Origin: Chrysophaeum taylorii | Taxonomy: Eukaryota; Sar; Pelagophyceae; Pelagomonadales; Pelagomonadaceae | Direction: 5' to 3' | Length of the DNA: 64,000 bases | Assembly (NCBI GenBank): GCA_029834535.1 | Contig: JAQMWT010000529.1 | Location: forward strand, 62,001 to 126,000 | Shown here: positions 1 through 64,000 of the stretch, piece after piece | Numbering within the stretch: the stretch's first letter is position 1 | Layout of the letters: the number at the start of each line of letters is the position of its first letter | Notes under the pieces: model-generated | What the model saw: the letters and a program-made list of their open reading frames with translations, nothing else | What the model was told of the DNA's origin: nothing | The model's database searches: none | Made by a program: the position numbers and the translations under genes

Positions 1-2339
1 GCGCGGTCTTGTGCGAGGTCGTGCAAAAGCGTCGCAGGCCGCGGACGTGTTGGTCCACGAACAATCGACCTGTCCGCCGCGCTCTGCCCAACCGAGCGAA
101 CCCCATCCCAGCGCGGACTTTCCGGGTGCTAACCGGCCAGCGAGCCGCCAGACTTGCCCTCCATAAAGCCCTTGATGAGGACCGACACGGCCTCGCAGAA
201 GTGCTTCGCGCGATAGCTGGATCTTTGTCGGCAAGAAGGTTCGGAGCAGGTGTGCCTTTTAGCACACGTGACGGTATTGTCTACTTGCACATCACAACGA
301 CCAGCACGCACATAAAAGCTGCATCTTGCATATAGCACTTGAACGACAGCGCTGTCGCGCGGTAGACCATGTTGTACATGCCGTCAACTTGCCGCCCGTG
401 TCGAACATCATCTGCTGCAAGTCGGCCTCGAGAACACACATGCTGAGCTTGGCATCTAGGTTAGATCGAGTAAAGTGGAGCCTCGCATTTGCGCGCTCTG
501 AGCTGCGACAGCGTACTCGGCGATCTCTCATAGTCGTTTACCTTCGTCTGGGCACGCGACTTCTTGTTTTCTTTCTCGGCGTCGTGGTCAACCGACGTCG
601 GCGTGTTACCACCACGCTCCCGCTCGACCTGAGCGACGAAACCCGCATCGACACCGTGTTCGTTTCGAAGTCGAAGGACGCTCCGGAGTCTCAGTGCGAC
701 GTACAGAACCGCTGAAAGCTTGATCACGGCGGGCCTTGTTTTGTCAGCGAACAGTATGTTTGCTCTCTAAGAGTACAAGTTTAGTCAGCCAAGATACGGA
801 TTGACTAAACTTAAGTGACCAAACTTGTTGAGGGTTTATGGTGACCAAACATACATGGTGGTTGGAAACTTGACTTTTCCCTAATAATAATAATAATAAT
901 TTTGCCAAGACAATCGTCGCCTCGCTCGGAAGATCTTCGAGGACGCGATCAACCCCAACCACTACGATTGCTTACGATCGGCGGACCGAGGGCTTGATTG
1001 TCCGGCGGACCGGAAAAATTCAGCGTTGCACATTTTCACCGAGTAAGCCCTTGCTCACTTCACTAATTCACTTCGCTTGGATTTGTCAATTTCGTATTGA
1101 CCTCACAATCAATTCACCGAGGTCTGAAGTCTGACGGCTCGACCCCCGTCTATGCGTATGAGCGAAGTGGTGGAGCCGCGGCACCTAGAGGCGGAGGATG
1201 ATGTAGATGAGGAAGAGGTGCCGGCGGAACAGAAGGAGGAGCGAGAGAACGAGCCGGTTGAGGCGTCGATGCTGACGGGCAACTTCAAAAAATGGACTGG
1301 CAACTAGGTCGTCCAAGGACAGCGTGCGACGAAAATCATCCTGACCGCATTATTAAAGCGGCCATCCGCCATCTCATAGTCCATCTCATAGTCCATCCGC
1401 AAAAAACGCAAAGCCGAAAATAATCAGGCATAACGCTAACCCTCAGAACGCTTCGAGCAACGGAAAGGAAGGAAAAGGGTACCCACCCTAACCCAAGAAC
1501 GAAAAAATGCGCAGAAATCTTCAAGAACCGAAAAGACAGAATTTCCACGGCGTCGCGACTTCGTTTTTCGTCGGCTCCCGAGACGCGGCGGGCGTCGAGG
1601 CGGTGGGGGGTCCGGGGGTGTCCCCCGGCGGGGGGTTTGGGGGGCAGAGCCCCCCAATTCCCGGGGGGTTCGGGGGGCTCAGATAAACTTGAGATGGATA
1701 CCAGCAGCAGCACATGCTTGCTCGATATGAGTTATGGCCTTAACATCATCCTCTGGCTTCCCGTATATCATAGCCCGCGTGTGTTTCAGTAGCGGGGAGG
1801 CAACGCATGTGTGTATCTTGTCAAAGGAGCGACTCAAAGTGACGAGAGACGTCAAGTGAGGCACCTGGCAGACGACCCGGCCTCTTGCGCCCTGCAAGGG
1901 ATATGCATCCGGAGCACCACGAGCTGGGCCGTCAACAGCTCACCAAGAAACAAAAGACCGACGAAGAAAAGGAGGACGTGATGACGCCAAGACGTCGCGA
2001 GTTCAAAAACGCCGAGAGCACCGTCCCCGACTCTCCCGAGATGGAGGTTGAGGAAGAAGAAGATGAATGCACCGAGGTCGTTCACATCATCGAATGCAAG
2101 TAATCCCCCTCACAGCTCTCGACCCCCCCCCTCGCCCCAAAACGCGAATGAAACTGAGAGAACCAGGCCTGAGCAGTAGCGGGCGGCGATAGCGGTTGAG
2201 AAGACCGGCGCACGCAGCGTTAAAAAAAAAAGTAGTATTCACTTCACTATAGATTCACTATCGCCACGTGTTCACCTCAAATCACTTTTTTCGTTGTGAA
2301 GTGAACCATTTATGATCATCCTGAAGGGTTTAGTGAATA
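1..2339. other. Gene-poor stretch with decayed sequence
   Basis: No gene can be supported here. Short open frames occur on both strands but none shows a recognisable domain. A 72-codon frame at 1885-2103 (+) is rich in Glu and Lys, ends in a Cys-Lys pair and could be a fragment of a real gene, but it has no partner motifs. A short TAA/ATA microsatellite lies near 882-901. Several lines between 1040 and 2300 hold scattered words resembling the minisatellite found further on (ttcact, agtgaa), which suggests old repeat debris. Confidence 0.5.
1603..1680. repeat. G/C-run module with self-complementary runs
   Basis: Alternating runs of five to six G and C form several short complementary pairs, for example GGGGGGC-aga-GCCCCCC near 1639-1655, so the strand can fold into stacked hairpins. 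The G runs also fit a G-quadruplex pattern. The surrounding sequence is not similarly skewed, so this looks like an inserted or amplified module. No coding role is seen. Confidence 0.5.
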
Positions 2340-2670
2340 CAAGTGCAGGCCAGTAAGTTCACCTACTCCCAATCTCTAACCCCAGCATTTTCACCCCGTT
2401 AAGTTCACCTAGTCCCAATCTCTATCCCCAGTAAATTCGGCGTAAGCACACTCGTGTTCACGCCCACTCACCACACTCTCCTTCGAGCTCGTCGCTCCCA
2501 CCTCCGCCAATCTAAGCTGCTTTGATCCGTACACGCCGCTAGCCTTTGCGTTCACTCTAAAACCCCAGTAAGTTCACTTGGTCCCAGTAAGTTCACCTGG
2601 TCACTAAGATCACCTAGTCCCAATCTCAAACCCCAGTAAGTTCACCTGGTCCCAGGAAGTTCACCTACAG
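2340..2670. repeat. Minisatellite of GTAAGTTCACCTGG-type units
   Basis: Imperfect tandem units of about 19 and 32 bp share the core CCAGTAAGTTCACCTGGTCCC, with longer units carrying CAATCTCTAACC. The array forms the 3' part of Helitron copy A and recurs in every other copy (near 19050-19388, 42918-43265, 44650-44998 and 45735-46456). It is therefore part of the mobile family rather than an independent satellite. Confidence 0.8.
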
Positions 2671-3256
2671 TGCGCGTGTAGACGCCGGGAGGGGGCTTAT
2701 CGGTATTGCGCAGCACGTGTGGGGTAGGGTGGAGTCGTCGACTCAGAAGAGGATATCCTCGGGGTTGCCGATCGACAGAGAGCCACGTAGAGCTGGACGT
2801 GGCAGAAGACGGGCTTCGCCAAGAGGACGCCGACATCGCGGGGCGTCCGGCCCTGGCTCTTGGTGATCGTTTGGCGTCGGCGGGCCTTACGGGATACAGG
2901 TTGGAGGAGCCTCGGTGACAACGACACGATCGATCATGTATCTGGTACCGTTGCAGTGGCCGTGCGACGGGTCGAGGTTGCGAAGACTTTAAGCTCGCGA
3001 ATAAAGTCAGCATGCCGTTGGTTGTCAGGGAGTTCAAAACTCGACTCTTGAGAGCGAGGCGTCGTCTTCCGACCCAACCTAGTCGGCCGAAAAGAACTCC
3101 GACGCCTCGTCTCCGGGAAAAAAAGGCCGCGGTCATGCGCGCGTTGTCAGCATCGACAACATCGTTTCGACGGGGCGTGAGAATGGCGCGCTGAAAGAGC
3201 CGCCGCGGCTCGTGGAAATAGTCTGCGAGGTCGCCGTAGACGGCTTGGAGGATCAA
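2671..3256 (-). pseudogene. Pif1/Helitron helicase C-terminal remnant (copy A)
   Basis: This is the coding relic inside copy A. Read on the minus strand it gives about 45 residues matching the Pif1-type segment with AILTPRRNDVVDAD, then loses frame. The downstream motif V/VI region (KSQGQT...FCHVQLYVALCR) is still readable in a second frame. The N-terminal helicase half and the Rep endonuclease expected of a full Helitron are absent. Family assignment rests on motif recognition. Confidence 0.65.
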
Positions 3257-3335
3257 TGTGTGGCTCGCGGGCCCACATGATCCTTACCCTAAATAGAGGG
3301 ACAAACAGACAAACATCTGTCGATTGGTAGTTAGG

Positions 3336-4962
3336 ATGAAAAATTTCACCATCTCAGGCCGCCGCCATAACAAACACTGGGAATCCCATCCGCGGCGCGC
3401 GCCCTTGGACGAGGCCGTCGACTCGCTCGTCGACGGGGTTATAGTCAAAGACTGCGAGCGAGGAGGCCACCATCCGCGCTGATGAAGGAGCTACCCGGTA
3501 AGGACGAGGCGCCCGGAAGAAGGTTCGCGCGGTGACCTTCCGCGGCTGCTGTTCTGGCGTCGCCGAACTTGGCGCGCGCGCGGATCTTGTCGTCGAGGGG
3601 AATTAGGACTCGGACAGCCTTTTCCGGTCCGGCCATTCCTTCCGTAAAGAGTGGCAACCTTCCGCGCGGTTTTGGCGGCGACCTAGCACTCATCACCCCG
3701 ACAACGAACGCGACCTCCGTGGTTCGCGATGATCATTGGCCCGGGCGGCATCAACCGTCGTCCCGTGACGACGAGTGGGTGATTATGTCCAAAGTGCAGG
3801 TCGATGACAGCTTCGGCAGGAATCCAGGCGAGCACGGCGGCATCGTCGAGTTGACCATATCGCAATGATTTTTTTGCGCGGTGCAGAAATCTTTCTTTGG
3901 TCTCGGCGGCGAGCGACACACCAACTCTTCGTTCTGCAATACGCACCTTGGTCGTCGCGCAACGTCGACTCGGCAATAGTAGACAGGGCTGGCGAATTTT
4001 TTGCAGCTTCGGCGCCCTCGGTCTTCCAAGGCTCATAATCGCGAGATACAGCGACAGGCAAGAGTCAAATGAAAAAAAAATTAGTTGCAAGCAGAGGGGG
4101 CGGAAAGACGCAGGAGAAAAAAATGCCTCCTCACTCACGACAGGTAGTTCTAAGCCACCACTTGGGGTTTGAGACGAGGCGTGAAATCCAACACGCGCCA
4201 AGGTCGTCGTCGAATGCTCAAGGCCGCGGGCGCCAGGACAATGCCCGCCTCGCTCGCGAGTCGCTCACCACCCATCGATCTCGAGGCGCGTGCTTGATTA
4301 ATAAGCTTCGAACAACAACATTTCGGGAGAGAAAGAAAGTAAGTCCACCATGACTACAAAAAACCTGGCTCCGTGATGGAATACAGATGGGCCGACACAA
4401 CTAAACATTTCAGTTTTTTTTGTTGCCAGGGCCGCCGCCGTACCATGGACCGAACCCGAAAACGAGCGATGTGAAACGCTCGGGCGTACTCCCGACGACG
4501 ACGACGACGACTCTCCTTTCGGACCAGGGGCAGGCGCGGCATACCCCAGTTTGTTGTTGACCGTGGCGTATGGTTTGGGGTAATTAATTAATTAATGAAT
4601 CGCAGCAGGACCCGACCCTAGAAGTGAGTGCCCAGGCATAGGGTAGGAGAGATGGTTCTTCACTAGGTGTCGAAAACCGCGCATGACCGTAGCTCCCTTA
4701 GTGTCTGTCTGTCTGTCTGTCGTCACCTTCGCTGGCTAGGCTCTGGTGGCCTTTTTGGATCATTCATTGCTGCAAAAAAGCTGAGTTCGAAGGAAGGGGT
4801 CATGCGTGTTGTTGTTGATGATAATAATAATAAGTGTCGTCGTCTAGCGTGTCGCCGGCGGTAGGGTCCGAGGATGGATGACGTCATTCACAGTATCCCC
4901 TAACACTCCCCTTCAGCCTACAATGCTGTAAAATCCCAAATGTAGGTTTCTCGGACAATTAA
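3336..4962. other. Intergenic stretch with broken coding traces
   Basis: No intact gene. On the minus strand between about 4200 and 3445 several overlapping frames read like fragments of one decayed protein, but I could not identify it. A (TGTC)n run lies near 4700-4720 and an ATA run near 4820-4832. Confidence 0.4.
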
Positions 4963-4976
4963 TAGGGTCGGATAAG
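4963..4976 (+). repeat. Left terminal inverted repeat of the transposon
   Basis: TAGGGTCGGATAAG; 13 of its 14 bases pair with the right end at 9625-9638. Confidence 0.7.
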
Positions 4977-5101
4977 AAAGCTCAAAACTAGGCCCTAGCC
5001 TACATTTCGAACACCAAACGAGAAACCCTCATTCAAAAGTGGATTGTCTCAGGCTATGTTTCAAACATAGCCTGCAAAATCACAAAATCGGCGTTCCGCC
5101 C

Positions 5102-8100
5102 ATGGAATCGGCCGAAACGAGCAAAGAGTCGGCCCCGGGTCCTTCTGTAACCCCTGTGGACCCTTCGGTCCCGACTGAGTTGACGAAAGTGTCGAAAAAA
5201 CCCGCTGCCAAACGTCAACGGCGAAAAAACCTCTTGAGGGGAGAGTGCGTGTGCTGCGTAGCGAGGCTCGACGCCGACGAGACGGCCAGGGGCCAGCCGC
5301 TCGACCTGGAGCGACTCCTGAATATCGAGGGCGAGCTGCCCGACAAGTTCTACGTGTGCTCGAAAATGTGCCGGGACGACTTCACCCCGAGCAAGCTACA
5401 CACGACGAAGGGCGCGAAGGCCGTTCTCGCCCGGATCTCCGCGTCGCTAACTAGGACTCTCAAGACAACCATCCGCAGCGGGGACGAGGTCCTCATCGAG
5501 CACGACTTCTCGGCGGGGCACAACATCCGGGGCGGCAACGGCGTTGTCCTGGGCCTAATCTAGAACAACACTGTGTGTCGGGTCGAGTCATACGACGTGA
5601 AAACGATTCAGCAGGGAGAGATCCGCGTCCCGTTCTCCCACGTCAAGGCCAAGCCCGACAAGGAGAACGACACCCCCCCGATTCGGCGACTACCATCCGG
5701 ACGGCCAGCGCGTCCGACGCTTGGATCGAGTGGGTCATCGGTTATCTCCACACTGTCGTCGTCGTCGGACTCGAATGTGCGGATCTCGGAGCTCGAGAAG
5801 GAGGTGTCGAAACTCCGGAGCACGGTCGACAAGCTCACGGCGGCCAAGACGGCTCAGCACTCTCGCCCTGTCACCGCCGAACGCGAGACGAAAGAAGCCC
5901 ACGCCGACGCCTTCGCCGCGGAAATGGCGGCCGCCAAGGCAGACGCGGCGCGTCTCGAGGCCAAGTGGAAGTACGAGGACGAGGTCCGGGATGCCGCACG
6001 TCGGGAGGCACGGCTCCAGGTCCGCATCGAACGCCACCAGGCCTCCAATGAGAAGCAGCGCGACCGCGATGCCGCGAGGCTGCAGCGAGCCATCGACGAG
6101 CTCAACGCGACCAAGGCCCAGTCGAACGAGGCGGCGAGACAGGCTGCGGCGGCGGCCGAGTTTCGGGAGAGGAACCGACTGAAGAAATCGGACCCTCGGG
6201 CCATGCGACAACTCAAGAACAATTACGCCGCCCTCAACCAGGAAGCGAAGTAAATGGAGATAAAGCTCGCGGCTGCCGAGGACCGCGTCCAGGCCCGGGA
6301 GGAGGAGATCGAGCGGCTGCGGGAGCGGGTCGCGGTCCTCGAGAAGCAGAACGCCGAAGTGTGGGTACCGCGGAAGCCGTCCGGCAAGGGATCCGGCAAG
6401 GGCACTCCGTGGGACTCGAAGCTCAGGGTGCTGTGTATGAAACTGCTCGCCTCGCGGGTTGCGCCTGCGGAAATCCCCGAGGTCCTGGTCTCGGTCGTCG
6501 AGGCGGTCGTTGGCCCGGAGCGAGTGCGCGACATGGAGCTCCCGTCCGCACGCTTCATTCGCGACCTGCGCTCCGAGATGGGTGTCCTTCACGAGGCCGC
6601 CGTCGCCCTCGCCGTGGGATACGGTGACGTCGTCGACGCGGCGACGGACGCGTCGCCGCTCGACGGCAAGGAGATCGCGACTACCCAACTTCGCGTCACA
6701 CGCGGCGGCGTGACGGAGAACTGGACGCTGGGCGCGAGCGAGATCTCCGACCAGAGCGCGCCTGGCGAGGCCAAGGCGATCAACGATCGGTTTGGTGACC
6801 TGAATCGAGCGCTCCAGCTCGTTAATCAAGTTTACCAGGAGCTCTACGGAGCCGACGCTGCTGCGGAGGCGCTCCCGGCCGCCGGCAGCGCCGGCGTGCA
6901 GAATCTCGCCGGCCGGGCCATCGTTACCGACAACGCCTCCGCCGCCATCGCATCGGTCCGCGAGCTCCAGGAGCATGTCCTCGCGGCGGTGCAGAAGGAG
7001 ATCGGGGAAGAGCTGTGGAATTTGATGACGCAAGACGAGCGCGACGCGAACACTCGTGTCTTTCACGGGAACTGCCAGCGACATCTCGGTACGTCGTGCC
7101 GTCCCACCAGCAATTTGTTGAGCAGGCAACACATGGCTCGACGGCGGCGCCGCCGAGGAGGCCAAGATGCTCGACACGCTGCTGAAGGATAGCATCGAGA
7201 GCTCGGAGGCGAAGCACCTGCGCCTCACCGGCGAGTTGAACAAGGTCCTTCATGCCTTGTCCAAGTGTATCGGCGAGGGCGTGGATCGCTACGTGAAGGG
7301 CTTCGGGACCCCTCTCCGGGCATTCCTCGAGGAGAAGCACCCGTCGGAGCTCTACCTCACGCTCGGCCGCACGGACAAGGGGACGCGGCAGGACGCGTGC
7401 ACCAACGCGGCCTGGGTCATCTTCCACAACCTCCCGTTTCTCGTCGAGTTCCTCGAGAATGCGAGCTACGCGCCGCAGAACATCCTCAGGAACAACCTCT
7501 TCTCGACCTTGTCCTCGCAGGAGGTCGCCTGAGCCATTCGAGCCCGAGCGATCATCGACGACAAGCTCACGGTGCCTTTCCGATTTTTCGCCGCATCGGA
7601 CGCCCTCGAGGGTTGGTCGGTTCTCGACATGGCGGGCGTTCTCGAGCGAGTGCATGCCTTCTTCCAAGTCTGCCAGGATAATCCACGACTCGTTGCGACC
7701 GCCGGTTACGAGGCCTTCGACACTGAGATCGCCACCTACGCCCAGTTCCTCGAGACGCGGGCCGGGTCGGCGAAGCTGTCCGTCGACGGCCAGTCCACGA
7801 TCCGCGACGTCGCGGCCGTTCGGGCGCGGCTCTACGCTCCGACTGACACCAATGATCCAGAGGCCAAGACCATGCTCGACGCGCTCCGGGCCTGGGGCCG
7901 CGGCATGCGCCGCACGTTCGAGGGGGGGCAGTCTATGCGCTACGTCGGCGATGGCGACCTCGCGGCGGTCAACCAGACGTCGGAGCTCCGGAGGGCCTTC
8001 GACGGCGCGCGGCGGAACTCGAACGAGGTCGAAGGCGAGTTTGGCGTATTGAAGTATTACAATGCCTCCTACGTCAACATGAGCGTCGTGAACTGCGTCG

Positions 8101-9257
8101 GGGTCGTCGCGTGCCAACGGGACCACATGTTCGACCGGGCCGCCACGAGTTTTACGACCAAGCGCCGGCGACGCGTCGCCGACGAGGTCGCTTGTCGAAC
8201 GACGACGAAGGCTCGAATGCGCGATCGAGTTGGTGGAGGACGTCTCGCCACGCTCGGCGACGACTTTCGAGGAGTGTTGATGGAGGCGGTTCGTCGTGGT
8301 CGGCAGAACCACAAGGAGCAGGCTGCCGCGCGCGCGGAGGCGGCGAAGGAGCACCATCGCCGTCGCGCCGCCGCGTTCGTCGAGAAGGCCCTCGAGCGCC
8401 AGGTGAACGACTACGCCAAGGCCCAGGAGGTCATGAAAGTCGAGCCTGTCGTCGACGAGCAGGCCCTCGTCGGGAGGACCCTGCTCTCGACGGTCAAGAA
8501 GCGACTTGATGCGGCACTTAAGCAGATCTCGAGCGACGCTGCGCGGTCGAAGGTCCTCCTCAAGGAGAACATCGACAGGTACGTCGTCGGCATGGGCATG
8601 GGCGACCTCAAACCCAAGTCGTACACCTCGGGCAAGGACCCGACGATCGGCTCGGCCGGTTCCAAGGCCAACATCGAATTCCTCACCGCGCACCTCGAGT
8701 ACGTCTACGAGCAGATCAAGACCAACTCCCGCGAGTTGGTCGCCGAGGCGGTAGTCCCGGGCGAGCGCCGACGGCAGCTGCCAGTGCTCGGGACCGCGAC
8801 GGCCCAGCGTCTCGAACTCGACGCGAGGCGGCACTTGAGCGTTGACGAGCTCAAGGCGAAGGTTGAGGAGGAGTGCCGCGCCTTTCGCCATCCGAGGAAG
8901 CGGACGCGGACAACGAGTGGCCGCTCGAAGCTACCGACGATTGACGTGGCGTTGGTCGGGTCACGCGTCGAGGTTCTCTGGGAGTTGTCGGGGCACCCGG
9001 GCTGCTACTGGATGCCCGGCACCATCGAGGCGGTATCCGACGAGAACTCCAAGGACGGTCGCAAGAAACTCGGGCTGGGTTGGATCTTCGTTTCCTATGA
9101 CGACGGTTTCAGCGGGTGGCTCCTCGCGAACCGCCCCACCTTCTTCAACGGCTCCAAGCCGGCTTCCTGGCGCTTCGTGTCCGAGGACAACGAAGACGAC
9201 GACGACGACGAGGAGGAGGAGGACGCGATGGACGTCGACGACGACGACTACGCATAG
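5102..9257 (+). pseudogene. Transposase-like gene with terminal SH3/Tudor-like domains, broken by stops
   Basis: From the ATG at 5102 one long protein can be followed to 9257, interrupted by TAG 5561-5563, TAA 6251-6253, TGA 7530-7532 and one frame change near 7089-7125. Order of parts: a basic tail; a four-cysteine zinc-binding candidate (CVCC...CSKMC); an SH3-like segment around the first stop; a long coiled coil; a probable RNase H-fold DDE core with TDASPLDGKE, then VTDNAS, then HGNCQRHL, a helical insertion, and a late acidic motif NEVEGEFG; finally a Tudor/PWWP-like module (GSRVEVLWE...YWMPGTIE...VSYDDG) and an acidic tail. Removing a GT-AG segment of 37 nt at 7089-7125 restores the frame and gives CQRHLGNTWLDGG. 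The DDE assignment is inferred from spacing. I do not recognise the exact family, and the copy looks recently inactivated. Confidence 0.6.
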
Positions 9258-9624
9258 CTGCGTTCGCGGGCGCCGACGCCGGTCTCCCGAGGACGCCCGG
9301 AAAGACGAGGACGCTAGAACTGGCCCCAGCGAACAAAAGGCGCCGTCTAAACGCCCACACGACCCTCATTGGGCCTACGGACATTCCCGATGCGCCGGTT
9401 GTTGTATTTGGAGCCGATGTCGTCGTGCAGAGTAGAGCCACCTAGGCCCCCGCCTCCACCGAGGCGCCAAAATACCTCACTCCCAAGTAGATTCGCCAAA
9501 TCGGCAGCTACGGACTTCGTTCCAAGATAAAATCGGCACCATTTTGGGTCAACTTGGCGACGACGGACAAAAAAGCCCGCCAATCCTTGGGGATTTTCGG
9601 CCCCGGCGCGGGACCCCCGAGTTC

Positions 9625-9638
9625 CTTATCCGACCCTG
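9625..9638 (-). repeat. Right terminal inverted repeat of the transposon
   Basis: On the minus strand this reads CAGGGTCGGATAAG, matching the left end except for the first base. Confidence 0.7.
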
Positions 9639-9718
9639 CTGACAGTGTCGGCCCCCCGAACACTATCTTTTGTGAGTTTTAGTCCGATTTTTACCGCAGA
9701 AGCGATAAAAGAGTAGCA

Positions 9719-12700
9719 ATGTGGTGGTGGTGGTGGTGGGGGTTTGTCAGCGGCAGCAGCGACGTGGTGGAGGGCGCGGAGGTTTTGCGCGTCGGAGGTC
9801 TGTTTCCGTTTAGCGACGGGAAGGGCGGGATGTACAGCGACGGTATTTTCCGATCGGTCGCCGCGGCGGCGCTGTTGGGCGTGGAACACTTCAACGCTCG
9901 GAACGGAACGATCGCGCCCGTGCTTTCGAGGAGGAGGTTGCGGCGGTGTTCGATCGAGATGAGGATGAGCGTGGGCGACACTTACGGGAATCCGTCGCGG
10001 GCGATGCGCGCGTACCGCGAGGCTTTGCCGGGGGTCGACGCCTTCGTGGGTCCGGCGAGGTCGGCGTGTTGTCAAGTCGCGGCGACGTCGGCGTCGGTGG
10101 ACGCGGTGCCCGTGGTGTCGTACTGGTCGACGGCGGCTGATTTGGCGTACAAGGATAAATACCCGATGCTCGCGCGGACGATTCCGCCCGATTCTGTCGC
10201 TGCCGAGAAGGCGACCGAGTTCCTCGCTTTTCAAGGTTTTCGCAGAGCTGGGTTGCTATACGTCGACGACACTTTCGGATCGAGCTATGCCAAAGTCATG
10301 ACTCAAACGTGTTCGGACTTGGGGATGCGGTGCGCGTCGACGGGGTACGAGGAGGGCTCGGAGTCGTCAATGCGGAGCGGTTTAGAGTTTTTGAGGTCGT
10401 ACACGATTCTCGTGTTGATCTTGTTCGACGACGATCTGGAGGTTGCGCTCGAGTTAGCTCACGCTGCCAACATGACTGGTCCAGCGACGGCTCTTTTTGT
10501 GACGGACGGCGTGACTCAGCAAAAGTTGGAATCTTTGGAAGGGACGCTTCGGGACGTGGCGAACGGCATGGGTCGCGTGTTCGCCACCGGCTACGTCGAG
10601 TCCTGGGGGCCTTCTCGCAAACTGCGGGAAATTTTTAACGCGAGGAACGCGATGGATTTTAACCAGCATCTTCCCCCAAGCGGCCACTTCACAGAAGACG
10701 AGGACTTGACCTACGACGTCGCGCACTTCGCGTACGACAGCGTCGTCTCGCTCGGCCTCGCGGCCTGCGACGCCGCCGACAAAAACGGCAGCAGCGGCGG
10801 CGGCGGCGTATCTTGGTTGGATTCGTACGCGGCCGAGTGGTGGGGGGGGGGGGGCGGCACGAACTCGACGCCCTGGGGTGTGTCGCTGATGCGAGCCCTC
10901 GTGAGTAGTGGGGTTGCCTTCGACGGCGCTTCTGGGACCGTATCGTACTCGCGAGATTCGGCCGATCGAGTCGACGCGAACCTCGTCGTCCAGAATTTCG
11001 TCGGAAACGAGACCAGAGACGTTTATATTTACGACGACAACACAAACAACGGATGGGTGGGCGGGGGGTTCGTTTATAATTCGGGATCCCAAACGCCGCC
11101 AGCTGATTCGCTCGAACTCGAGTGCGGACCCGGGTCGTTCGCGGCGGCCGACGACAAGACGTGTCGGAAGTGTGCGAAAGGGTATTACAAGTCCGGCACA
11201 ACCTTCGGAACCTCGTCGTGCATTCCTTGCGACGCCTACTCTTACGCCGATAAAGTTGGGAGCTCGGAGTGCACGAGCTGCGGGAAGAACGCGCGAATCG
11301 TCGGGGAGTCGGCGTCTACGTCGAGGTACGACTGCTATTGCGAAGCCGGAAGCTATTCGCGGGTCTGGCCGATTTCGTCGGAAAGAGGGTGCACGAGCTG
11401 CCGACATCTCGACGCCCACTGCGAGGGCGGGTCCTGTCTGCCGTCCCCGAAAAAAACCTACTGGATAGACCCCACGTTTCGCAAAGATCCGACGTCGTAT
11501 CGTTGTCGGCAAGGGTTCTGGTGTCCGGGGTCGAAGAAACCCGGCCGTGCTGCCAACGCGAACCTCACGTTCTGCCGCAACTCGAGGGGAGAGGAACTCA
11601 GGATCAAAACGCCCGAGAACTGGTGTTCGGTCGGCCGCGACGTCGCCGTACCGCTCTGCGACTCGAACTCGGTCGAAGGTAGGAGAAGGTACTTTCAGAT
11701 TTCGAGAGTCAGCATCCGGTGCCCCGACAAGGTGATGTCCCACATGCTCTTCACCGCGCTGTGCTGGTTGGTTTTGGCAGCCCTCTTCGTGACGATCAAC
11801 GAGTTGATAAGACCGCGGTACAAGGTGTTGAACTTGATTTTGGACGTCTACCAAGATCTCGGAATTATCGCGACCTTCCATTTTTACTGGCCGAAATCGT
11901 TGGAAGTGACGTTCGTGGCGTTTTTCATCGCCCTCCTCGACGTCGACACCTACGACCCGACCTGCGCGATTAGGGATTGGGGATTTCCCCACGCTTTTTG
12001 GCTGATGCTCTCGCTGCCGATAATTCACGCCGCGTTTCGCGTCGCGTGGACCGCGTGCACGGCCCCCCGCGACCCCGAGGCGTGGCGCCACACCATCGGC
12101 CGTCTCCTCTCATTTCTCTTCGGCTCTTATCCGTCCCTCATAACTCGCTGCGAATCGGCGTTCACGTGTCGGCACGTTCGAGGTGTCGGCTACAGGCAGG
12201 TCGAGAATCTCGCGCAGTCTTGCGCAGCGCAATCGAATCAAGTACGTCGAATTGTCGCTGCCTGTTACCTCGCGGTGGTCGTGATCGCCGTGCCCGCCTG
12301 CATCTTCGTCCACCTCACCTTTCTTCGCCGACAAAATTTGCTCTGCGCGCGCGAAACTCTCGACAAGTACGGCTTTTTGTACGACTCGTTCAACTCGAAC
12401 GCCCTGCACTGGGGCGTCGTCAGATTCACCAAGCAGGCGCTCCTCTGTACCATAGCCACCACGCTCTGGGCCTCTCCGGCGACCCAGATGCTCGCGACCG
12501 TTTTTCTTCTCACGTTCATCGCCTCCGAACATAGTCGGGCATCCCCGAATCTCGCCGACGTCTGCAACCAGTTCGAGCTCGCGGGCCTAGGCCTCTCCAT
12601 CGTCTGCAGCTGCCTCGGCTTCATTTTCACCTACGTCGAGTCCAACAAAACGATGTCCAAAAGCACGCGCCACGTCTTTTTTTTCCAAGCATTCTTCTTC

Positions 12701-12892
12701 GCGGTCCAAGGGATCTATCTCGTCGCGGGCCTCTACGTCACCTTCAACGAGACCAAGACCGTCGCCGCCCGCGACGCGGCGAAACGTGCCCTTACGGCTG
12801 CTGCTGCGGCGGACAGCACCACCTTCCACGCCGTCGCCCGACGCATCTCCACAAAGCTCCTCCGCGCGGGCCTCGACGATGACGACGACTCG

Positions 12893-12930
<38 letters not shown>

Positions 12931-13516
12931 AACTGCCCGTCTCGAAATTCTAGAAACTTTCAAAGGTCCTTGGCTCAAGAGCTGGGTCGAGGGAAAGACG
13001 TTCCGCGATGATCCCAGGTTTTCGCGCGACCTTTTGAGGTCCTTGGACAGAGCGATCGCCCCCTTCGTCGCCGACGACTCCCTCACGAACAACTTCTCCA
13101 ACTCCTACGAGGCCTCGTTTTACCGCCACCTCGACGTCTGCTTCCCCTCGCTCCTCGACCTCCTCGTCACCTGCTCCGACGACCTCCAGCACACCATCAA
13201 AAACGCCGTCACGGCCATCGCCTCCGCGACCTATTTCCTCGAAACATCCCGCTTCTCTCTGAGCGCGTGCCTCGAAAAAATCGACCGCAGTTCGGTCCTC
13301 TTTTTCCTCCTCCACTCCTCCCGCGCCCACCGCGCGATGTTCCAGGACTTCATCCGCCGCATCGTCAGCGACAACCCGACCCACAGCGCGCAGGAGCACC
13401 GGGCCAACGCCCTCAAGCTCGCCCTCGCGCTCCAGCGAGCCTACCGCCTCCGCAAGGGACTCCAAACTCTTTTCACCACTTCCACCAAAGCGGCGGCGGT
13501 CGCCTCCTCGTCCTGA
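9719..13516 (+). CDS. Receptor with PBP-like ectodomain, cysteine-rich repeats and multi-pass membrane region
   Basis: This 1265-residue protein starts at the first ATG after an in-frame stop at 9680; a TGG run gives it a tryptophan-rich N-terminus that may serve as a weak signal peptide. Residues about 20-460 resemble the type I periplasmic-binding/ANF receptor ligand domain (VGGLFPFSDG...FVGPARSACC...VSYWSTAADL). Residues about 465-640 hold paired-cysteine motifs of the GCC2/GCC3 or ephrin-receptor-like type. From about 670 to 1020 there are roughly eight hydrophobic helices, then a long Asp run encoded by GAC repeats (about residue 1055-1075) and a helical cytoplasmic tail. The role is probably small-ligand sensing at the cell surface; the ligand is unknown. 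The gene starts only 81 bp from the transposon's right end and converges on the next gene with 22 bp between stops. Confidence 0.75.
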
Positions 13517-13538
13517 AAGCTATGAATAATGAGTAGTA

Positions 13539-14138
13539 TTAGTTCCTCGTCAACAAGGTCGTGTCTTTTTTGTAATCCGCGGCGAGGCGGCGCGCGCGTC
13601 GCGCGAGCGCGACGCGCGTCTTCGACACGAACTCCGGAGTCAGCTTCCTCTCGAGGGGCTGCTCACCGCCGTCCAACAACAACAGTTGGGCCGTCGCAAC
13701 GACATACACCCCGCAGTCGTACCCGTTTTCCTGGGGGGGGGTGGGGACGCGCCGGGGCGGTCCCGTCGTCCCTCCGAGCCGCTCGACGACTCTCCGCGCC
13801 GCGATTCCGTCCGTTGTTCCTAACGAGTCGTAGTGCAGCCACGAGCCGTCCCCAAAGGTCGCCACGAGGCTCCAGTGCGTCCCCTGGCTCTGGAAATCCA
13901 GGGCGTCGTTCACGGGGGCCAGGACTATCGGCGGCATCTGCGCCCGGAACTCCTCGATTTCCTCCGGCTCGGCCTGGAACAGCAAATACGACACCACCGC
14001 CGGGTCCACCAGCAACACACCCTCCCGCTCCAATTCCCGGAAACCGAAGTTTATGCACGCGTCGTTCAGCCACCGCGGCGCGTCGAACAACGATATGTCG
14101 CTCTCGTACAACACGGCGTCCTTGTAGTTCAACATCAT
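13539..14138 (-). CDS. SENP8: NEDD8-specific cysteine protease, SENP8/DEN1-like (C48 family)
   Basis: The 199-residue protein is a compact Ulp1-type catalytic domain with almost no extra sequence, which is the SENP8/NEDP1 arrangement. The catalytic residues are visible: His88 in GTHWSLV, Asp104 in HYDSL, Gln136 in PPQENGYDCG and Cys142. The N-terminal DAPRWLNDACINFGF matches the segment that binds the modifier tail. Known members process NEDD8 and remove it from cullins and other targets. The first two codons are both ATG. It is divergent from Sec24 with 127 bp between starts. A SUMO-directed activity is the main alternative. Confidence 0.85.
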   Translation of the reverse strand: MMLNYKDAVLYESDISLFDAPRWLNDACINFGFRELEREGVLLVDPAVVSYLLFQAEPEEIEEFRAQMPPIVLAPVNDALDFQSQGTHWSLVATFGDGSWLHYDSLGTTDGIAARRVVERLGGTTGPPRRVPTPPQENGYDCGVYVVATAQLLLLDGGEQPLERKLTPEFVSKTRVALARRARRLAADYKKDTTLLTRN

Positions 14139-14265
14139 TTTTTTAGCCTTTTTTCTAACCCTACAAAAGTGTTAACCGGTAATAATAAATAAACAAACAA
14201 ACAAACAAACAATAAGGTCCGTTACTATAGACAGACAGACAGACGACGAGAGACCGAGACGAGCG
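14139..14265. promoter_or_regulatory. Shared promoter region between SENP8-like and Sec24 genes
   Basis: Only 127 bp separate the two divergent start codons. The interval holds an AT-rich AATAAATAAACAAAC run and a short CAGA repeat. It presumably drives both genes, but no consensus element can be assigned with confidence. Confidence 0.4.
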
Positions 14266-14458
14266 ATGTCGTCGTCGTACCACCGGCAGCAAAACCCGCC
14301 GGGGTGGCCGCAGCAGGCGCCGCCGCCGCCGCCGCAGCAGCAGCAGTTTCAGGCGCCCCCCCCGGCGTTCCAGGCTGCGCCCCCGAGGTTCCAGGCGCCC
14401 CCCCCCACACCTCAGATGCAAGCCCCGCCGCCGACGTTCCAGGTTCCGCCTCCGCCGC

Positions 14459-14504
<46 letters not shown>

Positions 14505-16953
14505 TCAACAACATCAACAACCGCCGCCGCCGACGTTCCAGGCGCCGCCGCAACCACGAGCACCGCCGGCCTTCCAGCAGCAACCGCCTCAGATGTTGTA
14601 CCCTACGGAGCAGATGGGAAAGATGTCGCTGGGGCCGCCTCCGAGCCAGGGCGCGCAGCCTCAGCGGCTGTACGCGGGGAACGCGCCACCACCCGTGCCG
14701 GAGCGCGAGGCGGCGACTCCGGCCGAGTCGTTGAGCGTCGACCACGCGTCGCGGTGCGACCCCCGGTTCATGCGGTGTACGGTCTCGCAGCTCGCCAACT
14801 CGGCGGCGACCGCGGCCCAGACCCGGCTTCCGATCGGGATAATCTGCCAGCCGATGGCACTCGACACGACGCACGAGGGACCGTTGGACGTGGTGAATTT
14901 CGGATCGACCGGGATCGTGAGGTGCAAGAAGTGCCGGGCGTACGTGAATCCGTACGTTTCGTGGGTGAACAACGGCAGGCAGTGGCGGTGCAACGTGTGC
15001 GGCTTCGTGAACGACGTTCCGAATTCTTATTTTTGCCAGCTCGATCCGGAAACGGGGCAGCGGCGAGACGTGGAGCAGCGGCCCGAGCTGCGGAAGGGGT
15101 CGGTCGAGTTGGTGGCTCCGGGGGAGTACATGGTCCGTCCCCCCCAGCCGCCCGTCTACGTGTTCGTCGTCGACGCGTCGCCCGCGGCCGTCGCGTCCGG
15201 GTTGGTGGACGTTGTTGCTTCCACGATTAAAAATTCGCTCGACGGTCTCCCGGGCGCGCCGCGAACGCAGTTCGCTCTTCTCACCTACGACAACTCGATC
15301 CATTTCTACAACCTCAAATCCACGCTCTCCGCGCCGCGAATGGTCTGCGTCGCCGACCTCGTGGATCTTTTCGTGCCGCTTCCCGACGACTTGCTGGTGA
15401 ACTTGGCGGATTCGAGGGACCTTATCGACGCGCTGCTCGACGCGCTCCCCGCGATGCATTCGGGGGGAACCTCCCAGCCACAAGGCGGCGGCGGTACTAG
15501 TTTCGGCGGCGGCGGCCTCGCCTTGGGTCCCGCGCTCGTAGCCGCGTACCGCGTGATGGGGCACGTCGGCGGCAAGCTCTGCGTCTTCGCGTCCGGCCTA
15601 GCTACCGCGGGCGAGGCAGCTCTGAAACCGCGCGAGACGCCTCGAGCGTACGGGACCGAGCAGGAGCGCCATCTTTTGCGGCCGGCTTCCGAGCCGAACG
15701 AAACCTCGTGGTACGAGACCAAAGCCGTCGAGTTCTCGCGACTCCAGATCGGGGTGGAGCTGTTCGTGACGAGCTCGCACTACGCGGACGTGGCTACGCT
15801 GGCCGTCCTCCCCAAGATCACGGCCGGCCAGCTGTATTACTACCCCGGGTTCCGCGCCCGCCGCGACGGCTCGAAGCTAAGCGCCGAGCTCGGCCGCGCG
15901 TTGACCCGACCCACCGGCTTCGAAGCGGTGATGCGAGTGCGCTGCACCCGCGGCCTCCGCGTTTCTGCGTTTCGCGGCAACTACTACATCCGCGGCCACG
16001 ACCTCCTCGCGCTCCCCAACTGCTCGCCCGAGTCGGTTTTTGCGCTCGAATTGACGAACGACGAACAGCCTCTGACCACCGCCGTCGCTTCGGTCCAGGC
16101 TTCGCTCCTCTACACCACGTCCTCGGGCGAACGCCGGATTCGCGTTCACACGATGGTCGTCCCCGTCACGGCCAGCGCGTCCGAGGTCGTGGCCTCGGCC
16201 GACGTCGACGCCCTCGTCAACGTCCTCGCGAAGGCCTCCGTCGACGTCGCCCTCAAACAGGGCTTAGAAGCCGCGCGCGCCAAGCTCCAGCAAAAGTGCG
16301 TCGAGATCGTCTCGGCCTGTCGCGCCGCCTCGGCCACTTCCGCCGCTCCGTCGACGGTTCCGTACCACCAGCCCCCGCCCAACCGGGCGGCACCCCGCGC
16401 CTTCAAGCTCCCCGAATCCCTCCAGCTCCTCCCCCTCTACACCATGTCTCTCCTCAAGTCTTCGGCCTTTCGCGGCGGCGCCGACGTTCCCGCCGACGAA
16501 CGCTCCTTCGTCCTCCAGCGCCTCGACAACATGTCCCCCGAACAGTCCCGCTACTACGTCTACCCGCGCCTCCTCCGCCTCGATACCGACAACGACTCCC
16601 CCTCAAACCTTTCTGCCGAAGCGATCCAGTCAGACGGCGCCTACCTCCTCGACAACTCCCTCGGCTTTTGGATCTGGCTCGGCGCCAACGCGGACCCGTC
16701 CTTCCTCGACGCCGCCTTCCTCGTCGACGACCAGGACCTCAAACTCAATACCGACGACAACAACAACCTCAAGAAGCTCATCGAGGATCTCCGCGCGAAC
16801 CGACCCCCCTACCTCGACCTCGACGTCATCCGCGAGGGCGACCCGCACAAACAGCCCGTCTTCTTCCGCCACCTCGTCGAGGACCACGCCAACTTCTCCG
16901 GCGGCCAGTTCACCTACCAGGAGTTCATGGCCCACGTCCAGCGCCACTCCTAG
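14266..16953 (+). CDS. SEC24: COPII coat protein Sec24
   Basis: This 895-residue protein has the full Sec24 layout. Residues 1 to about 140 are low-complexity, with Pro-rich blocks and a long glutamine run encoded by CAA repeats (14457-14520). The zinc finger follows with C220, C223, C242 and C245. Then come the trunk (von Willebrand-like; VYVFVVDASPAAVASGLV), the beta-sandwich and helical regions, and a C-terminal gelsolin-like domain (LDNSLGFWIWLGANADPSFL). Sec24 binds Sec23 and selects cargo for vesicles leaving the endoplasmic reticulum. The start is the first ATG after the short divergent promoter. The gene has no intron. Confidence 0.95.
14457..14520 (+). repeat. CAA trinucleotide tract encoding polyglutamine in Sec24
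   Basis: An uninterrupted CAA run followed by CAACAT interruptions. It encodes about 20 glutamines in the disordered N-terminus and is probably length-variable. Confidence 0.9.
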
Positions 16954-16956
16954 AGG

Positions 16957-17019
16957 AGGAGGAGGAGGAGGAGCTTCTTTTCTTCTTCTTCTTCTTCTTC
17001 TTCTTCTTCTTCTTCTTCT
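16957..17019. repeat. AGG run followed by CTT run downstream of Sec24
   Basis: (AGG)n passes directly into (CTT)n, so the transcript 3' region is purine-rich then pyrimidine-rich. It lies three bases after the Sec24 stop. Confidence 0.85.
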
Positions 17020-17136
17020 ACTTTCCGCGCGATGATACTATAAGATATATATCTACGATGATGTTGTCTGTCACAACAACAACAACAACGCTCTTCTTTC
17101 TTCTTCCGAATTGATTGTACAAAAGCAGCAGCAGGA

Positions 17137-18081
17137 ATGTGGTGCGATGCGCTCCCGGCAGCATGTCGCGGCGAGGTGTTCGCATGGCTCGGCGCCTGCG
17201 ACCTCGTCCGCCTCACGCTCTGCTGCCGAGACTTCGGCGAGACCGCCATCGAAGCCGCCAAAACACGCACAACAACAAACCGATTCCCAAACTACCTCCG
17301 CGCGCTCCGGTACACCGAACGTCTCGAATCCTTCGTCGGACCGGCGCCTCCGCGCTCCTGGCGCGACGAGTGGATCTCTCTCGAACGACAACGAGAATTC
17401 GTCTTGCCGGGAACAGAATCCTCGCCGGAAAAATCTCTCCAATACGTCAAACCCTCGGCCGAATGGAAGTACGCGAACGGCTGGCCAAAAGACCTCGCCG
17501 ACGGGCACACCCTCCTCATGACGAAATTCAAGGCCGTCCTTGGAGAAGCGATCCGCCACCGCAACGCGACATTTGCCGCTTCCGTTTTTTTGGTCTCTTC
17601 CGTTCTCACTTCTCGAGCCTCCGTCGAGCCGATCGCACCCCCGTCCTACAACGACCTCGACGGCCCCTACGGACTCAGACGAGCCGACCCCGTCTGGGCC
17701 CAGCTCCCGACGGCACCCCTCGGCACGACCTTCGAAACCACCACCCCCCTCGAAGCCTCCGCCTCGCGCGCCTGCCTCACCCCCGACGGCTTCCGCGCCC
17801 CCATCATCGACGTCAAGGGACACTGCGACGACGTACAGTACCAACCCCAAGACTCCGACGTCGTATGTTTCATCTCTAAACCCCACGATTCAATCGGATT
17901 CCACTCCCTCGTCCGAACGGCCGCGACCAAGCACGAACGCCAATTCGACCTTCCCCCACTCGCGACCGTTACCCTCGTCAACGTCCAAGAACCCCTCACC
18001 TGGAAGACCCAATTCCAAGATTCCGCGCCCCAATTCTACGTCAACCGCCGCCTCTACACCGTCCACGTCTCCTACCTCTGA
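17137..18081 (+). CDS. F-box-like protein of unknown target
   Basis: The 314-residue protein opens with an F-box-like segment (about residues 3-40, LPAACRGEVFAWLGACDLVRLTLCCRDF), which in this family binds Skp1 in SCF ubiquitin ligases. The remaining 270 residues contain no repeat or motif I recognise. A stretch around residues 100-135 (PSAEWKYANGWPKDLADGH) looks globular. The start is the first ATG, after an AAC repeat at 17080-17097. The gene is intronless and lies 183 bp after Sec24 on the same strand. The F-box call is by pattern only. Confidence 0.55.
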   Translation: MWCDALPAACRGEVFAWLGACDLVRLTLCCRDFGETAIEAAKTRTTTNRFPNYLRALRYTERLESFVGPAPPRSWRDEWISLERQREFVLPGTESSPEKSLQYVKPSAEWKYANGWPKDLADGHTLLMTKFKAVLGEAIRHRNATFAASVFLVSSVLTSRASVEPIAPPSYNDLDGPYGLRRADPVWAQLPTAPLGTTFETTTPLEASASRACLTPDGFRAPIIDVKGHCDDVQYQPQDSDVVCFISKPHDSIGFHSLVRTAATKHERQFDLPPLATVTLVNVQEPLTWKTQFQDSAPQFYVNRRLYTVHVSYL

Positions 18082-18486
18082 TCTCATCTCATCTCATCTC
18101 GTGTGGTATGGGGGTCTCTTTTTTTTTTTCCGAAAACGGTCTACCCCCTTCTTCAAATAATTGTAGGGGTTTCATTTTTTGAGAGTCAAAAAAAATACTA
18201 GACCCTCCTTTGATACGCTACGCAGCAACCACCATTTATTATTACATCTCAGCTTCTCTACTACTACTACCATAAGCTCGCGTTCTACCGATGTGGGAGC
18301 CCGCGTCGCCTGCGAGAAGGCCCCCGCCAAAAACCACATCTCAATCGTCCCTCGAACCTCCTTATTAATCCGATGTTGGTGTTCCTTCGCCGCCACAGAA
18401 GACTGCCTCATCACCCTGACGGCTCGACACCACCACCACCGAAAGAAAACACGGCACTATCATTCTCAAGCGCCCCATTAATCTTC
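18082..18486. other. Intergenic stretch, no gene seen
   Basis: Begins with four CATCT repeats and T runs just after the F-box-like gene, consistent with a 3' region. Nothing else is recognisable before the Helitron-derived copy. Confidence 0.5.
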
Positions 18487-19387
18487 TTCCTTACTACTAA
18501 TCGGCAGACGTTTAGCCCAGCGCGCCATTCTCACGCCCCGTCGAAACGATGTTGTCGATGCTGACAACGCGCGCATGACCGCGGCCTTTTTTTTCCCGGA
18601 TACGAGGCGTCGGAGTTCTTTTCGGCAGACTAGGTTGGGTCGGAAGACGACCCCTCGCTCTTTGCAGGCTTCGAGTTTCCCAACTCCCTGACAAAACCAA
18701 CGGCATGCTGACTTTGAGCGCGAGCTTAAAAAAGTCTTCGCAACCTCGATCCGTCGCACGAACTCTGCAACGGCACCCGATACGTGATCGATCGTGTGTC
18801 GTGTCACCGAGGCTCCTCCAACCAGTATCCCTTAAGCCCCGCCGACGCCAAACGATCACCAAGAGCCAGGGGCAGACGCCCCGCGAGGTCGGCGTCCTCT
18901 TGCCCAAGCCCGTCTTCTGCCACTTCCAGAGCTCTACGCGGCTCTCTGTCGAGTCGGCAACCCCGAGGATATCCTCCTCTGGGTCGACGACTCTGCCCCA
19001 CACGTGCTGCACAACACCGATAAGCCCCCTCCCGGCGTCTACGCGCGCACTGTAGGTGAACTTACTGGGACCAGGTGAAACTTACTGGGGTTTGAGATTA
19101 TTGGGACAAGGTGAACTTACTGGGACCAGGTGAGCTTACTGGGACCAAGTGAGCTTACTGGGGTTTTTAGAGTGAACGCAAAGGCTAGCGGCGTGTACGG
19201 ATCAAAGCAGCTTAGATTGGCGGAGGTGAGAGCGACGAGCTCGAAGGAGAGTGGGGTGAGTGGGTGTGAGCACGAGTGGGCTTACGCCGAATTTACTGGG
19301 GTTAGAGATTGGGACTAGGTGAACTTAACGGGGTGAAAATGCTGGGGTTAGAGATTGGGACGAGGTGAACTTACTGGCCTGCACTTG
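18487..19387 (+). mobile_element. Non-autonomous Helitron-derived element, copy B
   Basis: Starts with TCCTTACTACTAATCGGCAG and ends with GGCCTGCACTTG followed by T. The usual 5' tract (CCCTCGATTTAGGG) is missing, so this copy has an internal deletion near its start. The helicase relic shows LRNLDPSHELCNGTRYVIDRV in one frame and TITKSQGQTPREVGVLLPKP in another, the best-preserved Pif1 motifs in the window. The minisatellite tail covers about 19045-19387. Confidence 0.7.
18529..19040 (+). pseudogene. Pif1/Helitron helicase C-terminal remnant (copy B)
   Basis: Three reading frames must be joined to follow the helicase, so it is a relic. Visible blocks in order: the DVVDADNARMTA segment, the LRNLDPS...CNGTRY segment, and the motif VI region KSQGQT...LPKPVFCH. 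After these the frame ends within NTDKPPPGVYARTV, the same end as in the other copies. Confidence 0.65.
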
Positions 19388-20671
19388 TAATGATCCGAAT
19401 TAGGGTGCCGATCATGATGCTCCGCCTCTGTCGACTCAGTTATTTCCCTAGCATCGACTTGATCGTATTTCCGATGATTGAATCTATACACAAATTTTGA
19501 TGCTTCCACCAGCGTGCGAGAGGGCTCATTGAACCACGTGCGTCCGCGAGGGGTTGTTAGATGTCACGACCTTGCACCCGCAAATGAAAGGTAGGTGCCG
19601 CCCGCCAACTGTGTCGTGACTCATATCTGCGTACGTGAACAGACAGTATATTATGAGATCCTGTCGTGCCGACGAGGAGCAGCGTCGTCAGGTGCGCGCA
19701 AGAGGCAGCAACATCCCGTTGCGTTTGGCCTGCTCAATTTTTGGCGCCATCCTTATTGCCTGACAACAACGTCTGCGTTGTCGACGTTCTGGCTCGCACA
19801 TAAGAAGGAGGAAAGAAGGCGCCGTTTGCTTCTGGCCACCGGGCTGAGGCGTCATCCTCATTGCCAACGCAACGACTCACGATGTTCTGACTCGCACAAC
19901 AACGTTCTGAGAACGAGCCGTATTCTTTCTTTCTTTCTTTCTTTCTTTCTTTATTTCTTTCTTTCTTTCTTTGACAACGAGGCGTCGCGCTCAACGTCTG
20001 CGTGGTCGACGTGGCCGTTCTGACTCGTACAAAAACTTTTATTTGTTGAAAGGGGCGGCCGTTTCTCTTTCTTTGAGAACCTAGCTGACGTAAGTTGTCA
20101 TGGCGGCCGCCTCCTTCAACGGCTCCTTCCTTCTTTCTGTGGCAACTGAAAAAAAGTAATAATTCTGCGTAGTTCCGCGCAGTAGCTCTTGGTTTGAGGA
20201 AATCAAGAAGGGTCCTTTCCGCGCAACGGGTCTCAGGAGGAGTATTGTTCCGCGCTATAGTTCTGGGCAACATGAATTATTATTATTGGGCGGGAAAACC
20301 AAACCAAACCAAGGGTTATAGTTATGTCCTGCACCGCGTGGCAAACGAACGGCTGTATTCTCCGCAGTTTCGCCGCCGAGAGGGGAATTATTCTTTGGTC
20401 CCAACAAACCGGAAATGGCTCGAACAACAAGGGTTCAGGATAAAAAATAACTGGCTCTGAACTGATGATTCGACATCATCAGAGACTTGTTGTTGTTGTT
20501 GTTGTTGTTGTTACTAGACCGGCAAGTAATTAATTAAGTATTTATTCCGCGTACGTCTTGGTCGGTCCAGGCCCGCGAGCCTCCTCCTAGGTAGGGAGGT
20601 GAGTTTGCGTTCTCTCGCGTCGTGCGTGGTCGAGTCTTTGTGCAGGGACGAACACACTATGGGTGGGTCGG
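19388..20671. other. Intergenic stretch with simple repeats
   Basis: No gene supported. A (TTTC)n microsatellite spans about 19921-19975 and a (TTG)n run about 20488-20512. Two related blocks around 19755-19800 and 19980-20030 share caacgtctgcgt and gtcgacgt words, an old local duplication. An 88-codon frame at 20194-20460 has no recognisable feature. Confidence 0.45.
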
Positions 20672-21748
20672 CTAGAGCGAAAGGCGCTTGGAGGAGTAGG
20701 AAGAGGAAGTGGAAGAGGAGGAGACCGTCGTGGTGGTGAGGATGTGAGCCTCGAAGATGCTAGCAAGCTTGGTATCTTTCTTGATGGTGATGCACCTGCA
20801 CTTGCCGGTGGAAGCGTGCTGGGCTTGGACGAAGAAGTAGTCGGCGTCTTCTTTTTTGGTGGCGTAGCGGTCGGTGGGGGTCGGCGAGACCAGGGAGTCT
20901 TTGGCGAGAGTGTGGGCGAGGCCGCCCTCGTCGTAAAATCCGGCAGCGTCTGGCGTGGACTCGCCCTTGGAGTAAAAGCCGAGTTCCGTGAGGACGCCGC
21001 GCATGCGTTCGAGGGCCGTTTGGTAGTCGGTGGGGGCTTCGAGGACGGCGACGGCCGTCCAGACGCAGCTTCGACGGGCGCTTTCGGAGTTGGCCGAGAA
21101 GGACACACCAAGGTTGGCACACGTTTCTGCGAGCTTCGCGCTTAGCGGGTATAAGACGGGACAGAGCTCGACGAGGGCGTCGTCGTCCGAGCCTATCTTG
21201 TTGTAGCGGTAGTAGAGATGCTGAGACTCGGAGACGGCGCCCTTGAAGAGGGCGGCTTTGTCTCCCGAAGCGCACCGCCTCGTCCAGTCCGGGTCGCAGA
21301 CGCGCTGAAGCGTGTTGACCCACAACAGGAGCGTCTCGGCCGACTCGAAGCCAAAGGCATAGCTCCGATCGGCGGTCGTGAGGGTCATGTAGTGCCACTC
21401 GGTCGGCACGACGGGGCACCAGAGTCTTCCGTCGGCACCCACGTGGATTCCGGTGATGCTCGAGAGCGGCAAGTTCCGCGTGCGACGTCGCAGGAGCGAG
21501 GGCCACGACACCACCGCACCCTCGAGGCTCGAAGGGTCGGAGAGGGTCGGGTCTTCGGCCAACGACTGCGGCGCTCGGAGCCGGATGCGTTTCCATTCGG
21601 CCCCCTGGATCTTCGACGACGCCGACAACTTGAGAACGCGCGTTCCTTTAGACAGCCGCTTCACGCGCTCCGCCCACTCCATCTCGCAGAACGACGGGCA
21701 GCTCGCGCGCGAGATCGCTTTCTCTTCCTCTGTCGATACGCCGTGCAT
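20672..21748 (-). CDS. PH-like domain protein of unknown function
   Basis: The 358-residue protein has a pleckstrin-homology-like N-terminal part: beta-strand-rich sequence, then ITGIHVGADGRLWCPVV, then an amphipathic helix ending FESAETLLLWVNTLQRV (about residues 100-150) with the conserved Trp typical of PH C-terminal helices. The rest has no recognised domain; the tail is Ser/Thr-rich. PH domains usually bind phosphoinositides or proteins at membranes. The gene is isolated, with repeat-rich flanks on both sides, but its long open frame and sensible composition support it. Confidence in the gene is higher than in the domain. Confidence 0.55.
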   Translation of the reverse strand: MHGVSTEEEKAISRASCPSFCEMEWAERVKRLSKGTRVLKLSASSKIQGAEWKRIRLRAPQSLAEDPTLSDPSSLEGAVVSWPSLLRRRTRNLPLSSITGIHVGADGRLWCPVVPTEWHYMTLTTADRSYAFGFESAETLLLWVNTLQRVCDPDWTRRCASGDKAALFKGAVSESQHLYYRYNKIGSDDDALVELCPVLYPLSAKLAETCANLGVSFSANSESARRSCVWTAVAVLEAPTDYQTALERMRGVLTELGFYSKGESTPDAAGFYDEGGLAHTLAKDSLVSPTPTDRYATKKEDADYFFVQAQHASTGKCRCITIKKDTKLASIFEAHILTTTTVSSSSTSSSYSSKRLSL

Positions 21749-22403
21749 CGCTTCGCTTCGCTTCGTTTCTAAGCAGAGAGAGGCAGGCGACGCGGTGCGG
21801 TGATGTTTGTCGTCTCTGTATTAGAAAACCTTCAACTCGTGGATAACGAGCGCTTTCGAGCCTTCTGGCTAACGTAGCCATTCTGGGACTCTCCGGAAGA
21901 TTCGCCTCAACAAAATCATTTCTGACACCTCAACGGATATCCTCTCATCATTTGATACTGGGAGGGCGACACTTGCGGCAAAATATCTTTCTCCTTCTTT
22001 CTTGAAGACTTGAAGATACTTGCACGGCAACGAGGCCAGACGCCGGCGCAACCCTTAATTCACATTCGTGGTGCCTACGGCTGCACACCGGTTGAGATGA
22101 GGGCAAGACGTATGAGAGTTCAGTCTCTTTCTACTCCTATACCTTGCCTCGGCCTTGGCCTCGGTGTTAACTCTAAGGATAATAAGGCGGGGCTGGCGGG
22201 GGAAGGGGGGGGAGATCAAAGCCAGAGCGTTGCGTGAGGCGAGATAAGAGCGAGGGGAGGGGGTAGTTGGGAGGTGGTGGTACAAGCTGCGGCATGTCCT
22301 AGAGAGTCTTCGACCTTCCGAGACGCGGCACCAGCTGCTGCATGTGAGAAGAACATGGCGGTCGACCACATATATCGTCTTGCTTTTTGATGCTTCTCAG
22401 TCG
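21749..22403. other. Intergenic stretch, no gene seen
   Basis: A GGGGG-rich patch near 22195-22275 and short unconvincing frames only. The upstream part presumably contains the promoter of the PH-like gene on the minus strand. Confidence 0.4.
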
Positions 22404-25250
22404 TCAGAAGTCGTTGTCTTCCTCACCATCTTCGACGTCAGTTTCTGAAGAAAAATCATTATCGCCTAGTATGTTTGGTGTCTTCTTGTAGATTCCCCAC
22501 AGGCGGTCATAATCAATGTCGCCATGCACGTACTTTATAGAAGGGGTAGTTAGTTGTGTTTGATGACGACAATCGAACCAACAATTATCGGCGAAAGACT
22601 TGAACGGAGCGCGCTTTTCGTCAGTTTGCCAAATCGGAACACACCTGCGCCTCCTCAGTTTGAGTCGCGCTGCCTTTACTTTCGAACATGAGCGTCGCAG
22701 TCGGGTAATCAATCAATCTATCTACCCGGATCTTGGGATCAGCGTACGTTTGAAGCAGGTGTCCACTCGCTTGCCTCGAATGCCATCTTCTTTGACGAAA
22801 CGAGACTATTCTGTCCTGGGCATAGAGAGGAACTTCGCCTTTTCTACTTGTGCGTTGTGGGCTTGCGGACAATTGTGGGCTTGCGGAGCAGCTGCGGCCT
22901 TCGGGTTGTCGCTGTCGTCACCTAAATCTAGCACATTGTCATCATTATGACTCGTTTTGCGTCGCTTCGTTGGGGAAGGCAGCGTTGGCTCCGGCTGCAT
23001 CAAGTCCAACGCGCGCGCTGCCTCTCTCCATGTACTGTCGAACCGAGTCTGGACTAAAGTAGCCTGCGCAACAGGGAGCACTTTTTCAATATTGATCGAA
23101 GGGTTCAGCATCATCAGGTTGCCGACAGACAGACAGACAGACAGACAGACAGCCTTCTGTGGGGCGAACTGCGTGCAGCGCCCCTCCAGTTATTTTATGC
23201 AAATCCCCCGAGCAGTTGAGACCAATCCATCGCATTCCACCTCATGGAACTTGCGCTTGTTCACGAGGCCCGTCTTTCTTTCTTTCTTTCTTCTCGGTAC
23301 CTGAAGTGCGTCCCGTTTCAGCTTGTTGAGTGCGGGGACGGTGAAGACGCGAACCATATCGGCGACCGGGACATCGCCTTCGGTTTGGAGTGTCAGCACA
23401 TGCAGAGGCTTCATGAAGCCTTCCAGTTGAGCATTACTTCTCCAGTCTCTCGACGACATCGCAGGGACTTGCGATGGCGGATTCGAGCTGAATGATGATG
23501 GCTTCTCCTCATCATCCTCGTAGACAGAGCAGTCGGAATCATATTGGTCACTCAAGGCTTCCTCGACCACTTTTTTTGTATTTTCATCTTCCTCGACTTC
23601 CATGCTCTCGCCGCTTGACCTCGGTCGTGCCGCAACGGCTTTCGGCCCTCGCGCTTCCTCTTGGCCTCATCGAGGCAGTTCTCGATAGGCTCCTCGAGCA
23701 AAAGGTATTTCGCGCAACAGTCGCACCGTCGCTATACCAGCGCGTCGCCACACCGACCGCAGCGTTGAGCTCTTTTCCCTTCGGGACACCGACGATGTTC
23801 TGACACTCCAGGAGTCTCTTTGTCCGTGCCGTCGACCCGTGGAAGAAAGCCGCCACCGCACGATTCTTCTTGATGAGTTTTTTGCATTCGGGGTTTTAAC
23901 TTTCTTTCGTTCCTGTCCCGAGAGCATGGTTCAACGCGCGCGAAAAATTTGACGGGGCTGGCAGATGCCCCAGTCCTCAACGTCCGCGAGTTGCCGGCGG
24001 GATGCGAGCCCGACTGCAGCGCCGTCAAGGCACGAACGGTTCACATCGGTCTGTTGGAGCCCAACCCTGGTAATAGCTGTGTCGTGCTCGTCTGTTACGT
24101 CCCCGGCTTTATCGGTGGAGTTCGAGACCTTGAAAGAAATCACAAGCTGCGCAATTGTAAGTTTGAGCTGCGAACCCGACCCATCAGTTGTTTCCCGGCC
24201 GTGATGTCATCGGAGAAAGCTCGCGAACGTCGACGTCCGCTCTTTCTTTCTTACTCGCGATAACGTGTATCTATAGGCTTGTGTAGTGGTTTTTCTTTTT
24301 GCCGTCGGTCCAGCAGTTTTCAGTCGTCGTCACGAACCCCTCCATTCGCCGCTCCTCCAAGTCGGCAAGGAATTCCATCAAGTACTCGCGATCTAACTCG
24401 AGTAGAGCGAGTGCGATGCGGTTGCACGTTGAGCGACAGGGTGTACCGTACTTCGAATCGAGAGCTTCAAGGAACTCTTTCGTCAGAGGCCTCTTGCAGA
24501 GACTGGACGGGAGGAGCTTTCTCGCGCAGGCTATTACATACTTGACGGACGCGGCCCAACTCTTGGCCAACGTGAGCTTTCGGACGGCTTTCTCCTTCGA
24601 CGACGGTTGACCGCGTGAACGGTGTTTTGCCGAGGACAAACTCCTCGTAGATCGCAAAGTAGTGTTGCTGCAGGTACCTTGATCGCTTGGACGTCGAGCT
24701 TGGTTTATCGGGATACACGCCATTCATTCTTGATCTGCCCGAACTCGTAGACAGGACCCAGCTTTTCTTCCCCCGGCAACAGACGTTTGAACTCGAAACG
24801 AACGGTCTTGGTCGAGACACTTCCGTCTTGTCCATTGCGCGAAAGTGGACCCCTGACCTGGCTAAAGAAGGGTGCGACCGCGGACTTGTATGCGCCCTTC
24901 TTGCTATCACGCTCACCGTCATCGCCGTCGTCTTGTTCGCCCGAGACACTGTCGGCATTGCCTTTGTCTTTTTCTTGGTCCAGCGCAAGTCGCACTGCGG
25001 CCGAGCGCACTTTCCGGGCGGCTTCTCCTTGTTTTGGAAGCTTGCAGCGATGCGTAAGACTTCGGTGAGGAGCCACGGACCTCACACCAGAACTCGCGTT
25101 TCCGCGTCGTTGTCGACATTGTATTCCGGGCACGATAGGAGCACCGCGTCCTTCCGCCGCCCAGATGGAAATTTGTGCTTCGTTTCGTATTTGACAACCA
25201 CCGCTTTCCATTCCTTGCGGCGCTCCGTCGCGGTTCCACCATTCCACCAA
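22404..25250 (-). pseudogene. Decayed hAT-like transposase
   Basis: Read on the minus strand, a chain of fragments in changing frames follows the order of a hAT transposase. Around 24450-24280 is LDSKYGTPCRSTCNRI followed by VTTTENCWTDGKKK, like the TxDxWT block. Near 24060-24000 is an LDGAAVGLASR segment where the second Asp motif is expected. Near 23800-23720 is LNAAVGVATRWYSDG, like the TRWxS block. Near 23470-23350 is QLEGFMKPLHVLTLQTEGDVPVADMV. An acidic segment and a poorly conserved C-terminus follow. Several frameshifts and stops make it non-functional. The ends of the element were not found. A (ACAG)n run sits inside at about 23127-23153. Confidence 0.45.
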
Positions 25251-26749
25251 GTGCCTGAAACCAGTAGCTCAAAGTAGACTTCCTCCGTGTAGTCGGTGGA
25301 GAACGACTAGGTGGGTCCACTGGCGGCAGCACCATCACTTATTATGCTTGCACCTGATGCTTGAACTCTGACTAATAATACAAGTCGAACTTTATCAACT
25401 TTACAGTATCCGCGGTATATTTCTGACGCAACACGGGGCCTAAATGATTGTACATCGTACTCCCACAGACCGCGCCTGGAGCAAGGGATCACGGTGCGAC
25501 GTAGGAGTAGCGGGTGGCTGCGCCAGGACGTCTCGTTGGCCGTCGGAAACGCCGGCTACTTCTGGGGAGCTCCGAGCTGGGGCAACTCCAGCGGCTGCGC
25601 CGGACAGCGTCTCTTGTCCAATAAAAAGACGGACACGTCACAAGATTTTGTGCACGAAAATTAGTATAGAAACCGCATCCATCGCCGCGCGTGTGCCTGT
25701 TGGCTGCGCGGTGAGTTCGGGGTCGCTACTGGTTCGCGCTCGACGGTGAGTTCGGGGTCGCTACTGGTTCGCGCTCGACGGCGAGTTCGGGTTCGCTACT
25801 GGTTCGCGTTCGCGCGCTGTTGGGATGCGAACCACAGCGAACGCGGACCGAGTTCGCGCGTCGAACGCAAACCAGGTCGTGGTTCGTTGCTTCCTGTAGT
25901 GGTCGGCGCGTGGAATGCGGCTTGGTGCGCGTCGAAGGCAGTGCTTAGTCAGCCGCGTTTTTGTTTCGGCGCAGCAACGATCTACCGGCTATGGCGGTCG
26001 ACGAAGGAGAGCAACAGGCGATCGATCAGCGGGCTTGGGCAGCTGCGTGGCGGCCAAGTATGCAGCTTGAAGCGTTCGATGTTATCAATTGCGCTTTGTA
26101 TCGAACGCTGCTACGACGCGAGTTATGGTTCGCACAGAATAAGACTCTCGTGGCAGCGTGTTGGGCAGCTGAGTGGTGTGGTGACACCGATTGGCTGCTG
26201 CGCCGACCGAACTTCAAGGTGGCTTCAGGAAGTATAAGCTTGTGAAACAGTGAGCAACTTTAAAAAAAAACTCAAAAAATGCGTTCACAACGATGTGTGG
26301 AGGGGAGGAGGACCTACGTTGGTGAAAGGAGATATATTCTGCCAACCTAGTAAACCAAAGGTTTTGAGTCTTCAGTGTACCTCGCGGCGCTGGACGAAAG
26401 GGCTCGGCATGGTCAGGCGCCGTGTCGAGGGTACTTTCGACAGCACCGCACCAGGAAAGCACACGAGACCCCCTGGCGATGGTTCTCGGGCCGCGAATCT
26501 CGGCACGATGGGGGTCGTGGTCGACCATCCAGATGAGGAGGAATGAGGAGGACAGGTCCTCCTTCGTCCAAAAAAAAACGCAGCAAAGTTCACGAGACAA
26601 CTCATTCTCGAGTGCCGCCCATTTCGGCGTCGTCCACGCGGGGACGCCGGTAAACTAAACGTCGGCCCGTCCACGTGGTATCACGTGTAGTTGCTTCAAG
26701 TGTCAAGTACATAGTAGCAGCAGCACAATTCCTTTTCAGAATCAAGCGA
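25251..26749. other. Intergenic stretch with a short tandem repeat and weak coding traces
   Basis: No gene is supported. About three units of 35 bp (GGTGAGTTCGGGGTCGCTAC core) lie at 25707-25810. A frame at 25961-26245 with many Trp and Ala residues could be a relic. Just before the lipase gene are two CACGTG cores at 26672-26677 (inside the palindrome CCACGTGG) and 26681-26688, which could be E-box/G-box-type sites. Confidence 0.4.
25707..25810. repeat. Three tandem units of about 35 bp
   Basis: Each unit contains GAGTTCGGG(G/T)TCGCTACTGGTTCGCG and joins to the next through TCGACGG. The third unit has single-base changes. Confidence 0.75.
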
Positions 26750-27574
26750 ATGTTCTGGCTGGTGGGATTGGCAGTTGCGCGCGGCGAAGAGACGCCAACG
26801 GCGCAAGACAAGACGCTCCCGCCGACGTTTTATAGGGAGGGGCCTCGCTCGCCGTATGCGCTGTGGATCGCGGCCGTCGAGGCGTACCGTAGCTACAATA
26901 CTACGATGTGGCAGCGGCATGCGTTGTGCGAGTCGGAAAACGCTCGTGCCGAGGTACTTCGATTCGAAGACGACAACGAGAGCGTCGTCATTGCATTTTC
27001 GGGAACCGACGAGGCCGAGGACTGGTCCGAAAACAATCTCGACACAACGCAGCAGCTAGCGTGCGGGCGCGCCTACCACCGAGGTTTCTGGAAGTACCAG
27101 GATGTTCTCAAGGACTGCCTCGACGACGTGCGCGACCAACTAAGGAACGAGGAAAGTCTCGAGGTGAGTTACATCGTCGGGCACAGCCTCGGCGGCTCGG
27201 CGGGGACAATATACGCAGCGGAACACGGCAACGCGATGTACGGGACGCACACCTTTGGCGCGGCTAAGACGACCGTCAACGCGACCTGTAGCGTTGAAGG
27301 TGTTCGCTATCACCACGTCGACGACCCCGTGTCCCAAGGAATCGCGGGCTGGGCCGACTTCGGTCATGACATTACCAGGTCCGTTGGGATCAAGTCAACC
27401 TGCCAAGAATGCGACGATCCGACCTACTCCTGCGAATCCCACGCTTGCGACAGCATCTCCTGCTCCGACACCGACCCCGGCTTTGGCAAAAATTGCAGCG
27501 ACATTGCCGACAACTTCTACACCCTCCACTCGTATTACGGCTACTTCCTCTCCTACTGTGGTGGCTTGTGGTAG
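26750..27574 (+). CDS. Secreted class 3 lipase
   Basis: Starting at the first ATG (26750), the 274-residue protein has a short hydrophobic leader (MFWLVGLAVARG) fitting a signal peptide. The alpha/beta-hydrolase core shows the oxyanion-side block VVIAFSGTDEAEDW, the nucleophile elbow GHSLGG at residues 144-149, a later Asp in HVDDPVSQG and a His near the end (LHSYYGYF), which together make the expected Ser-Asp-His triad. Many cysteines after residue 215 suggest disulfides and an extracellular or vacuolar site. Family members hydrolyse acylglycerols or phospholipids; the substrate here is unknown. Confidence 0.8.
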   Translation: MFWLVGLAVARGEETPTAQDKTLPPTFYREGPRSPYALWIAAVEAYRSYNTTMWQRHALCESENARAEVLRFEDDNESVVIAFSGTDEAEDWSENNLDTTQQLACGRAYHRGFWKYQDVLKDCLDDVRDQLRNEESLEVSYIVGHSLGGSAGTIYAAEHGNAMYGTHTFGAAKTTVNATCSVEGVRYHHVDDPVSQGIAGWADFGHDITRSVGIKSTCQECDDPTYSCESHACDSISCSDTDPGFGKNCSDIADNFYTLHSYYGYFLSYCGGLW

Positions 27575-27810
27575 CCGCGACTACTACTGCTACTAGTGAT
27601 CGTGATAATTCAACGACGACGATGATGATGATCCGACGACCACTACTCGACTAAAAACAAGGACGCGCGTTCGTACTCCCCCCCCCCCCAAAAAAAAAAA
27701 AAAAAAACAAACGTGTGCGCAAGCAGCATGGCCATTTAAATAGAATTGTCGAGGAGTTTTAAATTGGAGCTCATCATACAAGGAAAGGAGAACCTCAACG
27801 CGCTGTGCTC
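27575..27810. other. Intergenic, convergent 3' regions
   Basis: Contains GAT/ACT triplet runs and a C9-A18 homopolymer junction at about 27680-27707. No gene. Confidence 0.5.
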
Positions 27811-28464
27811 CTAGAATGCGAGCTCGCGCGGTACTTTGTTGGTGTCCTCATCACAGACGGCGTAAAAGTTCTTGGAGGGGGTGTGGTGGTCCTTAGATGG
27901 CGTCGAGAGGAGGGAGCTCCTCGACGAAGGCAAGCCGACGCTGGGTGAGTCCTCCAAGTCGAGGGTCATTATTTCCGGGGGACGGTGTCGGACGTAGAGT
28001 TTGCACTCGAGATCGTCGGCCCGGCCCACTTTGCGCTGGGTGCGCAGGAGCTTTCGAAACTCGTCGCTCTGGTGGTTGCGCTTGATACGGCTGGAGGGTG
28101 CTCGCGGCGGCTTGACGACGTCGACACCGTTTGCTTCGGCGATACTCTCTCGACGCTTCGCGTCCATGTCGAAGCGCTTGCGTAGCTTTGTTGGCACCTT
28201 GGATCGCGGCGAGGCCGCCGGTCCCTCGAGGGAGTCGTTGATTCTTGCCGTCAATGGCGACGGACCGACGGGAACGTCGTCCCAGTCGTTACGCTTCGCG
28301 CAGGCCGCGACCTCCGGACTCGCCGCGATCATCATGTCCAGCTCCGCCTTGGTCACAGAGGCCGCCCCGGCTGGCCAGGCGCTCTTCACTTTCGCCCACT
28401 CGCTCCCGGCGAGCGCCTCGGCCTGCTCCTTGCTCAACGCGGCGAACGAACCTGCGGCTCCCAT
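27811..28464 (-). CDS. Unknown protein with possible N-myristoylation signal
   Basis: I do not recognise this 217-residue protein. The only usable ATG gives MGAAGSFAALS, and Gly2 with Ser6 fits the N-myristoylation consensus, so it may be membrane-anchored. Residues 8-75 are predicted helical (SKEQAEALAGSEWAKVKSAW). The rest is Ser/Pro/Lys/Arg-rich and probably disordered, with a run of TPSK motifs near the C-terminus that could be phosphorylated. It is divergent from the oxygenase gene with 163 bp between starts. Its composition and open length argue for a real gene. Confidence 0.55.
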   Translation of the reverse strand: MGAAGSFAALSKEQAEALAGSEWAKVKSAWPAGAASVTKAELDMMIAASPEVAACAKRNDWDDVPVGPSPLTARINDSLEGPAASPRSKVPTKLRKRFDMDAKRRESIAEANGVDVVKPPRAPSSRIKRNHQSDEFRKLLRTQRKVGRADDLECKLYVRHRPPEIMTLDLEDSPSVGLPSSRSSLLSTPSKDHHTPSKNFYAVCDEDTNKVPRELAF

Positions 28465-28627
28465 CTTTCGTTTTCTGGTCAAACAACAACAACAACGTAT
28501 CTTCTTTGATATATCCTCCTAACACCACGACGAAAGGGTAAGTAATTCTTCTTCTATTCTCGTGCACGAGTGTTGGTTGATCTCGCCCAGTAGCATCTGC
28601 CCTGCAGGCATTAACGTAACCCTGAAG
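28465..28627. promoter_or_regulatory. Divergent promoter region
   Basis: 163 bp between the ATG of the unknown protein (minus) and the ATG of the oxygenase (plus). It includes an AACAACAACAACAAC run, a word also found just upstream of the F-box-like and membrane-protein genes. Confidence 0.35.
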
Positions 28628-29707
28628 ATGCTGCGGCCCGGCGTGTTCCGGCGGGAGTGCGACGGCTCGTTTCTGCGGATCTCGAGGCTCCCAAGCGGAT
28701 GGGTGCTCGAGCTGCTCGAGCCGGGAAGACCCGCGGCCGAGATCGATCCCAGATGCTGCCGCGCCGTGTGGTCCGAGTGGGGAAAGAATTGGGGGATCTC
28801 GACCTTCGAAGTGGGTCGTTTCTTTGGAGAGGAAGTACTGCTCGAGACGAACGAGGGGCGGCGAATCACGTGGCGTCGCGTGCGGGCGATCGACCCTCTG
28901 ACCGAGCCGCAGCTGTTTGAGGGGACTGCGTCGCTCGACGAAAGGGGACTCGGCGTCGTGAGGGGCGCGCTTTCTCCGGAAGAAGTCGACGCGGCCACCG
29001 AAGCGTGCTGGGAGTACCTCGAGGAGTTCGGTATCCTGCGGGATGCCCCGGAGAGTTGGCCCGAGGATCCGATCGGGGTGTTGCGGTGGGCGGGGCAGTG
29101 TCGGGGGTCGTGGCTCGTGAGGGGAAACCGGAAGGTCCAAGCCGCGTTCCGGGACGTATGGGGGACCGACGACCTCATCACGTCGATGGACTCGCTCTTC
29201 CTGTGGCGGCCCTGGAAGGCCCTCGATCAACGGACATTGGGGGGGTGGCTCCACAGAGACGATCACGATCCGGTTGTGAATGACCGGTGCACGGTGCAGG
29301 GCGTCGTCGCGCTCACCGCCGCCGACGATTCCACCGGCGGATTCGTGTGCTGCCTCGATTCGCACCTCGATCACACGGCCCTCGGATGGCGCTATGTCGC
29401 CCTCGAGCCGGGCGACCTCGTCTTGTGGGATTCGCGTCTCTATCATGCCTCCGAGCCTGGGTGCGACGCCTCGAGCTACGATCCAAAATCACTCCTCCGC
29501 CTCGCGGTCGCCGTCTGCATGGTTCCGCGCGCCGCGGCCGACCCGGCGACCCTCCGGAAGCGCCTCGACCTCTTCCGCTGCGGCGGCACCACCATGCATT
29601 CTCCCCACAAGATCCTCGACGCCCAAATCCACCACCGAGGCGACGCCCCCCGCGTTATGTCGTCGGTCGAGGATCAACTCGACCCCGGCATGCGCCGCGT
29701 CTTGTGA
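28628..29707 (+). CDS. Phytanoyl-CoA dioxygenase-like Fe(II)/2-oxoglutarate oxygenase
   Basis: From the first ATG the protein has 359 residues. The C-terminal two thirds show the double-stranded beta-helix of the PhyH family. The metal-binding HxD is seen at His209-Asp211 in LHRDDHD, a distal His near residue 272 in DSRLYHAS, and an Arg soon after (SLLRLAVAV) for the 2-oxoglutarate carboxylate. The segment LTAADDSTGGFVCCLDSHL is typical of PhyH proteins. Residues 1-110 form a separate beta-rich module resembling an SHD1-like or PH-like fold. Family members hydroxylate lipids, ectoine or small metabolites; the substrate cannot be read from sequence. Confidence 0.75.
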   Translation: MLRPGVFRRECDGSFLRISRLPSGWVLELLEPGRPAAEIDPRCCRAVWSEWGKNWGISTFEVGRFFGEEVLLETNEGRRITWRRVRAIDPLTEPQLFEGTASLDERGLGVVRGALSPEEVDAATEACWEYLEEFGILRDAPESWPEDPIGVLRWAGQCRGSWLVRGNRKVQAAFRDVWGTDDLITSMDSLFLWRPWKALDQRTLGGWLHRDDHDPVVNDRCTVQGVVALTAADDSTGGFVCCLDSHLDHTALGWRYVALEPGDLVLWDSRLYHASEPGCDASSYDPKSLLRLAVAVCMVPRAAADPATLRKRLDLFRCGGTTMHSPHKILDAQIHHRGDAPRVMSSVEDQLDPGMRRVL

Positions 29708-30171
29708 TAATGTTACGATAGTATTCGACAATAAGTCCGCTTTCAGTTTGCGCCATAAGAATATCGCTCCGACGACCAAAACCCGAGCTTCGCCCGGCCA
29801 CGCCCGCCGAAACGACGTCGTCCGTCCTTGCGCAGTCCGTCCGTCAAGGTCCAAGTGGTCGGTCGACCCGGCAGACCGACGCGAGCCCTCTTTTCTCGTC
29901 CATTATTGAGGCTCTAAATCGGTCGGTCGGTCGGTCTGTCTCTCTTCGGGCCGCTACGGACAATAAAACGGCCCGAGATATTGTATTACCCCCGGATTTC
30001 GACGCTGACTCGGCTCTAAAGTGCGTGGGCTACCCTCTCGGACCGGACCGGACCGGACCGGACCTATATCGTCCAGTGGTCTACTACGAATATTTATTTG
30101 GTAATATTTATTCGGTAATAGAGTGAGTCCATGGCGCTGTTTGCTGTTGGCGCGCTGCAGTTCAGTTCAGT
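29708..30171. other. Intergenic stretch with short tandem repeats and a stem-loop
   Basis: Contains GGTC repeats near 29920-29938, five GGACC units near 30040-30063 and TTCAG units near 30158-30184. An 8-bp perfect stem (TCGGGCCG at 29946-29953 with CGGCCCGA at 29969-29976, 15-nt loop) lies 240 bp after the oxygenase stop. No gene. Confidence 0.55.
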
Positions 30172-30894
30172 TCAGTTCAGTTCAGACTGGGGGATGGAGC
30201 GATGGGTTCCGGCAGTCCGCTTGAGCTTCTGGGCGTGGCGCTGGGTTTCGATCGCGAGAAAAATGAGCGGTCTCGTCTTTGCCTCCATTCTCCGCGCCGT
30301 AGACGAGCTTGTACTCGCGGGCCGTCCGCGAGTACCGTACGCCACGTTCCTCGATAAGTGCCTCGTCTTCCGCTTTCTCTGGGCGCGCTGCAAGCATTTG
30401 GCGAGATCCTCGGCGCGCTTTGAATCGATGAACTCATCCTTGCGCTTCTTGTTCTGGAATGGCCGGCCCAGCGAGCTTCCTCCGACGGCACGACGAGCAC
30501 CCCGTTTCGGTCCCACAAAGGCCGGCGCGAACTTGGCCTTCTTCAGCGGCGGCGGTGACGACGACGCGGCCACCAACTTCGGCGGCCTCTTCGCCGTCTC
30601 CTCCGAGCCAACCGGCGCGCCCACGGGCTTGTTCTCCCGCGGCTCGTGTTCCTGCCCCCGAAAGTCGTCCCTCGCTGCAGCGGCCTCCTCCTTTGTGTCG
30701 TACAGCGTCGAGCTCCGAACCACCTTCGCCTTGCCTTTCCCAAACCTCTTCTCGTACTTGTCAATGATGACGAAGACCTTGCCTCGCGCGGCTTGATCTT
30801 CGCTCTACCGCCCGATCCCTGGGATCGGTGGCCCGTCTCCGGAGGCCTCGTACAAACAAAGCGTGCGCGTGAAGTTCTCGTCTCCCGAGGCCAT
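30172..30894 (-). pseudogene. Unidentified basic protein gene with an internal TAG
   Basis: On the minus strand a start at 30894 gives 29 residues (MASGDENFTRTLCLYEASGD...), then TAG at 30807-30805, and in the same frame a further 210 codons. The region after the stop reads like real protein (GKVFVIIDKYEKRFGKGKAK...), then becomes Lys/Arg/Pro-rich. I do not recognise the family. It may be a decayed mobile-element gene or a host gene with one nonsense change. No splice pair removing the stop in frame was found. Confidence 0.35.
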
Positions 30895-33390
30895 CACAGC
30901 GTGCAAGAGCGACGCAAGTATTCATTCACCTTGATTCAAATCGATTACGCCACGAGCGCTGTGGCTTGTAACCGGATTCCGCCGGCATGCTTGCCCCTCG
31001 GCTTCTGTGAGTCGACGTGTTTTTCTGACCGAACTGCTGCCGTGCCCGCGCGATATACCACCTCGGCCCAACACACCCTCCGCCTGCCCCAGTCTGGTGG
31101 CCGGCTTCGGTAGTCGCCCAGAGCGCTGACGCGCATCAACAGCTCGTCGCAGCGCCCCTCGTCGCTCACGAGAGCGGCGACGACGTTGGCTACTACACCG
31201 TATTGGCTCAACTGCACTTACGAGGTGGGCCTCGCCGCAATCCGGACCACACCGATCCGATCGCCCCATCTCCTATGTTCTAGTATCACCCGCGCGTTCG
31301 AGCGACATCATCGAGCCCCCAACGCTCGAGCGCCTGCACGCTTGGCTCGGCACCATAGTCTCAGACCTCGGGACGATGGAGGAAGGCGATCCTCGCTTGC
31401 AACGCTTGCCCCTCGTCATTTGCCAGGACGAGATCGCGAAGCTGGCTCGAGCGCTCTTCTGGGACCTCTGTAAACGCGACGATTACGGGTGTTACCGCCC
31501 TTTGCTGCACTTGAGCGTCCTGCTCCAGAACCTCCTCGACGGTGGTTTCTTGTCTGAAACCGGAGCTTCGAGACTGTCTGGATCGCGCTCCTGTCCCATA
31601 TTACGCGCGGAGTGTCGCAACGAGGGTTTGAAGATCGCACGCGCCCACACAGCCCGGAACCTGGCGGTCGCCCTCTTCCTACAACTCGTCTCTTTCTCGG
31701 TTGGTTCCTGCCGGTCGAGAAGGAGATAGGACGGTCCATTGACCCGGGATGGTACGACAAGACGATATCATTTCCGGCCTTCTTCTCGATACTGGCTGTA
31801 TTGGCCGAGCACTAATGGGGAAAGCACGAGCCCGCCGCGACGGACCTCAGAGATCGGGCAGCCACATACCATCGCCCTTTCGGCTCCGACGGCCTCGTCG
31901 TGCCTTGGCTCCACGAGCTCGTCCGATCCGACGCCATTCTGCTCTACGTCGGCCGGTACGTCGTCATGTTGTTCGTTGAGAACGCCAAGGACGGATGGAG
32001 ATCCGCGAGGAACCACGCAAGCCGTGGAAAGCAGCGACCTTACTCTGGCGTCCCGTGACCTGCGCAACCGCAAACGGTGATGCGACCCAGCTCCTACCTG
32101 ACGCTCCCTGGCCCTGACCAGGCCAAGGCTCTGCCCGAGCACTATCGGCGCCGCGTCGTAACCTCTCGAGCGCGGCTTCTGGCCTGCCCACAGCTCCGAC
32201 ACGTCTGGGGACGGTCGGCTGCTGCCGCGCCGTAGTTCGCGGGTCGCTCGCGTCTACGAGGACCCTTCGACGCGCCGTCAAACCCGTCTGGCCCCGAACT
32301 CCTTGATCGTCGCGTACCACGTGCCGCGGCCGCAGGCGTCAACCAGAGCCCGTCAACGGGCACGACCGTCGCGTCGGACGGGCCCCGACCTCCTAGACAG
32401 TCGTCGCGTACTACGTGCCGCAGCAGCTGCCGGGCAGCTCCGCCATCACGAGCACGCCTGTTCGCGCTTATCAACCTCGCTTTTTTATCCCCCGGCCCCG
32501 CGCGGCCGGCCGATCGTACGCCCGACGTAGGCACCGCGTAGAACGCCGACAGCCGTGGAACAGCGGGAAGTGACATGGCCCGAAAAAAATCCTCTTACCG
32601 CAGCAGTAGGAGCCCCTCGACCAAGTCCGCTACCGCGCCGTCGTCTCGATCCTGGACGACAGACTCCTGCGCATCAGCGAAGAACCGTTCGACGCCCGCT
32701 TCGTCGTTGATTCGTGTACCGTGCTCCTTACCCCTTTTTGTCGTGAGCGCGGGAATGCCTCCGGGGCGGGGCGCGCGCGCAAGGATGCGGTCTTCCTACC
32801 CGACTTCTTCCTGCGCTTCCTTCGAAGTGGTGCGTTAACCGCGCCGCGTCGCTATGCGTTGCCCGCCGCATATCTTCGCTGTTCCGTGCGAGAGCTGACG
32901 GTCGCTCCCGCGTCATCCTCGTTCCGTCGCAATCCTAGAAAGAAAGATCCCTAAGGGTTCTTCGTCTCCAACCGGCCGAGCTACCTCCCGCTTACGGATA
33001 GGTCCCACAATGGTGTGGCCCTGCGCCCCTACGAGCTTGCGATCTCTTGCCTGGAATCGCCCCTTTCCTGCGGCCGAATGCGGCATTCTCTTTAATTCGA
33101 CATGCTCCAATCCTCTTTCGATCGTCTCTACAGCCTCGACGTCGCGAAACGATACTCTCTCGTCACTCTCTCTTGCCGCGTCGGCCTGGCTTGCGACGTC
33201 CTCGAACCCAGCGCCCCCCCCCGCCGGCTATCATCCAAGCTCTCTATGCTGAGAATCTTGGCCGCTATATGAGACCCGACGATTGTCTGCAGTGGATCTG
33301 CGACGCTGAATGCGCCAACGCCTCTGCCTTCTGATCCGCGAACCTTCCGACGATCGACTAATCTGCCGTGCGTTTTGAACTAGAACAGGA
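30895..33390. other. Region of decayed coding sequence, plus strand favoured
   Basis: No intact gene. Several plus-strand fragments in different frames look protein-like, for example CQDEIAKLARALFWDLCKRDDYG near 31420-31490, WLHELVRSDAILLYVGRYVV near 31910-31975 and VALRPYELAISCLESPLSC near 33015-33075. They probably derive from one long dead gene, about 2 kb, whose family I cannot name. Confidence 0.4.
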
Positions 33391-35047
33391 CCTGTCGCTG
33401 AAATAATGGCGACGAATCGTTGGACGGTGCCTCGGACGTCTCGGAAAGCTGCGCTTCGTCACCGCTTCGACGGAACGCACCCAGTGTCTACGCCGCCGGC
33501 GGGTGAATTTGGGGGAGGACGACACCGCCCCCTCATCTACCCTCCCCAGATGTCCGTGCGCGGCCTCTGATCCGCCGCTCTTCCAACTCAATTTAGCAAC
33601 AACTCCAACTGGCTACTACTAATAAGTCATTTTTTGTGGAGGTTTATGTCAGACCCGGGGTGAATAAATGTTTGCCTGCAACAAAAACACGACCGAGACT
33701 TTAAATAATTCCGGCAACCGAGCGTGACGGCGCGGCAAACAGTGCAGTAGCGCCCCCGATGTCGCTGGTCTCTTCGAAGCGGCGATGATGGCGGCGTCGA
33801 AGAAAAAAAATCAGCCTGCGAGGCAGCCCGCAGGCGGATAAAGTTTGAGACGAACGTACGAACGACCGCCAGTGCATCTGGGTCCCGCTTCGAAATCAAC
33901 TCGACGACGTGCGCCCAGCCAGGCGCCGCATGGTCCTAGCTCTCGACGAGCCCGACAAGGGTGAAGATGAGAGGAAGATGAACCGGACGGGGTTCCGGCA
34001 ATGGCTGGCGAGATTTTGACGGCCCTGTGTGTCTCCACCGCGTGGATGGACGATTGTACTTACGACGACACGCCAGGACGATTGGAAGTTGAAGTGTCGG
34101 CGTTCTGGATGCGAGGACGCACAGAGCATCGATGTCTCGCGCGGCTAGGATTCGGCAGGCCGGAGATGCCGACACAACGTGTTGGGCGATGGTTCTGCTA
34201 CGGAAGTGGCTCAAGGAAGAGATGAGTCATGAGCTGCTGCGGATTACGAACTACGGCATCGACAAGACCTGGGTCATCCATACTAGCGCGCGAATAGCGC
34301 AGCCGCATTGCTCGAACAACACCGCGGCGGCTGGCGCCTCCAATGCCAACGGTTGATGTTAGTGGTGGGTCATCCATCGCACATATCGGATTACCTCAAA
34401 AGTCCTTTGGTTTCGGCACTGGCACCACCCGCATGCGCAGCTAGGACACCGTCGATGTCCTCGTCTTCGACGCCTTTGGTGAGGCTAAAAACGTTTTCTT
34501 CAAGAAGCTCGCACGCATCTGCGCAGATGCAGCGGGCGGCATCGTCAAGTATGGTGTGGCTCCCTAAGGAACTCACGACTCGCGAGAGCGTCGCTTAAAG
34601 AGCGTCGCGCGGCTCGGGGGGTGCCATCGTGAAAGAAAGAGAGCTCGCTCTTGGGTGGGTCCCCCAGTAGCATCTCGCGGTCATTTTGCCTGCGTTTGAT
34701 GGCCAACCGCAGCCACGGGCTTCCCGCAAACGCATGTCACCTGAACGCAGATACTCGGGGGGTCGCGCAAGTCGGTCGCGGTCGCAAACCGCACGAGTGA
34801 GTGTCGTCTCGCACGCGACACAAGGTCGTCGACGCGCAACGGAATTCGGTGGCATCATTAACGGAACTCAGAACGTTGACGGATTTTTCTTTTGCCACAT
34901 GAATGACGTCCTGTGGTCCGTTGAGTGGACGGACCACACGCAAACGAAGAGGAGGAGCGAGAGTGGGACGACGCCATCGTCGAGTCTTTGGCGCATGAAT
35001 GTCGTTACGCACTCTAGCACTTGAAGGAGGCGATCGAGCGGGAGGGG
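33391..35047. other. Gene-poor stretch upstream of the NLR-like gene
   Basis: Only fragments. Around 34070-34250 a frame reading DWKLKCRRSGCEDAQSIDVSRG followed, after a frame change, by AMVLLRKWLKEEMSHELLR loosely resembles the zinc-binding N-terminus and helix of Merlin/ISXO2-like transposases. That is too weak to call as an element. The promoter of the next gene must lie near the right end, but no site is recognisable. Confidence 0.3.
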
Positions 35048-36436
35048 ATGGAGAAGGCGATCGAGCGGACGGACCCCAGAAGAGAGAAGGTGGAACGAGT
35101 GGACGCTATCGTCGAAAATGGGCTAAACATCATCGAGACTCTCTTGACGATTGCAAAGGCGATTCCCGTCGTCGGTGGGATATGCGGCGTGGCTAAAGAG
35201 ATCCTCGTGGACGTGCGAAAGTACAAGGACAAGGCGGATGATGTGGCACAGGCCGGTCGTCGCGTCCTCGGAGTCCTCGAATTCCTCCGACTTCTCGCGA
35301 GTCGCGTCGACAAGCTAGCCCCAGAGTCAACGCGCGAGGTGCGCGCTGCAATGGAAGCCATCAAGCAGTTACTGGAGGAATTCAAGGCGGCCGTTAAAGA
35401 ATTCGGCAAGCCTGACTTCTTCATAAAAGCCTGGACGCTGCGCAGGTACGCGGGAACGCTCTCGCGCCTCGACGAGAAAATGCGCGACGAGCTCGATTTC
35501 CTGACGAAGGCGTACGGCCTTGCAAGAGACGAAAACGTCGAGGGCTTGCTAGAAGATATTACGTACAAGCTCGAGGAGGCTCTCCAGAAGTATGTCGACG
35601 CGCGCGACGACGACAAGGCACTCGAAGACGCGGCCGAGGAGGGCGGCGTCGACCCGAAAGAGGCCACGACGGCGCTCAAGGAGCTGCACCGAAAGATGGA
35701 CGAGCTTAATTTTCAGATCGAGGAACTTATTGCCGAGTTTACGCTCGCCTTAGAACGCTCCGACGATGCTGCTGTCCAGAACGTGGACGACAAGTTGTCC
35801 CAATTGATGGCCGAGACGAGTTCGCGTCGAGTACGCAAAAAATGTCTCGTCTTGCAGCTGCTCGTGGCGAGCTTCGCTGGCGACACCAAAACCATCGAAG
35901 CTCTTATAGAGGAGACGCCAACTATCATCCACGAGCAGTTATCCAAAGTCGGCGGTGCCTGTTGGGCGCTCTCGGCACTTCATATCTCAGCGTTGTGCGG
36001 CAACTTAATGGCCATCCAGACGCTAAAAAACATGAACGGCGACTTCACCATAGCCGACGCGCATAAGCGAACGCCACTACATCACGCCGCTGCTCGCGGG
36101 CACGTCAAAGTGGTATCGTACTTGCTAAGGCACTGTGGTGTCGATGTCGACGCCGTTGACCGCAGAGACCGGACACCCTTGATGCGCGCTAGCTACGAAG
36201 GATTCATCGACGTCGTCGAAAAACTTGTGAATCTGGGAAAAGCCGATGTGAACGCCGGGTTTGATGACGACGACGGCATCCAAACTGCCGTCGACATTGC
36301 TCTCTATCGAGGTCACACGGACGTTGTTAATTTCCTTGAAGAGCGTGGGGCGTTTCGACTCTCAAAACCAATTCGAATGAATCCTGACGGTGCCCCGTGG
36401 TTTACGCAGACTCTTGATCGCAGGGACTATGTGTGA
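35048..36436 (+). CDS. HeLo/MLKL-like helical domain plus ankyrins (likely first exon of a giant NLR-like gene)
   Basis: From the first ATG this frame has 462 codons. Residues about 18-180 are all-helical; the segment NIIETLLTIAKAIPVVGGICGVAKEI followed by regularly spaced helices resembles the four-helix bundle of MLKL and fungal HeLo/plant helper-NLR death domains, which permeabilise membranes. Residues 185-265 are coiled-coil-like, similar in position to the MLKL brace. Residues about 270-440 form four or five ordinary ankyrin repeats (TPLHHAAARGHVKVVSYLL, TPLMRASYEGFIDVVEKLV). The frame closes with TGA at 36434-36436, but that TGA sits inside GTGAGT, a consensus splice donor, and the next large frame is in the same phase. 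The domain match is by pattern; the gene itself is well supported. Confidence 0.7.
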   Translation: MEKAIERTDPRREKVERVDAIVENGLNIIETLLTIAKAIPVVGGICGVAKEILVDVRKYKDKADDVAQAGRRVLGVLEFLRLLASRVDKLAPESTREVRAAMEAIKQLLEEFKAAVKEFGKPDFFIKAWTLRRYAGTLSRLDEKMRDELDFLTKAYGLARDENVEGLLEDITYKLEEALQKYVDARDDDKALEDAAEEGGVDPKEATTALKELHRKMDELNFQIEELIAEFTLALERSDDAAVQNVDDKLSQLMAETSSRRVRKKCLVLQLLVASFAGDTKTIEALIEETPTIIHEQLSKVGGACWALSALHISALCGNLMAIQTLKNMNGDFTIADAHKRTPLHHAAARGHVKVVSYLLRHCGVDVDAVDRRDRTPLMRASYEGFIDVVEKLVNLGKADVNAGFDDDDGIQTAVDIALYRGHTDVVNFLEERGAFRLSKPIRMNPDGAPWFTQTLDRRDYV

Positions 36437-36597
36437 GTCGGAGGCGTGGGTCGGAATGCAAGCGCGCGTCTTCTGCGGCCCCCTATCGAAGAAGAGCAGA
36501 GCGACCAGCAAATTTCGAACGATGGCGTCGCTGCCGAGAGTCTTCCGGGCACGCACGATCCAGATTTCACCGAAAACAAAATCATCGTCGACTCTAG
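36433..36597 (+). other. Candidate 165-nt intron joining the two NLR frames
   Basis: The donor GTGAGT begins at 36433 and contains the TGA stop. A candidate acceptor, gactctag, ends at 36597. The length is divisible by three and removal joins 35048-36432 to 36598-42910 without frame change, giving 2565 residues. Other AG acceptors at 36499, 36508, 36563 and 36637 give wrong phase. The alternative is stop-codon loss by mutation or readthrough; the intervening 53 codons are open. Confidence 0.55.
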
Positions 36598-39500
36598 TCC
36601 AACGAAACCCATTCCAACGAAACCCACCGAACTCCAGCGGTCTCGCGGCGTCGGCAACCTCGACGCAGGTCATCTCGTACGCTTGCCGACGACGGGCCGG
36701 CCCGTGTTTGAAGTCGTCGACTTCATCGCGCGAGGTGCTCATGGTGAAGTCTACGCGGTTCGATCGACGAGTCGCACTTTGGGGAAGTTTGCGATGAAAC
36801 GCGTCCGCTCGGATGATGATAAGCTCCGAGGAGCTTCGGTGGCCGTAAAGAAGAATATTACGTCGAAGGAGCTTCGACTCTGTCGCGAAGCCTTGCTCAT
36901 GGCCGAGCTCGGTACGCACCCACACATCGTATCGCTGCAGTACTGCGTCGTGTCGGGCCAAAACGCGGAATTCTTAATCTTCATGACTCTCGTCGACGCC
37001 TGCAACTTGGAACGACTCGCCTCGAGCGGCGACCTTTACGAAGGTGACACTCGTTCAGTTCAGGCGTCTATATTGTCGATACTTCGGGAGCTGGCTTCGG
37101 CGCTCGCGTTTTGTCATTCGCGAGGCGTACTGCATCAAGACGTCAAGCTCGAAAATGTATTAATCGACACCGCGGGTCGCGCGTATCTGGGAGATTTTGG
37201 CCTCGCTAGCCACGGGGAAGGGGTCGACGCCGAGCTCCGTGCTCCTTTCGAGGGTTGCACGCTTCCGTACGCGTCTCCCGAAGTTGCCGCGGCGTGGTCT
37301 AGGCAAGCTAGAGAGGTGGTGTTACCACGTGTTTCTCCCGCCGAGACTGACATCTGGGCGTTTGGAATTGTCGCGCTACACTTGTACTATGCTGATGAGG
37401 AAAGATTTCCTGAAATGCGGACGGCGCTCGAGGGTATCGTCAGGATGCAGCCCCCAGACGTGAGCTGGGGGCGGCTCGAAGTTGACGCTTGGTTGCGTAG
37501 TAATCAATCGCTCTCCATTCAGGATAATACGCTCGACGGTGCCATGTTATTCAATTTGTCGCCGAACAACCTTCACGATGCTTTACCGTGGCTCCCAAAG
37601 ACGCGAGATCGAGAAAGATTACGTCGTATGCTTTTGTCGCCTCCTCTCGCCATGAGCATGCTTGTCCAGCAATGCCTCGCCGCCGACGTCACCCAAAGAC
37701 CAACGTGTGGTGCGGTGTTGCTGGAAATGATGCAAGTTCCCGCAACGTCGACTCATCATCATCATCATCATCATCATCCTGTGGTTGATGTCGCAGAGAT
37801 GCTGCTCAACATTGGGCGTGCGGTGGTCGAGCTAAATGATGTCGATCTTGCGCGCAGGGCACTCGAGGCTTCCGTTGCGAATGGCGGCGACGCGGCAGAG
37901 TGTTATGCGTTGATAGCGAGTGCGCAATTGCGCGACGGCAGGTGCGAGGAAGCATTGGTTGCGTGCGATCGGGCTTTGAGCAACGACGAAGCGCACGGCA
38001 GTGCGCTTTTTGTCAAGGCGGAGGCAACGTATCGCCTCGATTCTTCGGAATCCTTCTTCGTCGATGTCATACGCCGCGCGCGATTGTATGATGCAGAGCT
38101 CTTCCACGCGCCGCGCGCGGTAGAAGGGGCCATTGCTTACCTCGAGGCTGCCAAAGACGAAGCGGACTCGGCGCGCGACCCCGTCACCAACGACCGCGTC
38201 TCTGTGTCTGCGTGCGTGCGAGACCTCCCTCCGAACATTGTCCATCGATGCGACGTAAAGACTGAGTTTGGGCGGGCGTTTCCGTCCACGACGATGGAAT
38301 GTTGGAGCGTTCGAGGTGCCCTCGCTGATGTCTTGCACACCGAAGCCGTCGAAGCCGCGATGCGCACGGGTCGCGTTGTGATCGAGGGAGACGCATGCTC
38401 GGGTAAAGGGTGGATTCTGCGAGCATTCGTGGTTGCGCTTTGTGAGCAGCAACTCGATAACGGATCGGACGAATCGAGCGACTCGGAATTCGTGCTCCCT
38501 TTGACAATCCCTCTTTCAAGCATCGAGAATCCAGAGATGGACTGGCTTGGCGGCGCAATTGATAGTGTTCGAGATGGCGGCGACGCCCTTCGAGCAGCGC
38601 GGATCGACCAACGTCTTGTACTTTGTCTCGACGGCCTCGACGAAGTTTCGCCCGTCACCCGACCGTCGCTCGTCGAGAAAATTGTCGAGTACGCTAGAGG
38701 TTGTCCACTAACTGTCATCACCTCGCGTCCGGCTGCAGCGAACGTCGGCGATCTCGCTCCGCACGGTTTCGCGTTTCTCAGCGTTGCCCAAGTCGATCGC
38801 AGGCGCGTCGAGGATCTCGGAATTCCTCCCGACTTCGCGAGCCTTGTGGAGACTCCTCTCTCGCTTCGGCTCGTGTTGCTTGCGTTGTCTTCTATTGGAG
38901 AATTGCAGACGCCACTTGTTCTTCGACATCGATCCGATTTGTTCCGCGTCGCGAACGAGGAGTTCGTGGCTCGCGCCGTTGCGCCGACGCGACGTGACGG
39001 AGCTCTCGTGGTCGCGCGAGATGTTCTCCGGGAGTGCGGAAGTTCAAAAGTGCGCCAGTTATTCGAGCAGCTTGCGCTCGCGGCGCACGAAGATCGACGA
39101 AAATTGATTAAACGCGCGGACCTCAAGGGCTTAGCATCCCAGCGCTTGGCAGCAGCTGTCTGGTGCTTAGCGCGGTCCGGGCTGTTGCCTCCATTCGTGC
39201 CGCGCGGCAGCAGCTCGGTTGCGTACTTCCACTTGACGTTCCAGGAATATTATGTCGCGCGTATACTTGGATCTAACAATTTGCTTGTCGGAGACAGGTT
39301 CGACCTTGGCAACCCGTGGTGGCAAACATCAGCGCTCTTCGCGTTTCAATTTGCGGAGCCGCGTGAACGCGAGCGTGCGCTCGACGCTCTTTCTCGGAAG
39401 ATTCCCGCATTGCGGATTGGTGACATGGTCGAAGTGTATTTGGAGAAATTTCGGAGTTATAGTCCACATACTGTTTTTTCTTTGGACGGGTTCGTTTCGA

Positions 39501-42500
39501 ATCGTAAAATTGGTGTCAAAATGTATTCGTGGTACGAAACAGAAGAAGTCTCCATAGAACGCGTGCGGCGAAATGTTGAAGGAGCTGCAGCGCTCGCACG
39601 GCGAGCGGCAGCAGAGGACGAAACTGCGCTCGTGGCAGGACTTTTAGATCGTGGTGCCGACCTCGTAACGCCAGTCGATTCCACGACGCAAGATAGCGCA
39701 CTGCATGCGGCCGCGCGGTCTGGCAGGGCCGAGTGTGCCCGACTCTTGCTTCGAGCCGGCGCGTGGTTAGGCTCTTCGAATAAGTTCGGTTCAAATCCGC
39801 GTGATCTCGGTTTCTCTCGCGCGGTCGAAGTTCAACGAAGAGCCGAGATGGTTCGTATCTTTAATCCACCTCAATGTGACAAGGAACTCGGCGCTCATCC
39901 TATCGTTCCGTATGTACTTGAATGGGTCGACAACGACGAGGAATCTGACGCAAATCCTCAAGGGTGGAGCGATGAGGTTCGTTTGTACGCGTTCGCGCAA
40001 GCGTGTCATCGAAGGCGAGAGCGAGCTGCGGCGAGACTCGCGTCGTTCGTCGGTGTGAATAGTCGTTTCCCTCGCGGAGTTAGTGCAACGCTCCATTTCG
40101 CCGTAGTGAATTCGTGCACTGATGCCGTAAGCGTGCTGCTCGAACGAGGAGTCCAATTGCATGTTCGTGTGGGAGAGTCAGCATTGGCACTTGCTTCGAG
40201 GTTGAATCGCGTCGATGCAATTTCGGTATTGCTTCAGAAAAATCAGTTTGACGAGGAATGTTTGGTGCTGCAACCTGCTGCGCAGTTTGGTTTTATAGAG
40301 TGTGTCCGCGTGTTGATCGAGAATGGCGCCGACGTCGACAAAGCGACGACCGACAATGGTGCGACCCCGCTTCTCGTGGCGGCTCTGAACGGCCACGTGA
40401 ACTGCGTCCGGCTGTTGATCGTGAATGGCGCCGACGTCGACAAAGCGACGACCGACATTGGTGCGACCCCGCTTCTCATGGCGTCTCAGAATGGCGACGT
40501 CGACTGCGTCCGGGTGTTGATCGAGATGGGCGCCGACGTCGACAAAGCGACGACCGACATTGGCGCGACCCCGCTTCTCGTGGCGTCTCATAACGGCCAC
40601 GTCGACTGCGTTCGGGTGTTGATCGAGAAGGGCGCCGACGTCGACAATGCGACGACCGACGATGGCGCGACCCCGCTTCACGTGGCGTCTCTGAACGGCC
40701 ACGTGGACTGCGTCCGGCTGTTGATCGAGAATGGCGCCGACGTCGACAAAGCGATAACCAACGACGGCGTGACCCCGCTTTCCGTGGCGTCTCGGAACGG
40801 CCACGTCGACTGCGTCCGGATGTTGATCGAGAAGGGCGCGGACGTCGACAAATCGACGACCAACAATGGCACAACCCCGCTTTACGTCGCGTCTCATAAC
40901 GGCCACGTCGACTGCGTGCGGGTGTTGATCGAGAATGGCGCCGACGTCGACAAAGCGAGGACCGACGATGGCGCGACCCCGCTTTACATGGCGTCTCGGA
41001 ACGGCCACGTCGACTGCGTCCGGGTGTTGATCGAGAATGGCGCGGACGTCGACAAAGCGAGGACCAACGATGGCACGACCCCGCTTTACATGGCGTCTCG
41101 GAACGGCCACGTCGACTGCGTCCGGATGTTGATCGAGAAGGGCGCGGACGTCGACAAATCGACGACCAACAATGGCACAACCCCACTTTCCGCGGCGTCT
41201 CAGAACGGCCACGTCGACTGCGTGCGGGTGTTGATCGAGAATGGCGCCGACGTCGTCAAAGCGACGACCGACGATGGCGCGACCCCGCTTTACGTCGCGT
41301 CTCATAACGGCCACGTCGACTGCGTCCGGGTGTTGATCGAGAATGGCGCCGACGTCGACAAAGCGAAGACCGAAATTGGCGTGACCCCGCTTTTCGTGGC
41401 GTCTCTGAACGGCCACGTCGACTGCGTTCGGGTGTTGATCGAGAAGGGCGCCGACGTCGACAAAGCGACGACCAACAATGGCACAACCCCGCTTTCCGTG
41501 GCGTCTCATAACGGCCACGTCGACTGCGTCCGGGTGTTGATCGAGAAGGGCGCCGACGTCGACAAAGCGACGACCAACAATGTCACAACCCCGCTTTCCG
41601 TCGCGTCTCAGAAGGGCCACGTCGACTGCGTCCGGGTGTTGATCGAGAATGGCGCCGATGTTGACAAAGCGACGACCGACGATGGCGCGACCCCGCTTTA
41701 TGTCGCGTCTCAGAACGACCACGTCGGCTGCGTTCGGGTGTTGATCGAGAATGGCGCGGACGTCGACAAAGCGAGGACCAACGATGGCACGACCCCGCTT
41801 TCCATGGCGTCTCATAACGGCCACGTCGACTGCGTGCGGGTGTTGATCGAGAATGGCGCGGACGTCGACAAAGCGAGGACCGACGATGGCACGACCCCGC
41901 TTCACATGGCGTCTCAGAACGGCCACGTCGACTGCGTCCGGGTGTTGATCGAGAATGGCGCTGACGTCAACAAAGCGACGACCGACATTGGTGCGACCCC
42001 GCTTCTCGTGGCGTCTCATAACGGCCACGTCGACTGCGTCCGGGTGTTGATCGAGAAGGGCGCCGACGTCGACAAAGCGAAGACCGACAATGGCATGACG
42101 CCGCTTTCCGCGGCGTCTCATAACGGCCACGTCGACTGCGTCCGGGTGTTGATCGAGAAGGGCGCCGACGTCGACAATGCGACGACCGACGATGGCGCGA
42201 CCCCGCTTCTCGTGGCGTCTCTGAACGGCCACGTGGACTGCGTCCGGCTGTTGATCGAGAATGGCGCCGACGTCGACAAAGCGACGACCGACGATGGCGC
42301 GACCCCGCTTCTCGTGGCGTCTCTGAACGGCCACGTGGACTGCGTCCGGCTGCTGATCGAGAAGGGCGCCGACGTCGACAAAGCGACGACCGACGATGGT
42401 GCGACCCCGCTTCTCGTGGCGTCTCTGAACGGCCACATCGACTGCGTCCGGGTGTTGATCGAGAATGGCGCCGACGTCGACAAAGCGAGGACCAACGATG

Positions 42501-42910
42501 GCGCGACCCCGCTTTACGTCGCGTCTCAGAACGGCCACGTCGGCTGCGTCCGGGTGTTGATCGAGAATTGCGCGGACGTCGACAAAGCGACGACCGACGA
42601 TGGCGCGACCCCGCTTTACGTCGCGTCTCAGAACGGCCACGTCGGCTGCGTCCGGGTGTTGATCGAGAATTGCGCGGACGTCGACAAAGCGACGACCGAC
42701 GATGGCGCGACCCCGCTTTACGTCGCGTCTCAGAACGGCCACGTCGGCTGCGTCCGGGTGATGATCGAGAATGGCGCTGACGTCAGAGGGACGACCTTTT
42801 GCAACGTATGCCTCGTCGCGTTGCGAAGAATCCAGAAATTAGGGACGACCTTTTGCAACGTATGCCTCGTCGCGTTGCGAAGAATCCAGAAATTAATCGC
42901 ATGCTATTAG
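36437..42910 (+). CDS. Kinase-TPR-NACHT-ankyrin part of the giant NLR-like gene
   Basis: This frame (about 2155 codons) has no ATG before the kinase Lys, so it is unlikely to be a separate gene. Counting from 36446: kinase domain about residues 90-440 with glycine loop GAHGEV, Lys in FAMKRV, catalytic loop HQDVKLEN (Gln replaces the usual Arg), DFG in GDFGLAS and YASPE. An eight-His run follows near 432-440, then two to three TPR-like helix pairs. The NACHT module has P-loop GDACSGKG at 648-655, Walker B LVLCLDGLDEV near 723, TSRP, and the winged-helix hallmark FHLTFQEYY near 932. Ordinary ankyrins (about 1070-1270) precede an array of 24 near-identical 34-residue units. The expected role is NTP-dependent sensing coupled to kinase and death-domain output. 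Highly uniform repeats and transposon-rich flanks fit a fast-evolving immune-type receptor. Confidence 0.8.
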   Translation, partial: VGGVGRNASARLLRPPIEEEQSDQQISNDGVAAESLPGTHDPDFTENKIIVDSSPTKPIPTKPTELQRSRGVGNLDAGHLVRLPTTGRPVFEVVDFIARGAHGEVYAVRSTSRTLGKFAMKRVRSDDDKLRGASVAVKKNITSKELRLCREALLMAELGTHPHIVSLQYCVVSGQNAEFLIFMTLVDACNLERLASSGDLYEGDTRSVQASILSILRELASALAFCHSRGVLHQDVKLENVLIDTAGRAYLGDFGLASHGEGVDAELRAPFEGCTLPYASPEVAAAWSRQAREVVLPRVSPAETDIWAFGIVALHLYYADEERFPEMRTALEGIVRMQPPDVSWGRLEVDAWLRSNQSLSIQDNTLDGAMLFNLSPNNLHDALPWLPKTRDRERLRRMLLSPPLAMSMLVQQCLAADVTQRPTCGAVLLEMMQVPATSTHHHHHHHHPVVDVAEMLLNIGRAVVELNDVDLARRALEASVANGGDAAECYALIASAQLRDGRCEEALVACDRALSNDEAHGSALFVKAEATYRLDSSESFFVDVIRRARLYDAELFHAPRAVEGAIAYLEAAKDEADSARDPVTNDRVSVSACVRDLPPNIVHRCDVKTEFGRAFPSTTMECWSVRGALADVLHTEAVEAAMRTGRVVIEGDACSGKGWILRAFVVALCEQQLDNGSDESSDSEFVLPLTIPLSSIENPEMDWLGGAIDSVRDGGDALRAARIDQRLVLCLDGLDEVSPVTRPSLVEKIVEYARGCPLTVITSRPAAANVGDLAPHGFAFLSVAQVDRRRVEDLGIPPDFASLVETPLSLRLVLLALSSIGELQTPLVLRHRSDLFRVANEEFVARAVAPTRRDGALVVARDVLRECGSSKVRQLFEQLALAAHEDRRKLIKRADLKGLASQRLAAAVWCLARSGLLPPFVPRGSSSVAYFHLTFQEYYVARILGSNNLLVGDRFDLGNPWWQTSALFAFQFAEPRERERALDALSRKIPALRIGDMVEVYLEKFRSYSPHTVFSLDGFVSNRKIGVKMYSWYETEEVSIERVRRNVEGAAALARRAAAEDETALVAGLLDRGADLVTPVDSTTQDSALHAAARSGRAECARLLLRAGAWLGSSNKFGSNPRDLGFSRAVEVQRRAEMVRIFNPPQCDKELGAHPIVPYVLEWVDNDEESDANPQGWSDEVRLYAFAQACHRRRERAAARLASFVGVNSRFPRGVSATLHFAVVNSCTDAVSVLLERGVQLHVRVGESALALASRLNRVDAISVLLQKNQFDEECLVLQPAAQFGFIECVRVLIENGADVDKATTDNGATPLLVAALNGHVNCVRLLIVNGADVDKATTDIGATPLLMASQNGDVDCVRVLIEMGADVDKATTDIGATPLLVASHNGHVDCVRVLIEKGADVDNATTDDGATPLHVASLNGHVDCVRLLIENGADVDKAITNDGVTPLSVASRNGHVDCVRMLIEKGADVDKSTTNNGTTPLYVASHNGHVDCVRVLIENGADVDKARTDDGATPLYMASRNGHVDCVRVLIENGADVDKARTNDGTTPLYMASRNGHVDCVRMLIEKGADVDKSTTNNGTTPLSAASQNGHVDCVRVLIENGADVVKATTDDGATPLYVASHNGHVDCVRVLIENGADVDKAKTEIGVTPLFVASLNGHVDCVRVLIEKGADVDKATTNNGTTPLSVASHNGHVDCVRVLIEKGADVDKATTNNVTTPLSVASQKGHVDCVRVLIENGADVDKATTDDGATPLYVASQNDHVGCVRVLIENGADVDKARTNDGTTPLSMASHNGHVDCVRVLIENGADVDKARTDDGTTPLHMASQNGHVDCVRVLIENGADVNKATTDIGATPLLVASHNGHVDCVRVLIEKGADVDKAKTDNGMTPLSAASHNGHVDCVRVLIEKGADVDNATTDDGATPLLVASLNGHVDCVRLLIENGADVDKATTDDGATPLLVASLNGHVDCVRLLIEKGADVDKATTDDGATPLLVASLNGHIDCVRVLIENGADVDKARTNDGATPLYVASQNGHVGCVRVLIENCADVDKATTDDGATPLYVASQNGHVGCVRVLIENCADVDKATTDDGATPLYVASQNGHVGCVRVMIENGADVRGTTFCNVCLVALRRIQKLGTTFCNVCLVALRRIQKLIACY
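40268..42784 (+). repeat. Array of 24 ankyrin units of 102 bp plus a partial unit
   Basis: The spacing between successive GCGACCCCGCTT words is 102 bp (for example 40361 and 40463), so each unit is 34 residues, one more than a standard ankyrin. Most units share nearly all bases; the two units between about 42512 and 42715 are identical in protein. Differences concentrate at unit positions 2, 3, 6, 15, 19, 26-30 and 32, which lie on the first helix and the hairpin loop. Confidence 0.95.
42787..42894 (+). repeat. 54-bp tandem duplication at the 3' end of the NLR-like gene
   Basis: Two exact or nearly exact copies (42787-42840 and 42841-42894) starting AGGGACGACC and ending CAGAAATT. They encode the repeated C-terminal GTTFCNVCLVALRRIQKL. 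In the +1 frame the same DNA reads RDDLLQRMPRRVAKNPEIN, which looks more like ordinary protein, so the present reading frame may be shifted here. Confidence 0.9.
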
Positions 42911-42916
42911 AGACAG

Positions 42917-43936
42917 ACAAGTGCAGGCCAGTAAGTTCGCCAGTAAGTTCACCTGGTCCCAATCTCTAACCCCAGTAAGTTCACCTGGTCCCAGTAAGTT
43001 CACCTAGTCCCAATCTCTAACCCCAGTAAGTTCGGCGTAAGCCCACTCGTGCTCACATCTACTCACCCCACTCTCCTTCGAGCTCGTCGCTCTCACCCCC
43101 GCCAATCTAAGCTGCTTTGATCCGTACACGCCGCTAGCCGTTGCGTTCACTCTAAAAACCCCAGTAAGTTCGCTTGATCCCAGTGAGTTCACCTGGTCAC
43201 TAAGTTCACCTAGTCCCAATCTCAAACCCCAGTAAGTTCACCTGGTCCCAGTAAGTTCACCTACAGTGCGCGTGTAGACGCCGGGAGGGGGCTTATCGGT
43301 ATTGCGCAGCACGTGTGGGGTAGGGTGGAGTCGTCGACTCAGAAGAGGATATCCTCGGGGTTGCCGATCGACAGAGAGCCACGTAGAGCTGGACGTGGCA
43401 GAAGACGGGCTTCGCCAAGAGGACGCCGACCTCGCGGGGCGTCTGGCCCTGGCTCTTGGTGATCGTTTGGCGTCGGCGGGCCTTAAGGGATACAGGTTGG
43501 AGGAGCCTCGGTGACAACGACACGATCGATCATGTATCTGGTACCGTTGCAGTGGCCGTGCGACGGGTCGAGGTTGCGAAGACTTTAAGCTCGCGATCAA
43601 AGTCAGCATGCCGTTGGTTGTCAGGGAGTTCAAAACTCTACTGTAAAGAGCGAGGCGTCGTCTTCCGACCCAGCCTAGTCAGCCGAAAAGAACTCCGACG
43701 CCTCGTCTCCGGGAAAAAAAGGCCGCGGTCATGCGCGCGTTGTCAGCATCGACAACATCGTTTCGACGGGGCGTGAGAATGGCGCGCTGAAAGAGCCGCC
43801 GCGGGTCGTGGAAATAGTCTGCGAGGTCGCCGTAGACGGCTTGGAGGATCACTGTCTGGCTCTCGCGCCTACCTGATCCTTACTCTCGCGCCTATCTGAT
43901 CCTTACCCTAAATCGAGGGACAAACAGAATTAGCAG
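42917..43936 (-). mobile_element. Non-autonomous Helitron-derived element, copy C
   Basis: On the minus strand the copy runs from about 43930 through the CCCTCGATTTAGGG tract and helicase relic (about 43870-43265) to the minisatellite, ending GGCCTGCACTTG at 42918-42929 followed by T. Its 5' tip is missing where it meets copy D. Its 3' end lies eight bases after the stop codon of the NLR-like gene. Confidence 0.7.
43265..43870 (-). pseudogene. Pif1/Helitron helicase C-terminal remnant (copy C)
   Basis: Same relic as copy A with very similar sequence, including TITKSQGQTPREVGVLLAKP in one frame. Frameshifts separate the blocks. Confidence 0.65.
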
Positions 43937-44998
43937 TCCTAACTACTAATCGACAGATGTTTGTCTGTCTGTTTGTTTGTCTGTCTGTTTGTTTGTCCCT
44001 CGATTTAGGGTAAGGATCAGATAGGCGCAAGAGTAAGGATCAGGTAGGCGCGAGAGCCAGACAGTGATCCTCCAAGCCGTCTACGGCGACCTCGCAGACT
44101 ATTTCCACGACCCGCGGCGGCTCTTTCAGCGCGCCATTCTCACGCCCCGTCGAAACGATGTTGTCGATGCTGACAACGCGCGCATGACCGCGGCCTTTTT
44201 TTCCCGAAGACGAGGCGTCGGAGTTCTTTTCGGCCGACTAGGTTGGGTCGGAAGCCGACGCCTCGCTCTTTACAGTCGAGTTTTCAACTCCCTGACAACC
44301 AACGGCATGCTGACTTTGATCGCGAGCTTAAAGTCTTCGCAACCTCGACCCGTCGCACGGCCACTGCAACGGTACCAGATACATGATCGATCGTGTCGTT
44401 GTCACCGAGGCTCCTCCAACCTGTATCCCTTAAGGCCCGCCGACGCCAAACGATCAACAAGAGCCAGGGCAGACGCCCCGCAAGGTCGGCGTCCTCTTGC
44501 CCAAGCCCGTCTTCTGCCACGTCCAGCTCTACGTGGCTCTATGTCGATCGGCAACCCCGAGGATATCCTCTTCTGAGTCGACGACTCCACCCTACCCCAC
44601 ACGTGCTGCGCAATACCGATAAGCCCCCTCCCGGCGTCTACACGCGCACGGTAGGTGAACTTACTGGGACCAGGTGAACTTACTGGGGTTTGAGATTGGG
44701 ACTAGGTGAACTTAGTGACCAGGTGAACTTACTGAGACCAAGTGAACTTACAGGGGTTTTTAGAGTGAACGCAAAGGCGAGCGGCGTGTACGGATCAAAG
44801 CAGCTTAGATTGGCGGAGGTGAGAGCGACGAGCTCGAAGGGGAGTGGGGTGAGTGGATGTGAGCACGAGTGGGCTTACACCGAACTTACTGGGGTTAGAG
44901 ATTGGGACAAGGTGAACTTACTGGGGCCAGGTGAACTTACTGGGGTTAGAGATTGGGGCCAGGTGAACTTACTGGCGAACTTACTGGCCTGCACTTGT
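43937..44998 (+). mobile_element. Non-autonomous Helitron-derived element, copy D
   Basis: This is the most complete copy and a good reference for the family. It has TCCTAACTACTAATCGACAG at the 5' end, a TTTG/TCTG run, CCCTCGATTTAGGGTAAGGATC, the helicase relic at about 44064-44657, the minisatellite at about 44650-44985 and GGCCTGCACTTG at the 3' end, followed by the T that starts copy E. Total length is about 1.06 kb. It lies head-to-head with copy C. Confidence 0.75.
44064..44657 (+). pseudogene. Pif1/Helitron helicase C-terminal remnant (copy D)
   Basis: The first 45 residues read ILQAVYGDLADYFHDPRR and AILTPRRNDVVDADNARM. LRNLDPSHGHCNGTRYMID begins at 44335 in another frame. KSQG and PKPVFCHVQLYVALC follow. 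A two-base loss in the KSQGQ codons shifts the frame. No active helicase is possible. Confidence 0.65.
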
Positions 44999-46456
44999 CC
45001 TAACTACTAATCGACAGATGTTTGTCTGTCTGTTTGTTTGTCCCTCGATTTAGGGTAAGGATCAGATAGGCGCGAGAGTAAGGATCATGTAGGCGCGAGA
45101 GCCAGACAGTGATCCTCCAAGCCGTCTACGGCGACCTCGCAGACTATTTCCACGACCCGCGGCGGCTCTTTTAGCCAGCGCGCCATTCTCACGCCCCGTT
45201 GAAACGATGTTGTCGATGCTGACAACGCGCGCATGACTGCGGCCTTTTTTTCCCGGAGACGAGGCGTCGGAGTTCTTTTCGGCTGACTAGGCTGGGTCGG
45301 AAGACGACGCCTCGCTCTTTACAGTAGAGTTTTCAACTCCCTGACAACCAACGGCATGCTGACTTTGATCGCGAGCTTAAAGTCTTCGCAACCTCGACTC
45401 CCTGACAACCAACGGCATGCTGACTTTGATCGCGAGCTTAAAGTCTTCGCAACCTCGACCCGTCGCACGGCCACTGCAACGGTACCAGATACATGATCTA
45501 TCGTGTCGTTGTCACCGAGGCTCCTCCAACCTGTATCCCTTAAGGCCCGCTGACGCCAAACGATCAACAAGAGCCAGGGCCAGACGCCCCGCGACGTCTT
45601 CTGCCACGTCCAGCTCTACGTGGCTCTCTGTCGATCGGCATCCCCGAGGATATACTCATCTGGGTCGACGACTCCACCCTACCCCACACGTGCTGCGCTA
45701 TACCGATAAGCCCCCTCCCGGCGTCTACACGCGCACTATAAGTGAACTTACTGGGACCAGGTGAACTTACTGGGGTTTGAGATTGGGACTAGGTGAACTG
45801 AGTGACCAGGTGAACTTACTGAGACCAGGTGAACTTACTGGGGGTTTTAGAGTAAAGGGTTTTTAGAGTAAACTCAAAGGTTGGCGGCGCGTGCGGATCA
45901 AAGCAGCTGAGATTGGCGGAGGCGAGAGCGACGAGCTCAAAGGAGTTGGTTAGAGCTAGGTGAACTTATTACGAATGGTATGAGGCGTTAGACTAGCGAT
46001 AAGGGAAAGACGTAAGGATACTGGATACGTGGTGCAGGGGTAAGTGTCATAGCTTCTTCACACAGGTGCTGGAAAAGAAGGAAAAGGAAAAAGGGGTAAG
46101 TGAGGTCCTCACACAGGTGCTGGAAAAGAAGGAAAAGGGAAAAAGGGGTAAGTGAGACGCTCACAGAGGAGAAGCTTTGAGGAAGACGTCACATTTGAGG
46201 AAGACGTCACAGAGGCATTGTGGCAAGAAAAAGAGACAACAGAGATCAGGGCGAAGATCACGAAGTGAGGTAACGAGCACGAAGCCGGAGGAGGAAGGAG
46301 TTTCCGTACTGCGGGTGAAAATGTCGCTAAGATTGTTAAGGCGGGGTATGTGCTTGAGATCACTGACCAGGTGAACTTATATGAAACTTACTGGGATTAG
46401 GAGAACTTACTGGGGTTAGAGATTGGGACTAGGTGAACTTACTGGCCTGCACTTGT
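44999..46456 (+). mobile_element. Non-autonomous Helitron-derived element, copy E, enlarged
   Basis: Begins exactly at the 3' end of copy D, a head-to-tail arrangement. The helicase relic spans about 45112-45735 and includes a local 65-bp tandem duplication (45335-45465). The 3' minisatellite is interrupted by about 500 bp of extra sequence (about 45860-46365) that contains two 57-bp units of a GGTGCTGGAAAAGAAGGAAA repeat. The copy closes with GGCCTGCACTTG at 46445-46455 next to T. Confidence 0.65.
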
Positions 46457-46531
46457 CGACATTTAAAGACAAACAGACAAACAGACAAACAGACAAACAA
46501 ACATCTGTCGATTAGTAGTTAGGAAACATCT
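46457..46531 (-). repeat. Solo 5' tips of the Helitron-derived family
   Basis: Several AAACAGAC units lead into ACATCTGTCGATTAGTAGTT, the reverse complement of the family's 5' end. A second truncated tip follows directly at about 46525-46549. Confidence 0.65.
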
Positions 46532-47077
46532 GTCGAATAGTAGTTAGGATTAGGAAGGGATGTCGCGCTCCTGCATGTGTTGCACGTCTTAAGTCCAGTT
46601 TGCGATAAAACATCCTTACTACTACTAATTGGCAGATTTTTGTTTGTTTGTTTGCGTGTGTGCGTGCGTGCGTGTGTGTGCGTGTGTGTGGCCATAATCA
46701 CTGAATCAAATTTATGGTTCCTTAACCTTATTATTAAAGGCGGAGCGGGTCACAATTTCTGCGACCGCAGGGAGTGGAAGAGGAAAACCTTACCCTAATA
46801 TGAAAGTGTCGATTAGTAGTTAGGATTAGGAAGGGATGTCGCGCTCCGGCATGTGTTGCACGTCTTAAGTCCAGTTTGCGATAAAACATCCTTACTACTA
46901 CTAATTGGCAGATTTTTGTTTGTTTGTTTGTTTGTTTGCGTGTGTGCGTGCGTGTGTGTGGCCATACATAATCACTGAATCAAATTTATGGTTCCTTAAC
47001 CTTATTATTAAAGGCGGAGCGGGTTACAAGTTCTGCGACTGCAGGGAGTGGAAGAGGAAAACCTTACCCTAATATGA
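46532..47077 (+). repeat. Tandem duplication of about 276 bp covering the NAXE promoter and start codon
   Basis: Copy 1 (46532-46806) and copy 2 (46808-47077) match over nearly their whole length: TAGTTAGGATTAGG, TTGCACGTCTTAAGTCC, a TTTG/GTGT microsatellite, and TTATTATTAAAGGCGGAGCGGG just before ATG. Copy 1 also carries the ATG (46800) but runs into an unrelated short frame. Copy 2 supplies the working start of NAXE at 47074. Confidence 0.85.
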
Positions 47078-47763
47078 AGGCACTGGGCGTGTGTCTGCGC
47101 TTGCTGTCTCAGGCAGAGGCCGTCGCCGTGGACGAGGCGCTGTTCCAGCACTTTTCAGTGGACTCCCTGATGGAACTCGCAGGGCTGAGCGTCGCCGAGG
47201 CCATCGCGACGCACTACGAGGAGGCGTCGAAGGTGTTGTGCGTGTGCGGCCCCGGCAACAACGGCGGCGATGGCTTGGTGGCCGCGCGACATCTCAAAGA
47301 GTTCGGTTTCGAGCCGGAGGTCGTGTACCCGAAGCGGTCCGCCAAACCCTTGTTCCAGAATCTCGAAAGCCAGATGCGCGAGATGAGGATTCCGGTTCGC
47401 GACAATTTGCCGCCAGATCTCGGAGAATTCGACGTCGTCGTCGACGCGATTTTTGGTTTTTCCTTTACGCCCCCCGTGCGACCGCCCTTCGACTCCATCC
47501 TCCGCGATCTCGTCGAGTCGAAGGTTCCGGTCGTATCGGTTGATATTCCTAGCGGCTGGCACGTCGAGGACGGTCCCCCGACGTCTGGACTCTCTCTCGC
47601 CCCTGCCGTCCTCGTGTCCCTGACGGCGCCCAAAAAGTGCGCGGCGAAGTTCGAGGGGCCCCACTACCTCGGCGGTCGTTTCGTGCCCCCCACCATCTTC
47701 GAGGCCTTTGGCTTTAGCCAGCCCCCCTTCCCCAAAACCTCCCAGGTCGTCAGGCTCGCGTGA
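47074..47763 (+). CDS. NAXE: NAD(P)H-hydrate epimerase
   Basis: The 229-residue protein matches the YjeF_N fold over its full length. The nucleotide-binding GPGNNGGDGL is at about residues 58-68, DAIFGFSFTPPVRPPF carries the catalytic Asp region, and SVDIPSGWHVEDGP follows. The enzyme converts R-NAD(P)HX to the S form for repair by the partner dehydratase. Animal, plant and yeast forms have similar length. There is no separate dehydratase domain. The N-terminus is short and shows no clear transit peptide. The gene sits immediately after a duplicated promoter block. Confidence 0.9.
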   Translation: MKALGVCLRLLSQAEAVAVDEALFQHFSVDSLMELAGLSVAEAIATHYEEASKVLCVCGPGNNGGDGLVAARHLKEFGFEPEVVYPKRSAKPLFQNLESQMREMRIPVRDNLPPDLGEFDVVVDAIFGFSFTPPVRPPFDSILRDLVESKVPVVSVDIPSGWHVEDGPPTSGLSLAPAVLVSLTAPKKCAAKFEGPHYLGGRFVPPTIFEAFGFSQPPFPKTSQVVRLA

Positions 47764-47892
47764 GGATATATATTTATCTATCACCGCGGTGCTGGAATTT
47801 ATTTTGCGGAAGTGTGTTGTTATTGAAGAAGACCGTCCGTTCCGTCCGCGGGATGTATTATGAGCAGTTCGCGCGCTCTCTCTCGCGGTCGC

Positions 47893-47924
47893 ATTGTCGT
47901 CGTCGTCGTCGTCGTCGTCGTCGC
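47893..47924 (+). repeat. GTC trinucleotide run
   Basis: About ten GTC units between NAXE and the methylthiotransferase gene, probably in untranslated sequence. Confidence 0.8.
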
Positions 47925-48020
47925 ACGTGCAAGAAAAATAAATACTGTCTGGGGCGAAAATCATATTCCGGTAGGTACGTAGTAGGTAGGTAGGGGTAGG
48001 TAGCCAGAGGTTCCGGCGAG

Positions 48021-49394
48021 ATGAAGCGACGCCTCGCAGGTCTAGTCCGTCGCAAGACAACAACAACGAGGCAGCCATCGTCTTACGCGATCGAGACCCG
48101 CGGATGCCAGATGAACGTGTCGGACTCGGGGATCGTGCGGCGCATGCTGGAGAAGGAGTACCGCGAGACGAGCGTGGAGGAGGCGGAGATGGTATTGCTG
48201 AACACGTGCGCGATCCGCGACAAGGCCGAGCAGAAGGTGTGGACGAGGATCGGGGAACTGAAGAAAGAAGGAAAGCGCGTCGGCGTGCTGGGGTGCATGG
48301 CCGAGCGGCTGAAAGGGGATCTCCTGAAGCACGTCGAGGTGGTCGCGGGTCCGGACTCTTACCGCGGGTTGCCGGGATTGTTGAAGACGGGGGGCGTCGA
48401 CGCGCGGCTCGGGCGCGAAACGTACGCGGACGTCCGCACGAACCTAAACTTCGTGTCGATCCAGCGCGGCTGCGATAATATGTGTTCGTTTTGCGTCGTG
48501 CCGTTCACTCGAGGGCGCGAGCGGTCGAGGCCCGTAGAGAGTATCGTCGCGGAGTGCGAAGGGCGACGCGGCGAAATCACGCTCCTGGGCCAGAACGTCA
48601 ACAGCTACGCAGATTTTACGGTTGGGGGGTCGCTTCTCGAGCACACGACGGGGTTCGAGCCGTTCGTGGCGAGGAAGAAGAACGCGGGATCGGCGGTGAG
48701 GTTTGCAGAGCTTTTGAGTCGAGTGAGCGAAGCGGCGCCGGAAGCGCGGATCCGGTTCACGAGCCCCCACCCCAAAGATTTTCCCGACGACCTGCTGGAC
48801 GCGATTGCGCAGATCCCGAACGTTGCGAAGAACATTCATTTGCCGGCGCAGTCGGGGAGCAACGAGGTGCTAGCGCGGATGCGGCGAGGGTACCAAGTCG
48901 AGACTTACGAAGCTTTGGTAGAGCGCGCGAGGGAGCGAATACCCAACGTCACCTTTAGCTCGGACTTTATCGCCGGGTTTTGTGGCGAAACCGAAGAGGA
49001 TCACGAGAAGACGTTGGGTTTGATTCGACGGGTCGGCTACGACAACGCCTTCCTCTTCAAGTATTCTAAAAGACCCAAGACCCACGCCGCGTACCGGTAC
49101 GAGGACGATGTGCCGGTTGAGGTCAAGAAGCGACGCCTCAACGAGCTCATCTCGGAATTCGACAAAGGCCGCCGAAGGCTGGCCGAGGAGGCGGTCGGGC
49201 GGGTGCATTCGGTGCTCTTCGAAGGCCCGGCCCCCAAGCAGCCGCACACCCACTGGGTCGGCACGAACGACGCGAGGAGGAAGGTCATATTCCCGATGGC
49301 GCATCACTTTTTTCTGAAGAAAGGTGAGGACTTCGTGCGCGTCCGGGTGAAGGAAACCAACGGAACCGCTCTCTTCGGCGACATTGTATCATAA
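48021..49394 (+). CDS. CDK5RAP1: tRNA methylthiotransferase, CDK5RAP1/MiaB family
   Basis: The 457-residue protein has the three-part layout of the family. The N-terminal UPF0004 domain carries Cys29 in TRGCQMN, a Cys in NTCAIRDKAE and a Cys in VLGCMAER, which together bind one Fe-S cluster. The radical SAM core has C151, C155 and C158 in CDNMCSFC. A C-terminal TRAM-like domain closes the protein. These enzymes add the 2-methylthio group to i6A37 of tRNAs. The basic N-terminus (MKRRLAGLVRRKTTTTRQPSS) fits a mitochondrial or plastid transit peptide. The alternative, the CDKAL1/MtaB group, is less likely because those proteins have other motif wording and a C-terminal anchor. Confidence 0.88.
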   Translation: MKRRLAGLVRRKTTTTRQPSSYAIETRGCQMNVSDSGIVRRMLEKEYRETSVEEAEMVLLNTCAIRDKAEQKVWTRIGELKKEGKRVGVLGCMAERLKGDLLKHVEVVAGPDSYRGLPGLLKTGGVDARLGRETYADVRTNLNFVSIQRGCDNMCSFCVVPFTRGRERSRPVESIVAECEGRRGEITLLGQNVNSYADFTVGGSLLEHTTGFEPFVARKKNAGSAVRFAELLSRVSEAAPEARIRFTSPHPKDFPDDLLDAIAQIPNVAKNIHLPAQSGSNEVLARMRRGYQVETYEALVERARERIPNVTFSSDFIAGFCGETEEDHEKTLGLIRRVGYDNAFLFKYSKRPKTHAAYRYEDDVPVEVKKRRLNELISEFDKGRRRLAEEAVGRVHSVLFEGPAPKQPHTHWVGTNDARRKVIFPMAHHFFLKKGEDFVRVRVKETNGTALFGDIVS

Positions 49395-49426
49395 CTTTCT
49401 CTTAGTTGCGTGGTACTATAGTTGGG

Positions 49427-49555
49427 GGTGGTTGCCGACGCCCGCCGACATCTCCTGGGCGGCGGCCGGCGGCGGCGGTTTGGTGGAGGAACTCAAAGTG
49501 GCGCTGGCAGGCAATCAAAGTTGATTTTTCTTTTTAAAGCGCTGGCGGAGCTCCG
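49427..49555. repeat. Partial duplicate of the PRIM2 3' coding end
   Basis: About 125 bp beginning GGTGGTTGCCGACGCCCGCC repeat, with small changes and an internal deletion, the sequence at about 49628-49750 inside PRIM2. The copy lies just beyond the PRIM2 stop and between two convergent genes. It is not coding. Confidence 0.85.
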
Positions 49556-49567
49556 TCCATTATAATA

Positions 49568-50851
49568 TTACAACTTCTTATTATTTGCGTCGTAGTAGGC
49601 TCGGGAGGCCTTGAAGAAGGCGTTTGGGTGGTTGCCGACGCCCGCCGAGATCTCCTGGTCGGCGGCGGCGGCGCCGGGGTGGAGGAACTCAAAGTGGCGC
49701 TGGCAGGCAATCTGGTAGTTGTGGGACTTTGAGAGCTGGCGGAGCTCGGCGGCCTGGGGCGGGGATAAGCCCAAAGTCCCAAACAAGGCGGTCAGGTGAT
49801 CCTGGGAATAGTGGCGATAGGGACACCCGTGGAATTCGCCGGGGCCCGGGGCAAAATCCATGATTATCTTCAAGCAGCCGTAGGGCGTGTAGTCGGTCCT
49901 CTTCCCCTCCTTGCCGTAGCGATGGCGAATCCCGTACGCATACTCCTTGTGGAACTGGTCGTGCGGCACGAGCTTGGTAAACTCCTGCTCGAAAAACCGG
50001 ACTTGGTCCTCCATCGACAACCCGGCCGCCTTCAAGAACAAGCCGTATTGGACCCGTCCCCAGTGCTTGAGCTTGTGCTCGCGCCGCAGCGCGTCGTGGG
50101 TCTGCCGCATGCAGAGCGGCATGCTCGTCTTCGAGAGCAGGTCCAGCTGGTCCGCGGTAATAGATTCGCCGCTCGTTTCATCTCCCGTCGTCGTCGGCGC
50201 CGAGACGTCGTGCTTCTCGACGTTATTCAAAAGCGGCGCCAGCCGCGGGTCCGCGGCCGCAGCCCCGAAATAAGACGAGGCCTTTGCGAGACCCTTGGAG
50301 ACGCCCGCCCGAAACTTTGCCACTATAATCGACCGAACTTTCGACGGCCGCACCAGCGCTACCCCTCGCTCTAACTTTGCCTCGCGCCGGGACACGAGAT
50401 CCAATGCTTCGGTGAAGGGGATCCGGTAGGTCTCGCCGTCGAAGGGGGCCTGCATGAATCCCTCGAGCTCGGTCGGCCCGAGCTCTTCGAGCCGGAGCCG
50501 GAAGAGCGCGCACTCTTGAGTCAGAAACCACCGCCGCAGCTCCTCGGTCCTCGAGTGCGCGAGCCGGAGCGTAAAGTGCGAGATCTCGTCTTTCCGGGGG
50601 TCGGCGAGCTTGCGGAGCTGCGGCCCTACCTGCTGCTGCAGCTCGCGCGTCTTGAAGAAGCCCTTCACCCTCAAGTTGTCGATCATGCGCAGGATCACAA
50701 GACGGTCTACCGCGAACTCTTCGAACTCGTCCAGGCTCATCTCGCCCCGCGGCGGACTCGAGTACATCGACACCTTCTCCTTCGCGACGACCTTCGCTTT
50801 TTTCGCGCTCGAGGACGAGTTCTTGCTGCTGCTGCTGGTGTTAACTTGCAT
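49568..50851 (-). CDS. PRIM2: DNA primase large subunit
   Basis: The 427-residue protein is the eukaryotic/archaeal primase regulatory subunit. The N-terminal helical domain is followed by the C-terminal iron-sulfur domain with four cysteines: MPLCMRQTHDAL, YGCLKIIMD, HGCPYRHY and IACQRHFE. That domain is needed with the small subunit to start RNA primers for DNA polymerase alpha. Motifs HWGRVQYGLFLKAAGL and EYAYGIRHRYGKEGKR are typical of the family. The N-terminus begins with a Ser/Lys-rich tail. It is convergent with the methylthiotransferase gene and divergent from NOM1. Confidence 0.93.
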   Translation of the reverse strand: MQVNTSSSSKNSSSSAKKAKVVAKEKVSMYSSPPRGEMSLDEFEEFAVDRLVILRMIDNLRVKGFFKTRELQQQVGPQLRKLADPRKDEISHFTLRLAHSRTEELRRWFLTQECALFRLRLEELGPTELEGFMQAPFDGETYRIPFTEALDLVSRREAKLERGVALVRPSKVRSIIVAKFRAGVSKGLAKASSYFGAAAADPRLAPLLNNVEKHDVSAPTTTGDETSGESITADQLDLLSKTSMPLCMRQTHDALRREHKLKHWGRVQYGLFLKAAGLSMEDQVRFFEQEFTKLVPHDQFHKEYAYGIRHRYGKEGKRTDYTPYGCLKIIMDFAPGPGEFHGCPYRHYSQDHLTALFGTLGLSPPQAAELRQLSKSHNYQIACQRHFEFLHPGAAAADQEISAGVGNHPNAFFKASRAYYDANNKKL

Positions 50852-51020
50852 TATATTGTTTGGTTCACCAACAACCGAATTTGTTTGTTGTTTGAAAAAA
50901 ACAAGACATTACGCTAACCCCTACCCCCCCCCTCGACGTCGCGCGCTCTCACTCACCCCTTTGAGTGTAATAAATAAATAAATAAATAAATAAATACACC
51001 CCTCTCTATCCTCGAGATAG
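50852..51020. promoter_or_regulatory. Divergent promoter region of PRIM2 and NOM1
   Basis: 169 bp between start codons, with an (AATA)n run at about 50966-50997 and a C-rich patch at 50921-50935. Probable shared regulation of two growth-linked genes is inference. Confidence 0.4.
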
Positions 51021-52604
51021 ATGGAGGAGGACGACGACAAGGTGTTGGAGGCATTGGGCAAGAAGCTCGGGGCGTCGACGAGTCGCGGGAAGCTCGCGCG
51101 GGAGTTCGAGAAGGACTTTGGTCCCGAATTCCTTGATTTTCTTGACGAACCAACGCAGATCGTGGCGGAGCAAGAGAAAGACAAGGAAAGGACCACGTGG
51201 GCGCCGCCGTCGTCCCGAGCTGGCGGCTTAACGGTGGAGCAGAAGGTGACGCGCGTGCTGAACCGCGCGAGCGACGCGACGCTCGAGGCGTCGGCGCGGG
51301 AGATGATCGCGCTCTACGACGAATACCCCGCCGCGCGCGTGAACCAAGTCGCGACGGCCAAGGTCCTGGAGGCGTGCGTGGCGCGGGCGAAGCGGACCGA
51401 CGACGCGCTGGCGCCAACCTACGCAGCGCTCGTGACGGCCGTGCATTTTGGGTCCAAGCGCGATCTCGGCTTTTTCGTGCTCTCCAAGCTGAGCGAGGAG
51501 ACGAGCGCAACGTCGGTTTGCTTCGTCGCGAGGCTCTGCGACCTCGGCCTCCTGTCGGGCAAGCTCGCGATGAGCCTCGCCGAGTCCCTCGAGGAGCCAG
51601 ATTTGGCCGTGCGGGTGATCGACGTCGCCTACGAGCGCATCAAGGCGGACGCGCCCGAGCGCCTCCGAGCTTTCGGCTTCGAGGCCTCGACGCCGCGAGA
51701 GTCGCACGCGCGGCGGCACCTCTCCGAGCTGAGGAGACGACCCAAGTCTGAACGGAGCCATAAATTGCGCGCGTCGATTCGTCGCGTCGCCAAGACCACC
51801 ACAGCTCTCGACGTCGAGTGGAAGGACGTCGTCGGCAAGGCGGGGTCGTGGTGGCGCGTCGGCGCCGCGTTCGAGGGCGGGGCTCCGCGCCCCGAGATAA
51901 AGCAGGACGGCTTGGAGGCCTTGGCTTCGACGCACCGGATGGGCACGCCCGCGCGAAAAGCGGCCTTTGTCGCTGTCATGTCTGCTCGCGATCCAGCCGA
52001 CGGCGTCTTGAGGTGCGACGAGCTCTCGAGACTGAAGGCGTCGAACGTCAGGGACGTCGCGACGGTGACGCTGCACTGCTGCGGGAGCGAAGCGCGCTAC
52101 AACGCATTCTACGCCGAGTTCTTGGCGCAGTGGCTCAAGGAAGACGTCAAGCCGCGGGCCTTCGCGGTCAAGCTCGCCGCGTGGGATGCGATCAAGACCC
52201 TTAGAGACCCGCGAACGGCTGCCAACCTCGGAAAGTTGGTCGGGGCCGTCGTCCTGGGGCCGGGTATCGTGGGTGTGGCCGACCTCTTCAAACCCCTCGA
52301 CCCAGAGCGAGCCCTCACAGACCTTTCAATCCAAACCTTCGCGACGACCGCGCTGCGACCAGTCCTCGAGAGTCCCGTATTCGACCGTTGCCTCGCGATC
52401 GCGGCACCAAAAGTCTGCGACGACCAGACGGCGGGCGTCCTCGCCTTTATTTCCGCCAAATTTAAGACGGATGTTGCCGCCGCCGACGACCGCAAGCAGC
52501 GCCTCTACCAGGCGATCCTCGAGCCGCGCCCCGACGACCCAAAGCAAAGATCGAAGCTTAGAAAACGAAGAAGAAGAAGCTTTTTTTTTGCCGACATTTC
52601 ATAA
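51021..52604 (+). CDS. NOM1: Nucleolar MIF4G/MA3 protein, NOM1/Sgd1-like
   Basis: The 527-residue protein has a MIF4G-type helical repeat region at about residues 70-240 and an MA3 region at about 300-420, joined by a linker with GSWWRVGAAFEGG, wording typical of NOM1/Sgd1. MA3 helices include GTPARKAAFVAVMSARD and VTLHCCGSEARYNAFYAEFL. Known members act in the nucleolus in 18S rRNA maturation and recruit an RNA helicase or phosphatase. The basic C-terminus (KLRKRRRRS) fits a nuclear signal. The protein is shorter than its animal relatives, lacking the long charged N-terminus. Confidence 0.85.
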   Translation: MEEDDDKVLEALGKKLGASTSRGKLAREFEKDFGPEFLDFLDEPTQIVAEQEKDKERTTWAPPSSRAGGLTVEQKVTRVLNRASDATLEASAREMIALYDEYPAARVNQVATAKVLEACVARAKRTDDALAPTYAALVTAVHFGSKRDLGFFVLSKLSEETSATSVCFVARLCDLGLLSGKLAMSLAESLEEPDLAVRVIDVAYERIKADAPERLRAFGFEASTPRESHARRHLSELRRRPKSERSHKLRASIRRVAKTTTALDVEWKDVVGKAGSWWRVGAAFEGGAPRPEIKQDGLEALASTHRMGTPARKAAFVAVMSARDPADGVLRCDELSRLKASNVRDVATVTLHCCGSEARYNAFYAEFLAQWLKEDVKPRAFAVKLAAWDAIKTLRDPRTAANLGKLVGAVVLGPGIVGVADLFKPLDPERALTDLSIQTFATTALRPVLESPVFDRCLAIAAPKVCDDQTAGVLAFISAKFKTDVAAADDRKQRLYQAILEPRPDDPKQRSKLRKRRRRSFFFADIS

Positions 52605-52814
52605 CAACAAACAACAAGTCTATAGCTGGCTATATGGGCCGAAATCGAATCGCATCACTCACGGATTAATCATCATCCTGCGATGCCCGTCGTCGGCATA
52701 CTGCTGCTCCTCCTCCTGCTCAGAGATGAGAGCTATAGCGAAAATGTAAGAACTAGCCAGCCCCTTTTTGTTTGAACAACAACAACAACAACGGCCCGAG
52801 AAACGAAGAGTTAT
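52605..52814. other. Short intergenic stretch
   Basis: Contains an AAC run at 52777-52793 shortly before the next start codon. No gene. Confidence 0.5.
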
Positions 52815-53615
52815 ATGTCTTCTAGCGCTGATAGCTACGTGCTGTGGTCATGGGAGCTCGTCGATGTCGGGCTCGCCGCTTTCGGCGGCGTGGTTGCGTT
52901 CTCGTTAACGTTTTGCGTTTTCGCGCTCCGCCGCCGCAAGAAGCACGCCGATGTACGAATCATACTCCGCCTCGCCTCCGTGCTCGCGTTCTTGCTCTTC
53001 GCGCTTTCGATACCGCTCTTCTATATCGCGGCCTTCAAAGGGAATCCAGTGAGCGAAGGTCTTCTTGTGACTCGGGTGGCAAAAAGCGAGAAGACTTGGC
53101 TTTTTTGGTATCCGCGAGGACTTTCGGGGCTGGTCTGCCACGGGTTGCTGGGCTCGAGCGTCGAGATCCACCCGGGGGTTGGCTGGTTGTATTTCGTGGT
53201 GCTGCTTGCGTTTGTGGGTTTGGATGCGACCTCTAGCCTCGTTCTCGCAAACCACCACCGTTGCATCCTAGTGGACAAGTGCAACGCCGAGCCCGGGTAC
53301 GGTCGGTTTGTGTTGAGAGGGTTGTACTACCGCGATTTGGTTGCTGTTGGCCTCCAGACGTGGGCAATTTTACTAGTGGGCTCCATCGCGGCCTCGGGTA
53401 TCAGCGAGAGTCGATACCCAGCCACCAAGAACTATGTGAGCACCGCGCGCGCTGAGCTGCTCCGCTGCGGCTTTTTGGACCCGCCCGCGGCCGTCCTCAA
53501 GCACAAGCCCTTCTTCGGCATCAACGGCAAGCAAAACGTCAAGAATATTCCACGCCTCGTGCGAAGACCTGGTGGGGAACCACGAGGCCTGCCGAACCTT
53601 GGATGGCCTCATTAG
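52815..53615 (+). CDS. Multi-pass membrane protein of unknown function
   Basis: This 266-residue protein has five candidate membrane helices: about residues 14-37, 49-72, 100-115 (weaker), 121-143 and 174-194. Between the first two is a basic loop (RRRKKHADVR), so the N-terminus is probably outside. Composition and length resemble small four-helix proteins of the THH1/TOM1 or Tmem sort, but no diagnostic motif is visible. The C-terminal 70 residues are soluble and Gly/Pro/Arg-rich. Start is the first ATG. Confidence 0.6.
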   Translation: MSSSADSYVLWSWELVDVGLAAFGGVVAFSLTFCVFALRRRKKHADVRIILRLASVLAFLLFALSIPLFYIAAFKGNPVSEGLLVTRVAKSEKTWLFWYPRGLSGLVCHGLLGSSVEIHPGVGWLYFVVLLAFVGLDATSSLVLANHHRCILVDKCNAEPGYGRFVLRGLYYRDLVAVGLQTWAILLVGSIAASGISESRYPATKNYVSTARAELLRCGFLDPPAAVLKHKPFFGINGKQNVKNIPRLVRRPGGEPRGLPNLGWPH

Positions 53616-54453
53616 ATTCCGTATATATTTGGAAGAACATTCATGTTCGTCGATATTTTTTTATTCAACCAGCAAACAATGCTCGACTAACCATATTCCT
53701 CTCTAACTGCTACTAACTGAAAGGCGCCTTCTTCGGAAATGCGAAGTCTAGAGGCTGCGTCTTGAGCCGCCGACATAAAGTCCGTCTGGTAGTACGACGA
53801 GACAGCATCTCTGGTAGACGCCGCACGCGCGCGGCGATAATATCAAGGGTACGTATACGACGTCAGGATACCTTTCACTCGAAGAAGAAGAAGAAGATGA
53901 CGCGTGCGCTCAAAAAAAGACCACCACCCAAGCGGGAGCAAATTTGATGATACGTACACCAAGCCGGCTCGAGCCAAGACGAGAGTCGTGCAACATTTTA
54001 TCGACTCGAATCAGTCCTCGAGCCAAAAAATTCGGCACCACAGCGCGGTAATGATGATGATTTTTGAGATGCCACCGAGAATCCCTAGTTCAGAATGCTC
54101 GATGGCGCTTGAGTGGACGCAAAAATTTTTTCACCGTTGCGCCACAGTTTCAACTCGGCGCGTTGTTTGTTAGCCTCAGATCACGAAAACAATCTCGAAT
54201 CGAGAGCTGCGACAGGTCCCTTAAGATAGCGCCTTTTTGAGCAACGATGGCCTCGCTGACTCGCGACGATGCTCTGGTGTGGTGGCGCACGTTCGATGTC
54301 TAGGCGCCGTGCGCACGAGACCGGGATGATGAGGTAGGCGAGCCTCACCCTCAGGATGCTGGAGGCTTGGCGCTTTTCGCTACAAATCAGGGCTGATGAC
54401 GTATAAAAGTCTCAGCACACCAGTGTTGTGTATTTCTAATCATCAACGGACTG
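53616..54453. other. Intergenic stretch before the Rab gene
   Basis: No gene supported. A GAA run lies at 53881-53896. The last 60 bases before the Rab ATG (GTATAAAAGTCTCAGC near 54401) contain a good TATA-like word about 50 bp upstream of the start codon. Confidence 0.45.
54401..54409 (+). promoter_or_regulatory. TATA-like box upstream of Rab
   Basis: GTATAAAAG lies about 50 bp before the Rab start codon, a plausible distance if the 5' leader is short. Confidence 0.45.
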
Positions 54454-55053
54454 ATGACGGAGAAGAGCAAGGTAAAGGAGGTGAAGGTAGTCCTCCTGGG
54501 AGACACGGGAGTGGGCAAGTCGAGTCTCGCGCAGCGCTTTGTGACGAACAACTTTAAGCCGTACTGCGAGACGACGATCGGGGCGTCGTTCATGAGCAAG
54601 ATTGTGGTTGTGGACGGAAAACACCTCAAGTGCCAAATTTGGGACACGGCAGGACAGGAGAAGTATCACAGCCTCGCACCAATGTACTATCGCGGCGCCG
54701 CGGTGGCGATTCTCGTGTACGACATGACGAGCGCGAAGAGCTTTGAGAAACTCAAGGAGTGGGCGCGGGAGCTGCGTACCCAGGGCCCGACCGAAATCAT
54801 TCTGGCTGTCGCGGGGAACAAGAGTGATCTCGAAGACCGCCGCGAGGTCGACACTGGGGTCGCGCAGACCTATGCGGACGATATTGGGGCAGCCTTTTTC
54901 GAGACCTCGGCTAAGGACGATCGTAACGTCTCTGACCTCTTCACCGCGATGGCCGGGCGAGTCCCCGCGGCCGCGTCACCCGCCGACGGTTTCCGCATCG
55001 ATGCCCACGTCCCGCGGAGAGAGCAGACCCCCAAGCGAAAATCGTGCTGCTAA
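54454..55053 (+). CDS. Rab GTPase of the Rab5/Rab22 group
   Basis: The 199-residue protein has every small-GTPase motif: P-loop GDTGVGKS at residues 16-23, switch I with TTIGASF, WDTAGQEKYHSLAPMYYRGA, GNKSDL and ETSAKD. The effector wording TIGASFMSK with LAPMYYRGA places it near Rab5, Rab21 and Rab22, which control early endosome traffic. The C-terminal KSCC is the double-cysteine prenylation site. The catalytic Gln is present. A TATA-like word stands about 50 bp before the start. The exact paralogue cannot be fixed by eye. Confidence 0.92.
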   Translation: MTEKSKVKEVKVVLLGDTGVGKSSLAQRFVTNNFKPYCETTIGASFMSKIVVVDGKHLKCQIWDTAGQEKYHSLAPMYYRGAAVAILVYDMTSAKSFEKLKEWARELRTQGPTEIILAVAGNKSDLEDRREVDTGVAQTYADDIGAAFFETSAKDDRNVSDLFTAMAGRVPAAASPADGFRIDAHVPRREQTPKRKSCC

Positions 55054-57468
55054 TAATAGAAAGTTCGGTGTGGTCTTTTATTTCGTCGAGCACGAGTGTT
55101 GCTCGAGGTTTGGCGGGAGGACATTGTATAAAAAGGATCTCTCTCGCATACAAGGTCGGTCGCTCATTATTTTCGACTCGAGAAAAAGATCAACTTTTGC
55201 GTGGCTCGCACACAGACTCTTTTCGTGCTTAGATCGCCGAGTTTTTATCTCAAGCAAGCGCGCGAAGAGCTTATAGAGGCAGGAAATCGATAGTGATTAA
55301 GTTATGGGGGTGAGAAACGAAGATAGGAAAAGGGTCCTACAGAGGCAGACCTCTCTCTGGTGCAGTGATAAAAGAACGCCGTTTTTTAATGCGGGGACAC
55401 ACACTCCTTGATCAGCTAAATGTTGATACAACTCAGGCAGACACATCTTTCCAAATTAAACACGAGGTAGGAAGGTTCTCTATCATCGTGACTCCATTCT
55501 TTTATGACGAGTTGTTGTCGTTCGAGGATAACCTCCTGGAGCGCGTGGTACACTTCAGCGCTTTGTATTTAACAGCTGACCTTATGATGACACCCTTCAG
55601 AAGAGAGTCACAGTCAAAAAGTATGAGCTAAGCTTGTGCCCAAGAATTTGGAATATTGGCGGTGTACGTGCCCCACCATATTTGGTAGGGCACCATTCGA
55701 TTTTGAAGGACGAAGCGCAAACAACATTTTTTTTGAGTGAAAGAGCAGCTGGTTGTTCCCGCTCCAAAATGTCGGATACCGGTTTCGGCGCTCTCATTAC
55801 AGCTGCTTGTTCCATTTTAGGAACGAGATTTGAGTAATAAGTGGTCATACCGGTATTTTGTTCGCTCAATTTCTAGATACAAATAGTTAGCGCGAATTGA
55901 AAGCCGATCGAATACCGTAAAAATGTACCATTCACACGCTAAAAGATAGTGTGTGCAGAGCTACGTGCAAACAGATGTATACTTTCGCAAGTAAAGATAA
56001 CTCTCGTACGCGTATTGTGGCAACGTGCTGAGACTAGGCGTCTACTCACTAACATCGCGACGGTCGGGGGGACGCCCCGTTTTAATCTGCATACACTGAC
56101 TCTTCGAGTGCGACGTCCGGAGAGTCGCGTTTTGCATTAAAGTACCTTGGAAGATGGAGTATCAAAAATGTCCACTCGGGCGACCGTCGAGCAGGGGGGT
56201 GAGCGTCGAAATACTGCTGGTCCAAGCCAGGCATCCCCTAAAATGCAGCCTATGATTGTGCCCCGACCATTTCCGAGTTTGATGTAGGCGACGGTGACGA
56301 CGTTCGAATACCAGTCTCCCGCAGCTGCAGTGACTCTAAGGACGTTGACTCTCGTCCGAGGAAGGCGGCGGCGGCGGCGGCGGCTTTCGGTGCGCTCTGC
56401 CATTGCGTTTTCGCCTCGAGAAAGAGCGCCTCTTCTTGAGTAGCCAAGCAATGTCCGTCGGTCTCATCTGAGTCCTCCACGAGTCGCCTAGGATGCTTTC
56501 ACGCACATTGCGTACCCTCGATGTGCCGCGTTATGCGAAAACTTTTTCAACGACCCTCCTTCAGCGCCTCGGCCTGGAGCCTATGGATACATATGCCTCT
56601 CGCTGCTGCGCAGGCCACGGAACCGCCTCCTTCCTTCGGAAGATGCGACCCTCTCCTATCCTCTCCTCAACTCCCCCCCGCGGGCCCCAATAGGTCACAT
56701 TCGGCCACGGTCTCGACAAGGCCCTCCGCAAAAAATTCCACATACCAACGAAGGGGCGTGGTACTTCTACGCTTAAGAACGTGATTATTGGCGAGAGATC
56801 ATCAACTCTACCCTCATCTGTGACTCTGATCTGCCACGGCGGTGGGAGTAGCCCCCATGCATTGTGCTGGCCTCTAACTTTTTTTTTTGTCTCAATGCAT
56901 TCTTGCACTTCCCTATCCTATTATTGCGGACGCTTTATACTTCTCGGACGCGTCACGCAACCAACGACCCCTCGCGGGCTTCGAACGCGCGACTTAAATT
57001 CTCCGGCGGACCTCAACCTGATGCCGCAGTGCGAAAGTAGCGTTGAAGCTACTGCAAGAAAATCGACGGCAAATCGCGAGGTGAAATCGAACGACGAATT
57101 AGAACGCGTCGGCGCTTAATTTGCCAAAAAAAAAGATCGACTCCGCGAGCGCGCTCGCATGGTTTGACGACTGCTGACCCGTCTCGAACAGAGACGAGCC
57201 GACCCGGCAAGCCGACGACGACATGGACGGCCGTGCAGCGTCCGTCCGAAAGTACGTGCCTGCGACGCTCCAAGCCAGTTCGCTGTCAGACTACCTGCTT
57301 CCGCCGCGTCTCGACTCCTGGGCCGACGGCGAGCTGTACCATCACCAGGGACCCCGGGTGCGCCGACGCCTCGAGATTTCCGGGGTGCATGTTTACCACC
57401 AAACCGAGAGAAGTCCAGGCAAGCACAGGCCAGCGTTTGCTTTATTAATAATAACCCTAAAAAGTTCG
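55054..57468. other. Long gene-poor stretch
   Basis: No intact gene. An 88-codon frame at 55365-55631 has no known feature. An imperfect palindrome (GTGCCCCACCA with TGGTAGGGCAC) lies at 55667-55692. Frames near 56140-56480 and 56490-56910 are short and contradictory. In-frame codons upstream of the transporter ATG (57223-57468) are open and could be an N-terminal extension, but start without ATG support except at 57223. Confidence 0.4.
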
Positions 57469-58755
57469 ATGTGGTTGTCGGCGATTTTGGCGGCGGTTGT
57501 GGTGCCCGTCGCGTCGGGGAAGGTCGTGCGACGGCGCGGCGCCGCCATCGCGCCGATCAGTTTAAAGAAGGAACCCGCGCGCGGCGGGGCTCTGATGTCG
57601 GAGAACGCGGCGGTGACTGCCCTCGTAAAGATTATCGTCGGCGGCGGGATCATGGCCCTGCCCTCGGGCATGGCCGCGGGAAAGGGGACAGGGGTTGTCC
57701 CCGCCCTGGTGATCCTCGTGCTGCACGCGTGCCTGTCTGCGTATACGTTTGATCTCGTTGGGCGGGCGGTCGAGCTCACGGGGGCGAGAGACTTCGGGGA
57801 TCTCTGGACTAAAGCGTTCTCCAAGCGGTCCGCCTGGCTCATCGACTTGATGGTCGCTGGCGTCGCGAGCGGGGCCCTCCTCACCTACGGCTGCTTTCTG
57901 GGTGACCTGATTTCGCAACTCGTACCCTCGGTGTCGCGGACGGCGGCGATTGTGGCGTTGGCAATTTTTCCGTTGGGTCCCCTCGCTCTGGCGAAGGACC
58001 TCAGCGCCCTCAAACACTCGAGTCTCCTCGGGATTGGCGCCGTTCTGCTGAGTGCATTTGTGGTCGTGAAACGGGCTCTGGACGGGACGTACGCGGATAT
58101 GTCGGCAATCGCGAGAGCGGAAGCGTCGACCTCGAGACTCTCGGCGGGAACGTGCGTCCTGTTCAACATGTTCTCCACCGCATACATGGCCCACACCAAC
58201 GCCGTCCGCGCCTACCGCGAGCTCGCCGACCGATCGAGGTCCAAGGCGATCGCCGCGAAAGCGTTTGGCGTGTCCGCGATCCTCTACGGCGCCGTCATGC
58301 TGGCGGGGTACTTGACCTTCGGGAGCACCGCCAAGGGTTTCGTGCTGGCCAACTACGACGTCGCAGACCCCCTCGCTCTCCTCGCGCGCATCGCCACGAT
58401 GCTCAGTCTTGTCGGCTCTCACCCCCTCATATTCACGGCTGCCCGAGACGCTGCGTTTTCGCTCTCGAACCTCGACCCCGACCGCTACTTTACCCCCGTC
58501 GCCCTCGGTCTCCTCGCCACCTACACGCTCCTCGCCATTCTCATCCCCGACGCGGGCTTCGTTGTCGCCATCAACGGCGCTTCTGTCGGCGCCCTCCTCA
58601 TATGTGTCGTCCCTAGTATGCTCTATCTCAACCTCGGCGCCGGCTCGAAGCGAGAGCGCACTTTCCTCAAAGCCCTCGTCGCCTTTGGCCTTTCGATCGC
58701 CTGCTTCGGCACCATCGTCACCTGCCTCGAAAACTTCACCGATCTCCTCTCCTAG
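57469..58755 (+). CDS. Amino-acid transporter of the AAAP/SLC38 family
   Basis: From the ATG at 57469 the protein has 428 residues. It opens with a hydrophobic leader (MWLSAILAAVVVPVASG) that looks like a signal peptide. About eleven membrane helices follow. The first shows the family sequence AVTALVKIIVGGGIMALPSGM, whose broken helix binds the substrate amino group and sodium in known relatives. Later helices include LFNMFSTAYMAHTNAVRAYREL. An upstream in-frame ATG at 57223 would add 82 residues without obvious features, so the shorter start is preferred. A leader before the first helix could send it to an internal or plastid-surrounding membrane. Confidence 0.8.
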   Translation: MWLSAILAAVVVPVASGKVVRRRGAAIAPISLKKEPARGGALMSENAAVTALVKIIVGGGIMALPSGMAAGKGTGVVPALVILVLHACLSAYTFDLVGRAVELTGARDFGDLWTKAFSKRSAWLIDLMVAGVASGALLTYGCFLGDLISQLVPSVSRTAAIVALAIFPLGPLALAKDLSALKHSSLLGIGAVLLSAFVVVKRALDGTYADMSAIARAEASTSRLSAGTCVLFNMFSTAYMAHTNAVRAYRELADRSRSKAIAAKAFGVSAILYGAVMLAGYLTFGSTAKGFVLANYDVADPLALLARIATMLSLVGSHPLIFTAARDAAFSLSNLDPDRYFTPVALGLLATYTLLAILIPDAGFVVAINGASVGALLICVVPSMLYLNLGAGSKRERTFLKALVAFGLSIACFGTIVTCLENFTDLLS

Positions 58756-61454
58756 GTTACTTTGTTACCTACCTGCCTGCAATCATCAATGCCTCGACTG
58801 CGTTTATTTATTTATTTAAATATGCGCCCAAGCTTGCTTGTTTGTTTACTACGACGCTGGGTCCAGTCCAGAAGTGGTGGTGGGGGCTCTCCTTGGGTTC
58901 TTTACGTATATTCTCCTCTACGGCGTCTGAGAGATCCCCACTGGTCAGCGAAGACTGGACGGACGGACGGACGGACAAACACACAATACGCGCGTGCGTC
59001 CATGGAGCCCGGCGATGCAATGGGCAGTAGTTGTTCAAAGCCAGCTGTTACGCTCGTTGGAGCCACCAAGTGGCGTATGCTGCGCCCGGGCCGCACGTGC
59101 GCCTTCGGATTCGCACTGAATAATAAATGACCACCGTCTGTTTACAATAATTGCCAACTTGTGTTTGTTTGTTTGTTTGTTTGTTTGTTCCTAGGCTCCC
59201 AGGAAGGACGGACTGACTCGAGTGGTAGACTTGAAGATGCGCTACTCGCTCGGCCATCGTCGATCGTGGAACCGTCCGTCCGTCGTCGAGCGGTGAATCA
59301 AAAAAATCCAAAAATCCACAAGGAATAATTAATAATTCCTAGGAGATTCCGCTCACGTACGAAGAGTTATGTATTCCGTAAAACTTGTGAGTGTTGACTC
59401 GAAGAAAAGAAGTTCTAAAGGGTGCTCGAGGTCAACCTCGGCGTAAATCAAGACTACTCGCGGGGTATCCATTCCAGCGGCACTATCGGTCGGCAACAGC
59501 TCAGAGCTCTGGTGTTTGTGATGTTTGGGAGCATTTTGATGCGCTTCACTACCAGTGAAATTCTATCGAACGCTCTCGGAACCATCGTGGCTGGTGCCAC
59601 GTTTTCGGCGCCCTCGCACAGGTTGAACGACGCTGTTTACCGCACAGCGAGAAAGTAAAGTCCCCCTCCTCTAACGATTGTATCATTGTAACCGCATCGG
59701 TCGACCGTCTCTAGTCCCAAGTTAGTCCGAGCGCTGCAGGAGCGAAACGATGGACCTACGCGCAGATTTATCCAGCGGTGGGTAAGAAGAATCGTGAGGA
59801 TAAGACAGGCAGGGCTTCGACGTCAGCGCCTCGTCTTTCAGAGTTTGAACCAGGCAGGCCGTCGGCGACTACCTCTATGGCACGCGCGCTAAGCACGCTT
59901 GCTTCCGTGATTGACGTCGACTTCGCGTGCCGGTAGTTATGAATCAGGCGGAGTCTGATGGGCCCTCGTACGTCGGCCCCAGAATCCCACCTACTCGCAC
60001 TTGGCACCCACCCTGCGACGACGATCGCCGTAATCGTGAACCACGCTCTGCGGGGGGTCTGCGGAAGAAGAGGCGGCCGTCGCGGAGGTGCATCGATTTA
60101 TCGCCGGACTGTCTCGCTCCATTTCTTCTTCTTCGCGCGTGGCAGCACCTTCAGGGACTTATCATACCCCGCGGAGAACATTTCACCTACTGCCGCGCTT
60201 CCGGTTGAGGAGGTTCGACCACAAGATGAAGATATTGTTGAAGTTCAGCTGCCGCACCGCCTTTGGGAGCGATCGCCCCTCCTCGTCCTCACCCAGTTCC
60301 TCCTCCTCCGACGATCGTGTCGAGAGTATCCTTCGTGCGTATGGTCTTCAATGGACATGACGATGCGCCACGGCACCGCGCGCGGTGCACGGCAAGTTTG
60401 TCCACACTAGGTGAGGGGCCGGCAGCGCTCAGCAAGTCACTGATGGATGTGGTAGATTACCGTAAATGCATAATCAGGAGTCCATTGATCACTGTTCGGC
60501 GTCTTTATGTACTCAATATTTCTGCCAAATCGCGAAAGCGATTCTATTTTTTTGGTCCGCGTGCTGCGAGCCGGCGTTGACGATAAAGACTCTGAAAAAA
60601 ATGCACAAATGCGCTTTGTGTGAGTGATGCTGCTTCGCCGCATATCCTCGAAAGAGTGATGCCGACGCCTCAGGACCTCCGGACCAGCGACGGCGTCTCC
60701 TCCGAAAAGAGCGGCGCGATCGCGAGAGAGACGTCCTCGCGCTCGGCACCAGCGGCGAAAGTAATGCCGTAGATGAATTCGAGCATGACAACCAGGCTGC
60801 GGCGTTCGTCACGACGTGCAAGGACGAGGAATGCAACGCCGCAAGTCCTGGGCAGGTTTCGCGATCAAAGCCAAAGACGACAATGCGCTCACCACCACCA
60901 TCACCACCGGCGAAAATGATGCGGTATTTGATGAATGCGAGGATGACAGAAAACCCGGTCGAGGATGACGACCACGCTGCGACGCGACGGGACCAGAAAA
61001 CAAGCGTCGACGGCGTCACCTTTTTCGTTGCGACGAGGACATCAGCGAGACGAGATGCTCGCACGCGTCGGCGTTGTGACGCGAAGGGTGGCGATGCTCG
61101 TGCAAGATCGCGATCGCCGAAGAAATTGATTGGCGACGACGCGCGCGTCGGAGCGCGCCGGCCGACGTAAGCATCTCGATCGCCTCGAAGACGCGCGGCG
61201 GTGGTCGGCCTCGGCGTAGGCGGGGGATCGCAGGCAGCCGCCGACGAGGCTTGCCAAAGGGCGTCGAGGACAAATAACTAACTAACTAACTAACGCGCTC
61301 TTCTCACATTGAATCACAAATTCAAACAAGCGTAAAAATTGGCGTCGCACAAGGAAAGTCAACGGGCAGCAGCAGTAGTAGGAAACCCTAATCGTTGAGT
61401 CCTGGTGGTTGCCGTGACATCATCACATCATCATCGTCCGCAGCAGAAGACGCA
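58756..61454. other. Long gene-poor stretch
   Basis: No gene supported. A (TTTG)n run lies at about 59160-59188, a GGAC run near 58958-58972 and an ACTA run near 61276-61293. Minus-strand fragments at 60500-61260 (for example ILAFIKYRIIFAGGDGGGERIV) may be relics of an old gene. Confidence 0.4.
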
Positions 61455-62060
61455 ATGGAGGACCAACCTGAAGTGATTCGGAAGCGGGCGACGCTGACGC
61501 GGTGCTACGAGCGTCGCAAGTTTGCTGCCGAGACGTTTCTGGAGCACCAGCGGACGAACCACAAGACGTTGTACGATTTTGAGGTGCGCGAGGCCGCAGC
61601 GCTGTACGAGAAGGGTGCAGAGCAGATAAAGACACAGCTGAAGAGCGCGTTGCTGCGGAAGCGCAAGCACTGCGTCCTAGCCCGCGAGCGGGTGGCGGCG
61701 GCAATCGAAAAAGGGGGGACGGGGGGGTCGGAGGTCGAGGTTAGGAATGACTTGCGCGAGATCGTCAAGTCGCTGCGCGAGGCGGCGGCCGAGTTCAAGA
61801 AGAACGAGAAGAGCATCGACGCCAAGCTCGTGTGGGCGGACGGGGTGCGCCTCGAGTGCGACGACGCCTCCTTTGGAGTCGGGGACTCGGTTTCGGTCTT
61901 TTCTCGGCCGTTGAACTCGGAGTTTATCGCGACGATCCAGGCGATGAACTCCGCCGAAATAAGACTCCTCCCGTCGCACTCGGAGCCCGACGACCCCACC
62001 CTCGTCACGGTTAAACTGTCCCAACTCCGCACGGGCCGCCTCATTCTCATGCATGTTTGA
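61455..62060 (+). CDS. Sds3/BRMS1-like chromatin protein
   Basis: The 201-residue protein begins with a charged helical segment (TLTRCYERRKFAAETFLEHQ) and a coiled coil (FEVREAAALYEKGAEQIKTQLKSALLRKRKH) like the Sds3 domain that binds Sin3 and dimerises in Sin3-HDAC complexes. The C-terminal third (VGDSVSVFSRPLNSEFIATIQAMNSAEIRLL) is a small beta-barrel, as in the C-terminal cap of Sds3/SUDS3. Family assignment is by arrangement and should be treated as tentative. The start is the second in-frame option; the frame continues upstream to 61395 without an obvious motif. Confidence 0.5.
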   Translation: MEDQPEVIRKRATLTRCYERRKFAAETFLEHQRTNHKTLYDFEVREAAALYEKGAEQIKTQLKSALLRKRKHCVLARERVAAAIEKGGTGGSEVEVRNDLREIVKSLREAAAEFKKNEKSIDAKLVWADGVRLECDDASFGVGDSVSVFSRPLNSEFIATIQAMNSAEIRLLPSHSEPDDPTLVTVKLSQLRTGRLILMHV

Positions 62061-62061
62061 C

Positions 62062-62088
62062 TTTTTGGTGGGTGGGTGGGTGGGTGGC
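62062..62088 (+). repeat. GGGT tandem run
   Basis: Five to six GGGT units immediately after the Sds3-like gene, in its 3' region. Confidence 0.85.
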
Positions 62089-62287
62089 TCTTATTTATTC
62101 TTATAATAATAATGATGTCTAGCTTGGATGCGCTATTCCGCTCTTTGTGAACTACTCAACTCGGACGAGACGACGACCTTTTTTGCAAGCAAGAGAATAA
62201 ATACTACGCTTGTATATGTGTGATGCGCTCGAGATACAGTTAGTGGTGAAGATATCCTTCCTTGGTTCCGTTGGAGGAGTAACGCAG

Positions 62288-63235
62288 ATGATGATGTGGT
62301 GGTCAGCCGCTTCGAACCATGGTCTGAGCGTCGACGAGGTGGCAAAGGAGATTGCCGGGAAGAAGTTGCCGAAGGACTACGAGGTCCTGTGCTCGATCTT
62401 GGGCATTCGACCACACCCCGGCCTCGTCGCAACGGAGGACTGTTTGGCCGTGCGGAACCACGTCCTCGACCTTGGGACGATGAAGACGCTGTCGGTCGGG
62501 CTCCCCGCTTCCCAAATCACGCGATTGATCTTCCACAACGCGGCGGTTCCCGTCGACCAGTTGCGAGCGGCCCTGACAAAGCGACCCCTCGACGTTTTAC
62601 AGTTGGACTACAACGGTCCGACCGGAATTCCCGAGCTGCTCTCCGACCTCAACGCCAAGAGCGTCTCGCTGCGCGGAAACAATTTGGGGGCAGATCTCGC
62701 ACCAGCCATCGAGGAGAATTGGTATTGCGAGGCTCTCAATTTGTTCGACAACAAGCTCGACGACGCTGCGGGCGTTGCGATCTTCGGCGCGATACGTCGC
62801 AACGTCCAGCTCAAGCACGTCTCGCTCGCTCACAACCACCTCGGGGAAGCGACGGCGATGGCGGCCTTGGAGACGCTGGGTGGCGGGGTCTGCGACGACG
62901 TCGGCGCCTACGAGGCGGCCGTGGCGCGCCTGGATGCCCTCAACAAGCAGAGGCAGAAGAAAAAAGCAAAGCCGCTGCCCCAGCTGGCGCCCTTGGTGGA
63001 CCCGCCACAACCCACTGCGGAGAAGCAGAAGAAGACGTGGGCTTTGGCAAACGAGCGGCTCATGACGGTGAACCTGTCGAGCAACAAAATCCTCGACTTC
63101 CAGCCGCTCCTCGGCTCCCTCGTATCTCGTTCCTTTTCCCCAAACCTCCAAGCTTTTTTCCTCCACCGGAACCCCTTTGGCCCAACGGATCCACTTCGTC
63201 CCCACTTTCCACCCAACGTACTATTATTATTATGA
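62288..63235 (+). CDS. Leucine-rich-repeat protein
   Basis: From the ATG at 62288 the protein has 315 residues. The middle shows RNase-inhibitor-type repeats (VLQLDYNGPTGIPELL, SVSLRGNNLGADLAPAI, ALNLFDNKLDDAAGVAI, HVSLAHNHLGEATAM). A Lys-rich and Pro-rich linker (KKKAKPLPQLAPLVDPP) precedes a last repeat TVNLSSNKILDF, a layout reminiscent of LRRC71-like ciliary proteins. The stop codon overlaps the next gene's start as ATGA. The last codons come from a TTA run, so the natural C-terminus may lie elsewhere if the transcript is spliced. An ATG at 62210 would add 26 residues. Confidence 0.65.
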   Translation: MMMWWSAASNHGLSVDEVAKEIAGKKLPKDYEVLCSILGIRPHPGLVATEDCLAVRNHVLDLGTMKTLSVGLPASQITRLIFHNAAVPVDQLRAALTKRPLDVLQLDYNGPTGIPELLSDLNAKSVSLRGNNLGADLAPAIEENWYCEALNLFDNKLDDAAGVAIFGAIRRNVQLKHVSLAHNHLGEATAMAALETLGGGVCDDVGAYEAAVARLDALNKQRQKKKAKPLPQLAPLVDPPQPTAEKQKKTWALANERLMTVNLSSNKILDFQPLLGSLVSRSFSPNLQAFFLHRNPFGPTDPLRPHFPPNVLLLL

Positions 63236-63942
63236 AGCGGAAGAAGCACGGGAACTACGATCGGTACTACGGGTATCGCGGTGGTGGCGAGGACAAACGG
63301 CTGGCGTTGTTGGATAAGTCGTGGTTCGAGAACAAAAAGGTGAAGGACATCGGGTGCAACACCGGGAAACTTACGGCGGAACTCGCCCGTCGGTTCGCGC
63401 CGCGGTATTGCGTGGGTGTCGACATCGACAAGCAACTCGTGACGAGGGCGCGGGGCCTCGCCGAAAAGGCGGCGCGGGAGCACGCGGATGCTGTTGTTGC
63501 CGCGGCGAAGAGGGCTCGGAATGCGATAGAAGGCGTTTTGGGGTTGCCGGCGCTGCCGTATCCCCACAACCTTTGGTTCCAAGTCGAGGACGTTCGCAAT
63601 CTCCGCGACCATTCGTTCGACGTCATTTGTGCCTTTTCGGTGACCAAGTGGGTACACATCGCGCACGGCGACGATGGATTGGTCAGCGCCTTTCGCGCGG
63701 TCTTTGAGGCCCTCAAACCGGGCGGTCGCTTCGTCTTCGAGCCCCAGATGTGGTCGAGCTACCAAAAAGCCCGATCAAAGGAAAAGTCTATAAACCTCGC
63801 TTCCCTCCGCATCCGGCCCCCGGACTTTCCGGCCCTCCTCGTCGACACGATCGGCTTCAAGCGCGTTGACCACCTCGGTACCCCCGACGACCCCGAAATC
63901 CCCCCCGGCTTCCGCCGCCCTATCTACTCTGCCCTAAAATAA
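63232..63942 (+). CDS. RNA 5'-methylphosphate capping methyltransferase, MEPCE/BCDIN3-like
   Basis: The 236-residue protein opens with KHGNYDRYYGYR, the hallmark N-terminal motif of the Bin3/MEPCE family. The SAM-binding motif I is DIGCNTGKLT near residue 38-47, followed by GVDIDKQLV. FDVICAFSVTKWVHI matches the family's substrate-side motif, and the late LKPGGRFVFEPQMW is typical. Known members methylate the gamma-phosphate of 7SK or U6 RNA and protect it. It is a minimal single-domain form. It overlaps the preceding gene by four bases on the same strand. Confidence 0.9.
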   Translation: MKRKKHGNYDRYYGYRGGGEDKRLALLDKSWFENKKVKDIGCNTGKLTAELARRFAPRYCVGVDIDKQLVTRARGLAEKAAREHADAVVAAAKRARNAIEGVLGLPALPYPHNLWFQVEDVRNLRDHSFDVICAFSVTKWVHIAHGDDGLVSAFRAVFEALKPGGRFVFEPQMWSSYQKARSKEKSINLASLRIRPPDFPALLVDTIGFKRVDHLGTPDDPEIPPGFRRPIYSALK

Positions 63943-64000
63943 ATAAACAAAGAAATAAATAAACAATGTTGTTGTTGTTGTTGTTTTTGATTCAAACAAT
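63943..64000. other. 3' flank of the MEPCE-like gene
   Basis: AATAAATAAACAAAG words directly after the stop could act as polyadenylation signals. A TTG run follows at about 63967-63984. The window ends here. Confidence 0.45.

Follow-up and report, generated by a model that had tools for sequence, protein, structure and literature searches.

Plant ZAR1 has a pore-type head and an LRR. Its NTPase switch is coupled to RKS1, a pseudokinase through which recognition is relayed (PMC8141879), while animal MLKL is composed of a four-helix bundle, a brace, and a pseudokinase (PMC8141879 and PMC12881547). Necroptosis is divided among several proteins serving as sensor, kinase, and executioner, and in the fungal NLRs covered by the portions of the literature considered here, the HeLo-type head and the kinase are found in different proteins. 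HeLo-like heads, PKinase domains, and ankyrins have each been described in fungal NLRs (PMC4986451 and PMC12258605), and PNP_UDP is a canonical fungal NLR head (PMC12258605). Brown-algal ROCO proteins are candidate immune receptors with shuffled modules (PMC11378527).

The family described in this study, found in the 70.8-Mb genome of the alga Chrysophaeum taylorii, whose fucoxanthin-type antenna proteins fit a stramenopile, resembles each of these systems in part, as far as the consulted parts of the above sources extend. It resembles animal MLKL in its probable MLKL_N-like bundle at the N-terminus and in a later kinase fold that lacks DFG in the unbroken copies, but ankyrins lie between the bundle and the kinase, the same chain also contains NACHT, TPR, and an extended ankyrin array, and a RIPK-type partner is not known for the algal family. 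The probable HeLo/MLKL-type head, NACHT, the fast-changing C-terminal repeats (ankyrin, WD40, or TPR in the fungi), and PNP_UDP as an alternative head are shared with fungal NLRs (PMC4986451, PMC9815663, and PMC12258605), from which the algal proteins differ in having the kinase fold and TPR between the head and NACHT. The plant pseudokinase is a separate protein, whereas the algal parts are in one chain. In contrast to the brown-algal LRR-ROCO proteins, one ROCO relative in this genome (L014) bears an MLKL-like head and PNP_UDP. The separate parts are already known from these sources, because fungal NLRs have HeLo-like heads, PKinase, and ankyrins, and their combination is the unusual element. 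Among the literature matches listed, the layout was mentioned in no title, abstract opening, or passage; bioRxiv and most subscription papers lay outside the coverage of this search.

The locus under study occupies positions 35048 to 42907 (+ strand) of the window, i.e., the whole stretch of 64,000 nucleotides that was analyzed, and paralogs were sought in the same genome. Its features are as follows.

35048 to 36433, + strand: ORF1, with the MLKL-like bundle and the N-terminal ankyrins; the first ATG of the frame is at 35048
35174 to 35578, + strand: MLKL/HeLo-like helical bundle, candidate (PF22215, profile positions 2 to 133 of 142; ORF residues 43 to 177)
35861 to 36301, + strand: N-terminal ankyrin block (Ank, 1.2e-20; Ank_2, 2.7e-20)
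36434 to 36436, + strand: in-frame TGA that splits the frame
36437 to 42907, + strand: ORF2, in the frame of ORF1 (mechanical GTG at 36446; the first Met of the frame is residue 119)
36710 to 37720, + strand: protein kinase domain (Pkinase, 3.7e-26), with AMK, HQD, DFG, and SPE
37808 to 37987, + strand: TPR-like helices (TPR_16, 3.2e-4, 21.5 bits, under the cut-off of 32.7)
38375 to 38740, + strand: NACHT NTPase core (E 0.006, 16.9 bits, under the cut-off of 26.7; E 0.00034 alone)
38387 to 38410, + strand: Walker A, GDACSGKG, with Gly where GK normally precedes Ser/Thr
38615 to 38644, + strand: Walker B, LVLCLDGLDE
39227 to 39253, + strand: FHLTFQEYY motif, common to the six bacterial NACHT proteins examined
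40304 to 42784, + strand: homogenized ankyrin array (Tandem Repeats Finder, 24.3 copies of 102 bp)
42787 to 42895, + strand: 54-bp exact tandem duplication, with cap-like residues in a frame other than that of the array

The Pfam matches of the window copy run in the order MLKL_N, Ank, Pkinase, TPR_16, NACHT, and 26 Ank stretches, in agreement with the domain order of the original prediction. They are distributed over a 471-aa ORF (bundle and ankyrins) and a 2154-aa ORF (kinase, TPR, NACHT, and approximately 24 ankyrins), and the first Met of the frame in a paralog, L010 (C534), is located at the place homologous to the ORF1 start. The flanks of the TGA align to continuous coding sequence in L009 (C309) and L013, which makes an old intron at this position unlikely; with gaps, they also align to the broken copies L010 and L011. 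The C-terminal cap that, on comparison by eye, closes the arrays of L010, L013, L015, L017, and L020 is out of frame in the window copy. The window copy is best read as a disrupted, decaying member of the family and probably does not work as a single chain. It is rather likely a pseudogene, whose two ORFs would be relics, or else a truncated bundle-ankyrin protein followed by an untranslated remainder; this concerns the window copy only and is compatible with the other readings. The stop at a position where paralog linkers are coding, the displaced cap with its 54-bp duplication, and the broken frames of L011, L012, L015, and L016 all favor decay. On the other hand, apart from these defects the two ORFs stay open for 1.4 and 6.5 kb, the kinase motifs are retained, and the array end of L009 equally lacks the cap although its frame is otherwise unbroken. 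A sequencing error, an assembly error, or a new intron may be the cause instead, and a new splice donor may overlap the stop, where the sequence is GTGAGT.

The single chain that had been proposed is interrupted in the window copy but is present in four paralogs (C309, C27, C538, and C73), in which the bundle, ankyrins, kinase fold, TPR region, NACHT, and ankyrins follow in one uninterrupted frame. The open frame of C309 continues far upstream of the N-domain, and the bundle of C538 is shortened, with the N-terminal hydrophobic segment missing. In C74, the frame begins inside the bundle and no kinase was recognized. The same order was observed in C73 and in eight other loci (L009 to L012 and L015 to L018), whose matched main stretches are each 39 to 81% identical and some of which are broken. 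The dN/dS values between copies are all below 1, at 0.16 to 0.70 (91 pairwise values in four regions): 0.36 to 0.70 for the N-domain (28 pairs), 0.16 to 0.51 for the N-terminal ankyrins, 0.22 to 0.37 for kinase-TPR, and 0.23 to 0.42 for NACHT (21 pairs each). The recurrence of the order across loci, together with these values, indicates that it is more than chance. Judged from sequence, it is about an even call that the family consists of NLR-like, MLKL-type sensor-executor proteins, of which the window locus is a disrupted member.

MLKL_N is the top Pfam family for the window N-domain, which scored 20.9 to 23.1 bits across searches (E 2.8e-4 at 20.9), under the cut-off of 27; in a search that gave the window domain 21.9 bits, C309, with 29.5 bits, is the one NACHT-family paralog above it. 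Of the 21 MLKL_N matches across the genome, 7 coincide with the 31 places that the window domain matches, where 0.006 would be expected. With receptor-kinase relatives included, 6 of 12 members matched MLKL_N at E values of at most 0.01 (best, 9.8e-7). Profile-profile comparison with seven MLKL_N-type sequences from this genome gave an E value of 2.3e-5 over 159 columns and a score of 41.5 (maximum of 20.7 in 40 column shuffles), a result that depended on adding three L054-like rows, of which two are under the MLKL_N cut-off. A 12-row profile matched four MLKL_N-kinase proteins with an E value of 0.0016 and a probability of 16%, against 0.0087 for an unrelated helical control region, and the window family alone gave no profile-profile match to three MLKL_N proteins (E 0.46). 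In the search of solved structures, 6 of the 10 entries at E values of at most 10 were MLKL (E 0.13 to 0.57), with an unrelated envelope glycoprotein tying at 0.13. The predicted MLKL/HeLo-like N-terminus has moderate profile support but weak single-sequence and solved-structure scores, and the bundle is probably of this type.

The LCLDGLDE and FHLTFQEYY motifs noted in the original prediction are both present in the window copy. PF05729 was matched by 5 of 6 family members at E values of at most 0.1 (best, 3.4e-8). Among the 16 matches of a genome NACHT search, which do not include the window copy, C27, C324, and C534 exceed the cut-off on their own. All 6 bacterial relatives examined, out of 21 found, have Pfam NACHT. 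The canonical Walker A GK[ST] is replaced by GKG in 7 of 8 readable loci and occurs, as GKT, in C437 only; the sole solved structure matched by the NACHT profile at E values of at most 1 was a thymidylate kinase (0.5). By its profile matches, the family has the NACHT NTPase domain of NLR/STAND proteins, and the ankyrin arrays supply their superstructure-forming C-terminal repeats.

The 24 homogenized ankyrin units that had been predicted correspond to the 24.3 copies found by Tandem Repeats Finder. Units of the window array have a mean pairwise identity of 0.75 (best pair, 0.97), and the corresponding means are 0.82 for C534, 0.81 for C366, and 0.43 to 0.74 for the five other arrays; the window value of 75%, a mean pairwise value and not the exact fungal criterion, is under the fungal 85% (at least 100 aa) given in the consulted parts of PMC4986451, PMC9815663, and PMC12258605. 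At ankyrin positions 1, 3, 4, 6, 10, 11, 14, and 27, which were picked on the window array, pN/pS (values without a significance test) is 1.70 in the window, 1.50 in C309, and 1.52 in C366, compared with 0.44, 0.49, and 0.23, respectively, in the rest of the unit; it is 1.03, 0.79, and 0.69 at the same positions in three other arrays. In some arrays, more amino acid change is seen at a subset of the ankyrin positions.

Of the core kinase motifs, all of which had been ascribed to the window copy, AMK, DFG, and SPE are kept, but HQD stands in place of HRD. C309, C27, C538, C73, and C437 have lost the DFG Asp, which the window copy, C534, C324, C366, C551, and C207 still have; it is absent from all four unbroken bundle-bearing copies and retained in the broken readable ones (4/4 versus 0/5; Fisher test, p 0.008, post hoc and with related copies). 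Omitted from this test are C358 (frame break at the motif), C324 and C437 (both without a bundle), C74, and the fragment C90. Because the four unbroken copies have lost this aspartate, the maintained form does not appear to be one in which the kinase phosphorylates the executor of the same chain; it looks like a bundle joined to a pseudokinase, similar to animal MLKL. Of the sensor, kinase, and membrane executor originally proposed, the parts for sensing and switching resemble those of NLRs, but the unbroken copies lack the DFG Asp; a pseudokinase switch or a decoy suits the kinase fold better.

In the latter case, the kinase fold would be an integrated bait for a kinase-targeting pathogen factor, NACHT would then fire the bundle, and catalysis would be needless and lost. 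The loss of the DFG Asp while the kinase-TPR dN/dS remains low is consistent with this, and in the consulted part of PMC12258605 the C-terminal PKinase of nine Sordariales NLRs is read as a likely integrated decoy. However, in each of the 12 loci that yielded both domains, the kinase is mid-protein and adjoins NACHT, unlike a sporadic insertion, and the succession of bundle and kinase in the receptor-type L031 and L035 points to a working pair. We consider the decoy unlikely.

The N-domain has its clearest relatives (profile-profile E 5.3e-28) in receptor-type proteins whose outer parts are FG-GAP or rich in Pro/Ser/Thr, and in which the domain follows a hydrophobic stretch, as judged by eye. 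These relatives, and the intact HRD and DFG of the L031 kinase, suit a signaling scaffold rather than a killer, in which the bundle would dimerize or tether to the membrane and gather kinases, as in the transmembrane-type relatives, with no pore. Against it, C324 has PNP_UDP, a canonical NLR head, in place of the bundle ahead of its ankyrin-kinase-NACHT part. The first domain of NACHT proteins is usually the effector, and the scaffold is rather improbable. The ROCO-PNP_UDP gene with the MLKL-like head, whose two frames are separated by a stop, is 20 kb from C324.

Two adjacent unrelated genes are ruled out, since paralogs hold both halves in a single frame, and a viral origin was rejected after the N-domain alignment gave no relative among 39 pattern matches in viral contigs. 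Five of the 10 neighboring ORFs scanned match Pfam, including Sec23 and the DNA primase large subunit. PADLOC was uninformative: most of its matches in the window part were to kinase domains, those in L009 were to kinases and ankyrins, and L054 gave one weak Avs1b match (0.0027).

A bolder and less likely reading would see the family as a necrosome on one chain in a photosynthetic protist, with an MLKL-type executioner under its own pseudokinase and an on-board NACHT-ankyrin receptor, as part of a wider bundle-centered death system with the same head type on receptor kinases and on MLKL-kinase-ARM, NACHT-WD40, and ROCO proteins. On the main reading, an NLR-like sensor-executor family, the homogenized ankyrin array of intact members would most likely bind a ligand, and the NACHT module, as in its family, would undergo nucleotide exchange and oligomerization. 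The kinase fold, whose motifs indicate loss of catalysis in the unbroken copies, would relay the change and free the N-terminal bundle by analogy with MLKL, and clustered bundles might then act on the membrane and cause ion flux or cell death. If this is true, the MLKL pairing of bundle with kinase fold would also work inside NLR-like receptors, and the family would provide a test system for death decisions in single-celled eukaryotes. With the same head on receptor-type kinases and a ROCO gene, and PNP_UDP in a sister gene, the idea of interchangeable effectors is directly testable.

The gene in the window comprises two open reading frames that are in the same frame and are separated by a single TGA.

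35048-36433, + strand: first open reading frame
36437-42907, + strand: second open reading frame

Pfam places MLKL_N (20.9 bits; cut-off, 27), ankyrins, a protein kinase (E 3.7e-26), TPR_16, and NACHT (16.9 bits; cut-off, 26.7) along this locus, followed by 26 stretches of ankyrin, and this confirms the domain order that the original prediction had read from the sequence. The accompanying claim of a single protein needs qualification for the window copy, which has two lesions, the TGA and a C-terminal cap that is out of frame. The TGA falls in a linker, and the corresponding linker is uninterrupted coding sequence in the paralog stretches L009 (contig C309) and L013. The displaced cap, which closes the arrays of L010 (contig C534), L013, L015, L017, and L020, is accompanied by an exact 54-bp duplication; the array of L009 likewise ends without this cap. 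The window copy is most likely a decaying member of its family. Just downstream of the gene, 43238-43633 (-) and 44064-44576 (+) encode an identical peptide on opposite strands, and 45336-45459 is an exact 61-bp tandem of DNA related to this pair; the arrangement is an inverted repeat and perhaps a mobile element. Approximately 21 kb upstream, a 1265-aa open reading frame (9719-13516, +) matches the ligand-binding region ANF_receptor (1.2e-27) and has a motif of ephrin-receptor-like type (5.6e-6), and its product is possibly a surface receptor.

In the 70.8-Mb assembly (697 contigs), the N-terminal DNA of the window gene has 17 matches. Of the twelve 9.9-kb stretches compared, eight follow the order bundle, ankyrins, kinase, NACHT, and ankyrins, although the frame is broken in several of them. 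Kinase (E<=1e-10) and NACHT (E<=1e-3) matches occur together at 12 loci, on contigs C529 (the window), C309, C324, C207, C538, C27, C534, C73, C358, C366, C551, and C437. The N-domain, kinase, and NACHT matches share one open frame in C309 (3406 aa), C27 (2699 aa), C538 (3144 aa), and C73 (2339 aa), as read directly for the first three and in stretch L059 for C73. The frame of C309 extends far upstream of the N-domain, and the bundle of C538 is missing an internal segment as well as approximately its first 46 residues. In C534, the reading frame is continuous from the N-domain to within NACHT and shifts after that; C207, C358, C366, and C551 are each broken at several places. A divergent further member on C74 has a 1838-aa frame that begins within the bundle (match from residue 86) and contains ankyrins, TPR, and a NACHT match that is limited to the C-terminal part; no kinase was recognised in it by Pfam. 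The dN/dS ratio is below 1 in all pairs compared, broken copies included.

Ranges of dN/dS by region
N-domain: 0.36-0.70
N-terminal ankyrins: 0.16-0.51
Kinase-TPR: 0.22-0.37
NACHT: 0.23-0.42

The assembly also contains 84 light-harvesting matches, and the nearest relatives of one antenna protein are FCP-type chains, as expected of an alga, probably a stramenopile. Contigs C25 and C521 have MLKL_N and light-harvesting matches at near-identical coordinates and are probably duplicate or haplotype contigs; copy numbers are therefore possibly inflated.

The N-terminal domain is likely to be MLKL/HeLo-like. The best Pfam family of the window domain is MLKL_N (23.1 bits, E 5.7e-5; runner-up, E 0.0098), which also matches five of eight paralog domains at E<=1 (best, 1.1e-6) and, when receptor-kinase relatives are included, six of 12 at E<=0.01 (best, 9.8e-7); RPW8 matches two of these 12 (best, 0.0029). 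The genome search with MLKL_N (PF22215) gave 21 matches, 11 of them above the cut-off, including the C309 copy (29.5 bits) and excluding the window copy (21.9 bits). Seven of the 21 coincide with the 31 places matched by the window protein (expected, 0.006), an overlap to which common helical composition could contribute. Against solved structures, the eight-domain profile found three at E<=10, with MLKL at the top (0.2), and the 12-domain profile found 10, six of which are MLKL (E 0.13-0.57), together with an envelope glycoprotein at E 0.13. The 12-row profile aligned over 159 columns with seven MLKL_N-type sequences from this genome (score 41.5, E 2.3e-5, probability 76%; 40 column shuffles, <=20.7; reversed profile, 19.5). 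With four MLKL_N-kinase sequences alone it gave E 0.0016, against 0.0087 for a helical region of the family used as a control, and the window family alone gave no profile-profile signal with three MLKL_N proteins (E 0.46).

Judged from its occurrence in other predicted proteins, the bundle head is a movable module. In L031 and L035, one frame encodes an outer part, then a stretch judged hydrophobic by eye, and then the N-domain followed by a kinase, and FG-GAP repeats share the frame of the N-domain match in L036, L039, L040, L041, L042, L044, and L047. The window-family profile matches L031, L035, L036, L039, and L040 with E 5.3e-28 over 178 columns. All nine are of receptor type, with the bundle after the hydrophobic stretch and an outer part that is Pro/Ser/Thr-rich or FG-GAP. 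In the ROCO gene L014, the N-domain is followed by Roc (5.4e-7) and, past a stop in unchanged frame, by COR-A (6.9e-6) and PNP_UDP (2.2e-5). The C324 gene (L058), a single 3017-aa frame ~20 kb away on the same contig, has PNP_UDP (1.3e-4, below cut-off) and LRRs at its front in place of the bundle, and the two PNP_UDP regions agree at 80% over 311 aa; the bundle and PNP_UDP have apparently been swapped between the ROCO gene and the kinase-NACHT gene. The N-domain tree pairs L010 with L014 (90/91) and the kinase tree pairs L010 with L013 (100/99), the pattern expected had the ROCO gene acquired its head at the expense of an L010-like gene.

Clear MLKL_N matches are present in L051 (C565), L052 (C25), and L053 (C309) (7.7e-18, 5.5e-17, and 4.5e-17, respectively), each followed in the same frame by a protein kinase; the next open frame of L052 encodes the kinase end and an armadillo array (Arm 5.7e-136). 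By its predicted domains, this group is a kinase-ARM form of MLKL. A single 1529-aa frame on C359 (L054:728-5314) has an MLKL-like head (25.7 bits, below cut-off), NPHP3_N of the NACHT clan (2.2e-17), and 14 WD40 stretches, a layout that resembles the fungal NACHT-WD40 receptors.

The window kinase retains the AMK, HQD, DFG, and SPE motifs. The DFG aspartate is also present in C534, C324, C366, C551, and C207 and is replaced in C309, C27, and C73 (GFG) and in C538 and C437 (NFG). All four unbroken bundle-bearing copies (C309, C27, C538, and C73) lack it, and all five broken but readable ones (the window, C534, C366, C551, and C207) have it (Fisher p 0.008, post hoc and among related copies). 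NACHT is supported by five of six members examined and also by bacterial relatives, of which 21 loci were found; the six examined all have Pfam NACHT. Walker A ends in GKG at seven of eight readable loci; ordinary ATP hydrolysis is thus not to be assumed.

The C-terminal array of the window copy consists of 24.3 copies of a 102-bp unit, and the mean pairwise identity of its 24 units (23 canonical) is 0.75, barely above their identity to the C309 array (0.72) and far above that to the C437 array (0.48). At eight ankyrin positions picked on the window array itself, descriptive pN/pS is 1.70 in the window, 1.50 in C309, 1.52 in C366, 1.03 in C534, 0.79 in C27, and 0.69 in C538, compared with 0.23-0.53 in the remainder of the unit. 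A similar pattern is described for fungal NLR repeats (PMC4986451).

The single parts are already known. According to the portions of the fungal NLR literature covered, HeLo-like heads, PKinase domains, NACHT, and ankyrins each occur, and PKinase is found in 12 Sordariales NLRs, C-terminal in nine (PMC12258605); a bundle and kinase preceding NACHT within one chain was not found described there. In the parts of the literature searched, neither the combination nor its repeated occurrence among paralogs nor the pseudokinase pattern was found.

A kinase fold that serves as a decoy, an idea raised in PMC12258605, is a less likely explanation for this family, and we consider it similarly less likely that the bundle protein is a non-lethal scaffold. 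In our analysis, the best reading of the family is a NACHT-switched sensor-executor, within which the kinase fold would act as a switch, as it does in MLKL and in a role analogous to that of RKS1 beside ZAR1 (PMC8141879).
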